NCBI RefSeq assembly: GCF_028737255.1
Contig: NZ_JAQZAN010000001.1
Span: forward strand, 496,001-560,000
Source of the DNA: Actinomycetospora straminea
Lineage (GTDB): Bacteria > Actinomycetota > Actinomycetes > Mycobacteriales > Pseudonocardiaceae
Length of the DNA stretch: 64,000 nucleotides
Direction: 5' to 3'
Each line of letters begins with the position of its first letter. Position 1 is the first letter of the stretch. Made by a program: the position numbers and the translations under genes. Shown here one piece after another: positions 1 through 64,000 of this stretch. The notes beneath the pieces are model-generated. The model was not told the DNA's origin. It worked only from the letters and a program-made list of their open reading frames with translations, and did not search any database.

Positions 1-241
1 TGCGCCGGATGTCCGCCTGGACCTCGCGGCGCAGGTCGCCCTCGACCCGGAAGTGGTTCTCGATGTACGCGCGCAGCGTGGCGGCGTCGGCGTCCGACAG
101 GTCCTTGGACCGCAGGTCGGGGTCGATGCCGGTCTCGGTGAGGATCTCCTTGGACCGGCTGCGGCCGATCCCGAAGATGTAGGTCAGCGCGATCTCCATC
201 CGCTTCTCGCGGGGGAGGTCGACGCCGGCGAGTCGTGCCAT
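1..241 (-). CDS. rpsM: 30S ribosomal protein S13, 3' end outside window
   Basis: S13 sits in the head of the 30S subunit and contacts the P-site tRNA and 50S bridges. The visible part is the first 80 residues from an ATG at 239-241. It begins [14 protein letters not shown] and continues with the typical [14 protein letters not shown] helix-two-turn-helix region; the basic C-terminal tail lies beyond the window. It follows infA-rpmJ on the same strand, the usual actinobacterial order infA-rpmJ-rpsM-rpsK-rpsD-rpoA. Identity is secure from the sequence; only the length is unknown. Confidence 0.97.
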
Positions 242-290
242 GGGGCGACGTGCTCCTCGTGTCGTCCGGGAGGTCTGGCTCCCCGCCCGT

Positions 291-312
291 CCCGCAGCGC
301 TGGCGCTGCGGG
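291..312 (-). terminator. Hairpin in the rpmJ-rpsM spacer
   Basis: A perfect inverted repeat (CCCGCAGCGC, two bases, GCGCTGCGGG) lies in the 191-bp gap between the rpmJ stop and the rpsM start. There is no T-run, so it could be an attenuator, a processing site or a rho-assisted terminator. The spacer is otherwise without recognisable features. Confidence 0.4.
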
Positions 313-432
313 CCCCGGCCTCCCGTGCCGGGGGTGCTCCGCCGAGTCGGTGTCGACGTAGGTGCGGGGAGGTTCTCTGGTGCGGTCGCGCGCGACCGCG
401 GCGGTGCTCGGTGGTACCGGTGAGCGGCGGCG

Positions 433-546
433 TCAGCCCTGGCGCTGCTTGTGGCGCAGGTTGTCGCAGATCACCATGACCCGCCCGTGACGGCGGACCA
501 CCTGGCACTTCGCGCAGATGCGCTTGACGCTCGGCTGGACCTTCAC
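433..546 (-). CDS. rpmJ: 50S ribosomal protein L36
   Basis: A 37-residue zinc-ribbon protein of the large subunit. The start is GTG at 544-546 and the protein begins (M)[13 protein letters not shown]. The Cys-x2-Cys pair (CAKC), a later Cys (VICDN) and a His (LRHKQ) make it the zinc-binding C+ form. It lies 31 bp downstream of infA and is presumably co-transcribed with it. Length and composition match the family exactly. The longer frame reading through this region is a shadow, because its upstream part overlaps infA. Confidence 0.96.
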
Positions 547-577
547 GTCCTCTTCCTCACTCCGAGGCTGTCCCGGT

Positions 578-799
578 TCACTTGTAGCGGTAGACGATCC
601 GGCCGCGCGAGAGGTCGTAGGGCGACAGCTCGACGACGACCTTGTCCTCGGGAAGGATCCGGATGTAGTGCTGACGCATCTTGCCGCTGATGTGCGCCAG
701 GACCTTGTGCCCGTTCTCGAGCTCCACCCGGAACATCGCGTTGGGCAGGGGCTCGATGACCCGGCCCTCGACCTCGATGGCGCCGTCCTTCTTCGCCAT
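578..799 (-). CDS. infA: Translation initiation factor IF-1
   Basis: IF-1 binds the ribosomal A site during initiation together with IF-2 and IF-3. The 73-residue product begins [16 protein letters not shown] and is a single S1/OB-fold domain with the conserved [14 protein letters not shown] stretch. The ATG at 797-799 is preferred over an upstream in-frame start at 940 because the product then has the exact family length and GGAGG lies just upstream. The gene starts the infA-rpmJ-rpsM cluster. Confidence 0.97.
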
Positions 800-1015
800 G
801 TCCTCCGCATTCCTATCGACGTACGCTGGCGTCCCCCGGTGTCCGGCGCTGCTCGCGACGGGCGAACGGCGGACGCGGTGTGCGCGACGCGGACGGCGTC
901 CACGCACGAGCGCGCGCGGCCACCGGCACGACACGCGCACCAGCCGTCAAGTGTACGCGCGGCGTGTCGAGTGCCTCGTCACCGGGGTGCTGCCCGCGAC
1001 CTCGCCTGGCCCTGG
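800..1015 (-). promoter_or_regulatory. infA upstream region, possible promoter
   Basis: This 216-bp spacer separates the DUF1707 gene from infA. On the minus strand it contains TACACT (rev. comp. of 950-955), which fits the TANNNT -10 pattern, overlapping TTGACG (945-950). No well-spaced partner hexamer was found for either, so this is only a weak promoter candidate. Confidence 0.25.
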
Positions 1016-1531
1016 TCAGCGCCGCAGCGCCCGGGACCCGGCGCAGCCGAACGGCGCCGGCGGCGCGAGCCCCGCCCGGGCGCCGAGGGCCTGCAGCGCG
1101 AGCACCGCACCCCACGGGCCGGCGACCCAGATCCACCACGGCGCGACCGCCCCGCCCGTGCCGACCGACACGGCCACCCAGATCACCAGGTTGATCACCG
1201 ACACCGCCGCCCACACCGCGACCGCCACCCGCAGCGCCGTCACGCGGGGCCGGCGGGCCGGGGCCGTCGCGGGAGTCGCGGCAGGGGTCGCCGCGGGGGC
1301 TGCCGGCAGGTCCGCGGTCAGCGGCGCGAGGTCCGCGGCCACCACGGCGCCGTGCGCGGCCCGCACGCGCTCGTCGTACTCCGCGAGCGTCAGCCGCCCC
1401 TCGGCGTGCGCGCGCTCGAGCACCGAAGCCACGCGCTCGCGGTCGGCGTCCGCCACCCGCAGCCCGCCGGTCCCGACCCCGGTCCCGATCCCGCTGCCCG
1501 GCCCGGCCACTGCCTCGGTCACGCCGACCAC
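1016..1531 (-). CDS. DUF1707 and two-TM domain membrane protein
   Basis: A 171-residue protein of unknown function. Residues about 24-65 form a DUF1707 domain (LRVADADRERVASVLERAHA, then EGRLTLAEYDERV), a short helical module common in actinobacterial membrane proteins. A Pro/Ala linker and two hydrophobic helices (about residues 95-115 and 125-145) follow. The GTG start at 1529-1531 has GAGGAG upstream; a second GTG at 1520-1522 is possible. It lies between map and infA on the same strand, but nothing links it to translation beyond location. DUF1707 is sometimes proposed to help membrane or surface anchoring; no activity can be assigned here. Confidence 0.8.
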   Translation of the reverse strand: MVGVTEAVAGPGSGIGTGVGTGGLRVADADRERVASVLERAHAEGRLTLAEYDERVRAAHGAVVAADLAPLTADLPAAPAATPAATPATAPARRPRVTALRVAVAVWAAVSVINLVIWVAVSVGTGGAVAPWWIWVAGPWGAVLALQALGARAGLAPPAPFGCAGSRALRR

Positions 1532-1590
1532 CCCGCTCCTCGACTCGCGACCGAGCCTAGCAGCGAGCGGATAGTTCCGCTATCCAGTCG

Positions 1591-2448
1591 TCAGGACGCG
1601 GGCGCGGTGAGGACCCGCGGGCCGTCGTCGGTGACCGCCACCGAGTGCTCCCAGTGCGCGGCGCGGCTGCCGTCGGCGGTGACGACCGTCCAGCCGTCGG
1701 CGAGCTCCTCGGTCTCGTCGGTGCCGCCCGTGAGCATCGGCTCGATGGCGAGCACCATCCCCGTGCGCAGCCGCATCCCCGTCCCGGCGCGGCCGAGGTT
1801 GGGCACGAACGGCTCCATGTGCATCGAGGTGCCGATGCCGTGCCCGCCGTAGTCGGCGACGATCCCGTACTCGCGGCCGTCCGCCGCCCCACGCCGGCGC
1901 GCCTCCTCCTCGACCGCGTGCCCGACGTCGCCGAGCCGCCCGCCCGGCACGAGCTGCGCGATCCCGGCCTCCATCGCCGACCGGCAGGCCGCCGAGAGCG
2001 CCTCGTCCTCGGTGCGCGGGGTGCCGACCAGCAGCGTCACCGCGGCGTCGCCGTGCCAGCCCTCGAGGATCGCCCCGCAGTCGATCGAGACGAGGTCACC
2101 GTCGGCGAGGACCTGCTCGGCCGACGGGATGCCGTGCACGACCTGCTCGTTGACCGACGCGCAGATCGAGGCCGGGAAGCCCTGGTAGCCGAGGAAGGAC
2201 GGCACGGCGCCGGCGTCACGGATGGCGGCGTCGGCGATCCCGTCGAGGTCGGCGGTGGTGGCCCCCGGGCGCGCGGCGTCGGTGACCGCGGCGAGCGCGG
2301 ACGCCACCACGAGCCCGGCGGCGCGCATCGCGTCCACCTGACCCGGTGTCTTCAGCTCCACGAGGCGCCCCCGGACCCGGTCGGCGATGCCGCCCACCCC
2401 CGCGGACACGACCTCGGTGAGGCGGCTGGAGCGGCGGCCCTGGCCCAC
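1591..2448 (-). CDS. map: Type I methionine aminopeptidase
   Basis: Removes the N-terminal methionine from new proteins using a dinuclear metal site. The 285-residue product has the pita-bread fold signatures: [16 protein letters not shown] supplies the two metal-binding aspartates, GGHGIG the histidine, IEPM and WEHS the two glutamates. [10 protein letters not shown] is the conserved substrate-pocket segment. The GTG start at 2446-2448 directly abuts the adk stop (TGAGTG), indicating translational coupling. The secY-adk-map order is classical for actinobacteria. The N-terminal stretch of about 30 residues is slightly longer than minimal MetAP but shorter than the SH3-binding extension of mycobacterial MapB. 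Confidence 0.95.
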
Positions 2449-3006
2449 TCAGTCGTCGGGCTCGTCGGCGAGGGCGTCCATGGCGCGGTCGGTGATCTCC
2501 TCGACCGACCCGACGGCATCCACCCGCACCGCGATGTCCTGGTAGTGCTCGATCAGCGGCTCGGTCTCCGAGCGGTAGACCTCCTGGCGGTGCCGGATGG
2601 TCTCCTCGGTGTCGTCCGAGCGCCCGCGCGAGGTGAGGCGCTTGACGAGCTCCTCGTCGTCGACCTCGAACACCAGCACCGCGTCGAGGCGCTGGCCGAG
2701 CTCGCTCAGGACGTCCTCGAGCTCGCGGGCCTGCGCGGCGTTGCGGGGGAAGCCGTCGAGGAGGAACCCCTCCTGCGCGTCGGGCTGCGCGAGACGGTCC
2801 TTGACCATCTTGACGGTCACCTCGTCCGGCACCAGGTCGCCCGCGTCGACGTAGCGCTGGGCCTCCTTGCCGAGGTCCGTCTCGTTCTTCATGTTCTCGC
2901 GGAAGATGTCGCCGGTGGAGATGTGGGGCGCGTCCAGTCGCTCGGACAGCCGCGCGGCCTGCGTTCCCTTGCCCGCTCCCGGCGGGCCCACCAGCACGAT
3001 CCTCAC
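2449..3006 (-). CDS. adk: Adenylate kinase
   Basis: Interconverts AMP, ATP and ADP. The 185-residue protein begins (M)[15 protein letters not shown] with the Walker A P-loop, followed by the AMP-binding [17 protein letters not shown] and the region [16 protein letters not shown]. The LID region ([16 protein letters not shown]) is the short form without zinc-binding cysteines, as in mycobacterial Adk. An ATG at 3027 gives a longer frame, but the GAGGGAG ribosome-binding site lies inside that extension, seven bases before the GTG at 3004-3006, so I chose the GTG. It is 61 bp downstream of secY and directly joined to map. Confidence 0.95.
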
Positions 3007-3067
3007 GACGTCACTCCCTCGACCCACACCGGTGCTGTCACTCGTTGCGCTCCGCCCGACTACCCGG

Positions 3068-4387
<1,320 letters not shown>

Positions 4388-4531
4388 TCGGACCTCCAGA
4401 TGTCGTTCGGCCAGGGCGCGCGCCTCGGGCCGCGCCGGCCGGGTGTCCAGGCCCCGCGCCGCGAACGGGCGCCGGGGGCCGGGGCGGGCCGGTCGAGCCG
4501 ACCCGGAGCGAGACTACACGGGGACACACGA

Positions 4532-4574
4532 CCGGCCCCGGGCCGCTCCTGGTGCGGAGCGGCCGCGGGGCCGG
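4532..4574 (-). terminator. Strong hairpin downstream of rplO
   Basis: An 18-bp GC-rich stem (4532-4549 with 4556-4574) has one bulged G at 4565 and a six-base loop. It begins about 18 bp after the rplO stop and lies within the 205-bp rplO-secY gap. No T-run follows, as is common in GC-rich actinobacteria. It probably ends or attenuates the spc ribosomal operon before secY. Confidence 0.6.
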
Positions 4575-4592
4575 CGGGCGTCGGGAGTACTG

Positions 4593-5048
4593 CTACTCGA
4601 CGACGGTGGCGCTGCCGCCCGCGGCGGACAGCTTCTCGCTCGCCGAGCCCGAGAAGGCGTGCGCGCTCACGCGCAGCGCCACCGAGCCGACCTCGCCGGT
4701 GCCGAGCACCTTGACGGGGTGGCCCGGACGCACGGCGCCGGCCGCGACGAGCTCGGCCGGGCCGACCTCGCCGCCGTCGGGGAACAGCCGCGCCAGGTCG
4801 CCGACGTTGACGACCTGCGAGACCACCTTGTTGCGGTTGCGGAAGCCCTTGAGCTTCGGCAGACGCATCTGCAGCGGCATCTGGCCGCCCTCGAACGACG
4901 AGGGGACGTTCTTCCGGGCGCCGGTGCCCTTCGTGCCGCGACCGGCGGTCTTGCCCTTGGAGGCCTCACCGCGACCCACACGGGTCTTCGCGGTCTTGGC
5001 CCCGGGCGCCGGGCGCAGGTGGTGCAGCTTGATGGGCGAGTCACCCAT
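4593..5048 (-). CDS. rplO: 50S ribosomal protein L15
   Basis: An assembly protein of the large subunit. The 151-residue product begins [18 protein letters not shown] and has the basic glycine-rich stretch ([19 protein letters not shown]) that threads into 23S rRNA, then the globular domain with [14 protein letters not shown]. The ATG overlaps the end of rpmD by eight bases, indicating coupling. It is the last ribosomal gene of the spc operon, followed by a strong hairpin and secY. Confidence 0.97.
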
Positions 5049-5232
5049 TGCCGGACACCTCCTCCACCGTCACCAGGTGACGGACCGTGTTGATCAGCCC
5101 GCGGTTCTGGGGCGTGTCGGGACGGACGACGCTCGCGCCGATCCGCCGCAGCCCCAGCGACCGCAGGGTCTCGCGCTGGTTGCGCTTCCCGCCGATCTCC
5201 GAGCGGGTCTGCGTGACCTTGAGGTCGGCCAT
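5041..5232 (-). CDS. rpmD: 50S ribosomal protein L30
   Basis: A 63-residue protein beginning [15 protein letters not shown], with the family signature [12 protein letters not shown] and [12 protein letters not shown]. The ATG overlaps the rpsE stop by one base (TGATG). A longer frame upstream is a shadow of rpsE. Length and sequence are typical of actinobacterial L30. Confidence 0.96.
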
Positions 5233-5864
5233 CACGCCCCCTGCCCGGCACGGGCACGCAGCATGCGCGCCGGCGCCACGTCCTCGATCGGCAGGCCACG
5301 ACGGGCGGCGACGGCCTCGGGCACCTGCAGGGCCTTCAGCGCCGCGACGGTCGCGTGCACGATGTTGATCGCGTTCTGGCTGCCCAGGGACTTGGACAGC
5401 ACGTCCGCGATCCCCGCGCACTCCAGCACCGCGCGGACCGGGCCACCGGCGATGACACCGGTACCGGGGCTGGCCGGACGCAGCAGGACCACGCCCGCCG
5501 CCTCCTCGCCCTGCACGGGGTGGGTGATGGTGCCGCCGACACGGGGGACGCGGAAGAAGTTCTTCTTCGCCTCCTCCACGCCCTTCGCGATCGCGGCGGG
5601 CACCTCCTTGGCCTTGCCGTAGCCGACACCGACCATGCCGTCGCCGTCGCCGACGACGACCAGGGCGGTGAAGCTGAAGCGCCGGCCGCCCTTGACGACC
5701 TTGGCCACGCGGTTGATGGCGACGACCCGCTCGAGGTGCGGGGTGCGGTCCTGCGACCGGTCGCGGCCGCCCTGCTGGCGGTCCCGGCCGGCGCTCCCGC
5801 CCTGGCGCTCGCCGCCCTGCTGGTTGGAGCCGGCCGGTCCGTCGCGCCGAGTGCGTCCCGGCAT
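5232..5864 (-). CDS. rpsE: 30S ribosomal protein S5
   Basis: S5 lies near the decoding centre and mRNA entry, and affects accuracy. The 210-residue product has a Gln/Arg/Gly-rich disordered N-terminus (about 40 residues), then the dsRBD-like S5 domain ([40 protein letters not shown]) and the C-terminal domain ([19 protein letters not shown]). The ATG at 5862-5864 is preferred over one 72 bp upstream because it gives the usual MPGRTRRDG start. It is coupled to rpmD by TGATG. The N-terminal extension is typical of Actinobacteria. Confidence 0.96.
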
Positions 5865-5904
5865 CAGGGGTTCCTTCCGTTGCTGTTCACGGGGGTCGCG
5901 GTCA

Positions 5905-6333
5905 TCAGAACTGCAGACCCCCCTCGCGGGCCGCATCCGCGAGCTGCGCGATGCGGCCGTGGTACCGGCGACCGCCGCGGTCGAAGACGACCGCGTCGAT
6001 GCCCTGCTCCTTGGCGCGGGAGGCGACGAGCTTGCCCACCTCCGCGGCCTGGGCCTTCTTGTCGCCCTCCATGCCGCGCACGTCGGCCTCCAGGGTGGAG
6101 GCGTGCGCGAGCGTGTGGCCGGCGATGTCGTCGACCACCTGCGCGGTGATGTGCCGCGTGGAGCGGGTGACGACCAGGCGCGGGCGCGACGGCGTGCCGG
6201 CGATCTTCTTGCGCAGCCGGACGTGGCGCCGGGTACGACCCGCGCGGCGGGTCTCCGAGACGTTCTTGCCCAGGTGGCCCCGGGCCTTGTTCGTGGGCGC
6301 GGCGCTCGTCGTGGTGCCGTTGTTCTCAGCCAT
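5905..6333 (-). CDS. rplR: 50S ribosomal protein L18
   Basis: L18 binds 5S rRNA in the central protuberance. The 142-residue product begins [13 protein letters not shown], has a basic segment ([19 protein letters not shown]) and ends in the classical [20 protein letters not shown] and AAREGGLQF. The ATG overlaps the rplF stop by one base (TGATG), so the longer in-frame start at 6423 is rejected. Confidence 0.96.
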
Positions 6334-6869
6334 CACTTGCCCGTCTTCCCGACCTTGCGGCGGATCTGCTCGCCGGCGTAGCGGACGCCCTTGCCCTTGT
6401 AGGGGTCGGGGCGGCGCAGCCACCGGATGTTCGCGGCGACCTGGCCGACGAGCTGCTTGTCGATGCCCTGGACCGAGAACCGCGTGGGGCTCTCGACCGC
6501 GAACGTGATCCCGTCCGGCGGCGTGATCTTCACCGGGTGGCTGAAGCCCAGCGCGAACTCGAGGTCCGAGCCGCGGAGCTGCACGCGGTAGCCGACGCCG
6601 TGGATCTCGAGCTTGCGCTCGTAGCCCTGCGACACGCCCTGCACGAGGTTGTTGAGCAGGGAGCGGGACAGGCCGTGCAGCGCGCGGCTCTCCCGCTCGT
6701 CGTCGGGACGCTGGACGGAGAGCACGCCGTCGTCGAGCGAGACCGTGATGGGCTCGTCGACCACGTGGCTCAGGGTGCCCTTGGGCCCCTTCACGGTGAC
6801 CTCGCGACCGTCGACGGTGACGTCGACGCCCGACGGCACGGTGATCGGGGCCTTGCCGATGCGTGACAT
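6333..6869 (-). CDS. rplF: 50S ribosomal protein L6
   Basis: L6 lies at the base of the stalk close to the factor-binding centre. The 178-residue product starts [17 protein letters not shown] and has the two L6 repeats and the C-terminal signature [14 protein letters not shown]. It is 19 bp downstream of rpsH and coupled to rplR. Confidence 0.97.
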
Positions 6870-6888
6870 GGTTCGGTTCCCCTTCCCG

Positions 6889-7287
6889 CTACCAGACGAA
6901 GGCGAGGACTTCCCCGCCCATCCGTCGCTGGTGGGCCTGCCGGTCGGTCAGGAGCCCGGACGACGTCGAGATGATCGCGACGCCGAGGCCGCCGAGCACC
7001 CGCGGGAGCTCGTTCGACTTCGCGTAGACGCGCAGGCCGGGCTTCGAGACCCGCTTGATGCCGGCGATGCTGCGCTCGCGGTTCGGCCCGTACTTGAGGT
7101 CGACCACGAGGGACTTGCCCACGGTGGCGGCCTCGGTGCGGTAGCCGGCGATGTAGCCCTGGTCCAGGAGGACCTGCGCCACGTGCGCCTTCAGCTTGCT
7201 GTGCGGCATGGTCGCGCTCTCGTGGAACGCCGAGTTGGCGTTGCGGATGCGCGTGAGCATGTCCGCGATCGGGTCGGTCATCGTCAT
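6889..7287 (-). CDS. rpsH: 30S ribosomal protein S8
   Basis: S8 binds helix 21 of 16S rRNA and in many bacteria represses the spc operon. The 132-residue product starts [18 protein letters not shown] and ends with [20 protein letters not shown] and [17 protein letters not shown] lies about ten bases before the ATG. Normally rpsN and rpsH are nearly adjacent; here they are 244 bp apart and the gap holds a candidate small gene whose stop overlaps this ATG (ATGA). Confidence 0.97.
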
Positions 7288-7535
7288 GACCAGGTCACCT
7301 TCCTCGCCGTGGTTCCCCGGGTGGCGCGCGTGCGCGCGCTCCCGATGGCGGGCCTGCGGCGTGCGGAGCTTCTGTCAGCGGTCGTACGGACGCGCGGCGC
7401 CGTGGAGTTCACCGTGCCGTCGAGCAGGTGCTCGCGGTGGGCGACGCGCTGGATGAGGCGCAGGAGCGCAGGGTCGATCGCGCCCTCGCGCGGGGCGTCC
7501 TCGTCGAGGTCGCGGGAGTCGTGCACCGACCTCAC
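7284..7535 (-). CDS. Candidate unknown 83-residue protein between rpsN and rpsH
   Basis: Not a family I recognise. The frame fills the rpsN-rpsH gap exactly. Its GTG (7533-7535) overlaps the rpsN stop as GTGA, and its TGA (7284-7286) overlaps the rpsH ATG as ATGA, the coupling style used throughout this operon. The first half is acidic and helix-like ([20 protein letters not shown], then [15 protein letters not shown]) and all but one of the first 49 codons end in G or C. The second half is basic and Arg/Ala/Thr-rich with weaker codon bias. It has no transmembrane or metal motif. It could be a real small protein, a remnant, or chance. The rpsH ribosome-binding site lies inside its 3' end. Confidence 0.45.
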
Positions 7536-7717
7536 CAGGACGCCTTGCTCACGCCCGGGAGCTCGCCCCGGTGCGCCATCTCGCGCAGGCAGACCCGGCA
7601 GAGCCCGAACTTGCGCAGCACCGCGCGGGCACGCCCGCACCGGTTGCAGCGGGTGTAGCCGCGCACCGCGAACTTCGGCTTGCGCGCGGCCTTGTTGACC
7701 AGTGCCTTCTTCGCCAT
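7532..7717 (-). CDS. rpsN: 30S ribosomal protein S14 type Z
   Basis: A 61-residue zinc-binding S14 (sometimes called rpsZ). It begins [16 protein letters not shown] and has two Cys-x2-Cys pairs, CNRC and CRVC, that form the zinc ribbon, then [15 protein letters not shown]. The zinc-dependent form is the housekeeping paralogue in actinobacteria; the zinc-free paralogue, if present, would be elsewhere. It starts one base after the rplE stop. Confidence 0.97.
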
Positions 7718-7718
7718 C

Positions 7719-8291
7719 TCAGTTCTCCCTGAACGGGAAGCCGAGCTGACGGAGCAGCGCCCGGCCCTCCTCGTCGGTCGTCGCGGAGGTGACCACGGTG
7801 ATGTCCATCCCCCGCGGCCGGTCGATCGAGTCCTGGTCGATCTCGTGGAACATCGTCTGGTCCGAGAGACCGAACGTGTAGTTGCCCGACCCGTCGAACT
7901 GCTTCGGCGAGAGGCCGCGGAAGTCGCGGATGCGCGGCAGGCCGATGGTCAGCAGCCGGTCCAGGAACTCCCACATGCGCGCACCGCGGAGGGTGGCGCG
8001 GGCGCCGATCGGCATGCCCTCGCGCAGCTTGAACTGCGCGATGGACTTGCGGGCCCGGCGGATCTCCGGCTTCTGGCCGGCGATGAGGGTGAGGTCGCGG
8101 ACCGCGCCCTCCATCAGCTTCGAGTCGCGCGCGGCCTCGCCGACACCCATGTTGACGACGACCTTGACGACGCCGGGGATCAGCATCGGGTTCGCGTACC
8201 CGAACTGCTCCTGCAGCGCGTCCTTGATCGCGTCGTGGTACCGCTGCTGCAGCCGCGGACGGGTCGTCTCGGGAGCTTCGGTACTGGTCAC
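7719..8291 (-). CDS. rplE: 50S ribosomal protein L5
   Basis: L5 binds 5S rRNA and contacts the P-site tRNA. The 190-residue product has the L5 signatures [37 protein letters not shown] and [12 protein letters not shown]. The GTG start at 8289-8291 overlaps the rplX stop (GTGA). A longer frame upstream to 8349 is a shadow of rplX. Confidence 0.97.
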
Positions 8292-8611
8292 GAGAGGTCC
8301 TTCCCGCTGCGCCGCGAGACGCGCACGCGCTTGGGCTCGCCCTCGCCACCGGCGCGGGTGCCGACGCGGGTCGGCTTGCCGTCGGCGTCGACGACCATCA
8401 CGTTCGACGCGTGGATCGGCGCCTCCTGCGTGACGATCCCGCCGCTCTGGGCACCGCGCTGGTTGGCCGACTGGGCGGTGTGCTTCTTGATCCGGTTGAC
8501 GCCCTCCACGAGCACGCGCTCGCGGTCGGGGTAGGCCTGGATGACCTTGCCCTTGGCGCCCTTGTCCTTGCCGGCGATGACGACGACCGTGTCGCCCTTC
8601 TTCACCTTCAT
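8288..8611 (-). CDS. rplX: 50S ribosomal protein L24
   Basis: L24 is an early assembly protein. The 107-residue product begins [20 protein letters not shown], the KOW motif, followed by [13 protein letters not shown]. It starts three bases after the rplN stop and overlaps rplE. Confidence 0.97.
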
Positions 8612-8614
8612 CTG

Positions 8615-8983
8615 CTACAGCACCTCCGGCGCGAGCGAGATGATCCGCATGAACCTCTTGTCGCGCAGCTCGCGGCCCACCGGGCCGAAGATGCGGGTCC
8701 CGCGGGGCTCACGGTCGTTCTTGATGATGACGGCGGCGTTCTCGTCGAACTTGATGTACGAGCCGTCCGGACGGCGCTTCTCCTTGCGGGTGCGCACGAC
8801 GACGGCCTTCACGACGTCACCGCGCTTGACGCCGGAGGCCGGGATGGCCTCCTTGACCGTCGCCACGATGACGTCGCCGATGCCCGCGTACCGCCGGGAG
8901 GACCCGCCGAGCACACGGATGCACAGGATCTCCCGTGCACCGGTGTTGTCGGCGACCCGGAGCCGCGACTCCTGCTGGATCAC
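8615..8983 (-). CDS. rplN: 50S ribosomal protein L14
   Basis: L14 forms an intersubunit bridge with 16S rRNA. The 122-residue product (GTG start at 8981-8983) begins [19 protein letters not shown] and contains [13 protein letters not shown] and the C-terminal [14 protein letters not shown]. It opens the spc operon, 46 bp after rpsQ. Confidence 0.97.
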
Positions 8984-9029
8984 TTCGTCTCTCCTGACCT
9001 ACCCGCACGCGGCGGATGGTTTCGGGTGA

Positions 9030-9416
9030 TTACTTGGCCTTCTCGAGGATCTCGACGAGACGCCAGCGCTTCGTGGCCGACAGCGGCCGGGTCTCCATGA
9101 GGAGCACGCGGTCGCCGGGGCCGGCGGTGTTGTTCTCGTCGTGCGCCTTGACCTTCTTCGTGCGCCGGATGACCTTCGAGTAGCGCGGGTGCTTCACCCG
9201 GTCCTCGAGGCTGACGACGATGGTCTTGGCCATCTTGTCCGAGACGACCAGGCCCTCACGCACCTTGCGCAGGCCGCGGTCGTCGTTGCGGGCGCCGGCC
9301 GGGCTCTGCTGGGCGTTCTCGCCCTGCTTCACCTCGGACCGGACCTGCTGCTCCTCGTCGCGCTCCGGGGCCGACGCCCCCGAGCTGGACGGAGTCGTGT
9401 CCTGGGTCTCGCTCAT
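9030..9416 (-). CDS. rpsQ: 30S ribosomal protein S17 with N-terminal extension
   Basis: S17 is a primary 16S rRNA-binding protein. The 128-residue product carries about 45 extra acidic/polar residues (starting [20 protein letters not shown]) before the conserved OB fold ([20 protein letters not shown], then [19 protein letters not shown]). The ATG at 9414-9416 overlaps the rpmC stop (ATGA), which supports the long start. Most S17 proteins are about 80-90 residues. Confidence 0.95.
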
Positions 9417-9649
9417 GCCGCTCCCTCCTCGTCGGGGGCGACCGACAGGCCGAGCTCGCGCTCGCGCATCACCGTGTAGATGCGCGCGATGTCGTGGCGC
9501 ACGGTCCGCAGTCGACGGTTGTTGTCCAGCTGTCCGGTCGCCATCTGGAAGCGCAGGTTGAACAGCTCGGCCTTGGCCTCGCGGGCGCGGGCCACGAGCT
9601 CCTCGCTCGTGAGCTCGCGCAGCTCGGCGGCGGGGGTTCCGGCGGCCAT
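9413..9649 (-). CDS. rpmC: 50S ribosomal protein L29
   Basis: L29 lies at the polypeptide exit and forms part of the trigger factor/SRP docking site. The 78-residue helical product has [20 protein letters not shown] and [15 protein letters not shown]. The ATG overlaps the rplP stop (TGATG). Confidence 0.97.
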
Positions 9650-10065
9650 CAGAAGGTCTCCTCACGGCTCACGATGCGGCAGCGCATCGGCAGCTTGTGC
9701 TGCGCGCGGCGCAGGGCCTCGCGGGCCGTCGCCTCGTTGGGGTAGCTCATCTCGAACATGACCCGGCCCGGCTTCACGTTCGCCACCCACTTCTCGGGCG
9801 AGCCCTTCCCGGAACCCATGCGGGTCTCGGCCGGCTTCTTGGTCAGCGGCCGGTCGGGGAAGATGTTGATCCACACCTTGCCGCCACGGCGGATGTGCCG
9901 CGTGATGGCGATACGGGCGGACTCGATCTGCCGGTTGGTGACGTAGGCGTGCTCCAGGGCCTGGATGCCGTAGTCACCGAAGGACATCTGGGTGCCGCCC
10001 TTGGCGGCGCCGGTCCGGTCCGGCCGGTGCTGCTTGCGGTACTTGACCTTGCGGGGGATCAGCAT
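9649..10065 (-). CDS. rplP: 50S ribosomal protein L16
   Basis: L16 organises the A-site of the 50S subunit. The 138-residue product begins [17 protein letters not shown] and contains [20 protein letters not shown] with [19 protein letters not shown], the conserved arginine-rich loop near the peptidyl-transferase centre. It is three bases downstream of rpsC. Confidence 0.97.
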
Positions 10066-10068
10066 GGC

Positions 10069-10935
10069 TCAGGACTCCGTCTGCGTGCTGGCCTCGGGGG
10101 CGGCGCCCGCGGGGGCCCCGCCCGTGCTGGCACCGGCGGTCTGGTTGGCCTGCTCGGCGGCGGCGCGCCCGGCCTCGGTGCTCGTCCCCGTCGTGCCCGA
10201 GGAACCGGAGCGACGCCCGCGCGGACGGTCGCCGCGGTTGCCGCGGCCACCGCGCGGGTCACGGGTCGCGGCGTCGAGCGCGGCCTGGCGCTCCGACTCG
10301 CGCTTCCCGCCGACGACGTCGCCCTTGTAGATCCAGACCTTCACGCCGATGCGGCCGAAGTTGGTCCGGGCCTCGAACAGGCCGTAGTCGATCTCCGCGC
10401 GCAGCGTGTGCAGCGGCACGCGCCCCTCGCGGTAGAACTCCGAGCGGGACATCTCGGCGCCGCCGAGACGGCCGGAGCACTGCACCCGGATGCCCTTGAC
10501 GCCCGGGCTGCGCATGGCCGACTGCATGGCCTTGCGCATCGCGCGGCGGAACGACACGCGGTTGGACAGCTGCTCGGCCACGCCCTGCGCGACGAGCTGT
10601 GCATCCGCCTCGGCGCCCTTGACCTCGAGGATGTTGAGCTGGACCTGCTTGCCGGTCAGCTTCTCGAGGTTGCCGCGCAGGCGGTCGGCCTCGGCGCCGC
10701 GGCGGCCGATGACGATGCCGGGACGCGCGGTGTGGATGTCGACGCGGACGCGGTCGCGGGTGCGCTCGATCTCGACCTTGGAGATGCCGGCGCGCTCCAT
10801 GCCCTTGGAGAGCATGCGACGGATCTTGACGTCCTCGGCGACGTAGTCGGCGTACTGCTTGTCGGCGTACCAGCGCGACTTCCAGTCGGTGGTGATGCCG
10901 AGGCGGAAGCCGTGCGGGTTGATCTTCTGGCCCAT
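10069..10935 (-). CDS. rpsC: 30S ribosomal protein S3
   Basis: S3 forms part of the mRNA entry tunnel. The 288-residue product begins [20 protein letters not shown], has a KH domain ([20 protein letters not shown]) and the S3 C-terminal domain ([14 protein letters not shown]). A disordered tail of about 60 residues, Arg/Gly- then Ala/Thr-rich, extends beyond residue 220, as in other actinobacteria. The ATG overlaps the rplV stop by one base. Confidence 0.97.
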
Positions 10936-11345
10936 CAGCGGCCACTCCTCTTCGCGCGCGGACGGCCGCCCTGCGGCGCGGCGACCTCGGTCACCTCGAC
11001 GTAGATGTGGCTGGTCCGCTTCCGGATGCGGTACGCCCGGCCCTGCGCGCGGGGCTGGAACCGCTTCATGGTCGGACCCTCGTCCACCGTGATCGTCGAG
11101 ATCACGAGGTTCGCCGGGTCCAGGTCGAAGTTGTTCTCGGCGTTGGCCACCGCGCTCGCGACGACCTTGGCCACCGGGCCGGCCGCCTTCATCTCGGCGA
11201 ACTGGAGCACCGAGGCGGCCTGGCCGACGGGCATGCCGCGGACGAGGTCCACCACGCGGCGGACCTTCATCGGCGACATGCGCACGTAGCGCGCCCGCGC
11301 GACGGCCCCGCGGGGGTCCGTGGCGGTGTCGGCTGCTGCGGTCAT
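10935..11345 (-). CDS. rplV: 50S ribosomal protein L22
   Basis: L22 lines the exit tunnel with a long beta-hairpin. The 136-residue product has [20 protein letters not shown] and the hairpin segment [20 protein letters not shown]. No insertion of the macrolide-resistance kind is visible in that hairpin. A short N-terminal extension ([15 protein letters not shown]) precedes the domain. Confidence 0.97.
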
Positions 11346-11397
11346 TCGGACGTACCTTCCTTGTCTCGGGCCATGGGGGTCCCGCGCTCGTCCGTCG

Positions 11398-11679
11398 TCA
11401 GCGACGACGGGAGCGGCGGTCCTCCTTGACGTGCCCGCGGAACGTGCGGGTCGGGGCGAACTCGCCGAGCTTGTGCCCGACCATGGACTCCGAGACGAAC
11501 ACCGGGACGTGCTTGCGCCCGTCGTGGACGGCCAGCGTGTGGCCGATCATGTCCGGGATGATCGTCGACCGCCGGGACCAGGTCCGGATGACGGTCTTGC
11601 GGTTGGCCTCGTTGAGCGCGTCCACCTTCTTGAGCAGGTGGTCGTCGACGAACGGGCCCTTCTTGAGACTGCGTGGCAT
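11398..11679 (-). CDS. rpsS: 30S ribosomal protein S19
   Basis: S19 forms a complex with S13 in the 30S head. The 93-residue product begins [20 protein letters not shown] and includes [20 protein letters not shown] and [18 protein letters not shown]. Spacers of 52 bp to rplV and 23 bp to rplB flank it. Confidence 0.97.
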
Positions 11680-11702
11680 CGCTTCGCTCCCTCCTGCTCT
11701 CG

Positions 11703-12545
11703 TCAGCGCTTCTTGCGGTTCTTGCCGGTCTTGCGGCGGCGCACGATCATGCGGTCGCTCGCCTTCCGGGTCCGGGTGCGGCCCTCGGGGGTGCCGGCGG
11801 GGTTGACCGGGTGGCGACCACCGGAGGTCTTGCCCTCACCACCACCGTGCGGGTGGTCGACCGGGTTCATCGCGACACCGCGGACCTGCGGGCGCTTGCC
11901 GCGCCAGCGGTTGCGGCCCGCCTTGCCCCAGTTGATGTTCGAGTGCTCGGCGTTGCCGACCTCGCCGATGGTGGCGCGGCAGCGGACGTCGACGTTGCGG
12001 ATCTCGCCCGAGGGCATCCGCAGCTGGGCGTACGGCCCGTCCTTCGCGACCAGCTGCACGCGGGCGCCGGCCGAGCGGGCGATCTTCGCGCCGCCGCCGG
12101 GACGGAGCTCGATCGCGTGGATCACCGTGCCGGTGGGGATGTTGCGCATCGGCAGGTTGTTGCCCGGCTTGATGTCGGCCTTGGGGCCGGCCTCCACCGT
12201 GTCGCCCTGCCCGAGGCGCTCGGGCGCGATGATGTAGCGCTTCTCGCCGTCCAGGTAGTGCAGGAGGGCGATGCGCGCGCTGCGGTTCGGGTCGTACTCG
12301 ATGTGCGCGACCTTGGCCGGCACGCCGTCCTTGTCGTGGCGACGGAAGTCGATGACGCGGTAGGCCCGCTTGTGGCCGCCGCCCTGGTGCCGGGTGGTGA
12401 TGCGCCCGGTGACGTTGCGGCCGCCCTTGTTGTGCAGCGGGCGGATCAGCGACTTCTCCGGGTGGTCGCGCGTGATCTCGGCGAAGTCCGAGACGCTCGC
12501 GCCGCGCCGCCCGGCGGTCGTCGGCTTGTACCTGCGGATTCCCAT
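11703..12545 (-). CDS. rplB: 50S ribosomal protein L2
   Basis: L2 is essential for subunit association and peptidyl transfer. The 280-residue product begins [20 protein letters not shown]. It contains the RNA-binding SH3/OB core and the C-terminal signature [19 protein letters not shown], which holds the universally conserved histidine near the peptidyl-transferase centre. The ATG at 12543-12545 lies two bases after the rplW stop; longer frames are shadows of rplW. Confidence 0.97.
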
Positions 12546-12547
12546 GG

Positions 12548-12853
12548 TCAGCTCCCTGCCCCGGGCGCGCCGAACACGTCGATGGTCCGGCTCTCGGGCG
12601 TCACCGTCACGACCGCGCGCTTGGTGTCCTTGCGCTTGCCGAAGCCGCGGCGGGAGCGCTTGCGCTTGCCCTCGCGGTTCAGCGTGTTCACGCTGGCCAC
12701 CTGCACGTCGAAGATCTCCTGGACGGCGATCTTGATCTGCGTCTTGTTCGCGTCCGGCTTCACCAGGAAGGTGTACTGGCGCTCCTCCAGGAGGCCGTAG
12801 CTCTTCTCGGAGATGACCGGCGCGATGATCACGTCTCGCGGGTCGGCGATCAC
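12548..12853 (-). CDS. rplW: 50S ribosomal protein L23
   Basis: L23 is a docking site for trigger factor and SRP at the tunnel exit. The 101-residue product has [20 protein letters not shown] and [20 protein letters not shown]. The GTG at 12851-12853 overlaps the rplD stop (GTGA). Confidence 0.96.
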
Positions 12854-13728
12854 TTCTCGACCTCCTGTCCACCCGTGGAGCGGGCGGCCACGAACGCCTC
12901 GAGCGCGGCGGTCGTGAAGACCACGTCGTCGGCGCGCAGGACGTCGTAGGTGTTCAGCTGGTCCGGCGTGAGCTGGTGGACCGCCGGCAGGTTGGCCACG
13001 CTGCGGCGCGCGGCCTCGTCCTCGCGGGCGATGACCGCGAGGACCGTGCGGTGCTCCCGGCTCGGCGTCACGACCGCCTCGAGCGCGCTGCGCGCACCCT
13101 TGGTGGACGGGGCCGTGCCGTCGACGAGCGCCGAGAAGACGTGGATGCGCTCGTGACGGGCGCGGTCCGACAGCGCGCCGCGCAGGGCCGCCGCCTTCAT
13201 CTTCTTCGGGGTCCGCTGGTCGTAGTCGCGCGGCGTCGGCCCGTGGACGGTGCCGCCGCCGGTGAACTGCGGCGCGCGCACCGAACCCTGGCGGGCGCGG
13301 CCGGTGCCCTTCTGGCGGTACGGCTTCTTGCCGCCGCCGCGGACCTCGCCGCGCGTCTTGGTGTCGTGCGTGCCCTGGCGGGCCGCCGCGAGCTGCGCGG
13401 TGACGACCTGGTGCATCAGCGCGGTGCTGGCCGGGGCGTCGAACAGCTCGCCCGGGAGCTCCGCGGTGCCGTCGGTGCCGCCCGCGGGGGTGTGCACCGG
13501 GACCGAGCGGGTCTCGCCGGCGGCCTGCGCGTGGCGGTCGCGGCGAGCGAGGCGGCGGGCCTCGCCGGCCGAGTAGCCCGACCGGCGCGCGGTCTGCAGG
13601 GTCGCGGTGGCCGCGGCCGTCGTCGAACCGGTGCCGGCGGCGGTCTGCTCGGCCGCGTCGGGGCCCTCGGCCTCGTCGGGGCCAGGGGTGTGGCCGTCGG
13701 CGGCCCGGGAGGAATCAGGCGAGGTCAC
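12850..13728 (-). CDS. rplD: 50S ribosomal protein L4 with long N-terminal extension
   Basis: L4 lines the exit tunnel and in other bacteria can repress the S10 operon. The conserved domain starts around residue 75 ([20 protein letters not shown]) and includes the tunnel loop [20 protein letters not shown]. About 75 residues precede it, acidic and Ala/Thr-rich, then a basic stretch [20 protein letters not shown]. The long start (GTG 13726-13728) is supported because it overlaps the rplC stop as GTGA. An internal GTG near residue 77 would give a normal-length L4. Confidence 0.92.
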
Positions 13729-14378
13729 TGGGCACCGCCCTTCGCGGGATCGACCTTGCTGGCCGTCGTGACGAGGACCAGGCCGCCGCGCGGGCCGGGG
13801 ACGGCGCCGCGGATCAGCAGCAGGCCGGCGTCGGCGTCGACGCCGTGCACGGTCAGGTTCTGGGTCGTGGTCTTGACGTGGCCCATGCGGCCAGCCATCC
13901 GCGTGCCCTTGAAGACGCGCGCGGGGGTGGCGCAGCCGCCGATGGCGCCGGGCGAGCGGTGCTTGCGCTGCGTGCCGTGGCTGGCCCCGAGGCCGCCGAA
14001 GCCGTGGCGCTTCATGACACCGGCGGTGCCCTTGCCCTTGCTCGTGCCCGAGACGTCGACGACGGCGCCGGCGGCGAACACCTCGGCGGTGACCTCCTGG
14101 CCGACCTCGTAGTCGCTGGCGTCGCTCGTGCGGAGCTCGGCGAGGTGGCGCCGCGGGGTCACGCCGGCCTTGGAGAAGTGGCCCGTCTCGGGCTTGTTCA
14201 CCTTGCGCGGGTCGATCGCGCCGTAGGCGATCTGGACGGCGTTGTAGCCGTCCACCGAGGGCGTGCGGACCTGCGTCACGACGCAGGGACCGGCCTTGAC
14301 GACGGTCACGGGGACGACGCGGTTGGCCTCGTCGAAGACCTGCGTCATCCCGACCTTGGTGCCGAGGACGCCGCTCAT
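13725..14378 (-). CDS. rplC: 50S ribosomal protein L3
   Basis: L3 reaches the peptidyl-transferase centre by a long loop. The 217-residue product from ATG 14376-14378 begins [20 protein letters not shown] and has the signature [20 protein letters not shown] and [23 protein letters not shown] lies about ten bases upstream. An in-frame GTG at 14427-14429 would add 17 residues (starting [15 protein letters not shown]) and lies closer to rpsJ, so the start is not fully certain. Confidence 0.95.
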
Positions 14379-14437
14379 CTTCCGCTCCGGCTTGGCCGGG
14401 TACGTGTGTGCTGCAGCTGCGTTGGTCACGGCCGGCC

Positions 14438-14743
14438 TCACTGGATGTTCACGTCGACGCTCGCCGGCAGGTCGATGCGCATGAGCGCGTCCACCGTCTT
14501 CGGCGTGGGGTCGACGATGTCGATCAGTCGCTTGTGCGTGCGCATCTCGAAGTGCTCGCGCGAGTCCTTGTACTTGTGCGGCGAGCGGATGACGCAGTAG
14601 ATGTTCTTCTCGGTGGGCAGCGGCACGGGCCCGACCACGGAGGCGCCGGTGCGCGTCACGGTCTCGACGATCTTCCGAGCCGACGCGTCGATCGCTTCGT
14701 GGTCGTAGGCCTTGAGCCGGATGCGGATCTTCTGTCCCGCCAT
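14438..14743 (-). CDS. rpsJ: 30S ribosomal protein S10
   Basis: S10 works in the 30S head and, with NusB, in transcription antitermination. The 101-residue product begins [20 protein letters not shown] and has [20 protein letters not shown] and [20 protein letters not shown]. It is the first gene of the S10 operon, which runs down to rpsQ and probably on through spc. Confidence 0.97.
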
Positions 14744-15174
14744 GGTGGCTTTGCCGTTCCTCTTCTCGTCCCACCCGGGGCATGCGCCCCCGGTGGCTGG
14801 CCAGGTTCTCGAGACGCCCCGGTGCGTGCCGGCCGGATCCGCGTCCCCGACCGGGACCGTCACCGGTCCACGCGGTCGGGCGTGTCGAATCCGTCGCCGG
14901 GCTCCGCCCCGCGCTCGCGCGCGCTGCGGGCCCGCGGACCTCGCGCTGTTCAACGTGTGTCCGTCCCGCGCCCCGTGAGGGACCGGCACGGTGGGCCTCC
15001 CGGCGCGTGGCTGGCACGGCCGGAAGACCCGGGCCCACGGTGTGGCTCTCGGACCCCTGCTCACAGCAGGGCGGCCGGCTCGATACCGCATGAGCCGGCC
15101 GCCCCGTGCGAGCTAGGACTCCAGTGTCGCACGGCCGCTGTCGCGGCCCTGCACCGGGGGTCCCGGAGAGAGAC
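14744..15174 (-). promoter_or_regulatory. tuf-rpsJ spacer, presumed S10 operon leader
   Basis: This 431-bp gap separates tuf from the S10 operon. Its right end carries two adjacent hairpins (15056-15070 and 15069-15104) that should end tuf transcription. The remaining 310 bp must hold the S10 promoter and leader, by position. I found no convincing -35/-10 pair on the minus strand and no E. coli-like L4-binding structure by eye. Confidence 0.4.
15069..15104 (-). terminator. tuf terminator hairpin
   Basis: A perfect 13-bp stem (15069-15081 with 15092-15104) has a ten-base loop and lies about 70 bp after the tuf stop. A smaller hairpin (CCTGCT, CAC, AGCAGG at 15056-15070) directly follows. No T-run is present. 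Confidence 0.65.
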
Positions 15175-16368
<1,194 letters not shown>

Positions 16369-16476
16369 TGCTCTCGTCCTCCTGGACTGTTCTTTCCTGA
16401 CCCGTCCCTCGTGTGGTGGGCCCGGGTCGGGTGGTGCTCGTCGGTGTGGGTCCTGCCGTGTCTCGGAGGACCGAGA

Positions 16477-16514
16477 GGGCCGTCACGAGGCTAGCGAAGC
16501 CCGCGTGACGGCCC
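16477..16514 (-). terminator. Hairpin in the fusA-tuf spacer (second)
   Basis: An 11-bp perfect stem (16477-16487 GGGCCGTCACG with 16504-16514) has a 16-base loop. It lies 47 bp after the fusA stop and downstream of a first, stronger hairpin. Probably part of an attenuator or processing region before tuf. Confidence 0.4.
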
Positions 16515-16521
16515 GCGACCT

Positions 16522-16556
16522 GGTCCGCGACCCGGGGCGCACCCGGGCCGCGGACC
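16522..16556 (-). terminator. Hairpin directly after fusA
   Basis: A 14-bp stem with one mismatch (outer GGTCCGCG 16522-16529 with 16549-16556; inner CCCGGG with CCCGGG) has a five-base loop and begins four bases after the fusA stop. It is a terminator or mRNA-end stabiliser separating fusA from tuf. Confidence 0.55.
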
Positions 16557-16560
16557 CGCG

Positions 16561-18666
16561 TCACTCGCCGGTCGCCTTGGCGATGATCTCCTTGGCCACG
16601 TTGGCCGGGACCTCCGCGTAGGAGTCGAACTGCATGGAGTAGTTCGCCCGGCCCTGGGTCCGCGACCGCAGGTCGCCGACGTAGCCGAACATCTCCGAGA
16701 GCGGGACGATCGCGCGCACGATGCGCCCGCCGCCGGTCCGCTCCTCCATGGCCTGGATCTGGCCACGGCGGGAGTTGAGGTCGCCGATGACGTCGCCCAT
16801 GTAGTCCTCGGGCGTCGACACCTCGACGGCCATGACGGGCTCGAGCAGCGCGGGGTCGGCCTTGCGGGCCGCCTCCTTGAGCGCCATCGACCCGGCCACC
16901 TTGAACGCCATCTCCGACGAGTCCACCTCGTGGTACTGGCCGTCGAGCAGCGTCAGCTTCAGACCCACCAGCGGGTAGCCGGCCAGCACGCCGTACTGCA
17001 TGGCGTCCTGCGCACCCTCGTCCACCGACGGGATGTACTCCCGCGGCACACGACCACCGGTCACCTTGTTGTCGAACTCGTAGAGCGGGCCGTCGGCCGT
17101 CTTCTCCAGCGGCTCGAGCTTGATGATGACGCGGGCGAACTGCCCCGAGCCACCGGTCTGCTTCTTGTGCGTGTACTCGTACTTGTCGACCGTCCGACGG
17201 ATGGTCTCGCGGTAGGCCACCTGCGGCTTGCCGATGTTGGCCTCGACCTTGAAGTCGGACTTCATCCGGTTGACCAGCACCTCGAGGTGGAGCTCGCCCA
17301 TCCCCGAGATGATCGTCTGGCCGGTCTCCTCGTCGAGGTTGACGCGGAACGTCGGGTCCTCGTCGGCGAGACGCTGGATCGCGGTCGAGAGCTTCTCCTG
17401 GTCGGCCTTCGACTTCGGCTCGACCGCCACGGAGATGACCGGCTCCGGGAAGGTCATCGACTCGAGGATCACCGGGTTCTGCGGGTCGCAGAGGGTGTCG
17501 CCCGTGGTCGTGTCCTTGAGGCCCACCACCGCGTAGATGTGGCCGGCGCGGGCCTCGTCGACCGGGTTCTCCTTGTTGGAGTGCATCTGCAGCAGCTTGC
17601 CGATGCGCTCCTTGCGGTCCTTCGTCGAGTTGATGACCTGCGTGCCCTGGGAGAGCTTGCCCGAGTACACGCGGACGTAGGTCAGCTTCCCGTAGAAGGG
17701 GTGCGCAGCGATCTTGAACGCGAGGGCCGAGAACGGCTCGTCGGTCGTCGCGTGGCGCTGCACCTCGGTCTCGCCGTCGAGCAGCGTGCCGTTGACGGCC
17801 GGGACGTCGGTCGGCGCCGGCAGGTAGGCGATGACGGCGTCGAGCATGGGCTGCACGCCCTTGTTCTTGAACGCCGAGCCGCAGATGACCGGGTAGTAGT
17901 CGCCGGTGACCGTCACGGCGCGGATGCCGTGCTCGATCTCCTCGGGCGTGAGCTCCTCGCCGGCGAAGTAGCGCTCCATGAGCGCCTCGTCGTTCTCGGC
18001 GATCGACTCGATCAGCGCGGTGCGGTACTCCTCGACCTGGTCGGCCATCTCGGCCGGGATCTCCTCGACGGCGTAGTCCTCGCCCTTGGAGACCTCGCCG
18101 CGCCAGGTGAGCGCGCGCATGCGGACCAGGTCGACGACCCCGTAGAAGTCCGACTCCGACCCCATCGGCAGCTGCAGGACCAGCGGCTTGGCGCCGAGAC
18201 GGTCCTTGATCGTCTGCACGGTGAAGTAGAAGTCCGCGCCCAGCTTGTCCATCTTGTTGACGAAGCAGATGCGCGGGACGTTGTAGGTGTCGGCCTGACG
18301 CCACACCGTCTCGGACTGCGGCTCGACGCCCTCCTTGCCGTCGAAGACGGCGACCGCGCCGTCCAGGACGCGCAGGGAGCGCTCGACCTCGACCGTGAAG
18401 TCGACGTGGCCGGGCGTGTCGATGATGTTGATCTGGTGGTCTTTCCAGAAGCAGGTCGTCGCGGCGGACGTGATCGTGATGCCGCGCTTCTGCTCCTCCT
18501 CCATCCAGTCCATCGTGGCCGCGCCGTCGTGGACCTCACCGATCTTGTAGTTGATGCCGGTGTAGAACAGGACGCGCTCGGTCGTCGTGGTCTTGCCCGC
18601 GTCGATGTGGGCCATGATCCCGATGTTGCGGACCTTGCCCAGATCGTTCAGCACCTCGCGTGCCAC
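16561..18666 (-). CDS. fusA: Elongation factor G
   Basis: GTPase that drives ribosomal translocation. The 701-residue product starts at GTG 18664-18666 ([16 protein letters not shown]). G motifs are [27 protein letters not shown] and SAF. Domain IV and the C-terminal domain include [18 protein letters not shown] and [20 protein letters not shown]. The beginning and key residues fit canonical EF-G1 rather than the mitochondrial-like EF-G2. It lies between rpsG and tuf as usual. Confidence 0.98.
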
Positions 18667-18727
18667 GGAATTCCTCTTCCCGTCGGTTCGTCGCCGCGGG
18701 TCCCGCGGCGGGTGTTCTCGGACCTGC

Positions 18728-18758
18728 GGGCCGGGGGGTGGGTCTCACCCCCGGGCCC
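18728..18758 (-). terminator. Hairpin between rpsG and fusA
   Basis: A 13-position stem with one mismatch (18728-18740 with 18746-18758) has a five-base loop and starts six bases after the rpsG stop. The pattern repeats after fusA and tuf and may set relative mRNA levels of the str operon genes. Confidence 0.45.
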
Positions 18759-18764
18759 GGCCGG

Positions 18765-19235
18765 TCACCAGCGGTAGTGCGCGAACGCCTTGTTCGACTC
18801 CGCCATCTTGTGCGTGTCCTCGCGACGCTTGACGCTCGCCCCGAGACCGTTCGAGGCGTCGAGCAGCTCGTTCGTGAGCCGCTCGATCATCGTCTTCTCC
18901 CGGCGCGCCCGGGAGTACGTGATCAGCCAGCGCAGGCCCAGCGTGGTCGAGCGGCCGGCGCGGACCTCGATCGGCACCTGGTAGGTCGCGCCACCGACGC
19001 GGCGGCTGCGGACCTCGAGGGCCGGCTTGACGTTGTCCAGCGCCCGCTTGAGCGTGACGACGGGGTCGGCGCCGTTGCGCTCGCGGCAGCCCTCCATCGC
19101 CCCGTAGACGATGCGCTCGGCCAGCGAGCGCTTGCCGTCGACGAGCACCTTGTTCACGAGCTGCGTCACGAGCGGCGACCCGTAGACCGGGTCGGCGACG
19201 AGCGGACGCTTCGGAGCGGGTCCCTTGCGCGGCAT
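18765..19235 (-). CDS. rpsG: 30S ribosomal protein S7
   Basis: S7 nucleates assembly of the 30S head. The 156-residue product begins [20 protein letters not shown] and contains [20 protein letters not shown] and the end [10 protein letters not shown]-like [12 protein letters not shown]. One base separates it from rpsL. Confidence 0.97.
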
Positions 19236-19236
19236 G

Positions 19237-19611
19237 TCAGCTCTTGTCCTTCTTCGTCCCGTAGCGGCTGCGGGCCTGCTTGCGGTTCTTCACCGCCTGC
19301 GTGTCCAGTGCACCGCGGATGATCTTGTAGCGAACGCCCGGCAGGTCCTTCACACGACCGCCGCGCACGAGCACGATCGAGTGCTCCTGCAGGTTGTGGC
19401 CCTCACCCGGGATGTAGGCCGTGACCTCGATGCCGTTCGAGAGCCGGACGCGCGCGACCTTGCGCAGCGCGGAGTTCGGCTTCTTCGGCGTGGTGGTGTA
19501 GACGCGCGTGCAGACGCCGCGGCGCTGCGGGCTCCCCTTGAGGGCCGCGGTCTTGGTCTTCTCGACCTTGTCCTCGCGGCCCCGGCGGACCAACTGCTGG
19601 ATGGTGGGCAT
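19237..19611 (-). CDS. rpsL: 30S ribosomal protein S12
   Basis: S12 lies at the decoding centre. The 124-residue product begins [18 protein letters not shown]. The two lysines changed in streptomycin-resistant mutants are both wild type: [13 protein letters not shown] (Lys43) and [11 protein letters not shown] (Lys88). First gene of the str operon. Confidence 0.97.
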
Positions 19612-20118
19612 CGACCGGCTGTTTCCGTTCCTCTGCTGCTGTCTGATCGGGCTCGCTTGCCCCGCGACACGGCACGCCGGCGGCGGACCGCCCCGTCATC
19701 GGGGGCGCCTGGGTCCTCGAGGGTCTTCGGACCGGCGCACCGCACATCCGGGGCACGCGGAGCGACCCGACCACGTCGGGCACTGGACACCAGGGTACGC
19801 GCGTGCGTGAGGGCACGTCGCAGCGGGTCGGATCAGGGTGCCGGACGCCGCTCGCAGCGGCCCGGCGACGCCGTCGGTGTCCTGCGCCGCGGCCCCTCGG
19901 ACGTCCTCGACCCCCGTCTGCACGGGAGCCATGCCGCCGCGGGTGACTCCACCGCACCGACCGGACTGGTGGCGAGGATACCCGCGCGTCCCGTCGCTGC
20001 AAGCGACACCCGCGCCCGCCGCCCGAGGTGTGCAACGCGCCACGTCCGGCCCGCATTCCGCCGACCCGCCGACCCGCCGAACCCGCCAACCGCCACCCCG
20101 CGCCCGGCCCCCGCGCCC
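19612..20118 (-). promoter_or_regulatory. rpsL upstream region
   Basis: A 507-bp stretch without a supported gene lies between rpsL and the palindrome downstream of rpoC. It must hold the str operon promoter. The best -10-like element on the minus strand is TACCCT (rev. comp. of 19792-19797), about 180 bp before the rpsL ATG, with no good -35. Frames crossing the region are GC-driven shadows with poor composition. Confidence 0.35.
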
Positions 20119-20182
20119 GTGATCACCAGGTCGAAAGGCACCGCGCGGCCCCCTCCTGGGGTGCTTTCGACCTGGTGATCAC
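20119..20182. repeat. Palindromic element downstream of rpoC
   Basis: Two perfect 19-bp arms, GTGATCACCAGGTCGAAAG (20119-20137) and its reverse complement (20164-20182), extend by four more pairs after one bulged G at 20138, around a 17-base GC-rich loop. The arms have clearly lower GC than the surroundings. It lies beyond a separate terminator-like hairpin of rpoC, so it is not needed as the terminator. It looks like a dispersed intergenic palindrome or a protein-binding site; whether other copies exist cannot be seen from this window. Confidence 0.7.
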
Positions 20183-20203
20183 CCGCGGACGCCGGCGGGA
20201 CCG

Positions 20204-20257
20204 CGCACGACGAAGGGCGCCCCCGCCAGCAGCGGGGACGCCCTCCGGTGTCGTGCG
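20204..20257 (-). terminator. rpoC terminator
   Basis: A two-part hairpin: inner 12-position stem with one mismatch (20215-20226 with 20232-20243, loop CAGCA) and an outer 8-bp stem (CGCACGAC 20204-20211 with 20250-20257). It starts 11 bp after the rpoC stop. Confidence 0.65.
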
Positions 20258-20268
20258 GACTACTCAGG

Positions 20269-24177
<3,909 letters not shown>

Positions 24178-24225
24178 AGGTTCTCCCCTGGATGGGTGAG
24201 CTGTTTTCTAGAGAGGGTCCGCGGT

Positions 24226-24259
24226 CCCCGAGCCGGGAGCGGTGACTCCCGGCCCGGGG
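24226..24259 (-). terminator. Hairpin between rpoB and rpoC
   Basis: A 14-position stem with one A-C mismatch (24226-24239 with 24246-24259) has a six-base loop and begins ten bases after the rpoB stop. It lies inside an operon, so it is more likely an attenuator or RNA-processing signal than a full terminator. Confidence 0.5.
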
Positions 24260-24269
24260 CAGCGAGGTG

Positions 24270-27749
<3,480 letters not shown>

Positions 27750-27894
27750 GATGCGTCCTTCCGGAACAACGCTGTCTGAACGCTGTCAGTAGCTTCACCG
27801 TCCGGGGGCGCGGCGCAGCGCACCGGGCGGCGTGGACGCGGCCCGGGCGTCGGCACACGGATAGGCGAACAGACGTAGGGCAGCGCGATCCGAC

Positions 27895-27924
27895 AGTCTA
27901 GCCACGCATGGCGGCACCTGTCGA
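27895..27924 (-). promoter_or_regulatory. Candidate rpoBC promoter
   Basis: On the minus strand TCGACA (27919-27924) and TAGACT (27895-27900) are separated by 18 bp, close to the primary sigma-factor consensus for actinobacteria. They lie about 150 bp upstream of the rpoB start, leaving a leader of roughly 140 bases. The rest of the 414-bp gap (27,750-28,163) holds the mce terminator and no supported gene. Confidence 0.55.
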
Positions 27925-28110
27925 ACGGCCCCCCCTCGTGACGCGCCGGGAGGGACCTCCGCCTGGGGCGGATTCGACCTCCGGGGTCGGACGCGGGGGC
28001 GCCGCGCTGCGAACAGAGTGACCGCCCGTGCCCCCGGAGTCAAGTGGGGCGCGCCTGGTGTCGCCCGCGCGGCACAGCGGACCCGGTGCAGGTCAGGCCA
28101 CACATGACGA

Positions 28111-28149
28111 CGCCGGGCGCGCCACGCTCTCCGCGTGGCGCGCCCGGCG
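28111..28149 (-). terminator. Terminator of the mce operon
   Basis: A perfect 17-bp stem (28111-28127 with 28133-28149) has a five-base loop TCTCC, and further complementary flanks after a two-base bulge. It starts 14 bp after the stop of the last mce-linked gene and insulates the operon from rpoBC. Confidence 0.75.
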
Positions 28150-28163
28150 CGTCGTGCTCGAGA

Positions 28164-29438
28164 TCAGCGCTGCGCGGTGAGGGGCGTCAGCTCGGCGAGC
28201 TTCCAGCGCCCGTCGACCCGCTCCATCTCCAGACGCAGCAGGCCCGGGGCGTTCGTGGACTGCCCGGTGGTCGTGCGCTGCGCGGAGAACTGCGTCAGCG
28301 CCATGACCGTGGCCCGGTCGTCGCGCATCTGCGTCACGCCGATGTTGACGACCGTCGCCGTCTGCTTGAGCTGCTGCTGCTGCGCGGGCTGGCGGATGGT
28401 CTGGTCGAAGACCGCCATGTAGCGCTGGGAGAACTGCCCGGTCGACATGGTCCGGGCAGCGTCGGCCGAGTCGTCGAGGCGGGAGAAGTCGTAGGAGAAG
28501 ATCTTCTCGATCGCCTCGCGGCTCTGGCCGACGAGCTCGGCGGTGCCGCCGACGTCGACGACGGCCTGGTTGCTGACCGGCCCGCTCGTCCAGGCCTGCC
28601 GGCCCTGCCAGAACGCCAGGCCGCCGAGGGCCAGGCACAGCACGGTGACGACGACGAGCACGACCGGCAGCGCCCGCGAGGCGCCGAAGCGCGTCAGGGC
28701 CGCCCGCTCGCGCGCGAAGCGGCTCGGGGAGCCCGCGCCCTTCCCGCCGGTGCGCGTGGGCTTCGCCGCGCGCGTCAGGGCCGCGACGTCGCCGGCTGGC
28801 CGCTCCTTGGTGGCCGTGCCGGCGTCCGCGCGCGGGGTCATGCGCGTGGTGCCCCGGCGGGCCTTCGGGCGCGGCGTCGTGACGGTCGTGGCGGCGACCT
28901 TGGCGGTGTCGCCGGCCTCGGTGGTCTCGGCATCGGCGTCCGTGGCCTCGTCGGCCGCGGTCGCGTCCGCCGTCCGGCTGCCCGGCGCGGTCGCGGTCTC
29001 GGTCGCGGTCTCGGTCTCGGTCTCGGTCTCGGTCGCCGTGTCGGGCGCCGCGGCGGCCTCGGTCGTCGCACCGGCCGCGGTGTCGACCGCGGCCTCGTCG
29101 GTGACCGGCGCCGGCAGGGCGGTCGTCTCGGCGGACGCGACGGGGTCGGGCTCGGCGTCCGTCTCCGGCTCGGCGGTCGGCGCCTCGGGGACGTCCGGGA
29201 CCGGCGTCGCCGCCGTGCCGTTCGGGCGCGACGCCGCGTGGTCCGGGGCCGTGTCCGGCTCGGGCGCGACCCGGTCGTCGACGACGGCCGCGTCGAGGCG
29301 GTCGTCGAGATCGGGCGCGTCGACCGGGTCGACGGTGCCGGCACCGGCGCCCGCGTGGGCGTGCTGGCGCAGGCCGGCGACCTTGGGACGGCGGGCGGTG
29401 GAGCCGGGCTTCGTGCGGGAGCGGGGTGGCACGGTCAC
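28164..29438 (-). CDS. Mce-associated membrane protein, long disordered N-terminus
   Basis: Mce-associated (Mas) proteins are bitopic membrane proteins encoded behind mce genes, thought to stabilise the Mce complex. The 424-residue product has about 240 low-complexity cytoplasmic residues, including an acidic (TE) repeat (TATETETETETATETAT) encoded by tandem GTCTCG-like hexamers near 28,990-29,035. One transmembrane helix follows (ALPVVLVVVTVLCLALGGLA, about 254-274), then an extracytoplasmic Mas domain with IFSYDFSRLDDSADAARTM and the typical C-terminal WKLAELTPL. GTG start at 29436-29438. The tail length is unusual; the Mas domain is conventional. Confidence 0.85.
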   Translation of the reverse strand: MTVPPRSRTKPGSTARRPKVAGLRQHAHAGAGAGTVDPVDAPDLDDRLDAAVVDDRVAPEPDTAPDHAASRPNGTAATPVPDVPEAPTAEPETDAEPDPVASAETTALPAPVTDEAAVDTAAGATTEAAAAPDTATETETETETATETATAPGSRTADATAADEATDADAETTEAGDTAKVAATTVTTPRPKARRGTTRMTPRADAGTATKERPAGDVAALTRAAKPTRTGGKGAGSPSRFARERAALTRFGASRALPVVLVVVTVLCLALGGLAFWQGRQAWTSGPVSNQAVVDVGGTAELVGQSREAIEKIFSYDFSRLDDSADAARTMSTGQFSQRYMAVFDQTIRQPAQQQQLKQTATVVNIGVTQMRDDRATVMALTQFSAQRTTTGQSTNAPGLLRLEMERVDGRWKLAELTPLTAQR

Positions 29439-29463
29439 TCCCCCTTTCTGGTGTCGGCCGCGG

Positions 29464-30081
29464 CTACTGCTGTCCGGTCGAGGGCGTCGCCTTGGCGGCC
29501 TTCCAGCCGTCGGGCGTGCGGATCATCTCGACGAGGAACAGCTGCTGCTTGGACGTGGGCTGCGCGGTGGCGCTGCGGGCGTTGACGTCGATCGCCACGA
29601 TCGCCGAGGCCGTCGGCGGCTCGTGCAGCGGATCGAAGGCCGTCAGGGCCGCGGAGACCGGCGCCGCGATGACCTCGGCCTGCGACTGGCGCAGGTTCTC
29701 GGCGAACTGCTGCCGGACCCGCTGGTACTCGCCGAGCATCGGCTCGGTCAGGGACGTCTGCGCGGCGTTCAGGTCCGCGTCGAGCGTCGCCGGCCGCACC
29801 GTGTTGATGTTGACGACGATCTGCTCGGCGGCGTCGATCGCCTCGTCGCGCATCGCCGCGGCGTTCGCGTCGCTGCTCTGGGTCCCGGTCCACCAGTAGA
29901 CGCCGCTCGCGACGGCGGCCGCCAGGGCCAGGACGGTCAGGACCGCCAGCACGGTCACCAGGCGCCGCCGCCGCTGCTCGGGGGTCGCGGCGGGCTTGTC
30001 GGTGGCCTCATCGGTCTCGGGGGCCTTCTGGGCCGTCGTCGGGGACGTGGCGCTCAGCTCCTCAGGTCGTCCGCCGGGCAT
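29464..30081 (-). CDS. Mce-associated membrane protein
   Basis: A 205-residue bitopic protein: short Pro/Thr-rich cytoplasmic segment, Arg cluster (EQRRRRL), transmembrane helix about residues 42-66 (VTVLAVLTVLALAAAVASGV), then an extracytoplasmic Mas domain ending in the typical TPDGWKAAKATP. It lies 32 bp after mceF and 25 bp before the second Mas gene, in the same operon. Confidence 0.85.
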   Translation of the reverse strand: MPGGRPEELSATSPTTAQKAPETDEATDKPAATPEQRRRRLVTVLAVLTVLALAAAVASGVYWWTGTQSSDANAAAMRDEAIDAAEQIVVNINTVRPATLDADLNAAQTSLTEPMLGEYQRVRQQFAENLRQSQAEVIAAPVSAALTAFDPLHEPPTASAIVAIDVNARSATAQPTSKQQLFLVEMIRTPDGWKAAKATPSTGQQ

Positions 30082-30113
30082 ATCGGGGAGCGCCGGCGGG
30101 GTCGTGCTCGGGG

Positions 30114-31403
30114 TCAGTCGCTGCCGAGGCCCGGGATGATCACCGGGGGCGCGCCGCGCGTGCTGCCCTCCAGGACACCGCCGGCGGGCAGCGAGGCCAG
30201 CGCGGTCGTGTCCTGCGGTGCATTCTGCGGCTTGTTGGATCCGCCGGCCTCGGCGGGGTTGCCGGGGTTCTCCGAGTCGTAGGGCGGCGGCAGGTTCTGG
30301 GCGCCACGGACGTTGACCGGCGGCGCCTCGGCGCAGCGCACGCTGGTGTCCATGGGGATGAAGTCCTTCTCGTCGGCCCGCCGCCAGCCCGCGTCGGGCT
30401 GCAGGTAGCCCTCGGTGCAGTACGGCGGGTCGGCGATGTTCAGCACGAGGCCGAAGTGCACCCGGCCGTCGGGGCCGGGGTCGCCGGCGTCCTGCAGGAC
30501 CGACGGCGCCGCCGCGGACAGTGCCGGGTACGTGACGAGCACCTGCTCCACGCCCGCGAGGCGGGGTTCGAGGATGCGGGTGATGGTCAACAGGTTGGCG
30601 ATCACCCGGCTCAGGTCCGGTCCGACATCGCGGATCAGGCCTTCGAGCTCGCGGGCCGCCGGTGGCGCCGAGTTGACCAGCCGCCGGAGGTTCGGGTCGT
30701 CCGCCTTGAGCTGCGCGGTGAACAGCTGCAGGTCCCGGCTCAGCGAGATGATCTGCGGGCCGAGGTCCACCTGGGTGTTGAGCACGATCCGCCCGTCGCG
30801 CAGCAGCTGCCGGAATGTCGGCAGGTTGGCGATGGCGTCGGGCACGAGCGCGTTGGTGCCGTCGAGCAGGCGCTGGAGGTCCGGGCCCGCGCGGTCGAAC
30901 GCGTTGAAGAGCTCGTCGACGGTGGTGCGCAGCTCCGGCAGGGGAACCGACGTGGCGAGGGCGTTGACGTCGGCCAGGAGCTGGTCGACGGGCACGGGGG
31001 TCCGCGTCCGCTCCATCGGGATGACCGACCCGTCCTCGAGGTACGGGCCCGCGTTGTTCGGCGGCTGGAGGTCGACGTACTGCTCACCGACCGCCGAGCG
31101 GTTCGCGATCACCGCCGTGGCCGAGGCCGGCACCTCGGGCGAGTCCTGCTCGATCTCGAGTTCGACCTCGAGGCCGCGCGGGGTGACCCGCATGTCGCCG
31201 ACCTTGCCGATCTCCACGCCGCGGTAGCTGACCGAGGCGTCCGGGAAGATCCCGCCGGAGTCGGCGAGCTGGACACGCACGGTGTACGGGCCGAGGCCGA
31301 TGAGCGAGTCCGCGCCGACGTAGCGCAGGCCGACGTAGCCGATGCCCACGATCGAGATGACCGCGAACAACGCCACGAGGCGCAGCGTCTTGGTGCCGAT
31401 CAT
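30114..31403 (-). CDS. mceF: Mce family protein MceF
   Basis: Substrate-binding component of a lipid importer, thought to form part of a heterohexameric tube across the cell envelope. The 429-residue product has an N-terminal helix (LVALFAVISIVGIGYVGLRY), the MCE domain (YTVRVQLADSGGIFPDASVS, YRGVEIGKVGDM, ANRSAVGEQYVDLQPP), a long helical region and a Pro/Asn-rich tail. ATGA overlap with mceE. Confidence 0.93.
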   Translation of the reverse strand: MIGTKTLRLVALFAVISIVGIGYVGLRYVGADSLIGLGPYTVRVQLADSGGIFPDASVSYRGVEIGKVGDMRVTPRGLEVELEIEQDSPEVPASATAVIANRSAVGEQYVDLQPPNNAGPYLEDGSVIPMERTRTPVPVDQLLADVNALATSVPLPELRTTVDELFNAFDRAGPDLQRLLDGTNALVPDAIANLPTFRQLLRDGRIVLNTQVDLGPQIISLSRDLQLFTAQLKADDPNLRRLVNSAPPAARELEGLIRDVGPDLSRVIANLLTITRILEPRLAGVEQVLVTYPALSAAAPSVLQDAGDPGPDGRVHFGLVLNIADPPYCTEGYLQPDAGWRRADEKDFIPMDTSVRCAEAPPVNVRGAQNLPPPYDSENPGNPAEAGGSNKPQNAPQDTTALASLPAGGVLEGSTRGAPPVIIPGLGSD

Positions 31404-32608
31404 CCGCCGTTCCCTCCGCCGTCCGCGGTGCCGAGGCCGGGGAGCTGGGGGACCAGTCCGGCGGTGTTCTGGGCGCCTGCACCCGTGCCCCCGCCTGCCC
31501 CGCCTGCGGGCTGCGGGGTGGTGCCGGGCGTCTGCAGGAGCTTGAAGATCGCGTCCACGCCGGGCACCTCGGGACTGTTGAGGATGGTCGTCAGGAGGTC
31601 CTGGAGGTTGATCTGGAGGCTGACGTCGATGTTCGCGAAGTCGCCCTTGATGACGTTGAGCGAGTTGTCGGCGAACGGGATCGTCAGGAGGATCTCGAGC
31701 GACCGCGGCAGGGCGTCGCCCGCCTCCACGAGGTTGCGCAGGATCGGCTGGAGGGCCCGCAGGTCGGCCACGGTGTTGGCCTGGCTCCGCCGGATGACGT
31801 CGGTCCCGACGTCCGAGAGCCGGCGCAGCGCCTGCAGCGTCTCGACGAGCAGGCCGCGCTGCTGGTTGAGCACGTCCAGGCCCGGCCCGAGGTTGTCGAT
31901 GACGTTGGCGATGCGCGCACGCTGATCGACCAGCGTGCGCGTGAGCCGCTCGAGCGAGTCGATGGCGCGGACGATGTCGGCCTTCTGCCGGTCGAGGGTG
32001 CCGACGAGCGTGTCGAGGTTGGTGAGCAGCGAGCGCAGCTGCTCCTCGTTGCCCGTGGTCGCGGCGTTGAGCTCGCGGGCGATCGTCTGGACCTTCTCGA
32101 CCCCACCGCCGTTGAGCAGCAGCGACAGCGCGCCGAGGACCTCCTCGACCTGGGCGCCGACGTCGGTCTGGTCGACCGGGATCACCGCGCCGTTGGCCAG
32201 GCGTCCCTGGGCCGGGGCGCCGGGTGCCGGGAGGAGCTCCACGAACTTCTCGCCGAGGAGGCTGGTCTGGCGCAGCCGGGCGGTCGCGTTGCCCGGCAGG
32301 ACGACGGCGCCGTTGACCTCGACCCGCACCTGCGCGGTCCAGCCGTCAGGCGCCAGCGAGACCTCACGGACGACGCCGACGGGCACGTCGTTGACGCGCA
32401 CGCTGTTGTTCGGCACGAGGTCCACGACGTTCGTGAACTGCGCCGTGACCGTGTAGGGCTCCGGACCGAGCGCCGCCCCGCCCGGCAGCGGGAGCTCCTG
32501 GAGCGACTGGATGCCGCAGCCGGTCAGCGCGACCAGCGCCACGACCAGCAGGGTCACCACCCGGGTGCGGCGCGACGCCGTCCCCGAGGGGCGGTGCGGT
32601 GCGCTCAC
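31400..32608 (-). CDS. mceE: Mce family lipoprotein MceE
   Basis: The lipoprotein member of the Mce hexamer (LprK-like). The signal peptide of about 30 residues ends in the lipobox LTGC. The MCE domain follows (YTVTAQFTNVVDLVPNNSVR, VNDVPVGVVREV, RLRQTSLLGEKFVELLP), then a helical region and a Gly/Ala-rich tail. The 402-residue product starts at GTG 32606-32608, which overlaps the mceD stop (GTGA). Confidence 0.94.
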   Translation of the reverse strand: MSAPHRPSGTASRRTRVVTLLVVALVALTGCGIQSLQELPLPGGAALGPEPYTVTAQFTNVVDLVPNNSVRVNDVPVGVVREVSLAPDGWTAQVRVEVNGAVVLPGNATARLRQTSLLGEKFVELLPAPGAPAQGRLANGAVIPVDQTDVGAQVEEVLGALSLLLNGGGVEKVQTIARELNAATTGNEEQLRSLLTNLDTLVGTLDRQKADIVRAIDSLERLTRTLVDQRARIANVIDNLGPGLDVLNQQRGLLVETLQALRRLSDVGTDVIRRSQANTVADLRALQPILRNLVEAGDALPRSLEILLTIPFADNSLNVIKGDFANIDVSLQINLQDLLTTILNSPEVPGVDAIFKLLQTPGTTPQPAGGAGGGTGAGAQNTAGLVPQLPGLGTADGGGNGG

Positions 32609-33996
32609 TGCCCACCTCCGACGGTGTCGAAGCCGAGGATCCCGGCGCCCGGTTCGGTCGGGGTCGCGGCGCCGGCATCGGCGGTTCCGCCACCCTCGGC
32701 GGGCGCTGCACCGGCGTCGCCGCCGGCTCCGGCCGGGGCCCCTCCGGGCAGGGCCGTCAAGGGCACCAGCGCGTCGAGGGACGGCTGCTGGTTGAGCAGC
32801 CCGAGCAGGTCCTGGATGGGGGCCAGGGACAGCCCCAGCGGCGAGTTCCCGACGACGTTTCCTTCCGTGTCGGTGCCGCCCAGCAGCGCGCCACAGACGA
32901 CCGATGCGCGGGCCACGTTGGTCAGCACCGGATCGAGCGGCTGGGCGAGCGCGTTCGGCAGTCCCGGCTGGTTGGCCAGCAGGCTGCAGAGCAGGGCCCG
33001 CGGGTCCAGCCCGGCGCCCAAGAGCTCCGGCGCCAGCACCGGACGCACGTCGAGCGTCCCGGAGCGGGCGTTGTACGAGTTCGTCAGGTTGCCCAGCGCG
33101 AGCGGAGCGACGTTGGTGAACTCGGTGATCGCCCGGCGCTGCCGCACCAGGATGTCGGTGATGTTGGCCAGGCGACGGACATCGGTGCGCAGGATGTCGC
33201 GGTTGTCCCGGATGAAGCGGGCGACGTCGTCCAGCGCCGGCGGGAGCGTCGCGAGCACCGTCGAGAGGTTGCCGCGCTCCGAGGCGAGGAACGCGGCGAT
33301 GTCCGCGAGCTGGTTGTTGAGGTCGCGGACGGCGCCGTCGTTGCGGGCCAGCATGTTCGTGAACTGGCCGAGGTTGTCGACCGTCGCGAACAGGTTGTCC
33401 CGGTTGTCGGCCAGCGTGCCGACCGCGCCCCCGAGCTCGGTGATCGTGCTCTTGAGCAGCTCACCGTTGCCGCCGAGGGCGCCCGCCGAGGAGGTCAGGA
33501 GGCGGTTGAGCGCACCCTGCTGGTTGGCGCCGTTCGGCCCGAGGGCGCGGGCGATGGTGTCGAGGCTCTGGTAGACGCGGTCGAGCTCGACCGGGGTGCC
33601 GGTGCGCTCGAGCGGGATCACCGCACCGTCGGCGAGCTGGGGCCCGTTCTCGTAGGTCGGGCCGAGCTGGATGTACCGGTCACTGACCAGCGTCGGAGCA
33701 ACGATGACGGCCTGGGCGTCGGCCCGGACCGGGGCCTCGTTGTCGACCTTGAGGACGACCCGGACGACGTCGCCCTGCGGGACGATCTCGTCGACCGTCC
33801 CGACCGGGATGCCCTGGATCGTCACCTCGTTGGCGACATAGAGGCCGACGGTGTTGTCGAAGTAGGCGGTCACCGTGCGCTGGCTGCCGCGCTGCAGGAC
33901 GTACCAGAGCCCCGCCGTCGCGAGCAGCGCGATGACCAGCGCCGCCGCGAGCGTGCGCGACGCGCTCTCGAAGAAGTCGACCATGCGGTTCGACAT
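32605..33996 (-). CDS. mceD: Mce family protein MceD
   Basis: 463 residues with an N-terminal helix (TLAAALVIALLATAGLWYVL), MCE domain (VTAYFDNTVGLYVANEVTIQ, GIPVGTVDEIVP, APTLVSDRYIQLGPTY) and a long coiled helical segment. The Ala/Gly/Pro-rich C-terminus is disordered. The ATG overlaps the mceC stop (TGATG). Confidence 0.93.
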   Translation of the reverse strand: MSNRMVDFFESASRTLAAALVIALLATAGLWYVLQRGSQRTVTAYFDNTVGLYVANEVTIQGIPVGTVDEIVPQGDVVRVVLKVDNEAPVRADAQAVIVAPTLVSDRYIQLGPTYENGPQLADGAVIPLERTGTPVELDRVYQSLDTIARALGPNGANQQGALNRLLTSSAGALGGNGELLKSTITELGGAVGTLADNRDNLFATVDNLGQFTNMLARNDGAVRDLNNQLADIAAFLASERGNLSTVLATLPPALDDVARFIRDNRDILRTDVRRLANITDILVRQRRAITEFTNVAPLALGNLTNSYNARSGTLDVRPVLAPELLGAGLDPRALLCSLLANQPGLPNALAQPLDPVLTNVARASVVCGALLGGTDTEGNVVGNSPLGLSLAPIQDLLGLLNQQPSLDALVPLTALPGGAPAGAGGDAGAAPAEGGGTADAGAATPTEPGAGILGFDTVGGGQ

Positions 33997-35396
33997 CAGT
34001 TGCCTCCGCCTTCGCCGTCGCCCGCGGGGGCAGCGCCGGCGGGAGCAGGGCCGGCGGCGGGAGCCGCGTCACCGGCCGGGGCACCGCCGGCCGGAGCGCC
34101 ACCGCCGGGCAGCAGACCGCCGGCTGCCGGCGCCAGTGCCTCCGTCAGCGCGTTCAGATCGGGCACTCCGTTCGGGAAGAGGATCGCGAGCTGCTGTTGG
34201 TTCAGCCCGGGCTGGGCCTCCGTGCCGCCGCTGAGGATCGTCTGCAGCTGGGTGAGGTCCGCCGGGCTCAGACCCTGGATCACGGTCACGAGCTGGGTCG
34301 GATCCGACGTCGGGCCCAGGAGGTCCGGCAGCCCGACGCCCGCGAGCTGGGCGAGCGCGTTGCCGAGGATCTGCTGCAGCAGCGCCGGGTTGAAGAGCCC
34401 TGCCAGGCTGGTCGGGTCGATGGTGGAGCCGGGATCGCACACCTGGTCGCCGGGCGGGTCGAGGTTGCAGATGTAGGCGTCGAACCAGCGCCCGTTGCCG
34501 ACGACGTTGGCGAACACCCGGACGAAGGGGGCCAGCAGCCGCAGGCCGTTCTCCAGGTTCGCCGAGTTCTCCTCGAGCGTGCGCAGCACGCCCTCGAGCT
34601 GCTCGAGGGTCGGCCGCAGCGTCGCCTCGTTGTCGGCGACCAGGCCGCGCAGCTGCGCGGCGAGGGCGATGGTGCCGTTGAGCAGGTTGTCGATGGCCGC
34701 CTTGCGCGCCCGCAGCTCGGAGAGCAGGAGGTTGCCGTCGTTGATGAGGCGCTCGACCTCGCGGTCCCGGTCGGCGAGCACCTGCGTCGTGGTGCGGGTG
34801 TTGGCCAGCAGGCGGGCGAGCTCCTGGTCGCGCGACGAGATCGTCCGCGAGAGACGGGAGAGTCCGTCCAGCGCGCCGCGCACCGGCCCCGCCGCGCCGT
34901 CGAGGGTGTCCGACAGGACACCGAGGCTCTGCGCGAGCTGGTCGGTGTTGAGGTCCTCGACCGTCGTCGACAGCTGCGAGAACGCCTGGATGACGTCGAA
35001 CGGCGCGCGGGTGCGCTGCCGGGGGATGGCCTGGTCCGGATCCAGCGGCCGCTCCCCCGCGGGCTCCAGCGCGATGTACTTCTGCCCGAGGACGGTCTTG
35101 ATCTCGATCGCGGCGGAGGTCCGGTCGCCGATCCAGGCGTCCGGCGCCTTGAACGAGATGACGACGTCGTTGCCCTCGAGCGTGAGGTCGGTGACCGTCC
35201 CGACGCGGATGCCGGCGACGCGGACGTCGTCGTCGGGCAGCACGCCGGCCGACTCGCTGAAGCGGGCCGTGTACGTCGGGCCCTGACCGATGAGCGGCAG
35301 GTCCTTGACGTTCAGCGACGCGGCGATCAGCAGCAGGATGATCGCGATGCTGGCCGCGCCGATGGGGAGGGGGTTCCGCTTGCGGAACGGCTTCAT
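33996..35396 (-). CDS. mceC: Mce family protein MceC
   Basis: 466 residues, beginning MKPFRKRNPLPIGAASIAII with one transmembrane helix, then an MCE domain (YTARFSESAGVLPDDDVRVA, GIRVGTVTDL, EIKTVLGQKYIALEP). The tail is a Pro/Ala/Gly-rich repeat (PAGGAPAGDAAPAAGPAP). I prefer ATG 35394-35396, which overlaps the mceB stop as ATGA, over the ATG nine bases upstream. Confidence 0.93.
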   Translation of the reverse strand: MKPFRKRNPLPIGAASIAIILLLIAASLNVKDLPLIGQGPTYTARFSESAGVLPDDDVRVAGIRVGTVTDLTLEGNDVVISFKAPDAWIGDRTSAAIEIKTVLGQKYIALEPAGERPLDPDQAIPRQRTRAPFDVIQAFSQLSTTVEDLNTDQLAQSLGVLSDTLDGAAGPVRGALDGLSRLSRTISSRDQELARLLANTRTTTQVLADRDREVERLINDGNLLLSELRARKAAIDNLLNGTIALAAQLRGLVADNEATLRPTLEQLEGVLRTLEENSANLENGLRLLAPFVRVFANVVGNGRWFDAYICNLDPPGDQVCDPGSTIDPTSLAGLFNPALLQQILGNALAQLAGVGLPDLLGPTSDPTQLVTVIQGLSPADLTQLQTILSGGTEAQPGLNQQQLAILFPNGVPDLNALTEALAPAAGGLLPGGGAPAGGAPAGDAAPAAGPAPAGAAPAGDGEGGGN

Positions 35397-36433
35397 CCGC
35401 TGCATCGGTTCGCCACATCAGGGAGTTGGATGACCGAACCGAGGTCGATCGGGGGCAGGGGGAGCGGGTCGAAGCTGACGGTGCCGCCGACCGCGCAGAG
35501 GTAGAAGTTGAACCAGGACCCGTAGCTGCCGGCCCGGCCGAAGTTGTTGGCCTTCTGCGGCGTGAGGCGCAGGAACTCCTCGACGAGCGCGCGGTTGTCG
35601 TTGAGGTTCTCCGACAGCCGGCCGAGCTGGACGATGTCGTCGCGCAGCGGCGGTCGCGCCTCGTCGAGCAGGCCGGCCGTCGCCGTCGTCAGGTCGGCGA
35701 TCGGCTGCAGCGTCTCCCCGATCCGCACGCGGTCGGCGGCGAGCCCGCTGACCAGCTGTTGCAGCGACACGATCAGCCCGGAGAGGCGTTCGTCGCGAGC
35801 GTTGACGGTGTCGAGCACCAGGTTCAGGTTGTTGATCAGCGACCCGATGACCGCGTCCCGGTCGGCGATCGTCGCGGTCAGCGACGCGGTCCGGGCGAGC
35901 AGCGAGTTCACCGTCCCGGCCTGGCCCTGGAGCACCTGGATGATCTCGAACGACAGCTGGTTGATGTCGTTCGGGCTCAGGGCCTGGAACAGCGGCTTGA
36001 AGCCGTTGAACACCACGGTCAGGTTGAGCGGCGGCCGCGTCTGGCTCTCGGGGATCGTCGCCCCCGGCCGCAGGGTCGCGTTCATCGGTCCGTTGCCGCG
36101 GGCCACCTCGAGGTACCGCTGCCCGACGAGGTTCTGGTACTTGATCGAGAAGATCGACCCGACGGGGAGCCGGCGCGTCTCGTCGACCTTGAACGTCACC
36201 TCGGCGACGTTCCGGTCGACCAGCTGCACCTCGGTGACCTGGCCGACCCGGACGCCGGCGATGCGGACGTCGCTGCCCGCGATGAGGCCGGAGGCGTCGG
36301 TGAAGCGCGCCTTGTAGTCCTCGGTGCTGCCGAAGTAGCTGTTCTGGATGGCGGTGAGCAGGACAGCCACCGACAGCACGGTGATGATCGTGAAGATCGC
36401 CAGCTTGATCAGCGGTGCGGCGAGCCCCCTCAC
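35393..36433 (-). CDS. mceB: Mce family protein MceB
   Basis: 346 residues with an N-terminal helix (LAIFTIITVLSVAVLLTAIQ), MCE domain (YKARFTDASGLIAGSDVRIA, GVRVGTVTEVQ-like GVRVGQVTEVQL, KYQNLVGQRYLEVARG) and a C-terminal helical region without a long tail. The GTG at 36431-36433 overlaps the mceA stop. Confidence 0.93.
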   Translation of the reverse strand: MRGLAAPLIKLAIFTIITVLSVAVLLTAIQNSYFGSTEDYKARFTDASGLIAGSDVRIAGVRVGQVTEVQLVDRNVAEVTFKVDETRRLPVGSIFSIKYQNLVGQRYLEVARGNGPMNATLRPGATIPESQTRPPLNLTVVFNGFKPLFQALSPNDINQLSFEIIQVLQGQAGTVNSLLARTASLTATIADRDAVIGSLINNLNLVLDTVNARDERLSGLIVSLQQLVSGLAADRVRIGETLQPIADLTTATAGLLDEARPPLRDDIVQLGRLSENLNDNRALVEEFLRLTPQKANNFGRAGSYGSWFNFYLCAVGGTVSFDPLPLPPIDLGSVIQLPDVANRCSG

Positions 36434-37884
36434 CGGACCACCGCCGGCGCTCCGCGCAGCGTCGCTGCGGTCAGGTAGGGCGCGAAGGAGGGCACCTGCG
36501 ACGGGGTCTCGCCCATCTGCAGCGCCGTCACCTCGGTCACCAGGCGGCGCTCCTCCGGTGAGTTGGGGGTGTTGGGCAGGCCGATGTTGGCGCCGTCGAC
36601 GCGCCCGGGAGCGGCCTGGCCCTCGGTGCGGCCCCCGCCGGTGCGGGCGGTGCTGGCCGCCTCGTTGCCGGTGTCGGAGTCCTCGTCGATCTCCTCGCCC
36701 GCACCGCCCGCGTACGCGTCCTGCGTGCCGCGGGAGGGGTCCGGCGGGATGGACCCGTCACGGATGGGGCCGCCCGGCGGGAACTGCGGCGCCTGGCCCT
36801 CGATCTGGTAGCAGCGCGGCCCGCGGTCGTCGAGGTACTGCGGTTCCTCACCGGGCACGTACTTGCCGTTGTCGATCGTGAGCTCGGCCTCGATGAGGAC
36901 ACCGGTGGTCGGGCTCAGGACGTTGTTGATCAATGGCGCTAGATCGGCGAGCTGCCGGAACAGGCACGGGAACTCCGAGCTGTACCGGGCGAGGAGCTCG
37001 AGCGTCGGCCGGGCCGAGGCCGCCAGGGCGATGATGTTGTCGCGGTTGGCGACCAGGAAGTCCGTGGTCACGTTGGCCGCCGACGTCACCGACCGGAACG
37101 TCGACTCGAACGCCGCCCGCTGCTCGACGAGCGTGCGGCTCGTCGTCACCAGGTTGTCCAGCGCCAGGATCAGGTCCGGCGCCGCGACGTTGTAGATGTC
37201 CGCGGTGGGGGCCAGCGCCCGCAGGTTGGCCTGCAGGTCGGGCAGCGCCGGGATGACGCCCTCGACGTACTGGTTGAGCAGCACGAGCGTGTCGCCGAGC
37301 TCCTCGCCGCGACCCGACAGGGCCTGCGAGACCGCGCCGAGCGTGTCCGAGAGCTTCTGCGGCTGCACCGCGGTGAGCACCGGGAGCAGGTTGTTGAGCA
37401 CCTGCTCGGTCTCGGTGGCGTTCTCCGACCGGTCCTGGGCGATGGTGTCGCCCTCCTGCAGCGGCCGGGCGCTCCCGTTCGGCGGGATCGACAGCGACAC
37501 GTAGCGCTCACCGAACAGCGTCTTCGGGATGAGCATCGCGGTCGTGTTGCTCGGGATGGTCGGCAGGAAGTCCGGGTCCATCGCCATCTCGACGACCGCA
37601 CCCGAGCCGTCGCTGTCGATGGACCGGATCTCACCGACGATGATCCCGCGGACCTTGACGTCGCCCTGCGGCGAGAGCTGGTTGCCCGCGGTGTCGGTCC
37701 GCAGCGTGACCATCTCGACCGGCTTGAACAGCTTGTTGAAGTTGGCCAGGCAGAACGCCACGACCAGCAGCATGAGCAGCACGAGAGCCAGGCCCATGAG
37801 CCGGCGGCGCAGCGGGCTCAGCGGCGGCCGCTTGTCCTTGACGGGCGGCGCGTAGTCCTCGCGCTCCTGCGTGGGTGCGCTCAT
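36430..37884 (-). CDS. mceA: Mce family protein MceA
   Basis: First Mce protein of the operon, 484 residues. Transmembrane helix about residues 28-48 (LMGLALVLLMLLVVAFCLAN), MCE domain (TDTAGNQLSPQGDVKVRGII, then LIPKTLFGERYVSLSI), helical region, and an acidic/polar tail of about 120 residues. It overlaps yrbEB as ATGA. The substrate (sterol, fatty acid or other lipid) cannot be told from sequence. Confidence 0.93.
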   Translation of the reverse strand: MSAPTQEREDYAPPVKDKRPPLSPLRRRLMGLALVLLMLLVVAFCLANFNKLFKPVEMVTLRTDTAGNQLSPQGDVKVRGIIVGEIRSIDSDGSGAVVEMAMDPDFLPTIPSNTTAMLIPKTLFGERYVSLSIPPNGSARPLQEGDTIAQDRSENATETEQVLNNLLPVLTAVQPQKLSDTLGAVSQALSGRGEELGDTLVLLNQYVEGVIPALPDLQANLRALAPTADIYNVAAPDLILALDNLVTTSRTLVEQRAAFESTFRSVTSAANVTTDFLVANRDNIIALAASARPTLELLARYSSEFPCLFRQLADLAPLINNVLSPTTGVLIEAELTIDNGKYVPGEEPQYLDDRGPRCYQIEGQAPQFPPGGPIRDGSIPPDPSRGTQDAYAGGAGEEIDEDSDTGNEAASTARTGGGRTEGQAAPGRVDGANIGLPNTPNSPEERRLVTEVTALQMGETPSQVPSFAPYLTAATLRGAPAVVR

Positions 37885-38717
37885 CCGGCGATCCTGATCG
37901 AGGTCGTGGTGCCCCAGATGGCCAGGGTCAACAGGTTGTCCAAGACGGTGAAGAGGACGATCGAGTTGCGCACCGCGTTGCCGACGGCGACGCCCACGCC
38001 GGCGGGGCCGCCGCTGGCGTTGTAGCCGTAGAAGCAGTGCACGAGGATGATCACGAAGGCGAATATCAGGACCTTCATGAACGAATAGATGACGTCCTGT
38101 GGTGGCAGGAACAGGTTGAAGTAGTGGTCGTACGTGCCGGGCGACTGCGTGTAGAAGTTCGTGACCAGCAGTCGCGAGGCGAGGTACGACGCCACCAGGC
38201 CGATGACGTAGAGCGGGATGACGGCGATGAAGCCGGCGACCACGCGGGTCGTCACCAGGAACGGCAGCGACGGCACCGCCATGACCTCGAGCGCGTCGAT
38301 CTCCTCCGACACGCGCTGCGCGCCGAGCTGGGCGGTGAAGCCGGCGCCGACCGTGGCGGACAGCGCCAGCGCCGAGACCAGCGGCGCGACCTCGCGGGTG
38401 TTGAAGTACGCGGTGACGAAGCCGGCGAACGCCGAGGTACCGATCTGGTTCAGGGCCGAGTAGCCCTGCAGACCGACGACCGAGCCGGTGAAGAACGTCA
38501 GGGTGGCGACGATGACGACCGTGCCGCCGATGAGGGCCAGCGCGCCCGAGCCGAACGCCACCTCGGTGAGCAGGCGCAGGACCTCGCGCTGGTACCGCGT
38601 GACCGACTTGGGGATCCAGCCGATGGTGCGCGTGTAGAACGACGCCTGGTCGCCGAGGGTGTCGAGGACACCCAACGGCGCCTCGACGGCGCGACGTGCG
38701 CGAGAAGTGATCGTCAT
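37881..38717 (-). CDS. yrbEB: Mce ABC transporter permease YrbEB (MlaE family)
   Basis: Inner-membrane permease of the Mce importer. The 278-residue protein has five or six hydrophobic helices and the MlaE EExDAL-like motif VSEEIDALEVMAVPSLPFLV, which couples to the ATPase. Start ATG 38715-38717 with AGGA upstream; the TTG immediately before it is less likely. It is 47 bp downstream of yrbEA. Confidence 0.93.
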   Translation of the reverse strand: MTITSRARRAVEAPLGVLDTLGDQASFYTRTIGWIPKSVTRYQREVLRLLTEVAFGSGALALIGGTVVIVATLTFFTGSVVGLQGYSALNQIGTSAFAGFVTAYFNTREVAPLVSALALSATVGAGFTAQLGAQRVSEEIDALEVMAVPSLPFLVTTRVVAGFIAVIPLYVIGLVASYLASRLLVTNFYTQSPGTYDHYFNLFLPPQDVIYSFMKVLIFAFVIILVHCFYGYNASGGPAGVGVAVGNAVRNSIVLFTVLDNLLTLAIWGTTTSIRIAG

Positions 38718-38764
38718 CAAATCCTGGCCTGGGGAGCGGCGGTCAGAACAAGAGAGCTACTGGC

Positions 38765-39559
38765 TTAGAACTTGCTCGGCGGGACGAGGTTGAGGTAGAT
38801 CGCCGTCACGACCAGGTTGATCGCGAACAGCAGGATGAACGTGATGACCACGGCCTGGTTGACCGCGTCCCCCACGCCCTTCGGGCCGCCGGCGGGGTTG
38901 AGGCCGCGATAGGCGGCGACGATCCCGGCGGCGAGACCGAACAGCGCTGCCTTGATGAAGCCGACCAGCAGGTCGGTCGGCTTCGACAGCGCGGAGAAGC
39001 CCTGCACGTAGGCGCCCGGGGTGACGCCCTGCAGCACGACGTTGAAGTAGTAGCCGCCGGCGACGCCGACGATCGAGACCAGTCCGAACAGCAGCGCCGA
39101 GACGAGGATCGACGCGAGGACGCGGGGCACCACGAGCCGCTGGATCGGGTTGACGCCGAGGACCTCCATGGCGTCGATCTCCTCGCGGATGGTGCGGGCG
39201 CCGAGGTCGGCGCAGATCGCCGATCCGCCGGCCCCGGCCACCAGGAGCGCACAGATGACGGGCGCCGCCTGCTGGATCACCGCCAGCGTGCTCGCCGCGC
39301 CGGAGAACGACTGGGCACCGAACTGCCGGATCAGCGACCCGAGCTGCAGCGAGATGACCGAGCCGAACGAGATCGACACCAGCGCCGCGGGGAGGATGCA
39401 GACCCGCGAGATGAACCAGCACTGGTCGATGAACTCGCGCGTCTGGAACGGGCGCTGGAAGATCCCGACGACGACGTCGAGGCCGAGGGCGAACAGCTTG
39501 CCGGTCGACGACAGCGCGCCGGCCCCCGGGAAGTTGCCGGCGGCGAGACGAGAACTCAC
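38765..39559 (-). CDS. yrbEA: Mce ABC transporter permease YrbEA (MlaE family)
   Basis: Partner permease of YrbEB, 264 residues, with the coupling motif TIREEIDAMEVLGVNPIQRL and several membrane helices. The GTG at 39557-39559 overlaps the mceG stop (GTGA), so ATPase and permease are translationally coupled. Confidence 0.93.
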   Translation of the reverse strand: MSSRLAAGNFPGAGALSSTGKLFALGLDVVVGIFQRPFQTREFIDQCWFISRVCILPAALVSISFGSVISLQLGSLIRQFGAQSFSGAASTLAVIQQAAPVICALLVAGAGGSAICADLGARTIREEIDAMEVLGVNPIQRLVVPRVLASILVSALLFGLVSIVGVAGGYYFNVVLQGVTPGAYVQGFSALSKPTDLLVGFIKAALFGLAAGIVAAYRGLNPAGGPKGVGDAVNQAVVITFILLFAINLVVTAIYLNLVPPSKF

Positions 39560-41625
39560 GAGTCACCCCGGCGGAACATGCGCCGCAGGCCGCCCATGAG
39601 GCCCTGGTCGTCGTCCTCGCGGCCGCGCGGCACGCCGGTGTCCTGCGACTGCGGACGCGCCGTGCCGTCGTCGGCCGGCGCGGTCTGCTCCGTCGAGCCC
39701 GGACCGCCCTCGGCGGGGGGATCGGCGGCGGCCTCGCCCTGCGGGTCGGGCGCGGCGTCCTGACCGGGGTTGGGCTGCGCCCACCCCGAGTGCCCGGAGT
39801 CGCGGCCGGAGCGCTGCTGACCCGGCTGCTGGCCCTGGCCCTGCTGCTGACCCTGGCCCTGCTGCTGACCGTGCTGCTGACCCTGCTGCTGGCCCTGCTG
39901 CTGGCCCGCGGGGCGGGCCGCCATGGGCACGAGCCCGGCGACACCCTGGTCGCCGGTGCGGGCGGCCTGCTCGGGGTCGCCGCGCCAGTGGTGGCGACCG
40001 GTCGGCTGGTCGTCCGACGACCCCGACGAGGCCGCGGCGGCACCGGCGGCGGCACCGGCCGCGCCCGCCGCCCCGGCGGTCGCGACCTGCTGCGTCGTCT
40101 GCTGGCCCTGGTCCTGCTGGCCCTGATCCTGCTGGCCCTGATCCTGCTGGCCCTGATCCTGCTGGCCCTGGGCCCCGCCCTGCGCCTGGAACTGCTCGGT
40201 CGGCGTCTCGTCGCGGTGGACCTGCTGGGTGTCCTGCTGGTCCTGGTCCTGCTGGGCCTGGTCGTCCGAGCCCTGCTGCTGCTCGGGCGGGTTGCCGGCC
40301 TCGTCGGACTGCTCGTCCTCGCTCTTGGTGTGCTCGCCGGCCTGCGGGAGCACGACCGTGCCGCCGGCGTCCTCGTCGGCGGGGACACCGACCAGGGGCT
40401 CGTCGGACTCCGGCGGCGCCGGCGGGGCCTTGCGGGCCTCCGCGTCGGCGTCCGGGTCGCCGCTGCCGGCCTGGTCGCCCTCGCCCTCGCCCTCGCCGGC
40501 CGGGGCGTCCTCGACCATCGAGTTGTCCGCGGCCTCCTGCATGGCCTGGTAGCCGAAGGGGTCGGCGTCCTCGGGCGGGTTGTTGCGCGTGATCTCGATG
40601 AGCTCGGTGCGGTCCTGGTCCCGGGAGATGCCGTAGCGCTCCTGGTCCTCCTCGGTGAGCTGCTCGAGGATCGCCGTCTGCGCCTTCGGCGGCAGGGTGT
40701 GCAGGACCTGCATGACGCGGTCCTTGCGCCGCTGCACCGCCTTGCGCTCCGGGACGCCCTCGCTGACCTCGAGCTGCGGGTCGATGAACGACTCCTCGGA
40801 CTCCGCCGAGCCGCCCTTCTTCTTCAGCTCCTCCATCTCGGCCTCCATCTGGGAGGTGTCCTTCTCCTCGGACATCCCGATGGGACCGATGCGACGGCCC
40901 TGGAGGAACTGCTGGACGACGGGCTCCTCGGAGGTCAGGAGGACCTCGCGGGGGCCGAACATCACCAGGTTCTTGCGGAACAGCATGCCGATGTTGTCCG
41001 GCAGCGACCGCGCCGTCCCGAGGTGGTGGGTGACGATGAGGATCGTCGCGTCGAGCTGGGCGTTGAGGTCGACGATCAGCTGGTTCAGGTACGCGGTGCG
41101 CACCGGGTCCAGGCCCGAGTCCGGCTCGTCGACGAGGATGATCTCGGGGTCGAGCACGAGGGCGCGGGCCAGGCCGGCGCGCTTCTTCATGCCGCCCGAG
41201 ATCTCGCCGGGCAGTTTGTCCTCGGCACCGGAGAGCCCGACCATGTCGAGCTTCTCCATCACGATGTCCGAAATCTCCTTCTCGCCCTTGCGGGTGTGCT
41301 CACGCAGGGGGAAGGCGATGTTGTCGAACAGGTTCATCGACCCGAACAGCGCGCCGTCCTGGAACAGCACGCCGAACAGCTTGCGGATCTCGTAGAGCTT
41401 CGACTCCGAGCACCGCACGAGGTCGGTGTCGTGGATGAAGATCGAGCCCTTCTCGGGCTTGAGCAGGCCGATGATCGACTTGAGGAGCACCGACTTGCCC
41501 GTCCCGGACGGGCCGAGCAGGACGCTCACCTCGCCCGCGGGCAGCGTCAACGTCACGTCGGACCAGATGTTGGAGCTGCCGAACGACTTCGACAGGTTCT
41601 TGATCCCGACCTCGACGCCGGCCAT
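39556..41625 (-). CDS. mceG: Mce ABC transporter ATPase MceG with long Gln-rich C-terminal tail
   Basis: Energises the Mce lipid importer. The ABC domain (residues 1-250) has Walker A GPSGTGKS, Q-loop FQDGALFGS, signature PGEISGGMKKRAGLARAL, Walker B ILVDEPDSGLDP and H-loop VTHHL. A MceG-specific C-terminal region follows (QVLHTLPPKAQTAILEQLTE). Beyond about residue 370 the 689-residue protein is disordered: acidic, then GQQDQ repeats, a poly-Ala segment, QQGQ repeats, and finally a basic amphipathic end (LMGGLRRMFRRGDS). M. tuberculosis MceG (Rv0655) is about 359 residues, so the tail nearly doubles it. Start ATG 41623-41625 has GGAGGA upstream. Confidence 0.93.
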   Translation of the reverse strand: MAGVEVGIKNLSKSFGSSNIWSDVTLTLPAGEVSVLLGPSGTGKSVLLKSIIGLLKPEKGSIFIHDTDLVRCSESKLYEIRKLFGVLFQDGALFGSMNLFDNIAFPLREHTRKGEKEISDIVMEKLDMVGLSGAEDKLPGEISGGMKKRAGLARALVLDPEIILVDEPDSGLDPVRTAYLNQLIVDLNAQLDATILIVTHHLGTARSLPDNIGMLFRKNLVMFGPREVLLTSEEPVVQQFLQGRRIGPIGMSEEKDTSQMEAEMEELKKKGGSAESEESFIDPQLEVSEGVPERKAVQRRKDRVMQVLHTLPPKAQTAILEQLTEEDQERYGISRDQDRTELIEITRNNPPEDADPFGYQAMQEAADNSMVEDAPAGEGEGEGDQAGSGDPDADAEARKAPPAPPESDEPLVGVPADEDAGGTVVLPQAGEHTKSEDEQSDEAGNPPEQQQGSDDQAQQDQDQQDTQQVHRDETPTEQFQAQGGAQGQQDQGQQDQGQQDQGQQDQGQQTTQQVATAGAAGAAGAAAGAAAASSGSSDDQPTGRHHWRGDPEQAARTGDQGVAGLVPMAARPAGQQQGQQQGQQHGQQQGQGQQQGQGQQPGQQRSGRDSGHSGWAQPNPGQDAAPDPQGEAAADPPAEGGPGSTEQTAPADDGTARPQSQDTGVPRGREDDDQGLMGGLRRMFRRGDS
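40101..40170 (-). repeat. 15-bp tandem repeat in mceG
   Basis: Four to five copies of a 15-bp unit (CTGGCCCTGATCCTG on the plus strand) encode the pentapeptide GQQDQ on the minus strand. The first copy differs by one base. A second, less regular CAG/CTG-rich tract at about 39,826-39,905 encodes QQGQ-type repeats. Such repeats can change copy number between strains. Confidence 0.85.
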
Positions 41626-41982
41626 GCAGTTCCTCCTGCTTTCACCGTGGTGTCGACGCGCGAAACGCCCTGTTACCGACGCCCTCGAGCCGGCACCCCG
41701 CGAGAGGGGAGTCACGTCTACAACGACGGATGAGAGGGGAGGTTACTGATCCGGAAAGCAAGGCAGCCGCCGGGTCCCTCTCCGCCGGTCACGGGCACGT
41801 GCTGCGCCGTCCGGGTGGCGACGAACGGACGCTGCCACGCGATCGGTGGAGCGCGACCGACCGCTCGCCCCGGCGATCGGCGGCTCACCGCCGGGCCGCG
41901 CGACACCCGGACGCGCGGCGCCGGACGTGACCGGGACCACTCGCGATCCGGGAACCCGCACGTCCGACCCCGGGGACGACGA
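41626..41982 (-). promoter_or_regulatory. mceG upstream region
   Basis: 357 bp between mceG and the rplL terminator. It must contain the mce operon promoter. Short lower-GC patches lie at about 41,660-41,760, but no convincing -35/-10 pair or operator palindrome was found. Small frames here have poor composition and no ribosome-binding site. Confidence 0.35.
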
Positions 41983-42012
41983 CGGGGCGGGGACCCGAAG
42001 GTCCCCGCCCCG
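41983..42012 (-). terminator. rplL terminator
   Basis: A perfect 13-bp stem (CGGGGCGGGGACC at 41983-41995 with 42000-42012) closed by the tetraloop CGAA, 33 bp after the rplL stop. It ends the rplJL operon ahead of the mce operon. Confidence 0.8.
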
Positions 42013-42045
42013 TGCGTGCGGTCCTGCTGCGCTCGCGCGCGTCGA

Positions 42046-42435
42046 TCAGGTCAGGCTGATCTTCGCGCCGGCCTCCTCGAGCTTGGCCTTGGCCGCGTCG
42101 GCGGCCTCCTTGTTGACGCCCTCGAGGATCGGCTTCGGGGCACTCTCGACGAGCTCCTTGGCCTCCTTGAGGCCCAGGCCCGAGACGACCTCGCGGACGA
42201 CCTTGATGACCTGGATCTTCTTGTCGCCGGCGGCCTCGAGGACGACGTTGAACTCGTCCTTCTCCTCCTCGGCCGGGGCGGCGGCACCGCCGGCGGCCGG
42301 GGCGGCGGCGGCCGCGACCGGCGCGGCCGCGGTGACCTCGAAGGTCTCCTCGAACTTCTTCACGAACTCGGAGAGCTCGATGAGGGTCATGTCCTTGAAG
42401 GCGTCGAGCAGCTCGTCGGTGGACAGCTTCGCCAT
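42046..42435 (-). CDS. rplL: 50S ribosomal protein L7/L12
   Basis: The flexible stalk protein that recruits translation GTPases. The 129-residue product begins [20 protein letters not shown] (dimerisation domain), has the Ala/Pro-rich hinge ([19 protein letters not shown]) and the C-terminal domain ([37 protein letters not shown]). Confidence 0.98.
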
Positions 42436-42482
42436 GGTGGCGCTCCTATCGATCAGGGGTGGTGTGGGGGGGTGGGGCCGAC

Positions 42483-43088
42483 TCAGGCGTCGGCACTGGC
42501 TTCGGCGTCCGCGGACTCGACCGCGGCGACGGCCTCCTCCGTGCTGGAGCTGCCCTCGGCCGCACGCTTGTCCTGCAGGGCCTGCGCGAGGCGGGCGATC
42601 TGCGAGGCCGGGGCGTTGAACAGGCCGGCGGCCTTCGCGAGGTTGCCCTTCATGGCGCCGGCGAGCTTGCCGAGCAGCACCTCGCGCGACTCGAGGTCGG
42701 CGAGCTGCTCGACCTCGGTGGCCGAGAGCGCGCGGCCCTCCATGTAGCCGCCCTTGACGACCAGGGCCTTGTTGTCGCGCTGGAAGTCGCGGAGCGCCTT
42801 GGCGGCGTCCACGGGCTCCCCGGCGATGAAGGCGATGGCCGTCGGGCCGACGAGCAGGTCGTCGAGGCCCTCGACGCCGGCGTCCGCAGCGGCCCGCTTG
42901 ACCAGCGTGTTCTTGGCGACGGCGTACGTGACGTCCGAGCCCAGCGAGCGGCGCAGCTGCGAGATCTGCTTCATCGACAGGCCGCGGTACTCCGTGACGA
43001 CCATGGCCGAGGCGTCGCGGAACTCCGCGGCGATCTCGGCGACGGCCGCGACCTTGTCGGCGGCCGGAGCTCGCGTCGGGTCAGGCAT
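42483..43088 (-). CDS. rplJ: 50S ribosomal protein L10
   Basis: Anchors L7/L12 dimers to the stalk base. The 201-residue product begins [20 protein letters not shown] and has [20 protein letters not shown] and [11 protein letters not shown]. The C-terminal L12-binding helix ends in an acidic [18 protein letters not shown] tail. ATG 43086-43088 has a GGAGG-type site upstream; a longer frame to 43166 overlaps the leader. Confidence 0.96.
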
Positions 43089-43331
43089 CCGCGCCTCCTT
43101 CCTCTGTCCTCGGGCGACCGCCTGGTCCGGGCCCGGAACGACGAAACGCCCCGTGCGCAGGCGCACGGGACGTCGGACGGCGCGGGCTGGGGGCCCGGCG
43201 GGCGTCGCGAGCCTCGTCCTCCTGCGCGGGCCGCCCCGTCGTGGGGCCCTTCGTCCTCGGCCGGGCGAGCCCGGCGAGGAGACCAGCGGTCTTCGGTGGA
43301 TCGGGGTTCGATCTGTTGTCAGTCTACGCGG
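43089..43331 (-). promoter_or_regulatory. rplJ leader, candidate L10 autoregulatory region
   Basis: The spacer before rplJ contains a strong small hairpin (CCCGTGCG, CAGG, CGCACGGG at 43150-43169) close to the start codon and TAGACT (rev. comp. of 43321-43326), a -10-like hexamer directly downstream of the rplA hairpin. In other bacteria the L10-L12 complex binds this leader to repress translation; that is inferred from position only. Confidence 0.4.
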
Positions 43332-43368
43332 CGGTCCCGGCGCCCTCCGCAGCAGGGCACCGGGACCG
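43332..43368 (-). terminator. Hairpin downstream of rplA
   Basis: A 9-bp outer stem (CGGTCCCGG 43332-43340 with 43360-43368) and a 5-bp inner stem are separated by one mismatch, with a seven-base loop. It starts five bases after the rplA stop and separates rplKA from rplJL. Confidence 0.6.
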
Positions 43369-43373
43369 GGCCC

Positions 43374-44084
43374 TCACGCCTCGGCGGCGAGCAGGTTCCG
43401 CGTGCGGTTCGGGTCGACGGGGATGCCGGGACCCATCGTCGTGGTGACGGTGATCTTCTTGATGTAGCGGCCCTTCGCGGCCGACGGCTTGGCGCGCAGG
43501 ATCTCGTCCAGCGCGGCGCCGTAGTTCTCGACGAGCTTCTCGGTGTCGAAGCTGGCCTTGCCGATGATGAGGTGCAGGTTGGCCTGCTTGTCGACGCGGA
43601 AGTTCACCTTGCCGCCCTTGATGTCGGCGACGGCGCGGGCGACGTCCGGGGTGACGGTGCCGGTCTTCGGGTTCGGCATGAGCCCGCGCGGGCCGAGGAT
43701 GCGCGCGACGCGGCCGACCTTGGCCATCTGGTCGGGCGCGGCGACGGCGGCGTCGAACTCGAGCCAGCCACCCTGGATGCGCTCGATGAGGTCGTCGGAA
43801 CCCACGACGTCGGCACCCGCGGACTCGGCGGCCGCGGCCGTGTCGCCGGTGGCGAACACGATGACGCGGGCGGTCTTGCCGGTGCCGTGCGGCAGGTTCA
43901 CGGTGCCGCGGACCATCTGGTCGGCCTTGCGCGGGTCGACGCCCAGGCGCATGGCGACCTCGACGGTCGCGTCCATCGACGTCGTCGACGTCTCCTTGGC
44001 CAGGTTGACGCCCTCGAGCGGGCTGTAGAGCTTGTCGAAGTCCACCTTCTCGGCGGCCTGCAGGTACTTCTTGCTGCGCTTCAT
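43374..44084 (-). CDS. rplA: 50S ribosomal protein L1
   Basis: L1 forms the mobile stalk that releases deacylated tRNA, and in many bacteria represses rplKA. The 236-residue product begins [20 protein letters not shown] and contains [20 protein letters not shown], the L1 signature. Confidence 0.97.
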
Positions 44085-44162
44085 GACTGTCCTTCGTGGA
44101 TCAGGTGTGGTGGGGGCTGCGCGGCCCTCCCACGGAGCGCCGGCCGGGTGGCCGGCGGTTGT

Positions 44163-44597
44163 CTACTCGGAGACCGTGAGGCCCATCGACCGGGCGGTAC
44201 CGGCGATGATCTTCGCGGCCTGGTCGAGGTCGTTGGCGTTGAGGTCCTGCATCTTGGTCTGCGCGATCTCGCGGACCTGGTCCTGCGTCACCGAGCCGAC
44301 CTTCTTGCTGTGCGGCGTCGCGCTGCCGGACTTCACGCCGGCCGCGGCGAGCAGCAGCTTGGCCGCCGGCGGGGTCTTGAGCTCGAAGGTGAAGGACCGG
44401 TCCTCGTAGACCGAGATCTCCACCGGCACGACCTGACCACGCTGCGCCTCGGTGGCGGCGTTGTAGGCCTTGCAGAACTCCATGATGTTGACGCCGTGCT
44501 GACCCAGGGCCGGGCCGACCGGCGGGGCCGGCGTCGCCGCGCCGGCGCTGATCTGCAGCTTGACGACCGCGGAGAGCCGTCGCTTCTTCGGGGGCAT
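44163..44597 (-). CDS. rplK: 50S ribosomal protein L11
   Basis: L11 binds the GTPase-associated centre of 23S rRNA. The 144-residue product begins [20 protein letters not shown] and has [20 protein letters not shown] and the C-terminal RNA-binding domain with [19 protein letters not shown]. It lies 36 bp after nusG. Confidence 0.97.
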
Positions 44598-44633
44598 GAC
44601 TTCCCTGTTCCTGTTCTGTCCGTGTCCCGGGCT

Positions 44634-45692
44634 CTAGATCTTCGAGACCTGATTGAACCCGAGCTCGACCGGGGTCTCCCGGCCGAAGATCGAGACGAGC
44701 ACCTTGAGCTTCTGGGCGTCGACGTTGACCTCGGAGATGCTCGCCGGGAGCGTCGCGAACGGGCCGTCCATGACGGTCACCGACTCGCCCACCTCGAAGT
44801 CGACCTCGACCGCGGGCTTGCCGCCGAAGTCCTCGGCACCGGCCTTCTCCGCGCCCTTCGCCTTCTTCGGCGTCTCCTGGCGCGGCAGGAGGAACTTCAC
44901 GACCTCGTCGAGCGTCAGCGGCGACGGCCTCGAGGTGGCGCCGACGAAGCCGGTGACGCCCGGCGTGTTGCGCACCGCGCTCCACGAGGCGTCGTTGAGG
45001 TCCATCCGCACGAGGATGTAGCCGGGCAGCACCTTGCGCTGGACCTGCTTGCGCTGCCCGTTCTTGATCTCGGTGACCTCCTCGGTGGGCACCTCGACCT
45101 GGAAGATGAAGTCCTCGACGTCCAGCGTCTGCACGCGGGTCTCGAGGTTCGCCTTCACCTTGTTCTCGTAGCCGGCGTAGGAGTGCACGACGTACCAGTC
45201 GCCCGGGGCCAGGCGCAGCGAGTCCTTGAGGGCCTGCGCCGGGTCGACCTCCTCCTCCTCGACCTCGGCGGCCTCGGCGGAGACGGGGGCCTCGTCGACC
45301 TGCAGGTCGTCCTCGGTGTCGCCGCGGGCGGCGACGTCGCCGGTGCCCGCCGACTCCTCGGGGAGGTCCGAGTCGGCCTCGTCGGCCGGCGCGCCCAGGG
45401 CGGCACGCGCCGCGCGCAGGTCGGCCTCGGGGTCGACCTCGGTGTCCTCGGCGCCGTCCGCGTCGGTGTCCTCGGCGTCGTCCGCGTCGGACTCCTCGCG
45501 CGCCTCCTGGGCGGCGCGGGCCACCTCGCCGTCGTCCAGCGTGGCGGGGTTCTCCTCGGTGCTCAGGTCCCCGTAGGTCCCACTGCCCTCGCGCACCATG
45601 ACGCCGCGCGTGCGCGACTCGCCCACGAGCTCGGGCTCACCGCCGTCGGGGGTGCCGTTCTCGGACTCTGCGCCGGATCCTGCGGAGGTCAC
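44634..45692 (-). CDS. nusG: Transcription antitermination factor NusG with acidic N-terminal extension
   Basis: NusG binds RNA polymerase and couples it to Rho or the ribosome. The 352-residue product has the NGN domain from about residue 160 ([43 protein letters not shown]) and the C-terminal KOW domain ([20 protein letters not shown]). The first 155 or so residues are strongly acidic and disordered. Mycobacterial and Streptomyces NusG also carry acidic extensions, but this one is long. GTG start at 45690-45692. It lies 68 bp after secE. Confidence 0.96.
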
Positions 45693-45760
45693 TTCTGTCT
45701 CACTTCCTTTGCACGGCGGGCACCGCGGCGCGGTGCCCGGCCGGCCGCTCGGCGGAACGG

Positions 45761-46144
45761 TCAGCCGAAGAGGGCGAACACGGCCTTGGCGAAGACCCAG
45801 TCGAGTCCGGCCACCAGGGCCACCATGAACGCCACGAACACGAGGACGACGAACGTGTAGACCACGATCTGCCGGCGGGTGGGCCAGTGCACCTTGCGGA
45901 GCTCGGCCACCACCTCGCGCAGGAACCGCCGCAGCCGTGTGATCAGCGAGCCCTGCGGCTCGGCGGAGGCGCGGTCCCGCGTCGGGGTGGCCGTGCCCTT
46001 GCCGGGGCGGCCGCTCGCCGTGTCCGCGTCCCCGCCGGTGCCGTTCCCTGCCGCGCCGGCGCGGCGTCGACGGCCGGCGGCGGTGACCGGACGCGCGTCG
46101 TCGTCGTCGCTCGCGCGCCGACGCCGGCTGCTGTCCTCGCTCAC
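45761..46144 (-). CDS. secE: Protein translocase subunit SecE
   Basis: Clamps the SecY pore. The 127-residue product has a long hydrophilic N-terminus ([19 protein letters not shown]), then the conserved amphipathic helix and signature [20 protein letters not shown], and one transmembrane helix ([20 protein letters not shown]). GTG start at 46142-46144; the much longer frame upstream crosses the tRNA gene and is rejected. Confidence 0.95.
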
Positions 46145-46208
46145 TGCGCCGTCCTCACCGTCCTCGTCCACCACTCCGCCGGGCCGGCGGGCGTCACCGT
46201 CGTCGGTG

Positions 46209-46281
<73 letters not shown>

Positions 46282-46495
46282 GTGGCGGCCCCGGAGGACC
46301 GCCGCGGGCCGGTACGCGCCACCTCCGCACCGTCGACGAGCGCGCGGGAGCGACGGACGAACCGTCCCGGAGAACCATGGTACGCACGTGCTCCCCGACG
46401 GCCGTGCCCCGGCCCCGGCACCGCTCCTCCGGCCCGCCCCGGACCCTCCTCCCGGTGCCCGGCCGCCGCGGGCCGGTCTGCCAGAATTCTCGGAC

Positions 46496-47746
46496 ATGGC
46501 ATCGGTCACGTCGTCCTCGTCGGTCTCCCTGCAGCCCTCCGCGACCGACCGCCGCATCTCCGCCCGTGTCGGCGGGATCGCGGAGTCGGCGACGCTGGCG
46601 GTCGACGCGAAGGCGAAGGCCCTCAAGGCGGCCGGGCGTCCCGTCATCGGCTTCGGTGCCGGCGAGCCCGACTTCCCGACCCCGCAGCCGGTGGTCGACG
46701 CCGCGATCGCGGCCTGCTCGGACCCGAAGAACCACCGCTACTCCCCCGCCGCCGGCCTGCCCGAGCTGCGCGACGCGATCGCGGCGAAGACGGCCCGCGA
46801 CTCGGGCTGGCAGGTCGAGGCCCGCCAGGTCCTGGTGACCAACGGCGGCAAGCAGGCCGTGTTCGAGGCCTTCGCGACGCTGATCGACCCGGGCGACGAG
46901 GTGCTCCTGCCCGCGCCGTACTGGACGACCTACCCCGAGGCCGTGCGCATGGCCGGCGGCGACCCGGTCCAGATCGACACCGACGAGTCGACCGACTTCC
47001 TGCCGACCGTCGAGGCCCTCGAGGCCGCGCGCACCCCGAACACCAAGGCGCTGCTGTGGTGCTCGCCGTCCAACCCGACCGGCGCCGTCGCCCCGCGCGA
47101 GCTCGTCGAGGCCGTCGGGCGCTGGGCCGCCGAGCACGGCGTCTGGGTCATCGCCGACGAGATCTACGAGCACCTCGTCTACGACGGCGCCGAGCACGTG
47201 TCGATGCCGGTCGCCGTGCCCGAGATCGCCGACCGCTGCGTCGTGCTCAACGGCGTCGCCAAGACGTTCGCGATGACCGGCTGGCGCGTCGGCTGGATGA
47301 TCGGGCCCGCCGACGTGGTCGCGGCCGGGGTCAACATGCAGTCGCACCTGACCTCGAACGTCTGCAACGTCGCCCAGCGCGCGGCCCTCGCGGCCGTCAC
47401 CGGGCCCCTGGACGCGGTCGCCACGATGCGCGAGGCGTTCGACCGTCGCCGCCGGCTCATCGTCGAGCTGCTCTCCGGGATCGACGGCGTCACCTGCCCG
47501 ACGCCCCGCGGCGCGTTCTACGCCTACCCGTCGGTGGCCGGGCTGCTCGGCAAGGAGATCCGCGGCGAGCGCCCGCAGACCAGCGTCGACCTCGCCGCGC
47601 TCGTGCTCGAGCACGCCGAGGTGGCCGTGGTGCCGGGCGAGGCCTTCGGCACCCCCGGGTACTTCCGGCTGTCCTACGCCCTCGGCGACGACGACCTGCG
47701 CACCGGCGTCACCCGCATGACCGACCTGCTGGCCGAGGCCCGCTGA
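46496..47746 (+). CDS. Aspartate/aromatic aminotransferase-type PLP enzyme
   Basis: A class I PLP aminotransferase of 416 residues, best matching aspartate aminotransferase (AspC type Ib). Seen: [48 protein letters not shown], and the PLP lysine in [20 protein letters not shown]. The Arg near the C-terminus (YFRLSYALG) binds the substrate alpha-carboxylate. ATG 46496-46498. AGAATT lies about ten bases before the ATG, so the mRNA may have a very short leader. It is divergent from tRNA-Trp. Exact amino-acid specificity is not certain. Confidence 0.9.
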
Positions 47747-47802
47747 GACCGGCGATCATGGGTCGACGGTCCCGCCGGGGCCGGGGGAACGAGGGGGAAC
47801 CG

Positions 47803-48684
47803 GTGGGCCGTCGGCCGATCTTGTCCGTGGCCGCCCTGGTGGGGCTGGTCGCCCTGCTGCTGACCCCGACGGCGTCGGCGGCCCCGGCGCCGCTGCCGGC
47901 CGGGCAGGTCTACGTCGCGCTCGGCGACTCGTACACCAGCTCACCGCTGACCGGCGCGCCCGCCGGGCCCCCGCCGGGCTGCCAGCGGTCGGTGAACAAC
48001 TACCCGCACCTCGTCGCGGAGCGCACCGGCGCGCAGCTCACCGACGTCAGCTGCAGCGGCGCGCGGACGCGCGACCTCGCCGCCGCGCAGACGGTGGACG
48101 GCGGCCAGAACCCGCCGCAGTACGACGCCCTGGGCGCCGGCACCCAGCTCGTCACCGTCGGGATCGGCGGCAACGACATCGGGTTCGGCGAGATCGTCCG
48201 CAGCTGCGTGAGCGCGTCCCCGGTCGGCACGCCCTGCCGCGACCGCTGGACCGAGGCGAGCCACGACGAGCTCGAGGCGCGCGTCGACGCCCTCGGCGAC
48301 CGTCTCGACGACGTCCTCGCCGAGGTCCACCGCCGCGCCCCGGCCGCGCGGGTCCTGCTCGTCGGCTACCCGTCGGTGCTGCCGGCCGAGGGCCCGGGCT
48401 GCTACCCGGTCGTGCCGTACACGCCCGGCGACGTCGCGTACCTGCGGGGCGTGCTCGGCCACCTCAACACCGAGATCGCGGACGCGGCGGCCGGGGGCGG
48501 GGCGACCTACGTCGACACCGCCACGCCGACCGTGGGCCACGACGTGTGCGCGCTGCCGGGCGAGCGGTGGATCGAGGGCCTGCTGCCGACGGCGCCCGCG
48601 GCCCCGGTGCACCCCAACGCTCTCGGTGCCGCGGCGATGGCCCGGGCGGTGCTCGCCGCCCTGGGCGTGCCCGCGGCGGCGTAG
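47803..48684 (+). CDS. Secreted SGNH/GDSL hydrolase (lipase/esterase-like)
   Basis: A 293-residue exported protein. The signal peptide (ILSVAALVGLVALLLTPTAS, cleavage near ASA-AP) is followed by an SGNH hydrolase domain: block I VALGDSYTSS with the nucleophile Ser, block III GIGGNDIG, and block V HPNALG with the catalytic His. Several cysteines probably form disulfides, as in secreted actinobacterial lipases. GTG 47803-47805 has GAGGGGG upstream; an ATG at 47758 would add 15 residues and is less likely. It is 56 bp after the aminotransferase, which gives no metabolic clue. Confidence 0.9.
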   Translation: MGRRPILSVAALVGLVALLLTPTASAAPAPLPAGQVYVALGDSYTSSPLTGAPAGPPPGCQRSVNNYPHLVAERTGAQLTDVSCSGARTRDLAAAQTVDGGQNPPQYDALGAGTQLVTVGIGGNDIGFGEIVRSCVSASPVGTPCRDRWTEASHDELEARVDALGDRLDDVLAEVHRRAPAARVLLVGYPSVLPAEGPGCYPVVPYTPGDVAYLRGVLGHLNTEIADAAAGGGATYVDTATPTVGHDVCALPGERWIEGLLPTAPAAPVHPNALGAAAMARAVLAALGVPAAA

Positions 48685-48702
48685 CGGCGGTCGGGGGCAG
48701 TT

Positions 48703-48829
48703 GCAGCGAACGCGCTGTTCGCTGCCTCTACGCGTCCGAACTCCGCGTTCGCGGGCGGGTGGACACCACTACTTCGCTCGCGAACGGGGACTCTGCACGC
48801 ATAGAGGCAGCGAACAGCGCGTTCGCTGC
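48703..48829. repeat. 127-nt double palindrome between convergent genes
   Basis: Outer arms of 33 bp (48703-48735 and 48797-48829) are reverse complements at 32 of 33 positions. Each arm contains its own smaller palindrome (GCAGCGAAC, five bases, GTTCGCTGC). The 61-base centre is also partly self-complementary (CGTTCGCG with CGCGAACG) with GTGG-ACA-CCAC at the middle. It starts 18 bp after the hydrolase stop and ends 17 bp before the hadB stop. It codes for nothing plausible. It could serve as a two-way terminator, and its structure resembles a miniature dispersed element. Confidence 0.85.
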
Positions 48830-48846
48830 ACAACGAGATCGCGCCC

Positions 48847-49266
48847 TCAGCGGGGGCGGACGGTGGCGACGGCCTTGCCGAGGACGCCCTTGCCCTCGTG
48901 CATGGCGGTCACGCCGACCGTGCGCGTGCCGTCGTCGGCGACGTCGGTGACCTTGGCGCCGAGCTCGAGGGTGGCGCCGGTGTCGTCGTCGGGCACGACG
49001 ACCGGGCGGGTGAAGCGGGTGGAGAAGGCCACGACGGCCGTCGGGTCGCCCGCGAGGTCGGCGACGTAGCGCGCGGCGAGCGACATCGTGAACATGCCGT
49101 GGGCGATGACGCCGGGCAGCCCGACCTCGACCGCGACGCGCTCGTTCCAGTGGATCGGGTTGAGGTCGCCCGAGGCGCCGGCGTAGGCGACGAGGTCGGC
49201 ACGGGTGATCGTCACCGTGCGGGCCTCGAGCTGGTCGCCGGCGCTCGCGTCGCTGACCGCGCTCAT
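48847..49266 (-). CDS. hadB: MaoC-like (3R)-hydroxyacyl dehydratase, HadB type
   Basis: A hotdog-fold dehydratase/hydratase of 139 residues. The catalytic motif is AGASGDLNPIHWNE, with the Asp and His, followed by GLPGVIAHGMFTM. In mycobacteria HadB is the catalytic subunit of the FAS-II dehydratase beside rpmG2. Coupled to hadA by ATGA. In organisms without mycolic acids the substrate is uncertain. Confidence 0.88.
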   Translation of the reverse strand: MSAVSDASAGDQLEARTVTITRADLVAYAGASGDLNPIHWNERVAVEVGLPGVIAHGMFTMSLAARYVADLAGDPTAVVAFSTRFTRPVVVPDDDTGATLELGAKVTDVADDGTRTVGVTAMHEGKGVLGKAVATVRPR

Positions 49267-49721
49267 GCCTGCTCGCCCCCGGGCTCGGCGCGCCCGACGA
49301 GGGTCGCGCGCGTGGTCAGCACCGCGGCGCCGTCGGCGTCCGTGACGTCGACGCGGAAGGTGATGACGTCGTTGCCCGCGAGGTCGCGGATCTCGTCGAC
49401 GACGACCACCGAGGTGACGACGTCGCCGGCGTACAGGGGCCGCGTGACCTCGATGGACTGGTCGCGGTGCACGACGCGCGCGAAGTCCAGACCGAGCGCC
49501 GGGTCGTCGACCACGCGACGGGTGGCGGGCCAGGTGAACACCACCGGGAACGTCGTCGGGGCGACGACGTCGGGGTGGCCCGCCGCCCGCGCGGCGTCAC
49601 GGTCGTGGTGCACCGGGTCGTCGGCGCCGATGGCGGCCGCGAACTCCCGGACCTTCTCCAGCGAGACCTCGTAGGTCTCCGCGGGCCACGAGCGGCCCGC
49701 GAACGACGCGTCGAGCGGCAC
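49263..49721 (-). CDS. hadA: FAS1-like dehydratase-domain protein, HadA type
   Basis: A 152-residue hotdog protein and probable partner of HadB. The conserved segment is EFAAAIGADDPVHHD followed by HPDVVAPTTFPVVFTWPA; the HadB-type catalytic motif is only partly present, as in HadA subunits. GTG start at 49719-49721, 12 bp after rpmG. The rpmG-hadA-hadB order matches mycobacteria, but hadC is absent. Confidence 0.86.
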   Translation of the reverse strand: MPLDASFAGRSWPAETYEVSLEKVREFAAAIGADDPVHHDRDAARAAGHPDVVAPTTFPVVFTWPATRRVVDDPALGLDFARVVHRDQSIEVTRPLYAGDVVTSVVVVDEIRDLAGNDVITFRVDVTDADGAAVLTTRATLVGRAEPGGEQA

Positions 49722-49733
49722 GGGGCGAGGAGG

Positions 49734-49898
49734 TCAGCGCGTCTCGCGGTGACCGCGGTGGGTGCCGCAGTGCGGGCAGAACTTCTTGATCGTCAGGCGA
49801 TCGGGGTCGTTCCGCCGGTTCTTCCGCGTGATGTAGTTGCGGTTCTTGCACTCCTCGCAGGCCAGCGTGATCTTCGGACGGATGTCGGTGGTGGCCAC
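49734..49898 (-). CDS. rpmG: 50S ribosomal protein L33
   Basis: A 54-residue zinc-ribbon protein with GTG start at 49896-49898 ([20 protein letters not shown]). Two Cys-x2-Cys pairs (CEEC and CPHC) show the zinc-binding form. It heads the rpmG-hadA-hadB group. Confidence 0.96.
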
Positions 49899-49957
49899 GG
49901 AGGTTCCTCTCGCTGTCGATGCTGCAGCCGCGGGCAGGGCCCGCGGGGCCTGGCTGG

Positions 49958-50030
49958 TAGCGGTGGCCGGACTTGAACCGGCGACACAACGATTATGAGC
50001 CGTTTGCTCTACCGACTGAGCTACACCGCC
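49958..50030 (-). tRNA. metT: tRNA-Met (CAT)
   Basis: 73 bases. Acceptor GGCGGTG pairs with CACCGCT (the first pair is G-U), D-arm GCTCAGTCGGTAGAGC, anticodon loop CTCATAA (CAT), T-arm GGTTCAAGTCC. It lacks the initiator feature of three G-C pairs at the anticodon stem, so it is the elongator. Confidence 0.95.
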
Positions 50031-50107
50031 GCGGTGAGCCCCGCCGGGCGAGGTGTCCCCTCGCACGACGAAGCCGGCGAACCCAGGTCCGCCGGCTGCT
50101 CACCGAG

Positions 50108-50180
50108 AGCCCCTTTACGGAATCGAACCGTAGACCTTCTCCTTACCATGGAGACGCTCTGCCGACTGAGCTAAAGGGGC
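50108..50180 (-). tRNA. thrT: tRNA-Thr (GGT)
   Basis: 73 bases. Acceptor GCCCCTT pairs with AAGGGGC, D-arm GCTCAGTCGGCAGAGC, anticodon stem TCTCC/GGAGA with loop ATGGTAA (anticodon GGT), T-arm GGTTCGATTCC. It lies 77 bp upstream of tRNA-Met, with which it is probably co-transcribed. Confidence 0.96.
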
Positions 50181-50216
50181 CTGCCCCGGAGGGCGTGCAC
50201 CAGTCTAGACCCCGCG

Positions 50217-51758
50217 TCACGCGATCAGCGTCCGGGGTCCCGGTGCGGCGCCGGGCTCGCCCGGGAGCACGTCGAGCGAGTCCAGCCACGTGTCGAAGCA
50301 GCGCGCGGGCAGCGGCCGCGAGACCAGGTAGCCCTGCGCGACGTCGCAGCCCATCTCGGCCAGGGCGACGCGCACGGCGGCCTGCTCGACGCCCTCGGCG
50401 ACCACCGTGAGGCCGAGCGTGTGGCCCATCTCGACGATGGCGCGGACGACCGCGACGTCGCCGTACTCGGTGCCCATGCCGAGCACGAAGCTCTTGTCGA
50501 TCTTGACCTGGTCGACGGGGAGCCGGCGCAGGTGGGCCAGCGACGACTGCCCGGTGCCGAAGTCGTCGACGGCGAGGTGGCAGCCGAGGGCGTGCAGGCG
50601 GCGCAGCACCGGCAGCGCGACCTCGCGCTCGGAGGAGACGCCGGACTCGGTGAGCTCGAGGGTGAGCAGCTCGGCGGGCACGCGGTGGGTGGCGAGCAGC
50701 GTCGCCACCTCGTCGGGGAAGCCGGGGGTGCCGAGGTTACCGACCGAGACGTTGACCGCGACCGAGAGCCGCATCCCGCGGTCGAGCCAGCGCCGGGCCG
50801 CGGCGAGCGACTCGTCGAGCACGAACGAGGTCAGCTCGGCGATCTGGCCGGTGGCCTCGAGGACGGGCACGAACTCGTCGGGCAGCAGCAGGCCGAGCTC
50901 GGGGTGGTCCCAGCGCGCCAGCGCCTCGACCCCGACGACGGTGCGCTCGCCGAGCGAGACGACGGGCTGGAAGTCGACGCGGACGTCGCGACGCTCGACG
51001 GCCGCCGAGAAGCCGCGGATGAGGCGCAGCCGGCGGGCCGCCCGCTCGCCCATGCTCGGCTCGTAGCAGCGCACCGGGTCGCCGCCGTCGCGCGTGGCGG
51101 CCAGCGCGACGTCGGCGCGGCGCAGCAGCGCGGCGGTCCGCTCCGGGCCCTGCGGGACGTCGGCGAGCCAGGGCCCGTCGGCGGCGACCCCGACGACCAC
51201 CGGCGGCTCGAACCGCACGCCCTCCACGAGGTAGGCCGCGAGCAGGCGCTCGCGGAGGTCCTCGGCGGCGAGGTGGGCCTCGTGGCCGTCGACGCCGGGG
51301 AGGAGCACGGCGAAGGTGTCGCCCTCGAGGCGGGCCGCGACCGGGGCCGCGCCGTGCAGGACGGGCAGGCGCACCCCGACCAGGCGCTCGGTGGCCAGGC
51401 GGACGAACACCTCGCCGCGCGCGTGGCCCAGGGTGTCGTTCACCTGCCCGAGCAGGGCCAGGTCGACGACGGCGACCGCCCCGCCCGACCCGGTCACGGC
51501 GTGCAGGAAGCCCTCGCGGTTGAGCAGGCCGGTCAGCGCGTCGCGGTGGGCGTCGCGGCGCAGCCGCTCGGCGAGCGCGCTGGTGGCGGCGTCGTGCCGG
51601 CGGCGGCGGGCGCGGGTGACGACCAGGCCGACCACGACCGCCGCGAGGACGAGCACGAGCAGGGCGCCGAGCACGAGCACCGTCGGCGGGGCCGTCCCGG
51701 CAGCGACCGGTGCTGTGGGTGCTGCCGGTGCGGCCGACACGAAGGGCGCGTGGCTCAC
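50217..51758 (-). CDS. GGDEF-EAL protein with degenerate GGDEF, likely c-di-GMP phosphodiesterase
   Basis: 513 residues. One N-terminal transmembrane helix (about residues 27-48), a GGDEF-like domain and an EAL domain. The GGDEF loop reads LEGDTFAVLL, so cyclase activity is doubtful. The EAL domain keeps the expected residues: VEALARW, VNVSVGNLG, ELTESG, VDDFGTGQSS, VKIDKSFV, VAEGVEQ and QGYLVSRPLP, consistent with hydrolysis of cyclic di-GMP. GTG start at 51756-51758 with GGGAG upstream. It ends 37 bp before tRNA-Thr. Confidence 0.92.
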   Translation of the reverse strand: MSHAPFVSAAPAAPTAPVAAGTAPPTVLVLGALLVLVLAAVVVGLVVTRARRRRHDAATSALAERLRRDAHRDALTGLLNREGFLHAVTGSGGAVAVVDLALLGQVNDTLGHARGEVFVRLATERLVGVRLPVLHGAAPVAARLEGDTFAVLLPGVDGHEAHLAAEDLRERLLAAYLVEGVRFEPPVVVGVAADGPWLADVPQGPERTAALLRRADVALAATRDGGDPVRCYEPSMGERAARRLRLIRGFSAAVERRDVRVDFQPVVSLGERTVVGVEALARWDHPELGLLLPDEFVPVLEATGQIAELTSFVLDESLAAARRWLDRGMRLSVAVNVSVGNLGTPGFPDEVATLLATHRVPAELLTLELTESGVSSEREVALPVLRRLHALGCHLAVDDFGTGQSSLAHLRRLPVDQVKIDKSFVLGMGTEYGDVAVVRAIVEMGHTLGLTVVAEGVEQAAVRVALAEMGCDVAQGYLVSRPLPARCFDTWLDSLDVLPGEPGAAPGPRTLIA

Positions 51759-52100
51759 GGCACCACTCCCCTTCCCGGTCGTTCCCCGGCGGGCGCCGAC
51801 CCCGGCTCGCGACTCGTACGCACCCGGATCACATCTTCGCTGCGTTCACCGTACGCAACAAATCGTGATCACCTGACCGCCGGGTAGTTCACTCACCCGG
51901 ACCATCATGCACCGTGTACCCCGCCCAACGATGACCCACCGGTACAGATGTGCAGGAGGACGCACCCCGTCCGTGGCGGCGGCGCGCGGCGCCCCCGCCG
52001 GTCCGCTCCGCTGCGGGCCGCCACCGGGCTCTGGTGGGATGACGGGGACCGGGGCGAGACCAGGGCGGGACCCAGCCGGGGACCGGGAACGGGGTGCGAC
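51759..52100. promoter_or_regulatory. Divergent spacer between GGDEF-EAL gene and cinA
   Basis: 342 bp separating divergent genes, so promoters of both should be here. A lower-GC patch at about 51,835-51,935 is the likely site and includes the palindrome GTGATCAC (51,866 region). No promoter pair could be assigned with confidence. An in-frame extension upstream of cinA crosses it but has no support. Confidence 0.35.
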
Positions 52101-53411
52101 GTGGCCGACGAGGGCGTGCGGGCGGGGATCGTGGCGACCGGCAGCGAGCTGCTGACCGGGCGTGTCACCGATCGCAACGGGCCCTGGGTGGCCGAGCAGC
52201 TCGGCGAGCTCGGCGTCGAGGTCTCCCACCTCGTGCTCGTCGGCGACCGCGGCGAGGACATGGCCGCGGCGCTGCGCTTCCTCGCCGCCGACGGCGTCGA
52301 CCTCGTCGTCACCACCGGCGGGCTCGGGCCCACCGCCGACGACCTGACCGCCGAGGTCGTCGCCGCCGAGACCGACCGGCCGCTCGAGCTCGACGAGCAC
52401 ATGGAGAAGGTCGTCGGCGACATCATCGCCAAGTTCGCCGACCGGCTGCGGTGGGACGCCGACGCGCTGGCCGCCGCGAACCGCAAGCAGGCGATGGTGC
52501 CGCGCGGCGCGACCCCGATCCGCCCCGCCGGCACCGCGCCGGGCCTCGCCGTCCCGCCCCACCCCGAACGCGGGGGCCCGACGGTGCTCGTGCTGCCCGG
52601 GCCGCCCCGCGAGGTTCGCGCGATGTGGGACGAGGCGCTCGCGAGCGAGCCGCTGCGCGCGGTGCTCGCCCGCACCGCGCCCTACACGGAGACCCACCTG
52701 CGCCTGTTCGGCGTGCCCGAGTCCGAGATCGCCGCGACCCTGCGCGAGGTCGGCGAGCACACCGACCTCGAGCCGCTCGAGATCACGACCTGCCTGCGCG
52801 ACTTCACCCTCGAGGTCGATCTGCGCCACGCCCCCGCCTCGGCGCCCGCCGCGAAGGCCCGGGACGCGGTGGTCGCCGAGATCGACCGGAAGCACGGGCG
52901 CGCCGTGTTCTCGCGCACCGGCCAGACGATCGACGAACTGCTCTTCGACCTGCTCGACGGTCAGGTGATCGCCACCGCCGAGTCGTGCACCGGCGGCCTG
53001 CTCGCGGGCCGGCTCACCGCGCCGGCCGGGGCGTCCGCCCACGTCGCGGGCGGCGTCGTCTCGTACTCGAACGACGCGAAGGCCGACCTGCTCGGCGTGC
53101 CGCGCGAGCTCATCGAGGCCCACGGGGCGGTGTCGCCCGAGGTCGCCGAGGCCATGGCCGACGGCGCCCTCGCCCGCTTCGGGGCGACGATCGCGGTGGC
53201 CATCACCGGCGTCGCCGGACCGGGCGGGGGCACCGAGGCCAAGCCCGTCGGCTACGTCTGCTTCTGCGTGCGCACCGCCGACGGGCGCACCCTGGCGCGC
53301 GACCCCGTCCTGCCCGGCGAGCGCGGCGACATCCGCGAGCGCTCGGTCGTGCTCGCCATGCACCTGCTGCGCCGGGTCCTCACCGGCCAGGGCGAGCCCG
53401 CGCCCGTCTAG
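52101..53411 (+). CDS. cinA: CinA family protein with NMN amidohydrolase domain
   Basis: 436 residues. The N-terminal MoCF/COG1058 domain begins GIVATGSELLTGRVTDRNGP and includes VVTTGGLGPTADDLTAE. The C-terminal PncC domain has TAESCTGGLLAGRLTAPAG with the nucleophile Ser and VAITGVAGPGGGTEAKPVG. The PncC part deamidates nicotinamide mononucleotide for NAD recycling; the N-terminal domain often hydrolyses ADP-ribose. GTG 52101-52103 is chosen because homology starts there. Its stop shares a CTAG with the convergent gene. Confidence 0.92.
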   Translation: MADEGVRAGIVATGSELLTGRVTDRNGPWVAEQLGELGVEVSHLVLVGDRGEDMAAALRFLAADGVDLVVTTGGLGPTADDLTAEVVAAETDRPLELDEHMEKVVGDIIAKFADRLRWDADALAAANRKQAMVPRGATPIRPAGTAPGLAVPPHPERGGPTVLVLPGPPREVRAMWDEALASEPLRAVLARTAPYTETHLRLFGVPESEIAATLREVGEHTDLEPLEITTCLRDFTLEVDLRHAPASAPAAKARDAVVAEIDRKHGRAVFSRTGQTIDELLFDLLDGQVIATAESCTGGLLAGRLTAPAGASAHVAGGVVSYSNDAKADLLGVPRELIEAHGAVSPEVAEAMADGALARFGATIAVAITGVAGPGGGTEAKPVGYVCFCVRTADGRTLARDPVLPGERGDIRERSVVLAMHLLRRVLTGQGEPAPV

Positions 53412-54217
53412 GCGACGCGGGCGACGAAGGCGGCGACGTCGTCGAGGACCTCGTCGCGGTGGGTCTCGTTGAGGATCTCGTGCCGCGCGCCGGGGTCGAT
53501 CCGCGTGGTCTGGTCGCTGCCGGCGAGCTTCTCCATGACCGGGCGGGTCGACGCGAGCGGCACGAGCTGGTCGTCCTCGCCGTGTACCCACAGCACGGGC
53601 AGCTCCCCGAAGCCCGGCCCGGCCGCGACCGCCTCCACCGCGGCGACGAACGCCTCGAGCGTCGGGCGCTTGAACGGCCCGTGCCAGACGAGCGGGTCGG
53701 CCGCGTACGCCTCGCCGATCGCCGGGTCGCGGGAGAGCACAGCGGGGTCGATCGGGACGTCCGGGATCGGGTCGTGCTCGAGCAGCCCGAAGATGCCGGG
53801 GCTGCCGCCGACGACGGGCCCGGTGAGCACGAGGCCCGCGAGGACGTCGGGGAAGCGCTGCGCGTAGCGGGCGGCGATCAGGCCGCCCATCGAGTGCCCG
53901 AGCAGCACGATCGGCAGATCCGGGTGCTCGTTGCGGGCGGTGCGCCGGACCTGGTCGAGGTCCTCGACGACGTCCTCGAGGTCGGTGACGAGCACCGGCT
54001 CGCCCGCGGAGCGCCCGTGCCCGAGGTGGTCGGGGGCGTAGACGACGGCGCCGTCGCCGGCGAGGCGGTCGAGGACGTGGGTGTAGCGCCCGGAGTGCTC
54101 GCCGTAGCCGTGGGCGAGGAGCACGACCCGCCGCGGCGCGCCGTCGGGGTCGCGGCGGCGCACGACCACCCGCCCCTGCCGGCCGTCGATCTCCAGGTCG
54201 GTCTCGGTGCCGATCAT
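53408..54217 (-). CDS. Alpha/beta hydrolase, monoacylglycerol lipase/lysophospholipase type
   Basis: 269 residues with the Hydrolase_4 pattern: LLAHGYGEHSGRYTHVLDRL (oxyanion HGYGEHSGRY), nucleophile in LLGHSMGGLIAARYA, Asp in VHGEDDQLVP and His in DPGARHEILNE. This family cleaves monoacylglycerols or lysophospholipids. It is the last gene of the acyltransferase operon, overlapping the previous hydrolase as ATGA, so it may recycle glycerolipids made by the upstream enzymes. Tail-to-tail with cinA. Confidence 0.88.
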   Translation of the reverse strand: MIGTETDLEIDGRQGRVVVRRRDPDGAPRRVVLLAHGYGEHSGRYTHVLDRLAGDGAVVYAPDHLGHGRSAGEPVLVTDLEDVVEDLDQVRRTARNEHPDLPIVLLGHSMGGLIAARYAQRFPDVLAGLVLTGPVVGGSPGIFGLLEHDPIPDVPIDPAVLSRDPAIGEAYAADPLVWHGPFKRPTLEAFVAAVEAVAAGPGFGELPVLWVHGEDDQLVPLASTRPVMEKLAGSDQTTRIDPGARHEILNETHRDEVLDDVAAFVARVA

Positions 54218-55005
54218 GCGGACGCCTCCTGCGCGTGGGGTCGGTGGGCGGCGGTCACGCCGAGGACGGCGTCGACCACCAGGTCGGGGTCGTCCCACAT
54301 CGGCACGTGGCCGACGCGGGGCAGCCGCACGAACTCGGCGCCGGGCAGGCGGTCGCGCAGCGCGACACCGTGGCGCCGCCAGGGGATGAGCCGGTCGCGG
54401 CCCGACCACGCGACCCGCACGGGGCAGGGCAGCGTGTCGAACGGGGCGACGCCCCCGTGCTCGGCCGCCCCGTCGAGCAGCTCGTGGAGGATCACGCAGC
54501 CGGCGAGGTCGTCGAAGAGCTCGCCGACGTCCTCGGTCGGCACCCGGTCGCCGCGCTCGAGCACCCGCCCGAGCAGCGCGCGGCGCACCCACGGCCGGCG
54601 GGCGGCCGTGCGCAGGGTCGAGGATCCGGCGAGGGCGGAGCCCAGCCGGAACGACCACACGAGCCGGCGCAGGTCCCACCCCGAGCCCCACCCGCCGGCC
54701 GGCGAGAGCGCGACCACGGAGCGGGCGCGCCCGCGCCGCGCGAGCTCCAGGGCCACCCAGCCGCCCAGGGAGTTGCCGACGAGGTGCGCGGTCGGCATGC
54801 CGGCGTCGTCCATGAGCGTCTCGACGTCGTCGACGATCCCCGCGACGCCCACCGGGGTGCCGTCGGGCCACGCCGCGCCGCCGCGGTGCCCGGCCAGCGT
54901 CGGCACGAGCACCTCGTGGTGCGCCTCGAGCGCGGCGCGGACCGGGTCCCAGGCGCGCGCGGACATGCTCGCGCCGTGCAGGAGGACCAGCGGCTCGCCG
55001 CTCAC
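54214..55005 (-). CDS. Alpha/beta hydrolase
   Basis: 263 residues. Oxyanion LLHGASMSARAWD, nucleophile VGNSLGGWVALELARRG, acid SGRDRLIPWRRH, His in VGHVPMWDDP. Substrate unknown; lipid-ester hydrolysis is inferred from its position between WS/DGAT and the lipase gene. The GTG at 55003-55005 overlaps the WS/DGAT stop, so the long frame upstream is rejected. Confidence 0.86.
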   Translation of the reverse strand: MSGEPLVLLHGASMSARAWDPVRAALEAHHEVLVPTLAGHRGGAAWPDGTPVGVAGIVDDVETLMDDAGMPTAHLVGNSLGGWVALELARRGRARSVVALSPAGGWGSGWDLRRLVWSFRLGSALAGSSTLRTAARRPWVRRALLGRVLERGDRVPTEDVGELFDDLAGCVILHELLDGAAEHGGVAPFDTLPCPVRVAWSGRDRLIPWRRHGVALRDRLPGAEFVRLPRVGHVPMWDDPDLVVDAVLGVTAAHRPHAQEASA

Positions 55006-56435
55006 GGGCGGGCGCCCAGCGCCAGCACCTCGGCGAACCCGTCGGCGAGGTCCTGGTCGAAGCCCTCGAGGTCGGCGAACGACGCCGCGTCGAGGTTGGC
55101 CGCGACGCAGCACGTGTCGCCGTGGGTGACCATCGCGATCATCGCCGCGCACCCGGGCAGCGGGGCGAAGGGATAGCTGCGCTCGATCCGCGCGCCGGCG
55201 AGGTAGGCGTCGCCCCGCAGGCCCGGGATGTTGCTGGCCTGCAGGTCGTTGCTCCGCGTGGCGCCGCCGCCGAAGCGCGCGACGACCGCGCCCGGCAGCC
55301 GTGCGAGCCCCGCGCTGACGATCTCGATGCTCTCCAGCGCCGGCTCGGCGAGCGCGGCCTTCATCCGCCGGCGGACCTCCGTGACCCGCACGCCCGGGTC
55401 GACGATCCCGACCGGCGCCGAGAGCCGCGCCGGCGCGAAGTGGTTGCCGCCGGGCTCGTGCTCCTCGCGGCGGATCGACACCGGCAGCGTCACGGGCATG
55501 AGCCGGTCCGGCGGGAGCGGGTCCCCGCGCCGCGCCGAGTAGCGCCGGAACGCCCCGAGCAGCGACGCGACGTAGGCGTCGTTGACCGACCCGCCGACCG
55601 ACTTGCCCGCCGCGCGCAGCTCGGCGAAGGGCACGTCGAGGGTGCGAAAGCGCCAGGACGGGCTGCGGTCGGCGAGCACCGGCAGCGGCGGCGCGGGGGG
55701 CGGCGAGAGCACCCGCGTGGCCGAGACGAGGTAGGCGGTGACGTCGCGGACCGCGCGGTCGGGCCGGACCAGCGAGGCGGCCATGCCCAGCAGCCCTTTC
55801 GCGGCGCCGCCGACCAGCCCGAGGTCGCTGCGGACCTGGCGCACGACCTCGCGCGAGAGCGTCGCGGGCGGTCCGGACGGGGGCGGCGGCTGGGGCTTGT
55901 CCGACATCGGCTCCCGGCTGCGCGAGTGCAGGCCGGCGAGCAGCTGCGCGAGGCCCATGCCGTCGGACAGGACGTGGCTGAGCTTGAACAGCAGCGCCGC
56001 CCCGCCGTCGGGCAGCCCGCCGACGAGCGTCGCCTCCCACAGCGGTCGCGACGGGTCGAGCGGCGTCATCGCGATCTGCTCGGCCAGCGTGAACAGGCCG
56101 TCGCGGCCCGCGCCGTCGGGCAGCCGGAGGCGGCGAACGTGGTAATGCAGGTCGAAGTCGGGGTCGAGCGCCCAGTGCGGCGTCCCGGCGCCGAGGAACG
56201 GGGTGACGATCCGCTCGCGGAAGCGCGGCACGACCCGCGAGGCCCAGTCGGTGGCCGCGACGAAGCGGTCCCAGTCGGGCTCGAGATCGAGGGTCTCGAC
56301 GATCACGACCGTCGAGCGCATCCGCGGGTCGGCCTCGACGCGCCACATCAGCGCCTCGAAACCGGTCAGCTCCTCGGAGCGCGACCACAGCAGGCGGCCG
56401 TCGTCGCTGCGCGGTGGTGTCGGGTCGAGACTCAT
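55002..56435 (-). CDS. Wax ester synthase/diacylglycerol acyltransferase (WS/DGAT)
   Basis: 477 residues. Transfers acyl groups from acyl-CoA to diacylglycerol or fatty alcohol, making triacylglycerol or wax esters. The family motif HHxxxDG appears as SHVLSDG (His154, Asp158): the first His is Ser, the second, catalytic one is kept. Other family segments are TPLDPSRPLWEATLVGGLPD and the late SNIPGLRG and GCAAMIAMVTHGD. Start ATG 56433-56435, coupled to the PlsC-like gene by ATGA. Confidence 0.92.
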   Translation of the reverse strand: MSLDPTPPRSDDGRLLWSRSEELTGFEALMWRVEADPRMRSTVVIVETLDLEPDWDRFVAATDWASRVVPRFRERIVTPFLGAGTPHWALDPDFDLHYHVRRLRLPDGAGRDGLFTLAEQIAMTPLDPSRPLWEATLVGGLPDGGAALLFKLSHVLSDGMGLAQLLAGLHSRSREPMSDKPQPPPPSGPPATLSREVVRQVRSDLGLVGGAAKGLLGMAASLVRPDRAVRDVTAYLVSATRVLSPPPAPPLPVLADRSPSWRFRTLDVPFAELRAAGKSVGGSVNDAYVASLLGAFRRYSARRGDPLPPDRLMPVTLPVSIRREEHEPGGNHFAPARLSAPVGIVDPGVRVTEVRRRMKAALAEPALESIEIVSAGLARLPGAVVARFGGGATRSNDLQASNIPGLRGDAYLAGARIERSYPFAPLPGCAAMIAMVTHGDTCCVAANLDAASFADLEGFDQDLADGFAEVLALGARP

Positions 56436-57823
56436 CGGGCGCCCTCCAGGACCGCGACGAACCGCTCGCGGACGTCCTCGACGTGCTGGGTGAGGGTCTC
56501 GGCGGACCAGTCCGAGGTGTCGATCGGCGGCAGCACGTCGACGTGGACCGTGCCGCCCCGCAGCGTCTGGTGCCCGCGCCACATGACCTCGCCGGCGTCG
56601 TGGATGACGATCGGCACCATCGGCACGCCCGCCTGCAGCGCGATGTGGAACGCGCCCTTCTTGAACCGCCCGAGCCGCGGGGTCGGCGAGCGCGTGCCCT
56701 CCGGCGCGATCGCCAGCGACCAGCCCTCGTCGCGCAGCTTGCGCACGGCCGGCTCGAGCGCCTCGCGCGCCTGCCGGGTGTTGCCGCGGTCGACGAACGC
56801 GACCCCGGCGAGCTTGAACATCGCGCCCCACAGCGGGATCTGCGCGGCCTCGGCCTTCGCGACACCGGTGAACCCGCCGCGCAGCAGCTTCATGAGCAGC
56901 GCGACGTCGATCTTCGACTGGTGGTTGAAGACGAAGACGCACGGGCGCGCCGACCACAGGTGCTCCGCGCCGCGCACCTCGACGTCGATGCCCGCGAGCG
57001 CGAGGCCGAGGTCGCCGGTGACCGAGCAGGTCAGGTCGACCATCTGCCGCCGCGACCGGCGGGCCAGCCCGACGGCGGCCGCGGTGCCCGCCGCGCCGAG
57101 CAGGGCGCCGTAGAAGCCGGCGGTGCGCAGGACGTCGCCCGGGGTGGCGAGCGTCCCGCCGCGGGGGGCGACGACGAGCCCGGGCCGCCCGTCGCGGCCC
57201 GCGGTCTCGCTCACGACCACCGGGCGCTCGCCGAGCGCGAGCAGCGCGTCGGCGCCCGGGCCGGCGTAGACGAACGCGAGCCGCCGCCCGGCCAGCGCGT
57301 CGGCCGTGGCCCGGCCGTCGAGCAGCACCGGGCCCGCGACCTCGCCGGTCACGACGCCGTCGCGCACCTCGACCTGGGTGGCGACCAGCTCGTCGGCGCC
57401 GAGGTCCTCGGCGAGCGGGGCGAGCACGGGGCGCGGCGCGTGGCCGGTGAGGACGACGTGGTGGCCCGCGCGGCGGTGCTCGAGCACCAGTGACCACATC
57501 TCCGGGCGCAGCGAGGCGCCCAGCTCGTCGCGCAGGATCGTGCGCGCCCGCCGGGCGACGGCCTCCTCGTCCTGGCCCGCCCAGCCCGCGACGAGGCGGC
57601 GTACGGCGGCCTCGTCGTCACCCGCGCCGGCGAGCAGCGCGACGTCGCCGGGCAGCGCGCGCCAGGCCGTCCGTCCCGAGCGCAGCGCCTCCCCGGCGTG
57701 TGCGGCGACCGCGGACGTCGCGAGCAGGGCGGTCTCGTCGACGACGACCACGCTGCCCGACGGGGCCGCGCGGATCGCGGCACGCCGGGCGGCGTCGTCG
57801 GGGAGCTCACGACCCTGCGGCAT
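56432..57823 (-). CDS. plsC: Degenerate HAD domain fused to 1-acylglycerol-3-phosphate acyltransferase (PlsC-like)
   Basis: 463 residues. The C-terminal half is an LPLAT domain with HX4D (FNHQSKID) and PEGTRSPTP, which acylates lysophosphatidic acid. The N-terminal half resembles the SerB-like HAD domain found in mycobacterial PlsC (Rv2483c), but motif I reads VVVVDETALL: aligned to DxDKT, the nucleophilic Asp is Val. Motif III Lys (GRATADA) and the motif IV acidic residues (VYAGPGAD) are also lost, so phosphatase activity is unlikely. ATG 57821-57823 overlaps plsB by 17 bases. Confidence 0.88.
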   Translation of the reverse strand: MPQGRELPDDAARRAAIRAAPSGSVVVVDETALLATSAVAAHAGEALRSGRTAWRALPGDVALLAGAGDDEAAVRRLVAGWAGQDEEAVARRARTILRDELGASLRPEMWSLVLEHRRAGHHVVLTGHAPRPVLAPLAEDLGADELVATQVEVRDGVVTGEVAGPVLLDGRATADALAGRRLAFVYAGPGADALLALGERPVVVSETAGRDGRPGLVVAPRGGTLATPGDVLRTAGFYGALLGAAGTAAAVGLARRSRRQMVDLTCSVTGDLGLALAGIDVEVRGAEHLWSARPCVFVFNHQSKIDVALLMKLLRGGFTGVAKAEAAQIPLWGAMFKLAGVAFVDRGNTRQAREALEPAVRKLRDEGWSLAIAPEGTRSPTPRLGRFKKGAFHIALQAGVPMVPIVIHDAGEVMWRGHQTLRGGTVHVDVLPPIDTSDWSAETLTQHVEDVRERFVAVLEGAR

Positions 57824-60107
57824 CGCGCTCCCCTCCCCACACGTCCGCCCGCAGCGCGTGCTCGCGCTCGTCGGCCCGGCGCAGCCGCGACCGGACCGCG
57901 GCGACCTCGTCCCGCCAGGCCGCGCGCCGGCCCGGGTCGGCGTCCGCGCCGAGGAGCGCCCGGTTGTCCGCCACCCGCAGCGCCGAGGTGAACAGCTCGC
58001 GGGACACGACGTCGGCGCCGAGGAGCAGCTGCTGGCGCCACCACTGCTGGCCCAGGCCCGTGCACGCGTCGAGGAACGCCCCCCGGTCCTCCAGGGCGCC
58101 CTCGTGGTCCGCGAGCACCGTCGCCACCACCCACTGCGCCTCGACGAACGGCAGCAGCGTCCCGGGGGCGACGAGCAGCTCGGCCCGCCCGAGCAGCTCG
58201 GCGGCACCGTCGGCCGACGCGGGCGCCGAGCGGTAGCCGGGCGCGAGGCGGTCGAGCTCGGCGAGCAGCTCGTCGCGGAAGTCGCGCTTGCGGGGGAAGA
58301 AGAACTCGTACTTCAGCAGGTCCCGCAGGGCCAGCGCCGCGTCCCAGCACGCCTCGAGGACCTGGTCGTGCGCCAGCTCGCGGCCCTCGGCGGCGACCGT
58401 GAACAGCGCCGTCTCCAGCACCGCGCGCGTGAGCAGGTGGTGCAGCAGGCCGTTGCGGTAGAACGCGGCCACGTGGTGCCGGTCGGGGCCGATCGACCAG
58501 ACCGGCTCCGGGCCGCCCTCGAAGCACTCGACCACGCCCACCGACACGAGCCGGGAGAGGGTGTCGACGACGCCGTCGGGGGTGTCGAGGGCGCGGATCG
58601 ACGGCTCCTCGCCGAGCAGTCCTCGCAGGGGCGCGACCACGGCCCGGACCTGCTCGAGGGTCAGCGCGCGCCCGCCCGCACCGAGCAGCGCGAACGTCAC
58701 CACCCCGGTCGGCGTCGGGGGCGTGGCGCGATTGATGCCGACCGCCACCCGGAACGCCACCTTCTCCAGCTGCGACGGCCCCTCGCCGGCCTCGGCCAGG
58801 GCGTCGCGCAGACTGATCGGCTCGCCGAAGCGCACGCGCGCCGAGCCGATGCGCCGCTGCTGGTCGCGCATGTAGCCGGCGAGCCACGCCAGGCCCTCGG
58901 CCTTCTTGCCCGCGCCGCCCTGCTCGGCGGCCAGCGCGCCCACCTCGTGGAGCTGGTCGTAGTGCAACGACACCGGGACGAGCAGCGGGTCGCGGCCCGG
59001 CGAATCCTCTCCCAGCTGGTCGGCGGCGTCGACGAGGTAGCGCAGCAGCCCGTACTTCGGGGGCCGCAGCTTGCCGGTGCGCGTCCGGCCGCCCTCGATG
59101 TACCACTCGAGGTTGAAGCGCTTGTCGAGGAGGTGGCCGAAGTACTCGCGCACCGCGAACTTGTAGACCGCGTCGTCGCCGAAGCTGCGGCGGATGAACA
59201 CGATCCCCGCCCGGCGCCCCAGCGTGCCGAGCGGCCAGAACGCGAGGTTGTTGCCGCCGAGCACGTGGTTGCGGGGGAAGTCGTGGGCGTGCAGCACCTC
59301 CGCGAGCACGAGCGGGTCGGCGTAGCTGCGGTGCGACGGCAGGAACACCAGCGGCCGGCGACGACCCTGCTCGCGCAGGTCACCGAGGCTCGCGGTGTCG
59401 ACGTCGAGGTCCCACGCCCGGCGGTGCAGCGGGCTCATCACCGAACGGAACGCCTCGATGGCCGGCGGGCTCTGCACCGCGGCCATCTCCTCCAGGCAGC
59501 GCGCGGTGCGCGCGAGCACCTCGTCGACCGGGACGTCGAGCTCGCCCGCGAGTCCCGCGGCCCGCTCCCGGACCGCGGCCGACGCGACGATCTGCTCGGC
59601 CATGAGCCGCGGCACCTTGTAGCGGTCACCGGTGAGCCGGCGCTCGGCGCGGTCGCACGCCAGCGTCGCCCGCCGGCGCACGAACGCCACGAACCCGGCG
59701 CCGTCCGGCGTCCCGAGCTCGCGGTCGCCCTCGCGGCGCAGCTCCGCCAGCGATGCCGCATCGCCCGCGACCACCCGCCCGCGCGAGGTCGACCAGCCCC
59801 GCACGCGGGCGTGCAGGTGGCGCAGGCCGCGGCGCCGGGCGCTCAGCGACAGCAGGTCGCCCAGGGCCGGCGCGTCCGACGAGTCGCGCTCGGCGGGCGG
59901 CCACACGACGCGCACGGGCACGACGGTGGTGTCCGGCCCCGCGCCGTCGAGGGCGCCCGCGAGCTCGCGGGCGTCGTCGGGCACCACGCGCACCGCGCCG
60001 TCGTCGGCGTCGGCGTCGCCGAAGGTCGAGGACGTCCACTGGCGGACGAGCTCCCGCTCGGCCCGTGACCGGGCCCCGGAGAGCACCAGGGTCGGGGGTC
60101 GCACCAC
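57807..60107 (-). CDS. plsB: Glycerol-3-phosphate 1-O-acyltransferase (PlsB type)
   Basis: First acylation step of glycerolipid synthesis. 766 residues, the large PlsB form. The acyltransferase core has HX4D (FLPSHRSYADPL), GGNNLAFWPLG, IEGGRTRTGKLRPPKYG and VPVSLHYDQL, followed by the long C-terminal domain typical of PlsB2. GTG at 60105-60107; a GTG directly after it is equally possible. It starts the PlsB, PlsC, WS/DGAT, hydrolase, hydrolase operon, a compact route from glycerol-3-phosphate to triacylglycerol and its turnover. Similar families cluster in M. tuberculosis (Rv2482c-Rv2485c). Confidence 0.93.
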   Translation of the reverse strand: MVRPPTLVLSGARSRAERELVRQWTSSTFGDADADDGAVRVVPDDARELAGALDGAGPDTTVVPVRVVWPPAERDSSDAPALGDLLSLSARRRGLRHLHARVRGWSTSRGRVVAGDAASLAELRREGDRELGTPDGAGFVAFVRRRATLACDRAERRLTGDRYKVPRLMAEQIVASAAVRERAAGLAGELDVPVDEVLARTARCLEEMAAVQSPPAIEAFRSVMSPLHRRAWDLDVDTASLGDLREQGRRRPLVFLPSHRSYADPLVLAEVLHAHDFPRNHVLGGNNLAFWPLGTLGRRAGIVFIRRSFGDDAVYKFAVREYFGHLLDKRFNLEWYIEGGRTRTGKLRPPKYGLLRYLVDAADQLGEDSPGRDPLLVPVSLHYDQLHEVGALAAEQGGAGKKAEGLAWLAGYMRDQQRRIGSARVRFGEPISLRDALAEAGEGPSQLEKVAFRVAVGINRATPPTPTGVVTFALLGAGGRALTLEQVRAVVAPLRGLLGEEPSIRALDTPDGVVDTLSRLVSVGVVECFEGGPEPVWSIGPDRHHVAAFYRNGLLHHLLTRAVLETALFTVAAEGRELAHDQVLEACWDAALALRDLLKYEFFFPRKRDFRDELLAELDRLAPGYRSAPASADGAAELLGRAELLVAPGTLLPFVEAQWVVATVLADHEGALEDRGAFLDACTGLGQQWWRQQLLLGADVVSRELFTSALRVADNRALLGADADPGRRAAWRDEVAAVRSRLRRADEREHALRADVWGGERDAAGS

Positions 60108-60153
60108 GTCGTGCTCCCTGCGTGAGGGTCCCGGGTCGGGACGGCGCTGGCCC

Positions 60154-61443
60154 CTACAGCGAGCAGGGCATCGTCTTCACCGCGTGCACGAAGTTGCTGC
60201 GCAGCATCTCCGGCTCGCCGACCTCCAGGCCGGGGGCCCGGCTCAGGAGCTGCGAGAAGATCTGCCGCAACTGGGTGCGCGCGAGCATGTTGCCCATGCA
60301 GAAGTGGGGTCCGCCACCCCCGAAGCCCACGTGCGGGTTGGGATCGCGGGAGAGGTCGAAGCGCAGGGGATCGACGAAGACCGACTCGTCCCTGTTGCCC
60401 GACTCGTAGAACATGACGACCTTCTCGCCCGCCGCGATCCGCTGGCCCCGGAGCTCGGTGTCCTGGGTCGCCGTCCGGCGGAAGGTGAGCACCGGCGAGG
60501 CGTGCCGGACGAACTCCTCGACCGCACCCTTCATCCGGCCGTCGAGGTCCTCGGCGAGCCACGCCCGCTGCTCGGGCTCCTCGGTCAGGCGGCGCATGGA
60601 GTGGGCGATCGTGTTGCGGGTGGTGTCGTTGCCGGCCACCGACAGGAGCACGAAGAACGCGCCGATCTCGGGGTCGGTGAGGCTCTCGCCGTCGACCTCG
60701 GCCGACACGAGGTTGGTCATGAGGTCGTCGCGGGGCTCCCGGCGCCGGGCCTCGACCAGCTCCGTCGCCGGGCCCAGCAGGTTCATCAGGGCCTGCCCGG
60801 CCGCCGCGAGCGGGTCCTCGAGGCCCAGGTTCTCCAGCACGTCGGGGTCGTTGGTCGCGACGAGCAGGTCGGCGGCCTCGGCGAGGGAGTCCTGGTACTC
60901 CTCGGGCGCGCCCATGAGGTCGTAGATCGTCCCCATCGGCAGCTGCTTGGCGACGAGCTGGACGAAGTCGCCGTCGGAGCCGTCGGAGAGGTGCTCCAGG
61001 AGCCGGTCGACGATCGTGCGGGCCCGCTCTGCGATCCGGTCCTCGACGCGGGCCACCTGCTTCGGCGTGAACGCGGCGCTGACGATCTTGCGCAGCTTCG
61101 TGTGCCGCGGCGCGTCCATGGCGAGGAACGACTGCGTGGCCTCGAGCAGCTCCGGCGGCGCCTCCTGGAACTGCACGCCCTGCCCGGAGCAGAAGAGCTT
61201 CGGGTTCTTGCTGACGTGGCCGATGTCCTCGTGGCGCACGACCGCCCAGAACCCCGGGTCGTCCTCGCCGGGCATGAGCATGCCCTCCGGTGGGCGGTGC
61301 CAGGAGATCGGCCGCTCACCGCGCAGCTCCGCGAACGTCGCGTCGCGCTCGGCCATGGGACGTCCCCAGAAGCGCAGGGACGACAGGTCGAGCGGGTCGA
61401 GCTCGCGCCCGGAGACCGTGGTGGTGCCCGCCGTGTCCGTCAT
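60154..61443 (-). CDS. Cytochrome P450
   Basis: 429 residues, class I bacterial P450. I-helix oxygen-binding motif AGNDTTRN, K-helix ExxR in EEFVRHASP, and the heme loop VGFGGGGPHFCMGN with the axial Cys382. The overall pattern resembles CYP124/CYP125-like enzymes acting on sterols or branched lipids, which would suit the lipid setting, but the substrate is not deducible. It is coupled by ATGA to its probable reductase and lies behind a ferredoxin gene, forming a complete electron chain. Confidence 0.93.
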   Translation of the reverse strand: MTDTAGTTTVSGRELDPLDLSSLRFWGRPMAERDATFAELRGERPISWHRPPEGMLMPGEDDPGFWAVVRHEDIGHVSKNPKLFCSGQGVQFQEAPPELLEATQSFLAMDAPRHTKLRKIVSAAFTPKQVARVEDRIAERARTIVDRLLEHLSDGSDGDFVQLVAKQLPMGTIYDLMGAPEEYQDSLAEAADLLVATNDPDVLENLGLEDPLAAAGQALMNLLGPATELVEARRREPRDDLMTNLVSAEVDGESLTDPEIGAFFVLLSVAGNDTTRNTIAHSMRRLTEEPEQRAWLAEDLDGRMKGAVEEFVRHASPVLTFRRTATQDTELRGQRIAAGEKVVMFYESGNRDESVFVDPLRFDLSRDPNPHVGFGGGGPHFCMGNMLARTQLRQIFSQLLSRAPGLEVGEPEMLRSNFVHAVKTMPCSL

Positions 61444-62711
61444 GCGCCCTCTCCCCGTTCCTTCGCGGCCTGCTTCTGCGCCCGCTGCACGCGGCGCTGC
61501 TCGGCGAGCTCGAGGGCGTCGGCCCACGTCTTGCGCCCGCCGATGAGCCGGCGGTACTTCATGACCTCGGCGGGCATGTCGACCGCCAGCGCGCCGACGA
61601 TCCGGTCGCCCGCCCGATAGATCGCCGTGAACGGGCCGCCCTGCGCGTCGTCGCCCGCCACGACCTCGATCTGCTCGTCCGCACCCTCCGGGGCGATGCC
61701 CACGAACTGGACGCGGCCGTCGTACCAGTCCGACCAGAAGTAGGGGACGGTCTCGTAGGGCTTCGCGGCCGCCGGGTCGACGGCGTGGCGGGCGGCCCGC
61801 CCGCCCTGGTCGGCCGCCGAGGTCCAGTGCTCGAGGCGCATGGTGCCGCCCGCGACGTCGCTGAACAGCGCGTTCGGCCAGCGAGCGACGTCACCCGCGA
61901 CGTAGACGCCGTCGGCGGCGGCCAGCGTCTCGTCGGCCACCACCCCGTCGTCGATCGTCAGCCCGGAGCCGTCCAGCCAGTCCGTCGCCGGGCTCGCCCC
62001 GATGCCGACGACGAGGACGTCGGTGTCGACCTCGGTGCCGTCGCCCAGGCGCACGCCGGTCACCCGGCCGTCGCTCGACAGCACCTCCTCCACCGCGACG
62101 CCCGTGCGCACCTCGGTGCCGTGCCGGCGGTGCAGGTGGGTCAGCGCGCGTCCCATCCGCTCGCCGACCGCGCGGGCCAGCGGGGTCTCGAGCGCCTCGA
62201 GGATCGTGACCTCGAGCCCCAGCTTCCGACCCACCGCGCCGACCTCCGAGCCGATGAAGCCCGCCCCGACGACGGTGAGCCGCCGCGCACCGCCGCGCAG
62301 CGCCGCACGCAGGGCGACGGCGTCGTCGAGGGTGCGCACGGTGTGCACGCCCTCGAGGTGCTCGGTGCCCGGCAGCGTCCGCGCGTGCGCGCCCGTCGCG
62401 ATCACCAGGCCGTCCCAGGACAGCGTGCGGTCGCCGACGGCGATCGTCCGCCCCGCCGTGTCCAGCGCGCTCGCGGGCGTGCCCAGCAGCAGCGCGACGT
62501 CGAGGTCGCCGGCGAAGGTCTCCTCCTCGCGGTAGCGCGGGTCGGGACACTCCTCGGCGGCGAGGTACTCCTTCGACAGGGGCGGGCGGTCGTAGGGCAG
62601 GTGCTCCTCGGCCCCGACCAGCGTCACCTCGCCGTCGAACCCGTCGCGCCGGACCGCCTCGACGGCGCGCAGCCCGGCCAGGGACGCGCCGACCACGACG
62701 AGGTGCGTCAC
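61440..62711 (-). CDS. FAD-dependent ferredoxin reductase
   Basis: 423 residues of the putidaredoxin/rubredoxin-reductase fold. FAD Rossmann motif VVVGASLAGLRAVEAVR, ERPPLSKE-like YDRPPLSKEYL, NAD-binding VVGAGFIGSEVGAVGRKLGL, and the second FAD motif GVYVAGDVARWPN. It passes electrons from NAD(P)H to the ferredoxin encoded just upstream and then to the P450. The GTG at 62709-62711 overlaps the ferredoxin stop (GTGA). Confidence 0.93.
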   Translation of the reverse strand: MTHLVVVGASLAGLRAVEAVRRDGFDGEVTLVGAEEHLPYDRPPLSKEYLAAEECPDPRYREEETFAGDLDVALLLGTPASALDTAGRTIAVGDRTLSWDGLVIATGAHARTLPGTEHLEGVHTVRTLDDAVALRAALRGGARRLTVVGAGFIGSEVGAVGRKLGLEVTILEALETPLARAVGERMGRALTHLHRRHGTEVRTGVAVEEVLSSDGRVTGVRLGDGTEVDTDVLVVGIGASPATDWLDGSGLTIDDGVVADETLAAADGVYVAGDVARWPNALFSDVAGGTMRLEHWTSAADQGGRAARHAVDPAAAKPYETVPYFWSDWYDGRVQFVGIAPEGADEQIEVVAGDDAQGGPFTAIYRAGDRIVGALAVDMPAEVMKYRRLIGGRKTWADALELAEQRRVQRAQKQAAKERGEGA

Positions 62712-62911
62712 GCGTCGATGGGCCCGTCGAGCGACAGCGCCTCGGTCGGGCAGGCGGCGACGGCCTCGCGGACCTCACCCTCCTGGTCGGCCGAGATCTC
62801 CTCGGTGTGCAGGATCAGCGACCCGTCGTCGTCGACCTCGAAGACGTCCGGCGCGAGGGACTCGCACATCCCCATGCCGGTGCACCTGTCCCAGTCAACG
62901 TTGATCCTCAC
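62708..62911 (-). CDS. Single-cluster ferredoxin, [3Fe-4S] type
   Basis: 67 residues. Ligands CTGMGMC (Cys-x5-Cys, no middle Cys) and a later CPTEAL indicate a [3Fe-4S] cluster, as in P450 redox partners of actinobacteria. GTG at 62909-62911 with GGGAGG upstream. First gene of the ferredoxin-reductase-P450 operon. Confidence 0.94.
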   Translation of the reverse strand: MRINVDWDRCTGMGMCESLAPDVFEVDDDGSLILHTEEISADQEGEVREAVAACPTEALSLDGPIDA

Positions 62912-62950
62912 GGTGCCTCCCCTGGCCGTCGGTGGTGTCGACGGGAGGGA

Positions 62951-62973
62951 CCGTAACGTACGTGATGCTACGG
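62951..62973 (-). promoter_or_regulatory. Possible operator/promoter of the P450 operon
   Basis: An imperfect palindrome (CCGTAAC, nine bases, GCTACGG; one mismatch) centred on ACGTACGT lies 40 bp upstream of the ferredoxin start. On the minus strand it contains TAGCAT (62965-62970), a good -10. The overlap of palindrome and -10 suggests repression by a TetR-like dimer. No regulator gene is in view. Confidence 0.45.
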
Positions 62974-62998
62974 AGGCGAGACCTGCGTCACCATTCGA

Positions 62999-63445
62999 TC
63001 ACACGCGGTGAGGCGACGCGGCCGGACGCCACGACAGCCAGCCGCGCGTCAGGACGTAGGCCACCGCGGTCGTCACCACGAGCACGGCGTCGACGCCCAG
63101 CGCCGTCACCGCCCCGGGTGCGTCGAGGACGGCGAGCGTGAACACGACCATCGCGACCTTGTGCAGGAACACCAGCTCCCACACGCCCGGCGCGCCGCGC
63201 GGGCGCAGCACGAGCATGGTCCACAGGCCGACGAAGACGAGGTAGCCGAACGTCCGCCACCCCTCGACGACGAGCAGGTCGGGGGGTGCGGTCGCGATCG
63301 CGGCGAGGCCGCCGGCGAACGCGGCCAGCGCGGCCAGGGCGTCGAGGACGAGCAGGCCGCGGCCGACCCGGTCGGCCGTGCGGCTCGGGACGCCGGGGCG
63401 GGCGGGGGCCGGCGTGGATCCCGTGATGGGGACGGCGGTGGACAT
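62999..63445 (-). CDS. Small integral membrane protein, unknown function
   Basis: 148 residues from ATG 63443-63445 with GAGGAGCC upstream. Four predicted membrane helices (LLVLDALAALAAFAGGLAAI; TFGYLVFVGLWTMLVL; ELVFLHKVAMVVFTLAVL; ALGVDAVLVVTTAVAYVL). No family motif is recognised. Two longer in-frame starts upstream run into the divergent gene and are less likely. It is 87 bp upstream of the ferredoxin gene but separated from it by a probable promoter. Confidence 0.75.
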   Translation of the reverse strand: MSTAVPITGSTPAPARPGVPSRTADRVGRGLLVLDALAALAAFAGGLAAIATAPPDLLVVEGWRTFGYLVFVGLWTMLVLRPRGAPGVWELVFLHKVAMVVFTLAVLDAPGAVTALGVDAVLVVTTAVAYVLTRGWLSWRPAASPHRV

Positions 63446-63572
63446 GACGGGCTCCTCGGGCTCGGGAGACGGACGGCGTGACCGTCCTGCCCGCCCCAAC
63501 CACCGGACGGGCCCGGGCCTTCCGGACGTGAGAGCGTCGGCGCCGAACGGCTCGACGAAGGGAGCACGGGAC

Positions 63573-64000
63573 GTGAGCACGCTGGATGCGCCGGCCCCGA
63601 CGGCGCTGTCGGTCACCCACGACGGCGGGGTGGCGACGGTGCGCCTCGAGCGCCCGCAGGCGGCGAACGCGCTGGACCGGACGCTGTGGCACGAGCTGCG
63701 TGCGACGTTCCGGGCGCTCGACGACGACCCGGGGGTGCGCGCGGTCGTGCTCACCGGGTCCGGCCGGCACTTCTGCGCCGGGATCGACCTGTCGATGCTG
63801 GCCGAGATCCAGGCCATGGCCCCGGCCGGCGCCGACCCGGGCCGCGCCCGCGAGGGCCTGCGCCGGCTGATCCTCGACCTCCAGGACGTGCTCACCACCG
63901 TCGAGCGCTGCCGCGTGCCGGTGCTGGCGGCGATCCAGGGCGCATGCGTGGGCGCCGGACTCGACCTCGCGGTGGTCTGCGACCTGCGCTACGCGACGCC
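63573..64000 (+). CDS. Enoyl-CoA hydratase/isomerase family protein, 3' end outside window
   Basis: 142 codons are visible from GTG 63573-63575 with GGGAG upstream. Crotonase-fold signatures are LTGSGRHFCAGIDLSMLAEI, giving the first oxyanion-hole residue, and AAIQGACVGAGLDLAVVCDL, giving the second. The GIDL form is common in dienoyl-CoA isomerase-like members, so isomerase is as likely as hydratase; the catalytic acid may lie just past the edge. It is divergent from the small membrane protein gene, across a 127-bp spacer. Confidence 0.9.
   Translation, partial: MSTLDAPAPTALSVTHDGGVATVRLERPQAANALDRTLWHELRATFRALDDDPGVRAVVLTGSGRHFCAGIDLSMLAEIQAMAPAGADPGRAREGLRRLILDLQDVLTTVERCRVPVLAAIQGACVGAGLDLAVVCDLRYAT

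Follow-up and report, generated by a model that had tools for sequence, protein, structure and literature searches.

A genus-restricted small gene bridging rpsN and rpsH in Actinomycetospora overlies a conserved RNA element that precedes rpsH

Translationally coupled small ORFs, in which stop and start codons overlap as ATGA, form a general class. In the spc operon of E. coli, uS8 regulates its own operon at a translation start and the downstream genes follow by translational coupling, as described in a 2024 review (PMC10931766). According to the same review, the site bound by S8 in E. coli lies where rplE begins and resembles helix 21 (h21) of the 16S rRNA, and the regulation of the spc operon outside the E. 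coli/V. cholerae type, including that of B. subtilis, remains unknown. Ribosomal leaders, which are structured and covarying RNAs located beside ribosomal-protein genes, were catalogued by Eckert and Weinberg in 2020 (PMC7247131), in a survey with no mention of rpsH in its main text. Titles and abstract openings, from a literature lying largely outside subscription journals, contained no description of an actinobacterial rpsH leader or small ORF.

The window analyzed here is a stretch of 64,000 nucleotides from Actinomycetospora straminea with a GC content of 72%. On its minus strand the genes rpsN (type Z uS14, 7532-7717) and rpsH (uS8, 6889-7287), both recognized by family models, are spaced 244 nt apart. 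An earlier note on this DNA had proposed a new small gene in this gap, and its account of the frame has been reproduced: a single minus-strand frame of 83 codons plus stop bridges the whole gap from GTG (7535) to TGA (7284), overlapping the rpsN stop as GTGA and the rpsH start as ATGA, and G or C occupies the third position in 48 of its first 49 codons, all except CCT at codon 22. The predicted protein contains a core of 20 residues (residues 19-38, codons at 7422..7481, minus strand), supported by dN/dS, bootstrap and column-permutation analyses, which is probably an amphipathic helix. The acidic-then-basic character described in the earlier note was also found, with a net charge in the window of -3 in the N-terminal tail and +9 in the region after the core, and it is common to the 17 products of the genus, in which an acidic N-tail (net -1 to -6) is accompanied by a basic remainder (+8 to +10). 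However, that note had missed that the DNA of the basic C-terminal half coincides with a conserved RNA element.

The locus has been compared with those of relatives in genome sets that are samples of the family, order, class and phylum. Eighteen Actinomycetospora assemblies were searched with the protein, of which 17 had rpsH, and matches with E 6.3e-15 or better were obtained in these 17 genomes; in the other one (G011, 59% complete) the best protein match was E 0.0076 and a match to rpsH was absent as well. In all 17 loci the match is located between rpsN and rpsH, the frame (7284..7535 in the window) is open, GTG lies on the rpsN stop and TGA on the rpsH ATG, and AAGG ahead of the start codon is present in just 10 of them. 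The gap takes eight different lengths in the genus, from 235 to 286 nt, all of them 1 mod 3 (17/17). Thus the gap lengths vary among relatives, as the earlier note had contemplated for a frame that is not a gene, yet neither stops nor frameshifts were found in any of the 17 loci; the decayed insert that it had offered as an alternative is not supported and was rejected, as no copy among them is broken.

The comparison with other genera was based on 47 rpsN-rpsH loci from 46 genomes of the family, one of which (G028) gave two rpsH loci. A frame running from GTGA to ATGA bridges the gap in 0 of these 47 loci versus 17 of 17 in the genus, and gap lengths are distributed as 24, 14 and 9 loci at 1, 2 and 0 mod 3, respectively. 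The S8 gene begins with ATGA in all 47 loci, so any open frame in that phase terminates there, and S14 ends in TGGTGA in 19 of the 47, because its C-terminal Trp codon (TGG) followed by any TGA stop yields GTGA. In addition, the phase ending in ATGA is open over the full gap in 21 of the 47 loci, and among the 8 gaps that measure 200 nt or more there are 5 in which it remains open over 66 codons or more. The start/stop overlaps and the open frame in a single sequence are, therefore, weaker evidence than they appear, and it is the relatives that decide. A common inference is corrected in this way: the overlaps that the earlier note had taken as a mark of real genes exist, on both sides in 17 of 17 loci, but beside an S14 gene with a Trp-TGA end and an S8 gene with an ATGA start they arise easily without a gene, automatically on the rpsH side and commonly on the rpsN side. 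Co-production of the small protein with S14 and S8, which the note had read from these same two overlaps, may still occur. A frame left open by chance in DNA rich in GC, with a conserved RNA underneath and no gene at all, agrees with the long open stretches in those 5 of 8 gaps, but it is extremely improbable in view of the 17 in-frame loci with eight lengths, the bridging frames in 0 of 47 loci elsewhere and the permutation result for the core (0/5000, see below).

The small protein has been found in 17 of 346 genomes of the family, all of them Actinomycetospora, that is, in one of the 46 genera sampled. Searches of Pfam and NCBIfam gave no family at E <= 1, the best match of a profile search against the PDB had E 1.8, and in PHROGs two weak families appeared (best E 0.01 and 0.046), each matching 2 of the 17 members. 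A wider protein family was considered and rejected, as the search of the phylum (296 genomes) produced just six further weak matches (E 0.0017-0.0054), which were taken as chance.

Selection on the small protein has been analyzed with an alignment (A1) of the 17 genus loci (L002-L018), leaving out L001, whose position coincides with that of L002, and the weak matches L019-L031; L032-L063 represent further copies of the same loci. The dN/dS values over these 17 sequences were 1.35 for the N-tail, 0.27 for the core (AIDP..HLL), 1.27 for the linker and 0.83 for the RRRPA part, compared with dN/dS values of 0.10 for S14 and 0.145 for S8; in the last block dN was zero with a dS of 0.105. For the core (0.268), a codon bootstrap gave an interval of 0.064-0.608, with 1 of 2000 replicates at 1 or above. 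Column permutations reached the observed pattern in 0/5000 cases for the core, 48/5000 for the N-tail, 29/5000 for the tail and 2965/5000 for the linker. Synonymous change (pS) in the core was 0.26, versus 0.21 in S14 and 0.19 in S8, and since it is no lower than in these genes, what is conserved in the core is the protein rather than the DNA. The analysis shows that the reading frame of the small gene is maintained by selection and that its 20-residue core is selected as protein, whereas the N-tail and the linker are under little or no selection at the protein level, so that strong protein-level selection is limited to about a quarter of the small protein. The dN/dS comparison across orthologous gaps suggested in the earlier note has thus revealed purifying selection in the core but values above 1 in the N-tail and the linker. 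Its main proposal, a new protein-coding gene, is supported by the 17 intact frames, by length changes that are exclusively in frame and by the purifying selection on the core.

Two other readings of the gene depend on these data. The product could be a functional small protein, such as a ribosome-associated or assembly factor, with a position that only secures co-expression and an RNA retained independently; the purifying selection on the core, the acidic N-tail and basic remainder in 17 of 17 products and the somewhat conservative substitutions in the tail (29/5000 permutations) argue for it, but strong constraint affects only 20 residues, relatives are lacking in Pfam, in NCBIfam and among solved structures (best E 1.8), and the tail owes its charge, at least in part, to the sequence of the RNA element, so we regard this reading as possible but doubtful. 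Alternatively, the gene could be a pure coupling device in which selection acts solely on the continuity of the frame and the product does not matter. This would suit an N-tail and a linker that keep the frame with little amino-acid constraint, as well as the short ORFs of other actinobacteria that terminate on the rpsH start, but it seems quite unlikely given a core dN/dS of 0.27 together with a core pS at least at the level of S14 and S8.

In other genera, which have no gene in this place, a common motif occurs shortly before rpsH, CGCC..AGGCC[loop]GG-AACC..GGCGAGAAAGG, and the same letters underlie RRRPA and a 12-residue stretch of the Actinomycetospora protein. A covariance model (R1) trained exclusively on the 47 loci of other genera matched the window at 7285-7368 (minus strand), where the match covers the rpsH start codon as well as the 3' part of the small gene, with 31.1 bits and E 4.3e-7, the best further places in the window reaching only E 0.2 and 0.42. 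R1 found the element in all 17 genus loci with 25-36 bits, and a wider model (R2), whose training set includes the window locus, detected it in the whole genome with E 6.4e-14. The helix P1 of the element is formed by a 5' arm (CGCCG, 7357..7361) and a 3' arm (CGGCG, 7305..7309), placed by covariation across genera and by the model; the 3' arm adjoins a purine stretch (AGGAAGG, 7298..7304, all on the minus strand) that lies 10 nt before the rpsH ATG and is likely its Shine-Dalgarno sequence. The element terminates at or near the rpsH start codon in most aligned loci, and its loops vary in length around a fixed internal motif, AGG/AACC. No Rfam 15 family scored above its gathering score in the window (6800-8000) or in sets of 7 and 13 loci. 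Assignment to a known RNA family was rejected, as the hits listed, RF02975 in the window and RF02266 and RF00381 in one locus of another genus (L064), were all below that score.

The model R1 matched 34 of 41 genomes of the order, two of which (G050 and G061) had contributed to its training set, and S8 is downstream of the element in the 26 order loci newly listed (26/26). In the phylum sample R1 matched 14 of 296 genomes, nine at rpsH and five weakly in loci without rpsH. The wider model R2 matched 91 of 197 genomes of the class, nine of which (G000, G383, G395, G419, G549, G580, G623, G633 and G663) belonged to its training set. The position of the element has been checked in 30 of these 91 genomes, 21 newly fetched and nine others, and it is upstream of rpsH in all 21 newly fetched loci. 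The element thus shows two of the features of r-leaders, a constant position before a ribosomal-protein gene and a covarying secondary structure. These results show that a conserved structured RNA, found widely across the class ahead of rpsH, shares its DNA with the 3' part of the small gene, and both the coding and the overlap of gene and RNA are well supported. In four loci (L112, L115, L116 and L118) the element is located before rpsH with no S14 gene in the fetched locus, which suggests that its association is with rpsH rather than with the junction of rpsN and rpsH.

The RNA alignment A3 excludes L117, L132 and L133 (repeats) and L119, L120, L122, L123 and L124 (no S8 in the locus); L125-L130 are the weak protein hits. 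Covariation has been evaluated first in an alignment made without fitting to the model, in which 99.1% of helix P1 was paired and three of its five pairs change on both sides; on the alignment that leans to the model these figures were 98.7% of cells and four of five pairs. In the former alignment the covariation score of the whole structure was 0.193 versus a shuffled mean of 0.105 and was reached by 0/500 shuffles, counts that are not probabilities because the shuffles ignore relatedness, and sliding of the partners dropped the score to 0.047-0.075. The number of pairs changed on both sides (5 versus 3.3 in shuffles, reached by 22/500) is weaker evidence. With 93 distinct sequences, in the alignment leaning to the model, there were 7 such pairs versus 3.6 and a score of 0.198 versus 0.099, both reached by 0/500 shuffles. 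Folding stability showed no excess over shuffled sequence, with z -0.30 in the window and z -0.20 to -1.30 in five sequences, and the minimum-energy fold of one genus locus (L018) was without P1.

Instead of an operator bound by a protein, the element could serve rpsH as an extended signal for ribosome binding or mRNA processing. Its contact in the window with the Shine-Dalgarno stretch and the start codon, its end close to or at that codon in the majority of aligned loci, its weak folding energy and a ligand that is not known are all compatible with this, but P1 covaries across genera and families, the loops are variable in length around the fixed AGG/AACC motif and the rpsH start has moved away from the element in five loci, and on balance we consider such a signal unlikely.

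A hairpin in the variable loop was also examined. It is clear in seven near-identical members of clade 2 (P 0.000-0.011), and it reaches P < 0.01 in two of the ten members of clade 1, so that it was rejected as proven for the genus in general.

The presence of the RNA element in other genera without the gene means that conservation of the tail cannot simply be credited to the protein, and conservation of the tail as protein alone was discarded for this reason. Low synonymous change in the last 12 codons was in turn rejected as proof of constraint by the RNA: over all 17 sequences, 25 of 169 windows of S14 and S8 were as low, and zero synonymous change was also found in 8/169 windows in clade 1 and 11/169 in clade 2. 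The somewhat conservative substitutions in the tail count against the tail being kept as RNA only, and selection on it at both the protein and the RNA levels is possible.

Several gaps of other genera present features of their own. Five loci, picked by eye for their odd spacing, contain short ORFs between the element and rpsH that end on the rpsH start. Three of them (L139, L144 and L155), from one family (f73), have ORFs of nine codons (M-NTKGRDL type: MINSKDRDL, MMNTKGGDL and MQNTKGRDL) whose TAA overlaps the rpsH ATG (TAATG); the other two, L174 and L136, each have a single ORF, of 18 and 23 codons respectively, which starts a short distance past the element and overlaps as ATGA. The ATGACC of the L174 ORF is located about where rpsH starts (ATGACC) in L113, a locus of the same genus. 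These five loci fit a coupling role of the small gene, and they suggest, as a lead only, that sequence gained near the rpsH start is often retained as a coupled ORF. The gap of L064 (209 nt), the locus whose S8 is closest to that of the window (79% identity) among the 46 other-genus genomes, contains long palindromic repeats and no bridging frame. In three gaps of 222-253 nt (L080, L096 and L109), a hairpin-like inverted repeat (approximately GACGAG...CTCGTC) was recognized by eye near the 5' end of the gap, besides the rpsH element.

Taking these data together, we consider it probable that a real gene restricted to the genus lies over an older rpsH leader and carries ribosomes from rpsN to rpsH. 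Ribosomes finishing rpsN would re-initiate at the GTGA overlap and translate the small gene, its translation would open the RNA helix beside the rpsH Shine-Dalgarno sequence, and the ribosomes would then terminate at the TGA and re-initiate at the rpsH ATG that it overlaps. Where relatives lack the small gene, rpsH would start independently under the leader RNA. A protein keeping P1 closed would block rpsH initiation, so that the element is probably a translational operator of the kind usual among ribosomal leaders, bound most simply by a ribosomal protein of the operon; S8 is the first candidate, because the spc operon is under its control in E. coli (PMC10931766). The Actinomycetospora gene would make S8 output dependent on that of S14 with the operator retained, and the core helix may have an added role, for example in dimerization or ribosome association. 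The coupling, the operator role and the ligand are inferred. A bolder proposal, to which we give a little less than an even chance, is that the element represents the operator so far missing for the spc operon in actinobacteria, conserved at the level of the class, and that the new Actinomycetospora gene has been overprinted on it, converting leader control into translation-coupled control. If this is true, the tail of the peptide is dictated by an operator and each ribosome bound for rpsH first melts its own repressor site.

A covarying element before rpsH in a large share of the class constitutes a concrete and testable candidate for regulation of the spc operon, and the Actinomycetospora gene represents a natural experiment in which a new coding frame has been laid over an RNA element without destroying it. 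The same DNA seems to act at once as a protein code and as an RNA switch. As in the S8 system of E. coli, the candidate control lies in the same operon and at a translation start, but the element described here precedes rpsH, whereas S8 of E. coli has its site where rplE begins. When the element was compared, by eye only, with helix 21 of the organism's own 16S rRNA, no likeness was evident, which may count against simple mimicry of the S8 site in the rRNA. The small gene resembles coupled small ORFs in having overlaps at both ends, and differs from them in connecting two ribosomal-protein genes, in extending across a leader RNA and in possessing a core of 20 residues under selection. Like the ribosomal leaders described in the 2020 catalogue (PMC7247131), the element is a structured, covarying RNA adjoining a ribosomal-protein gene; unlike them, in Actinomycetospora it lies inside an ORF, and it had no Rfam match where searched.
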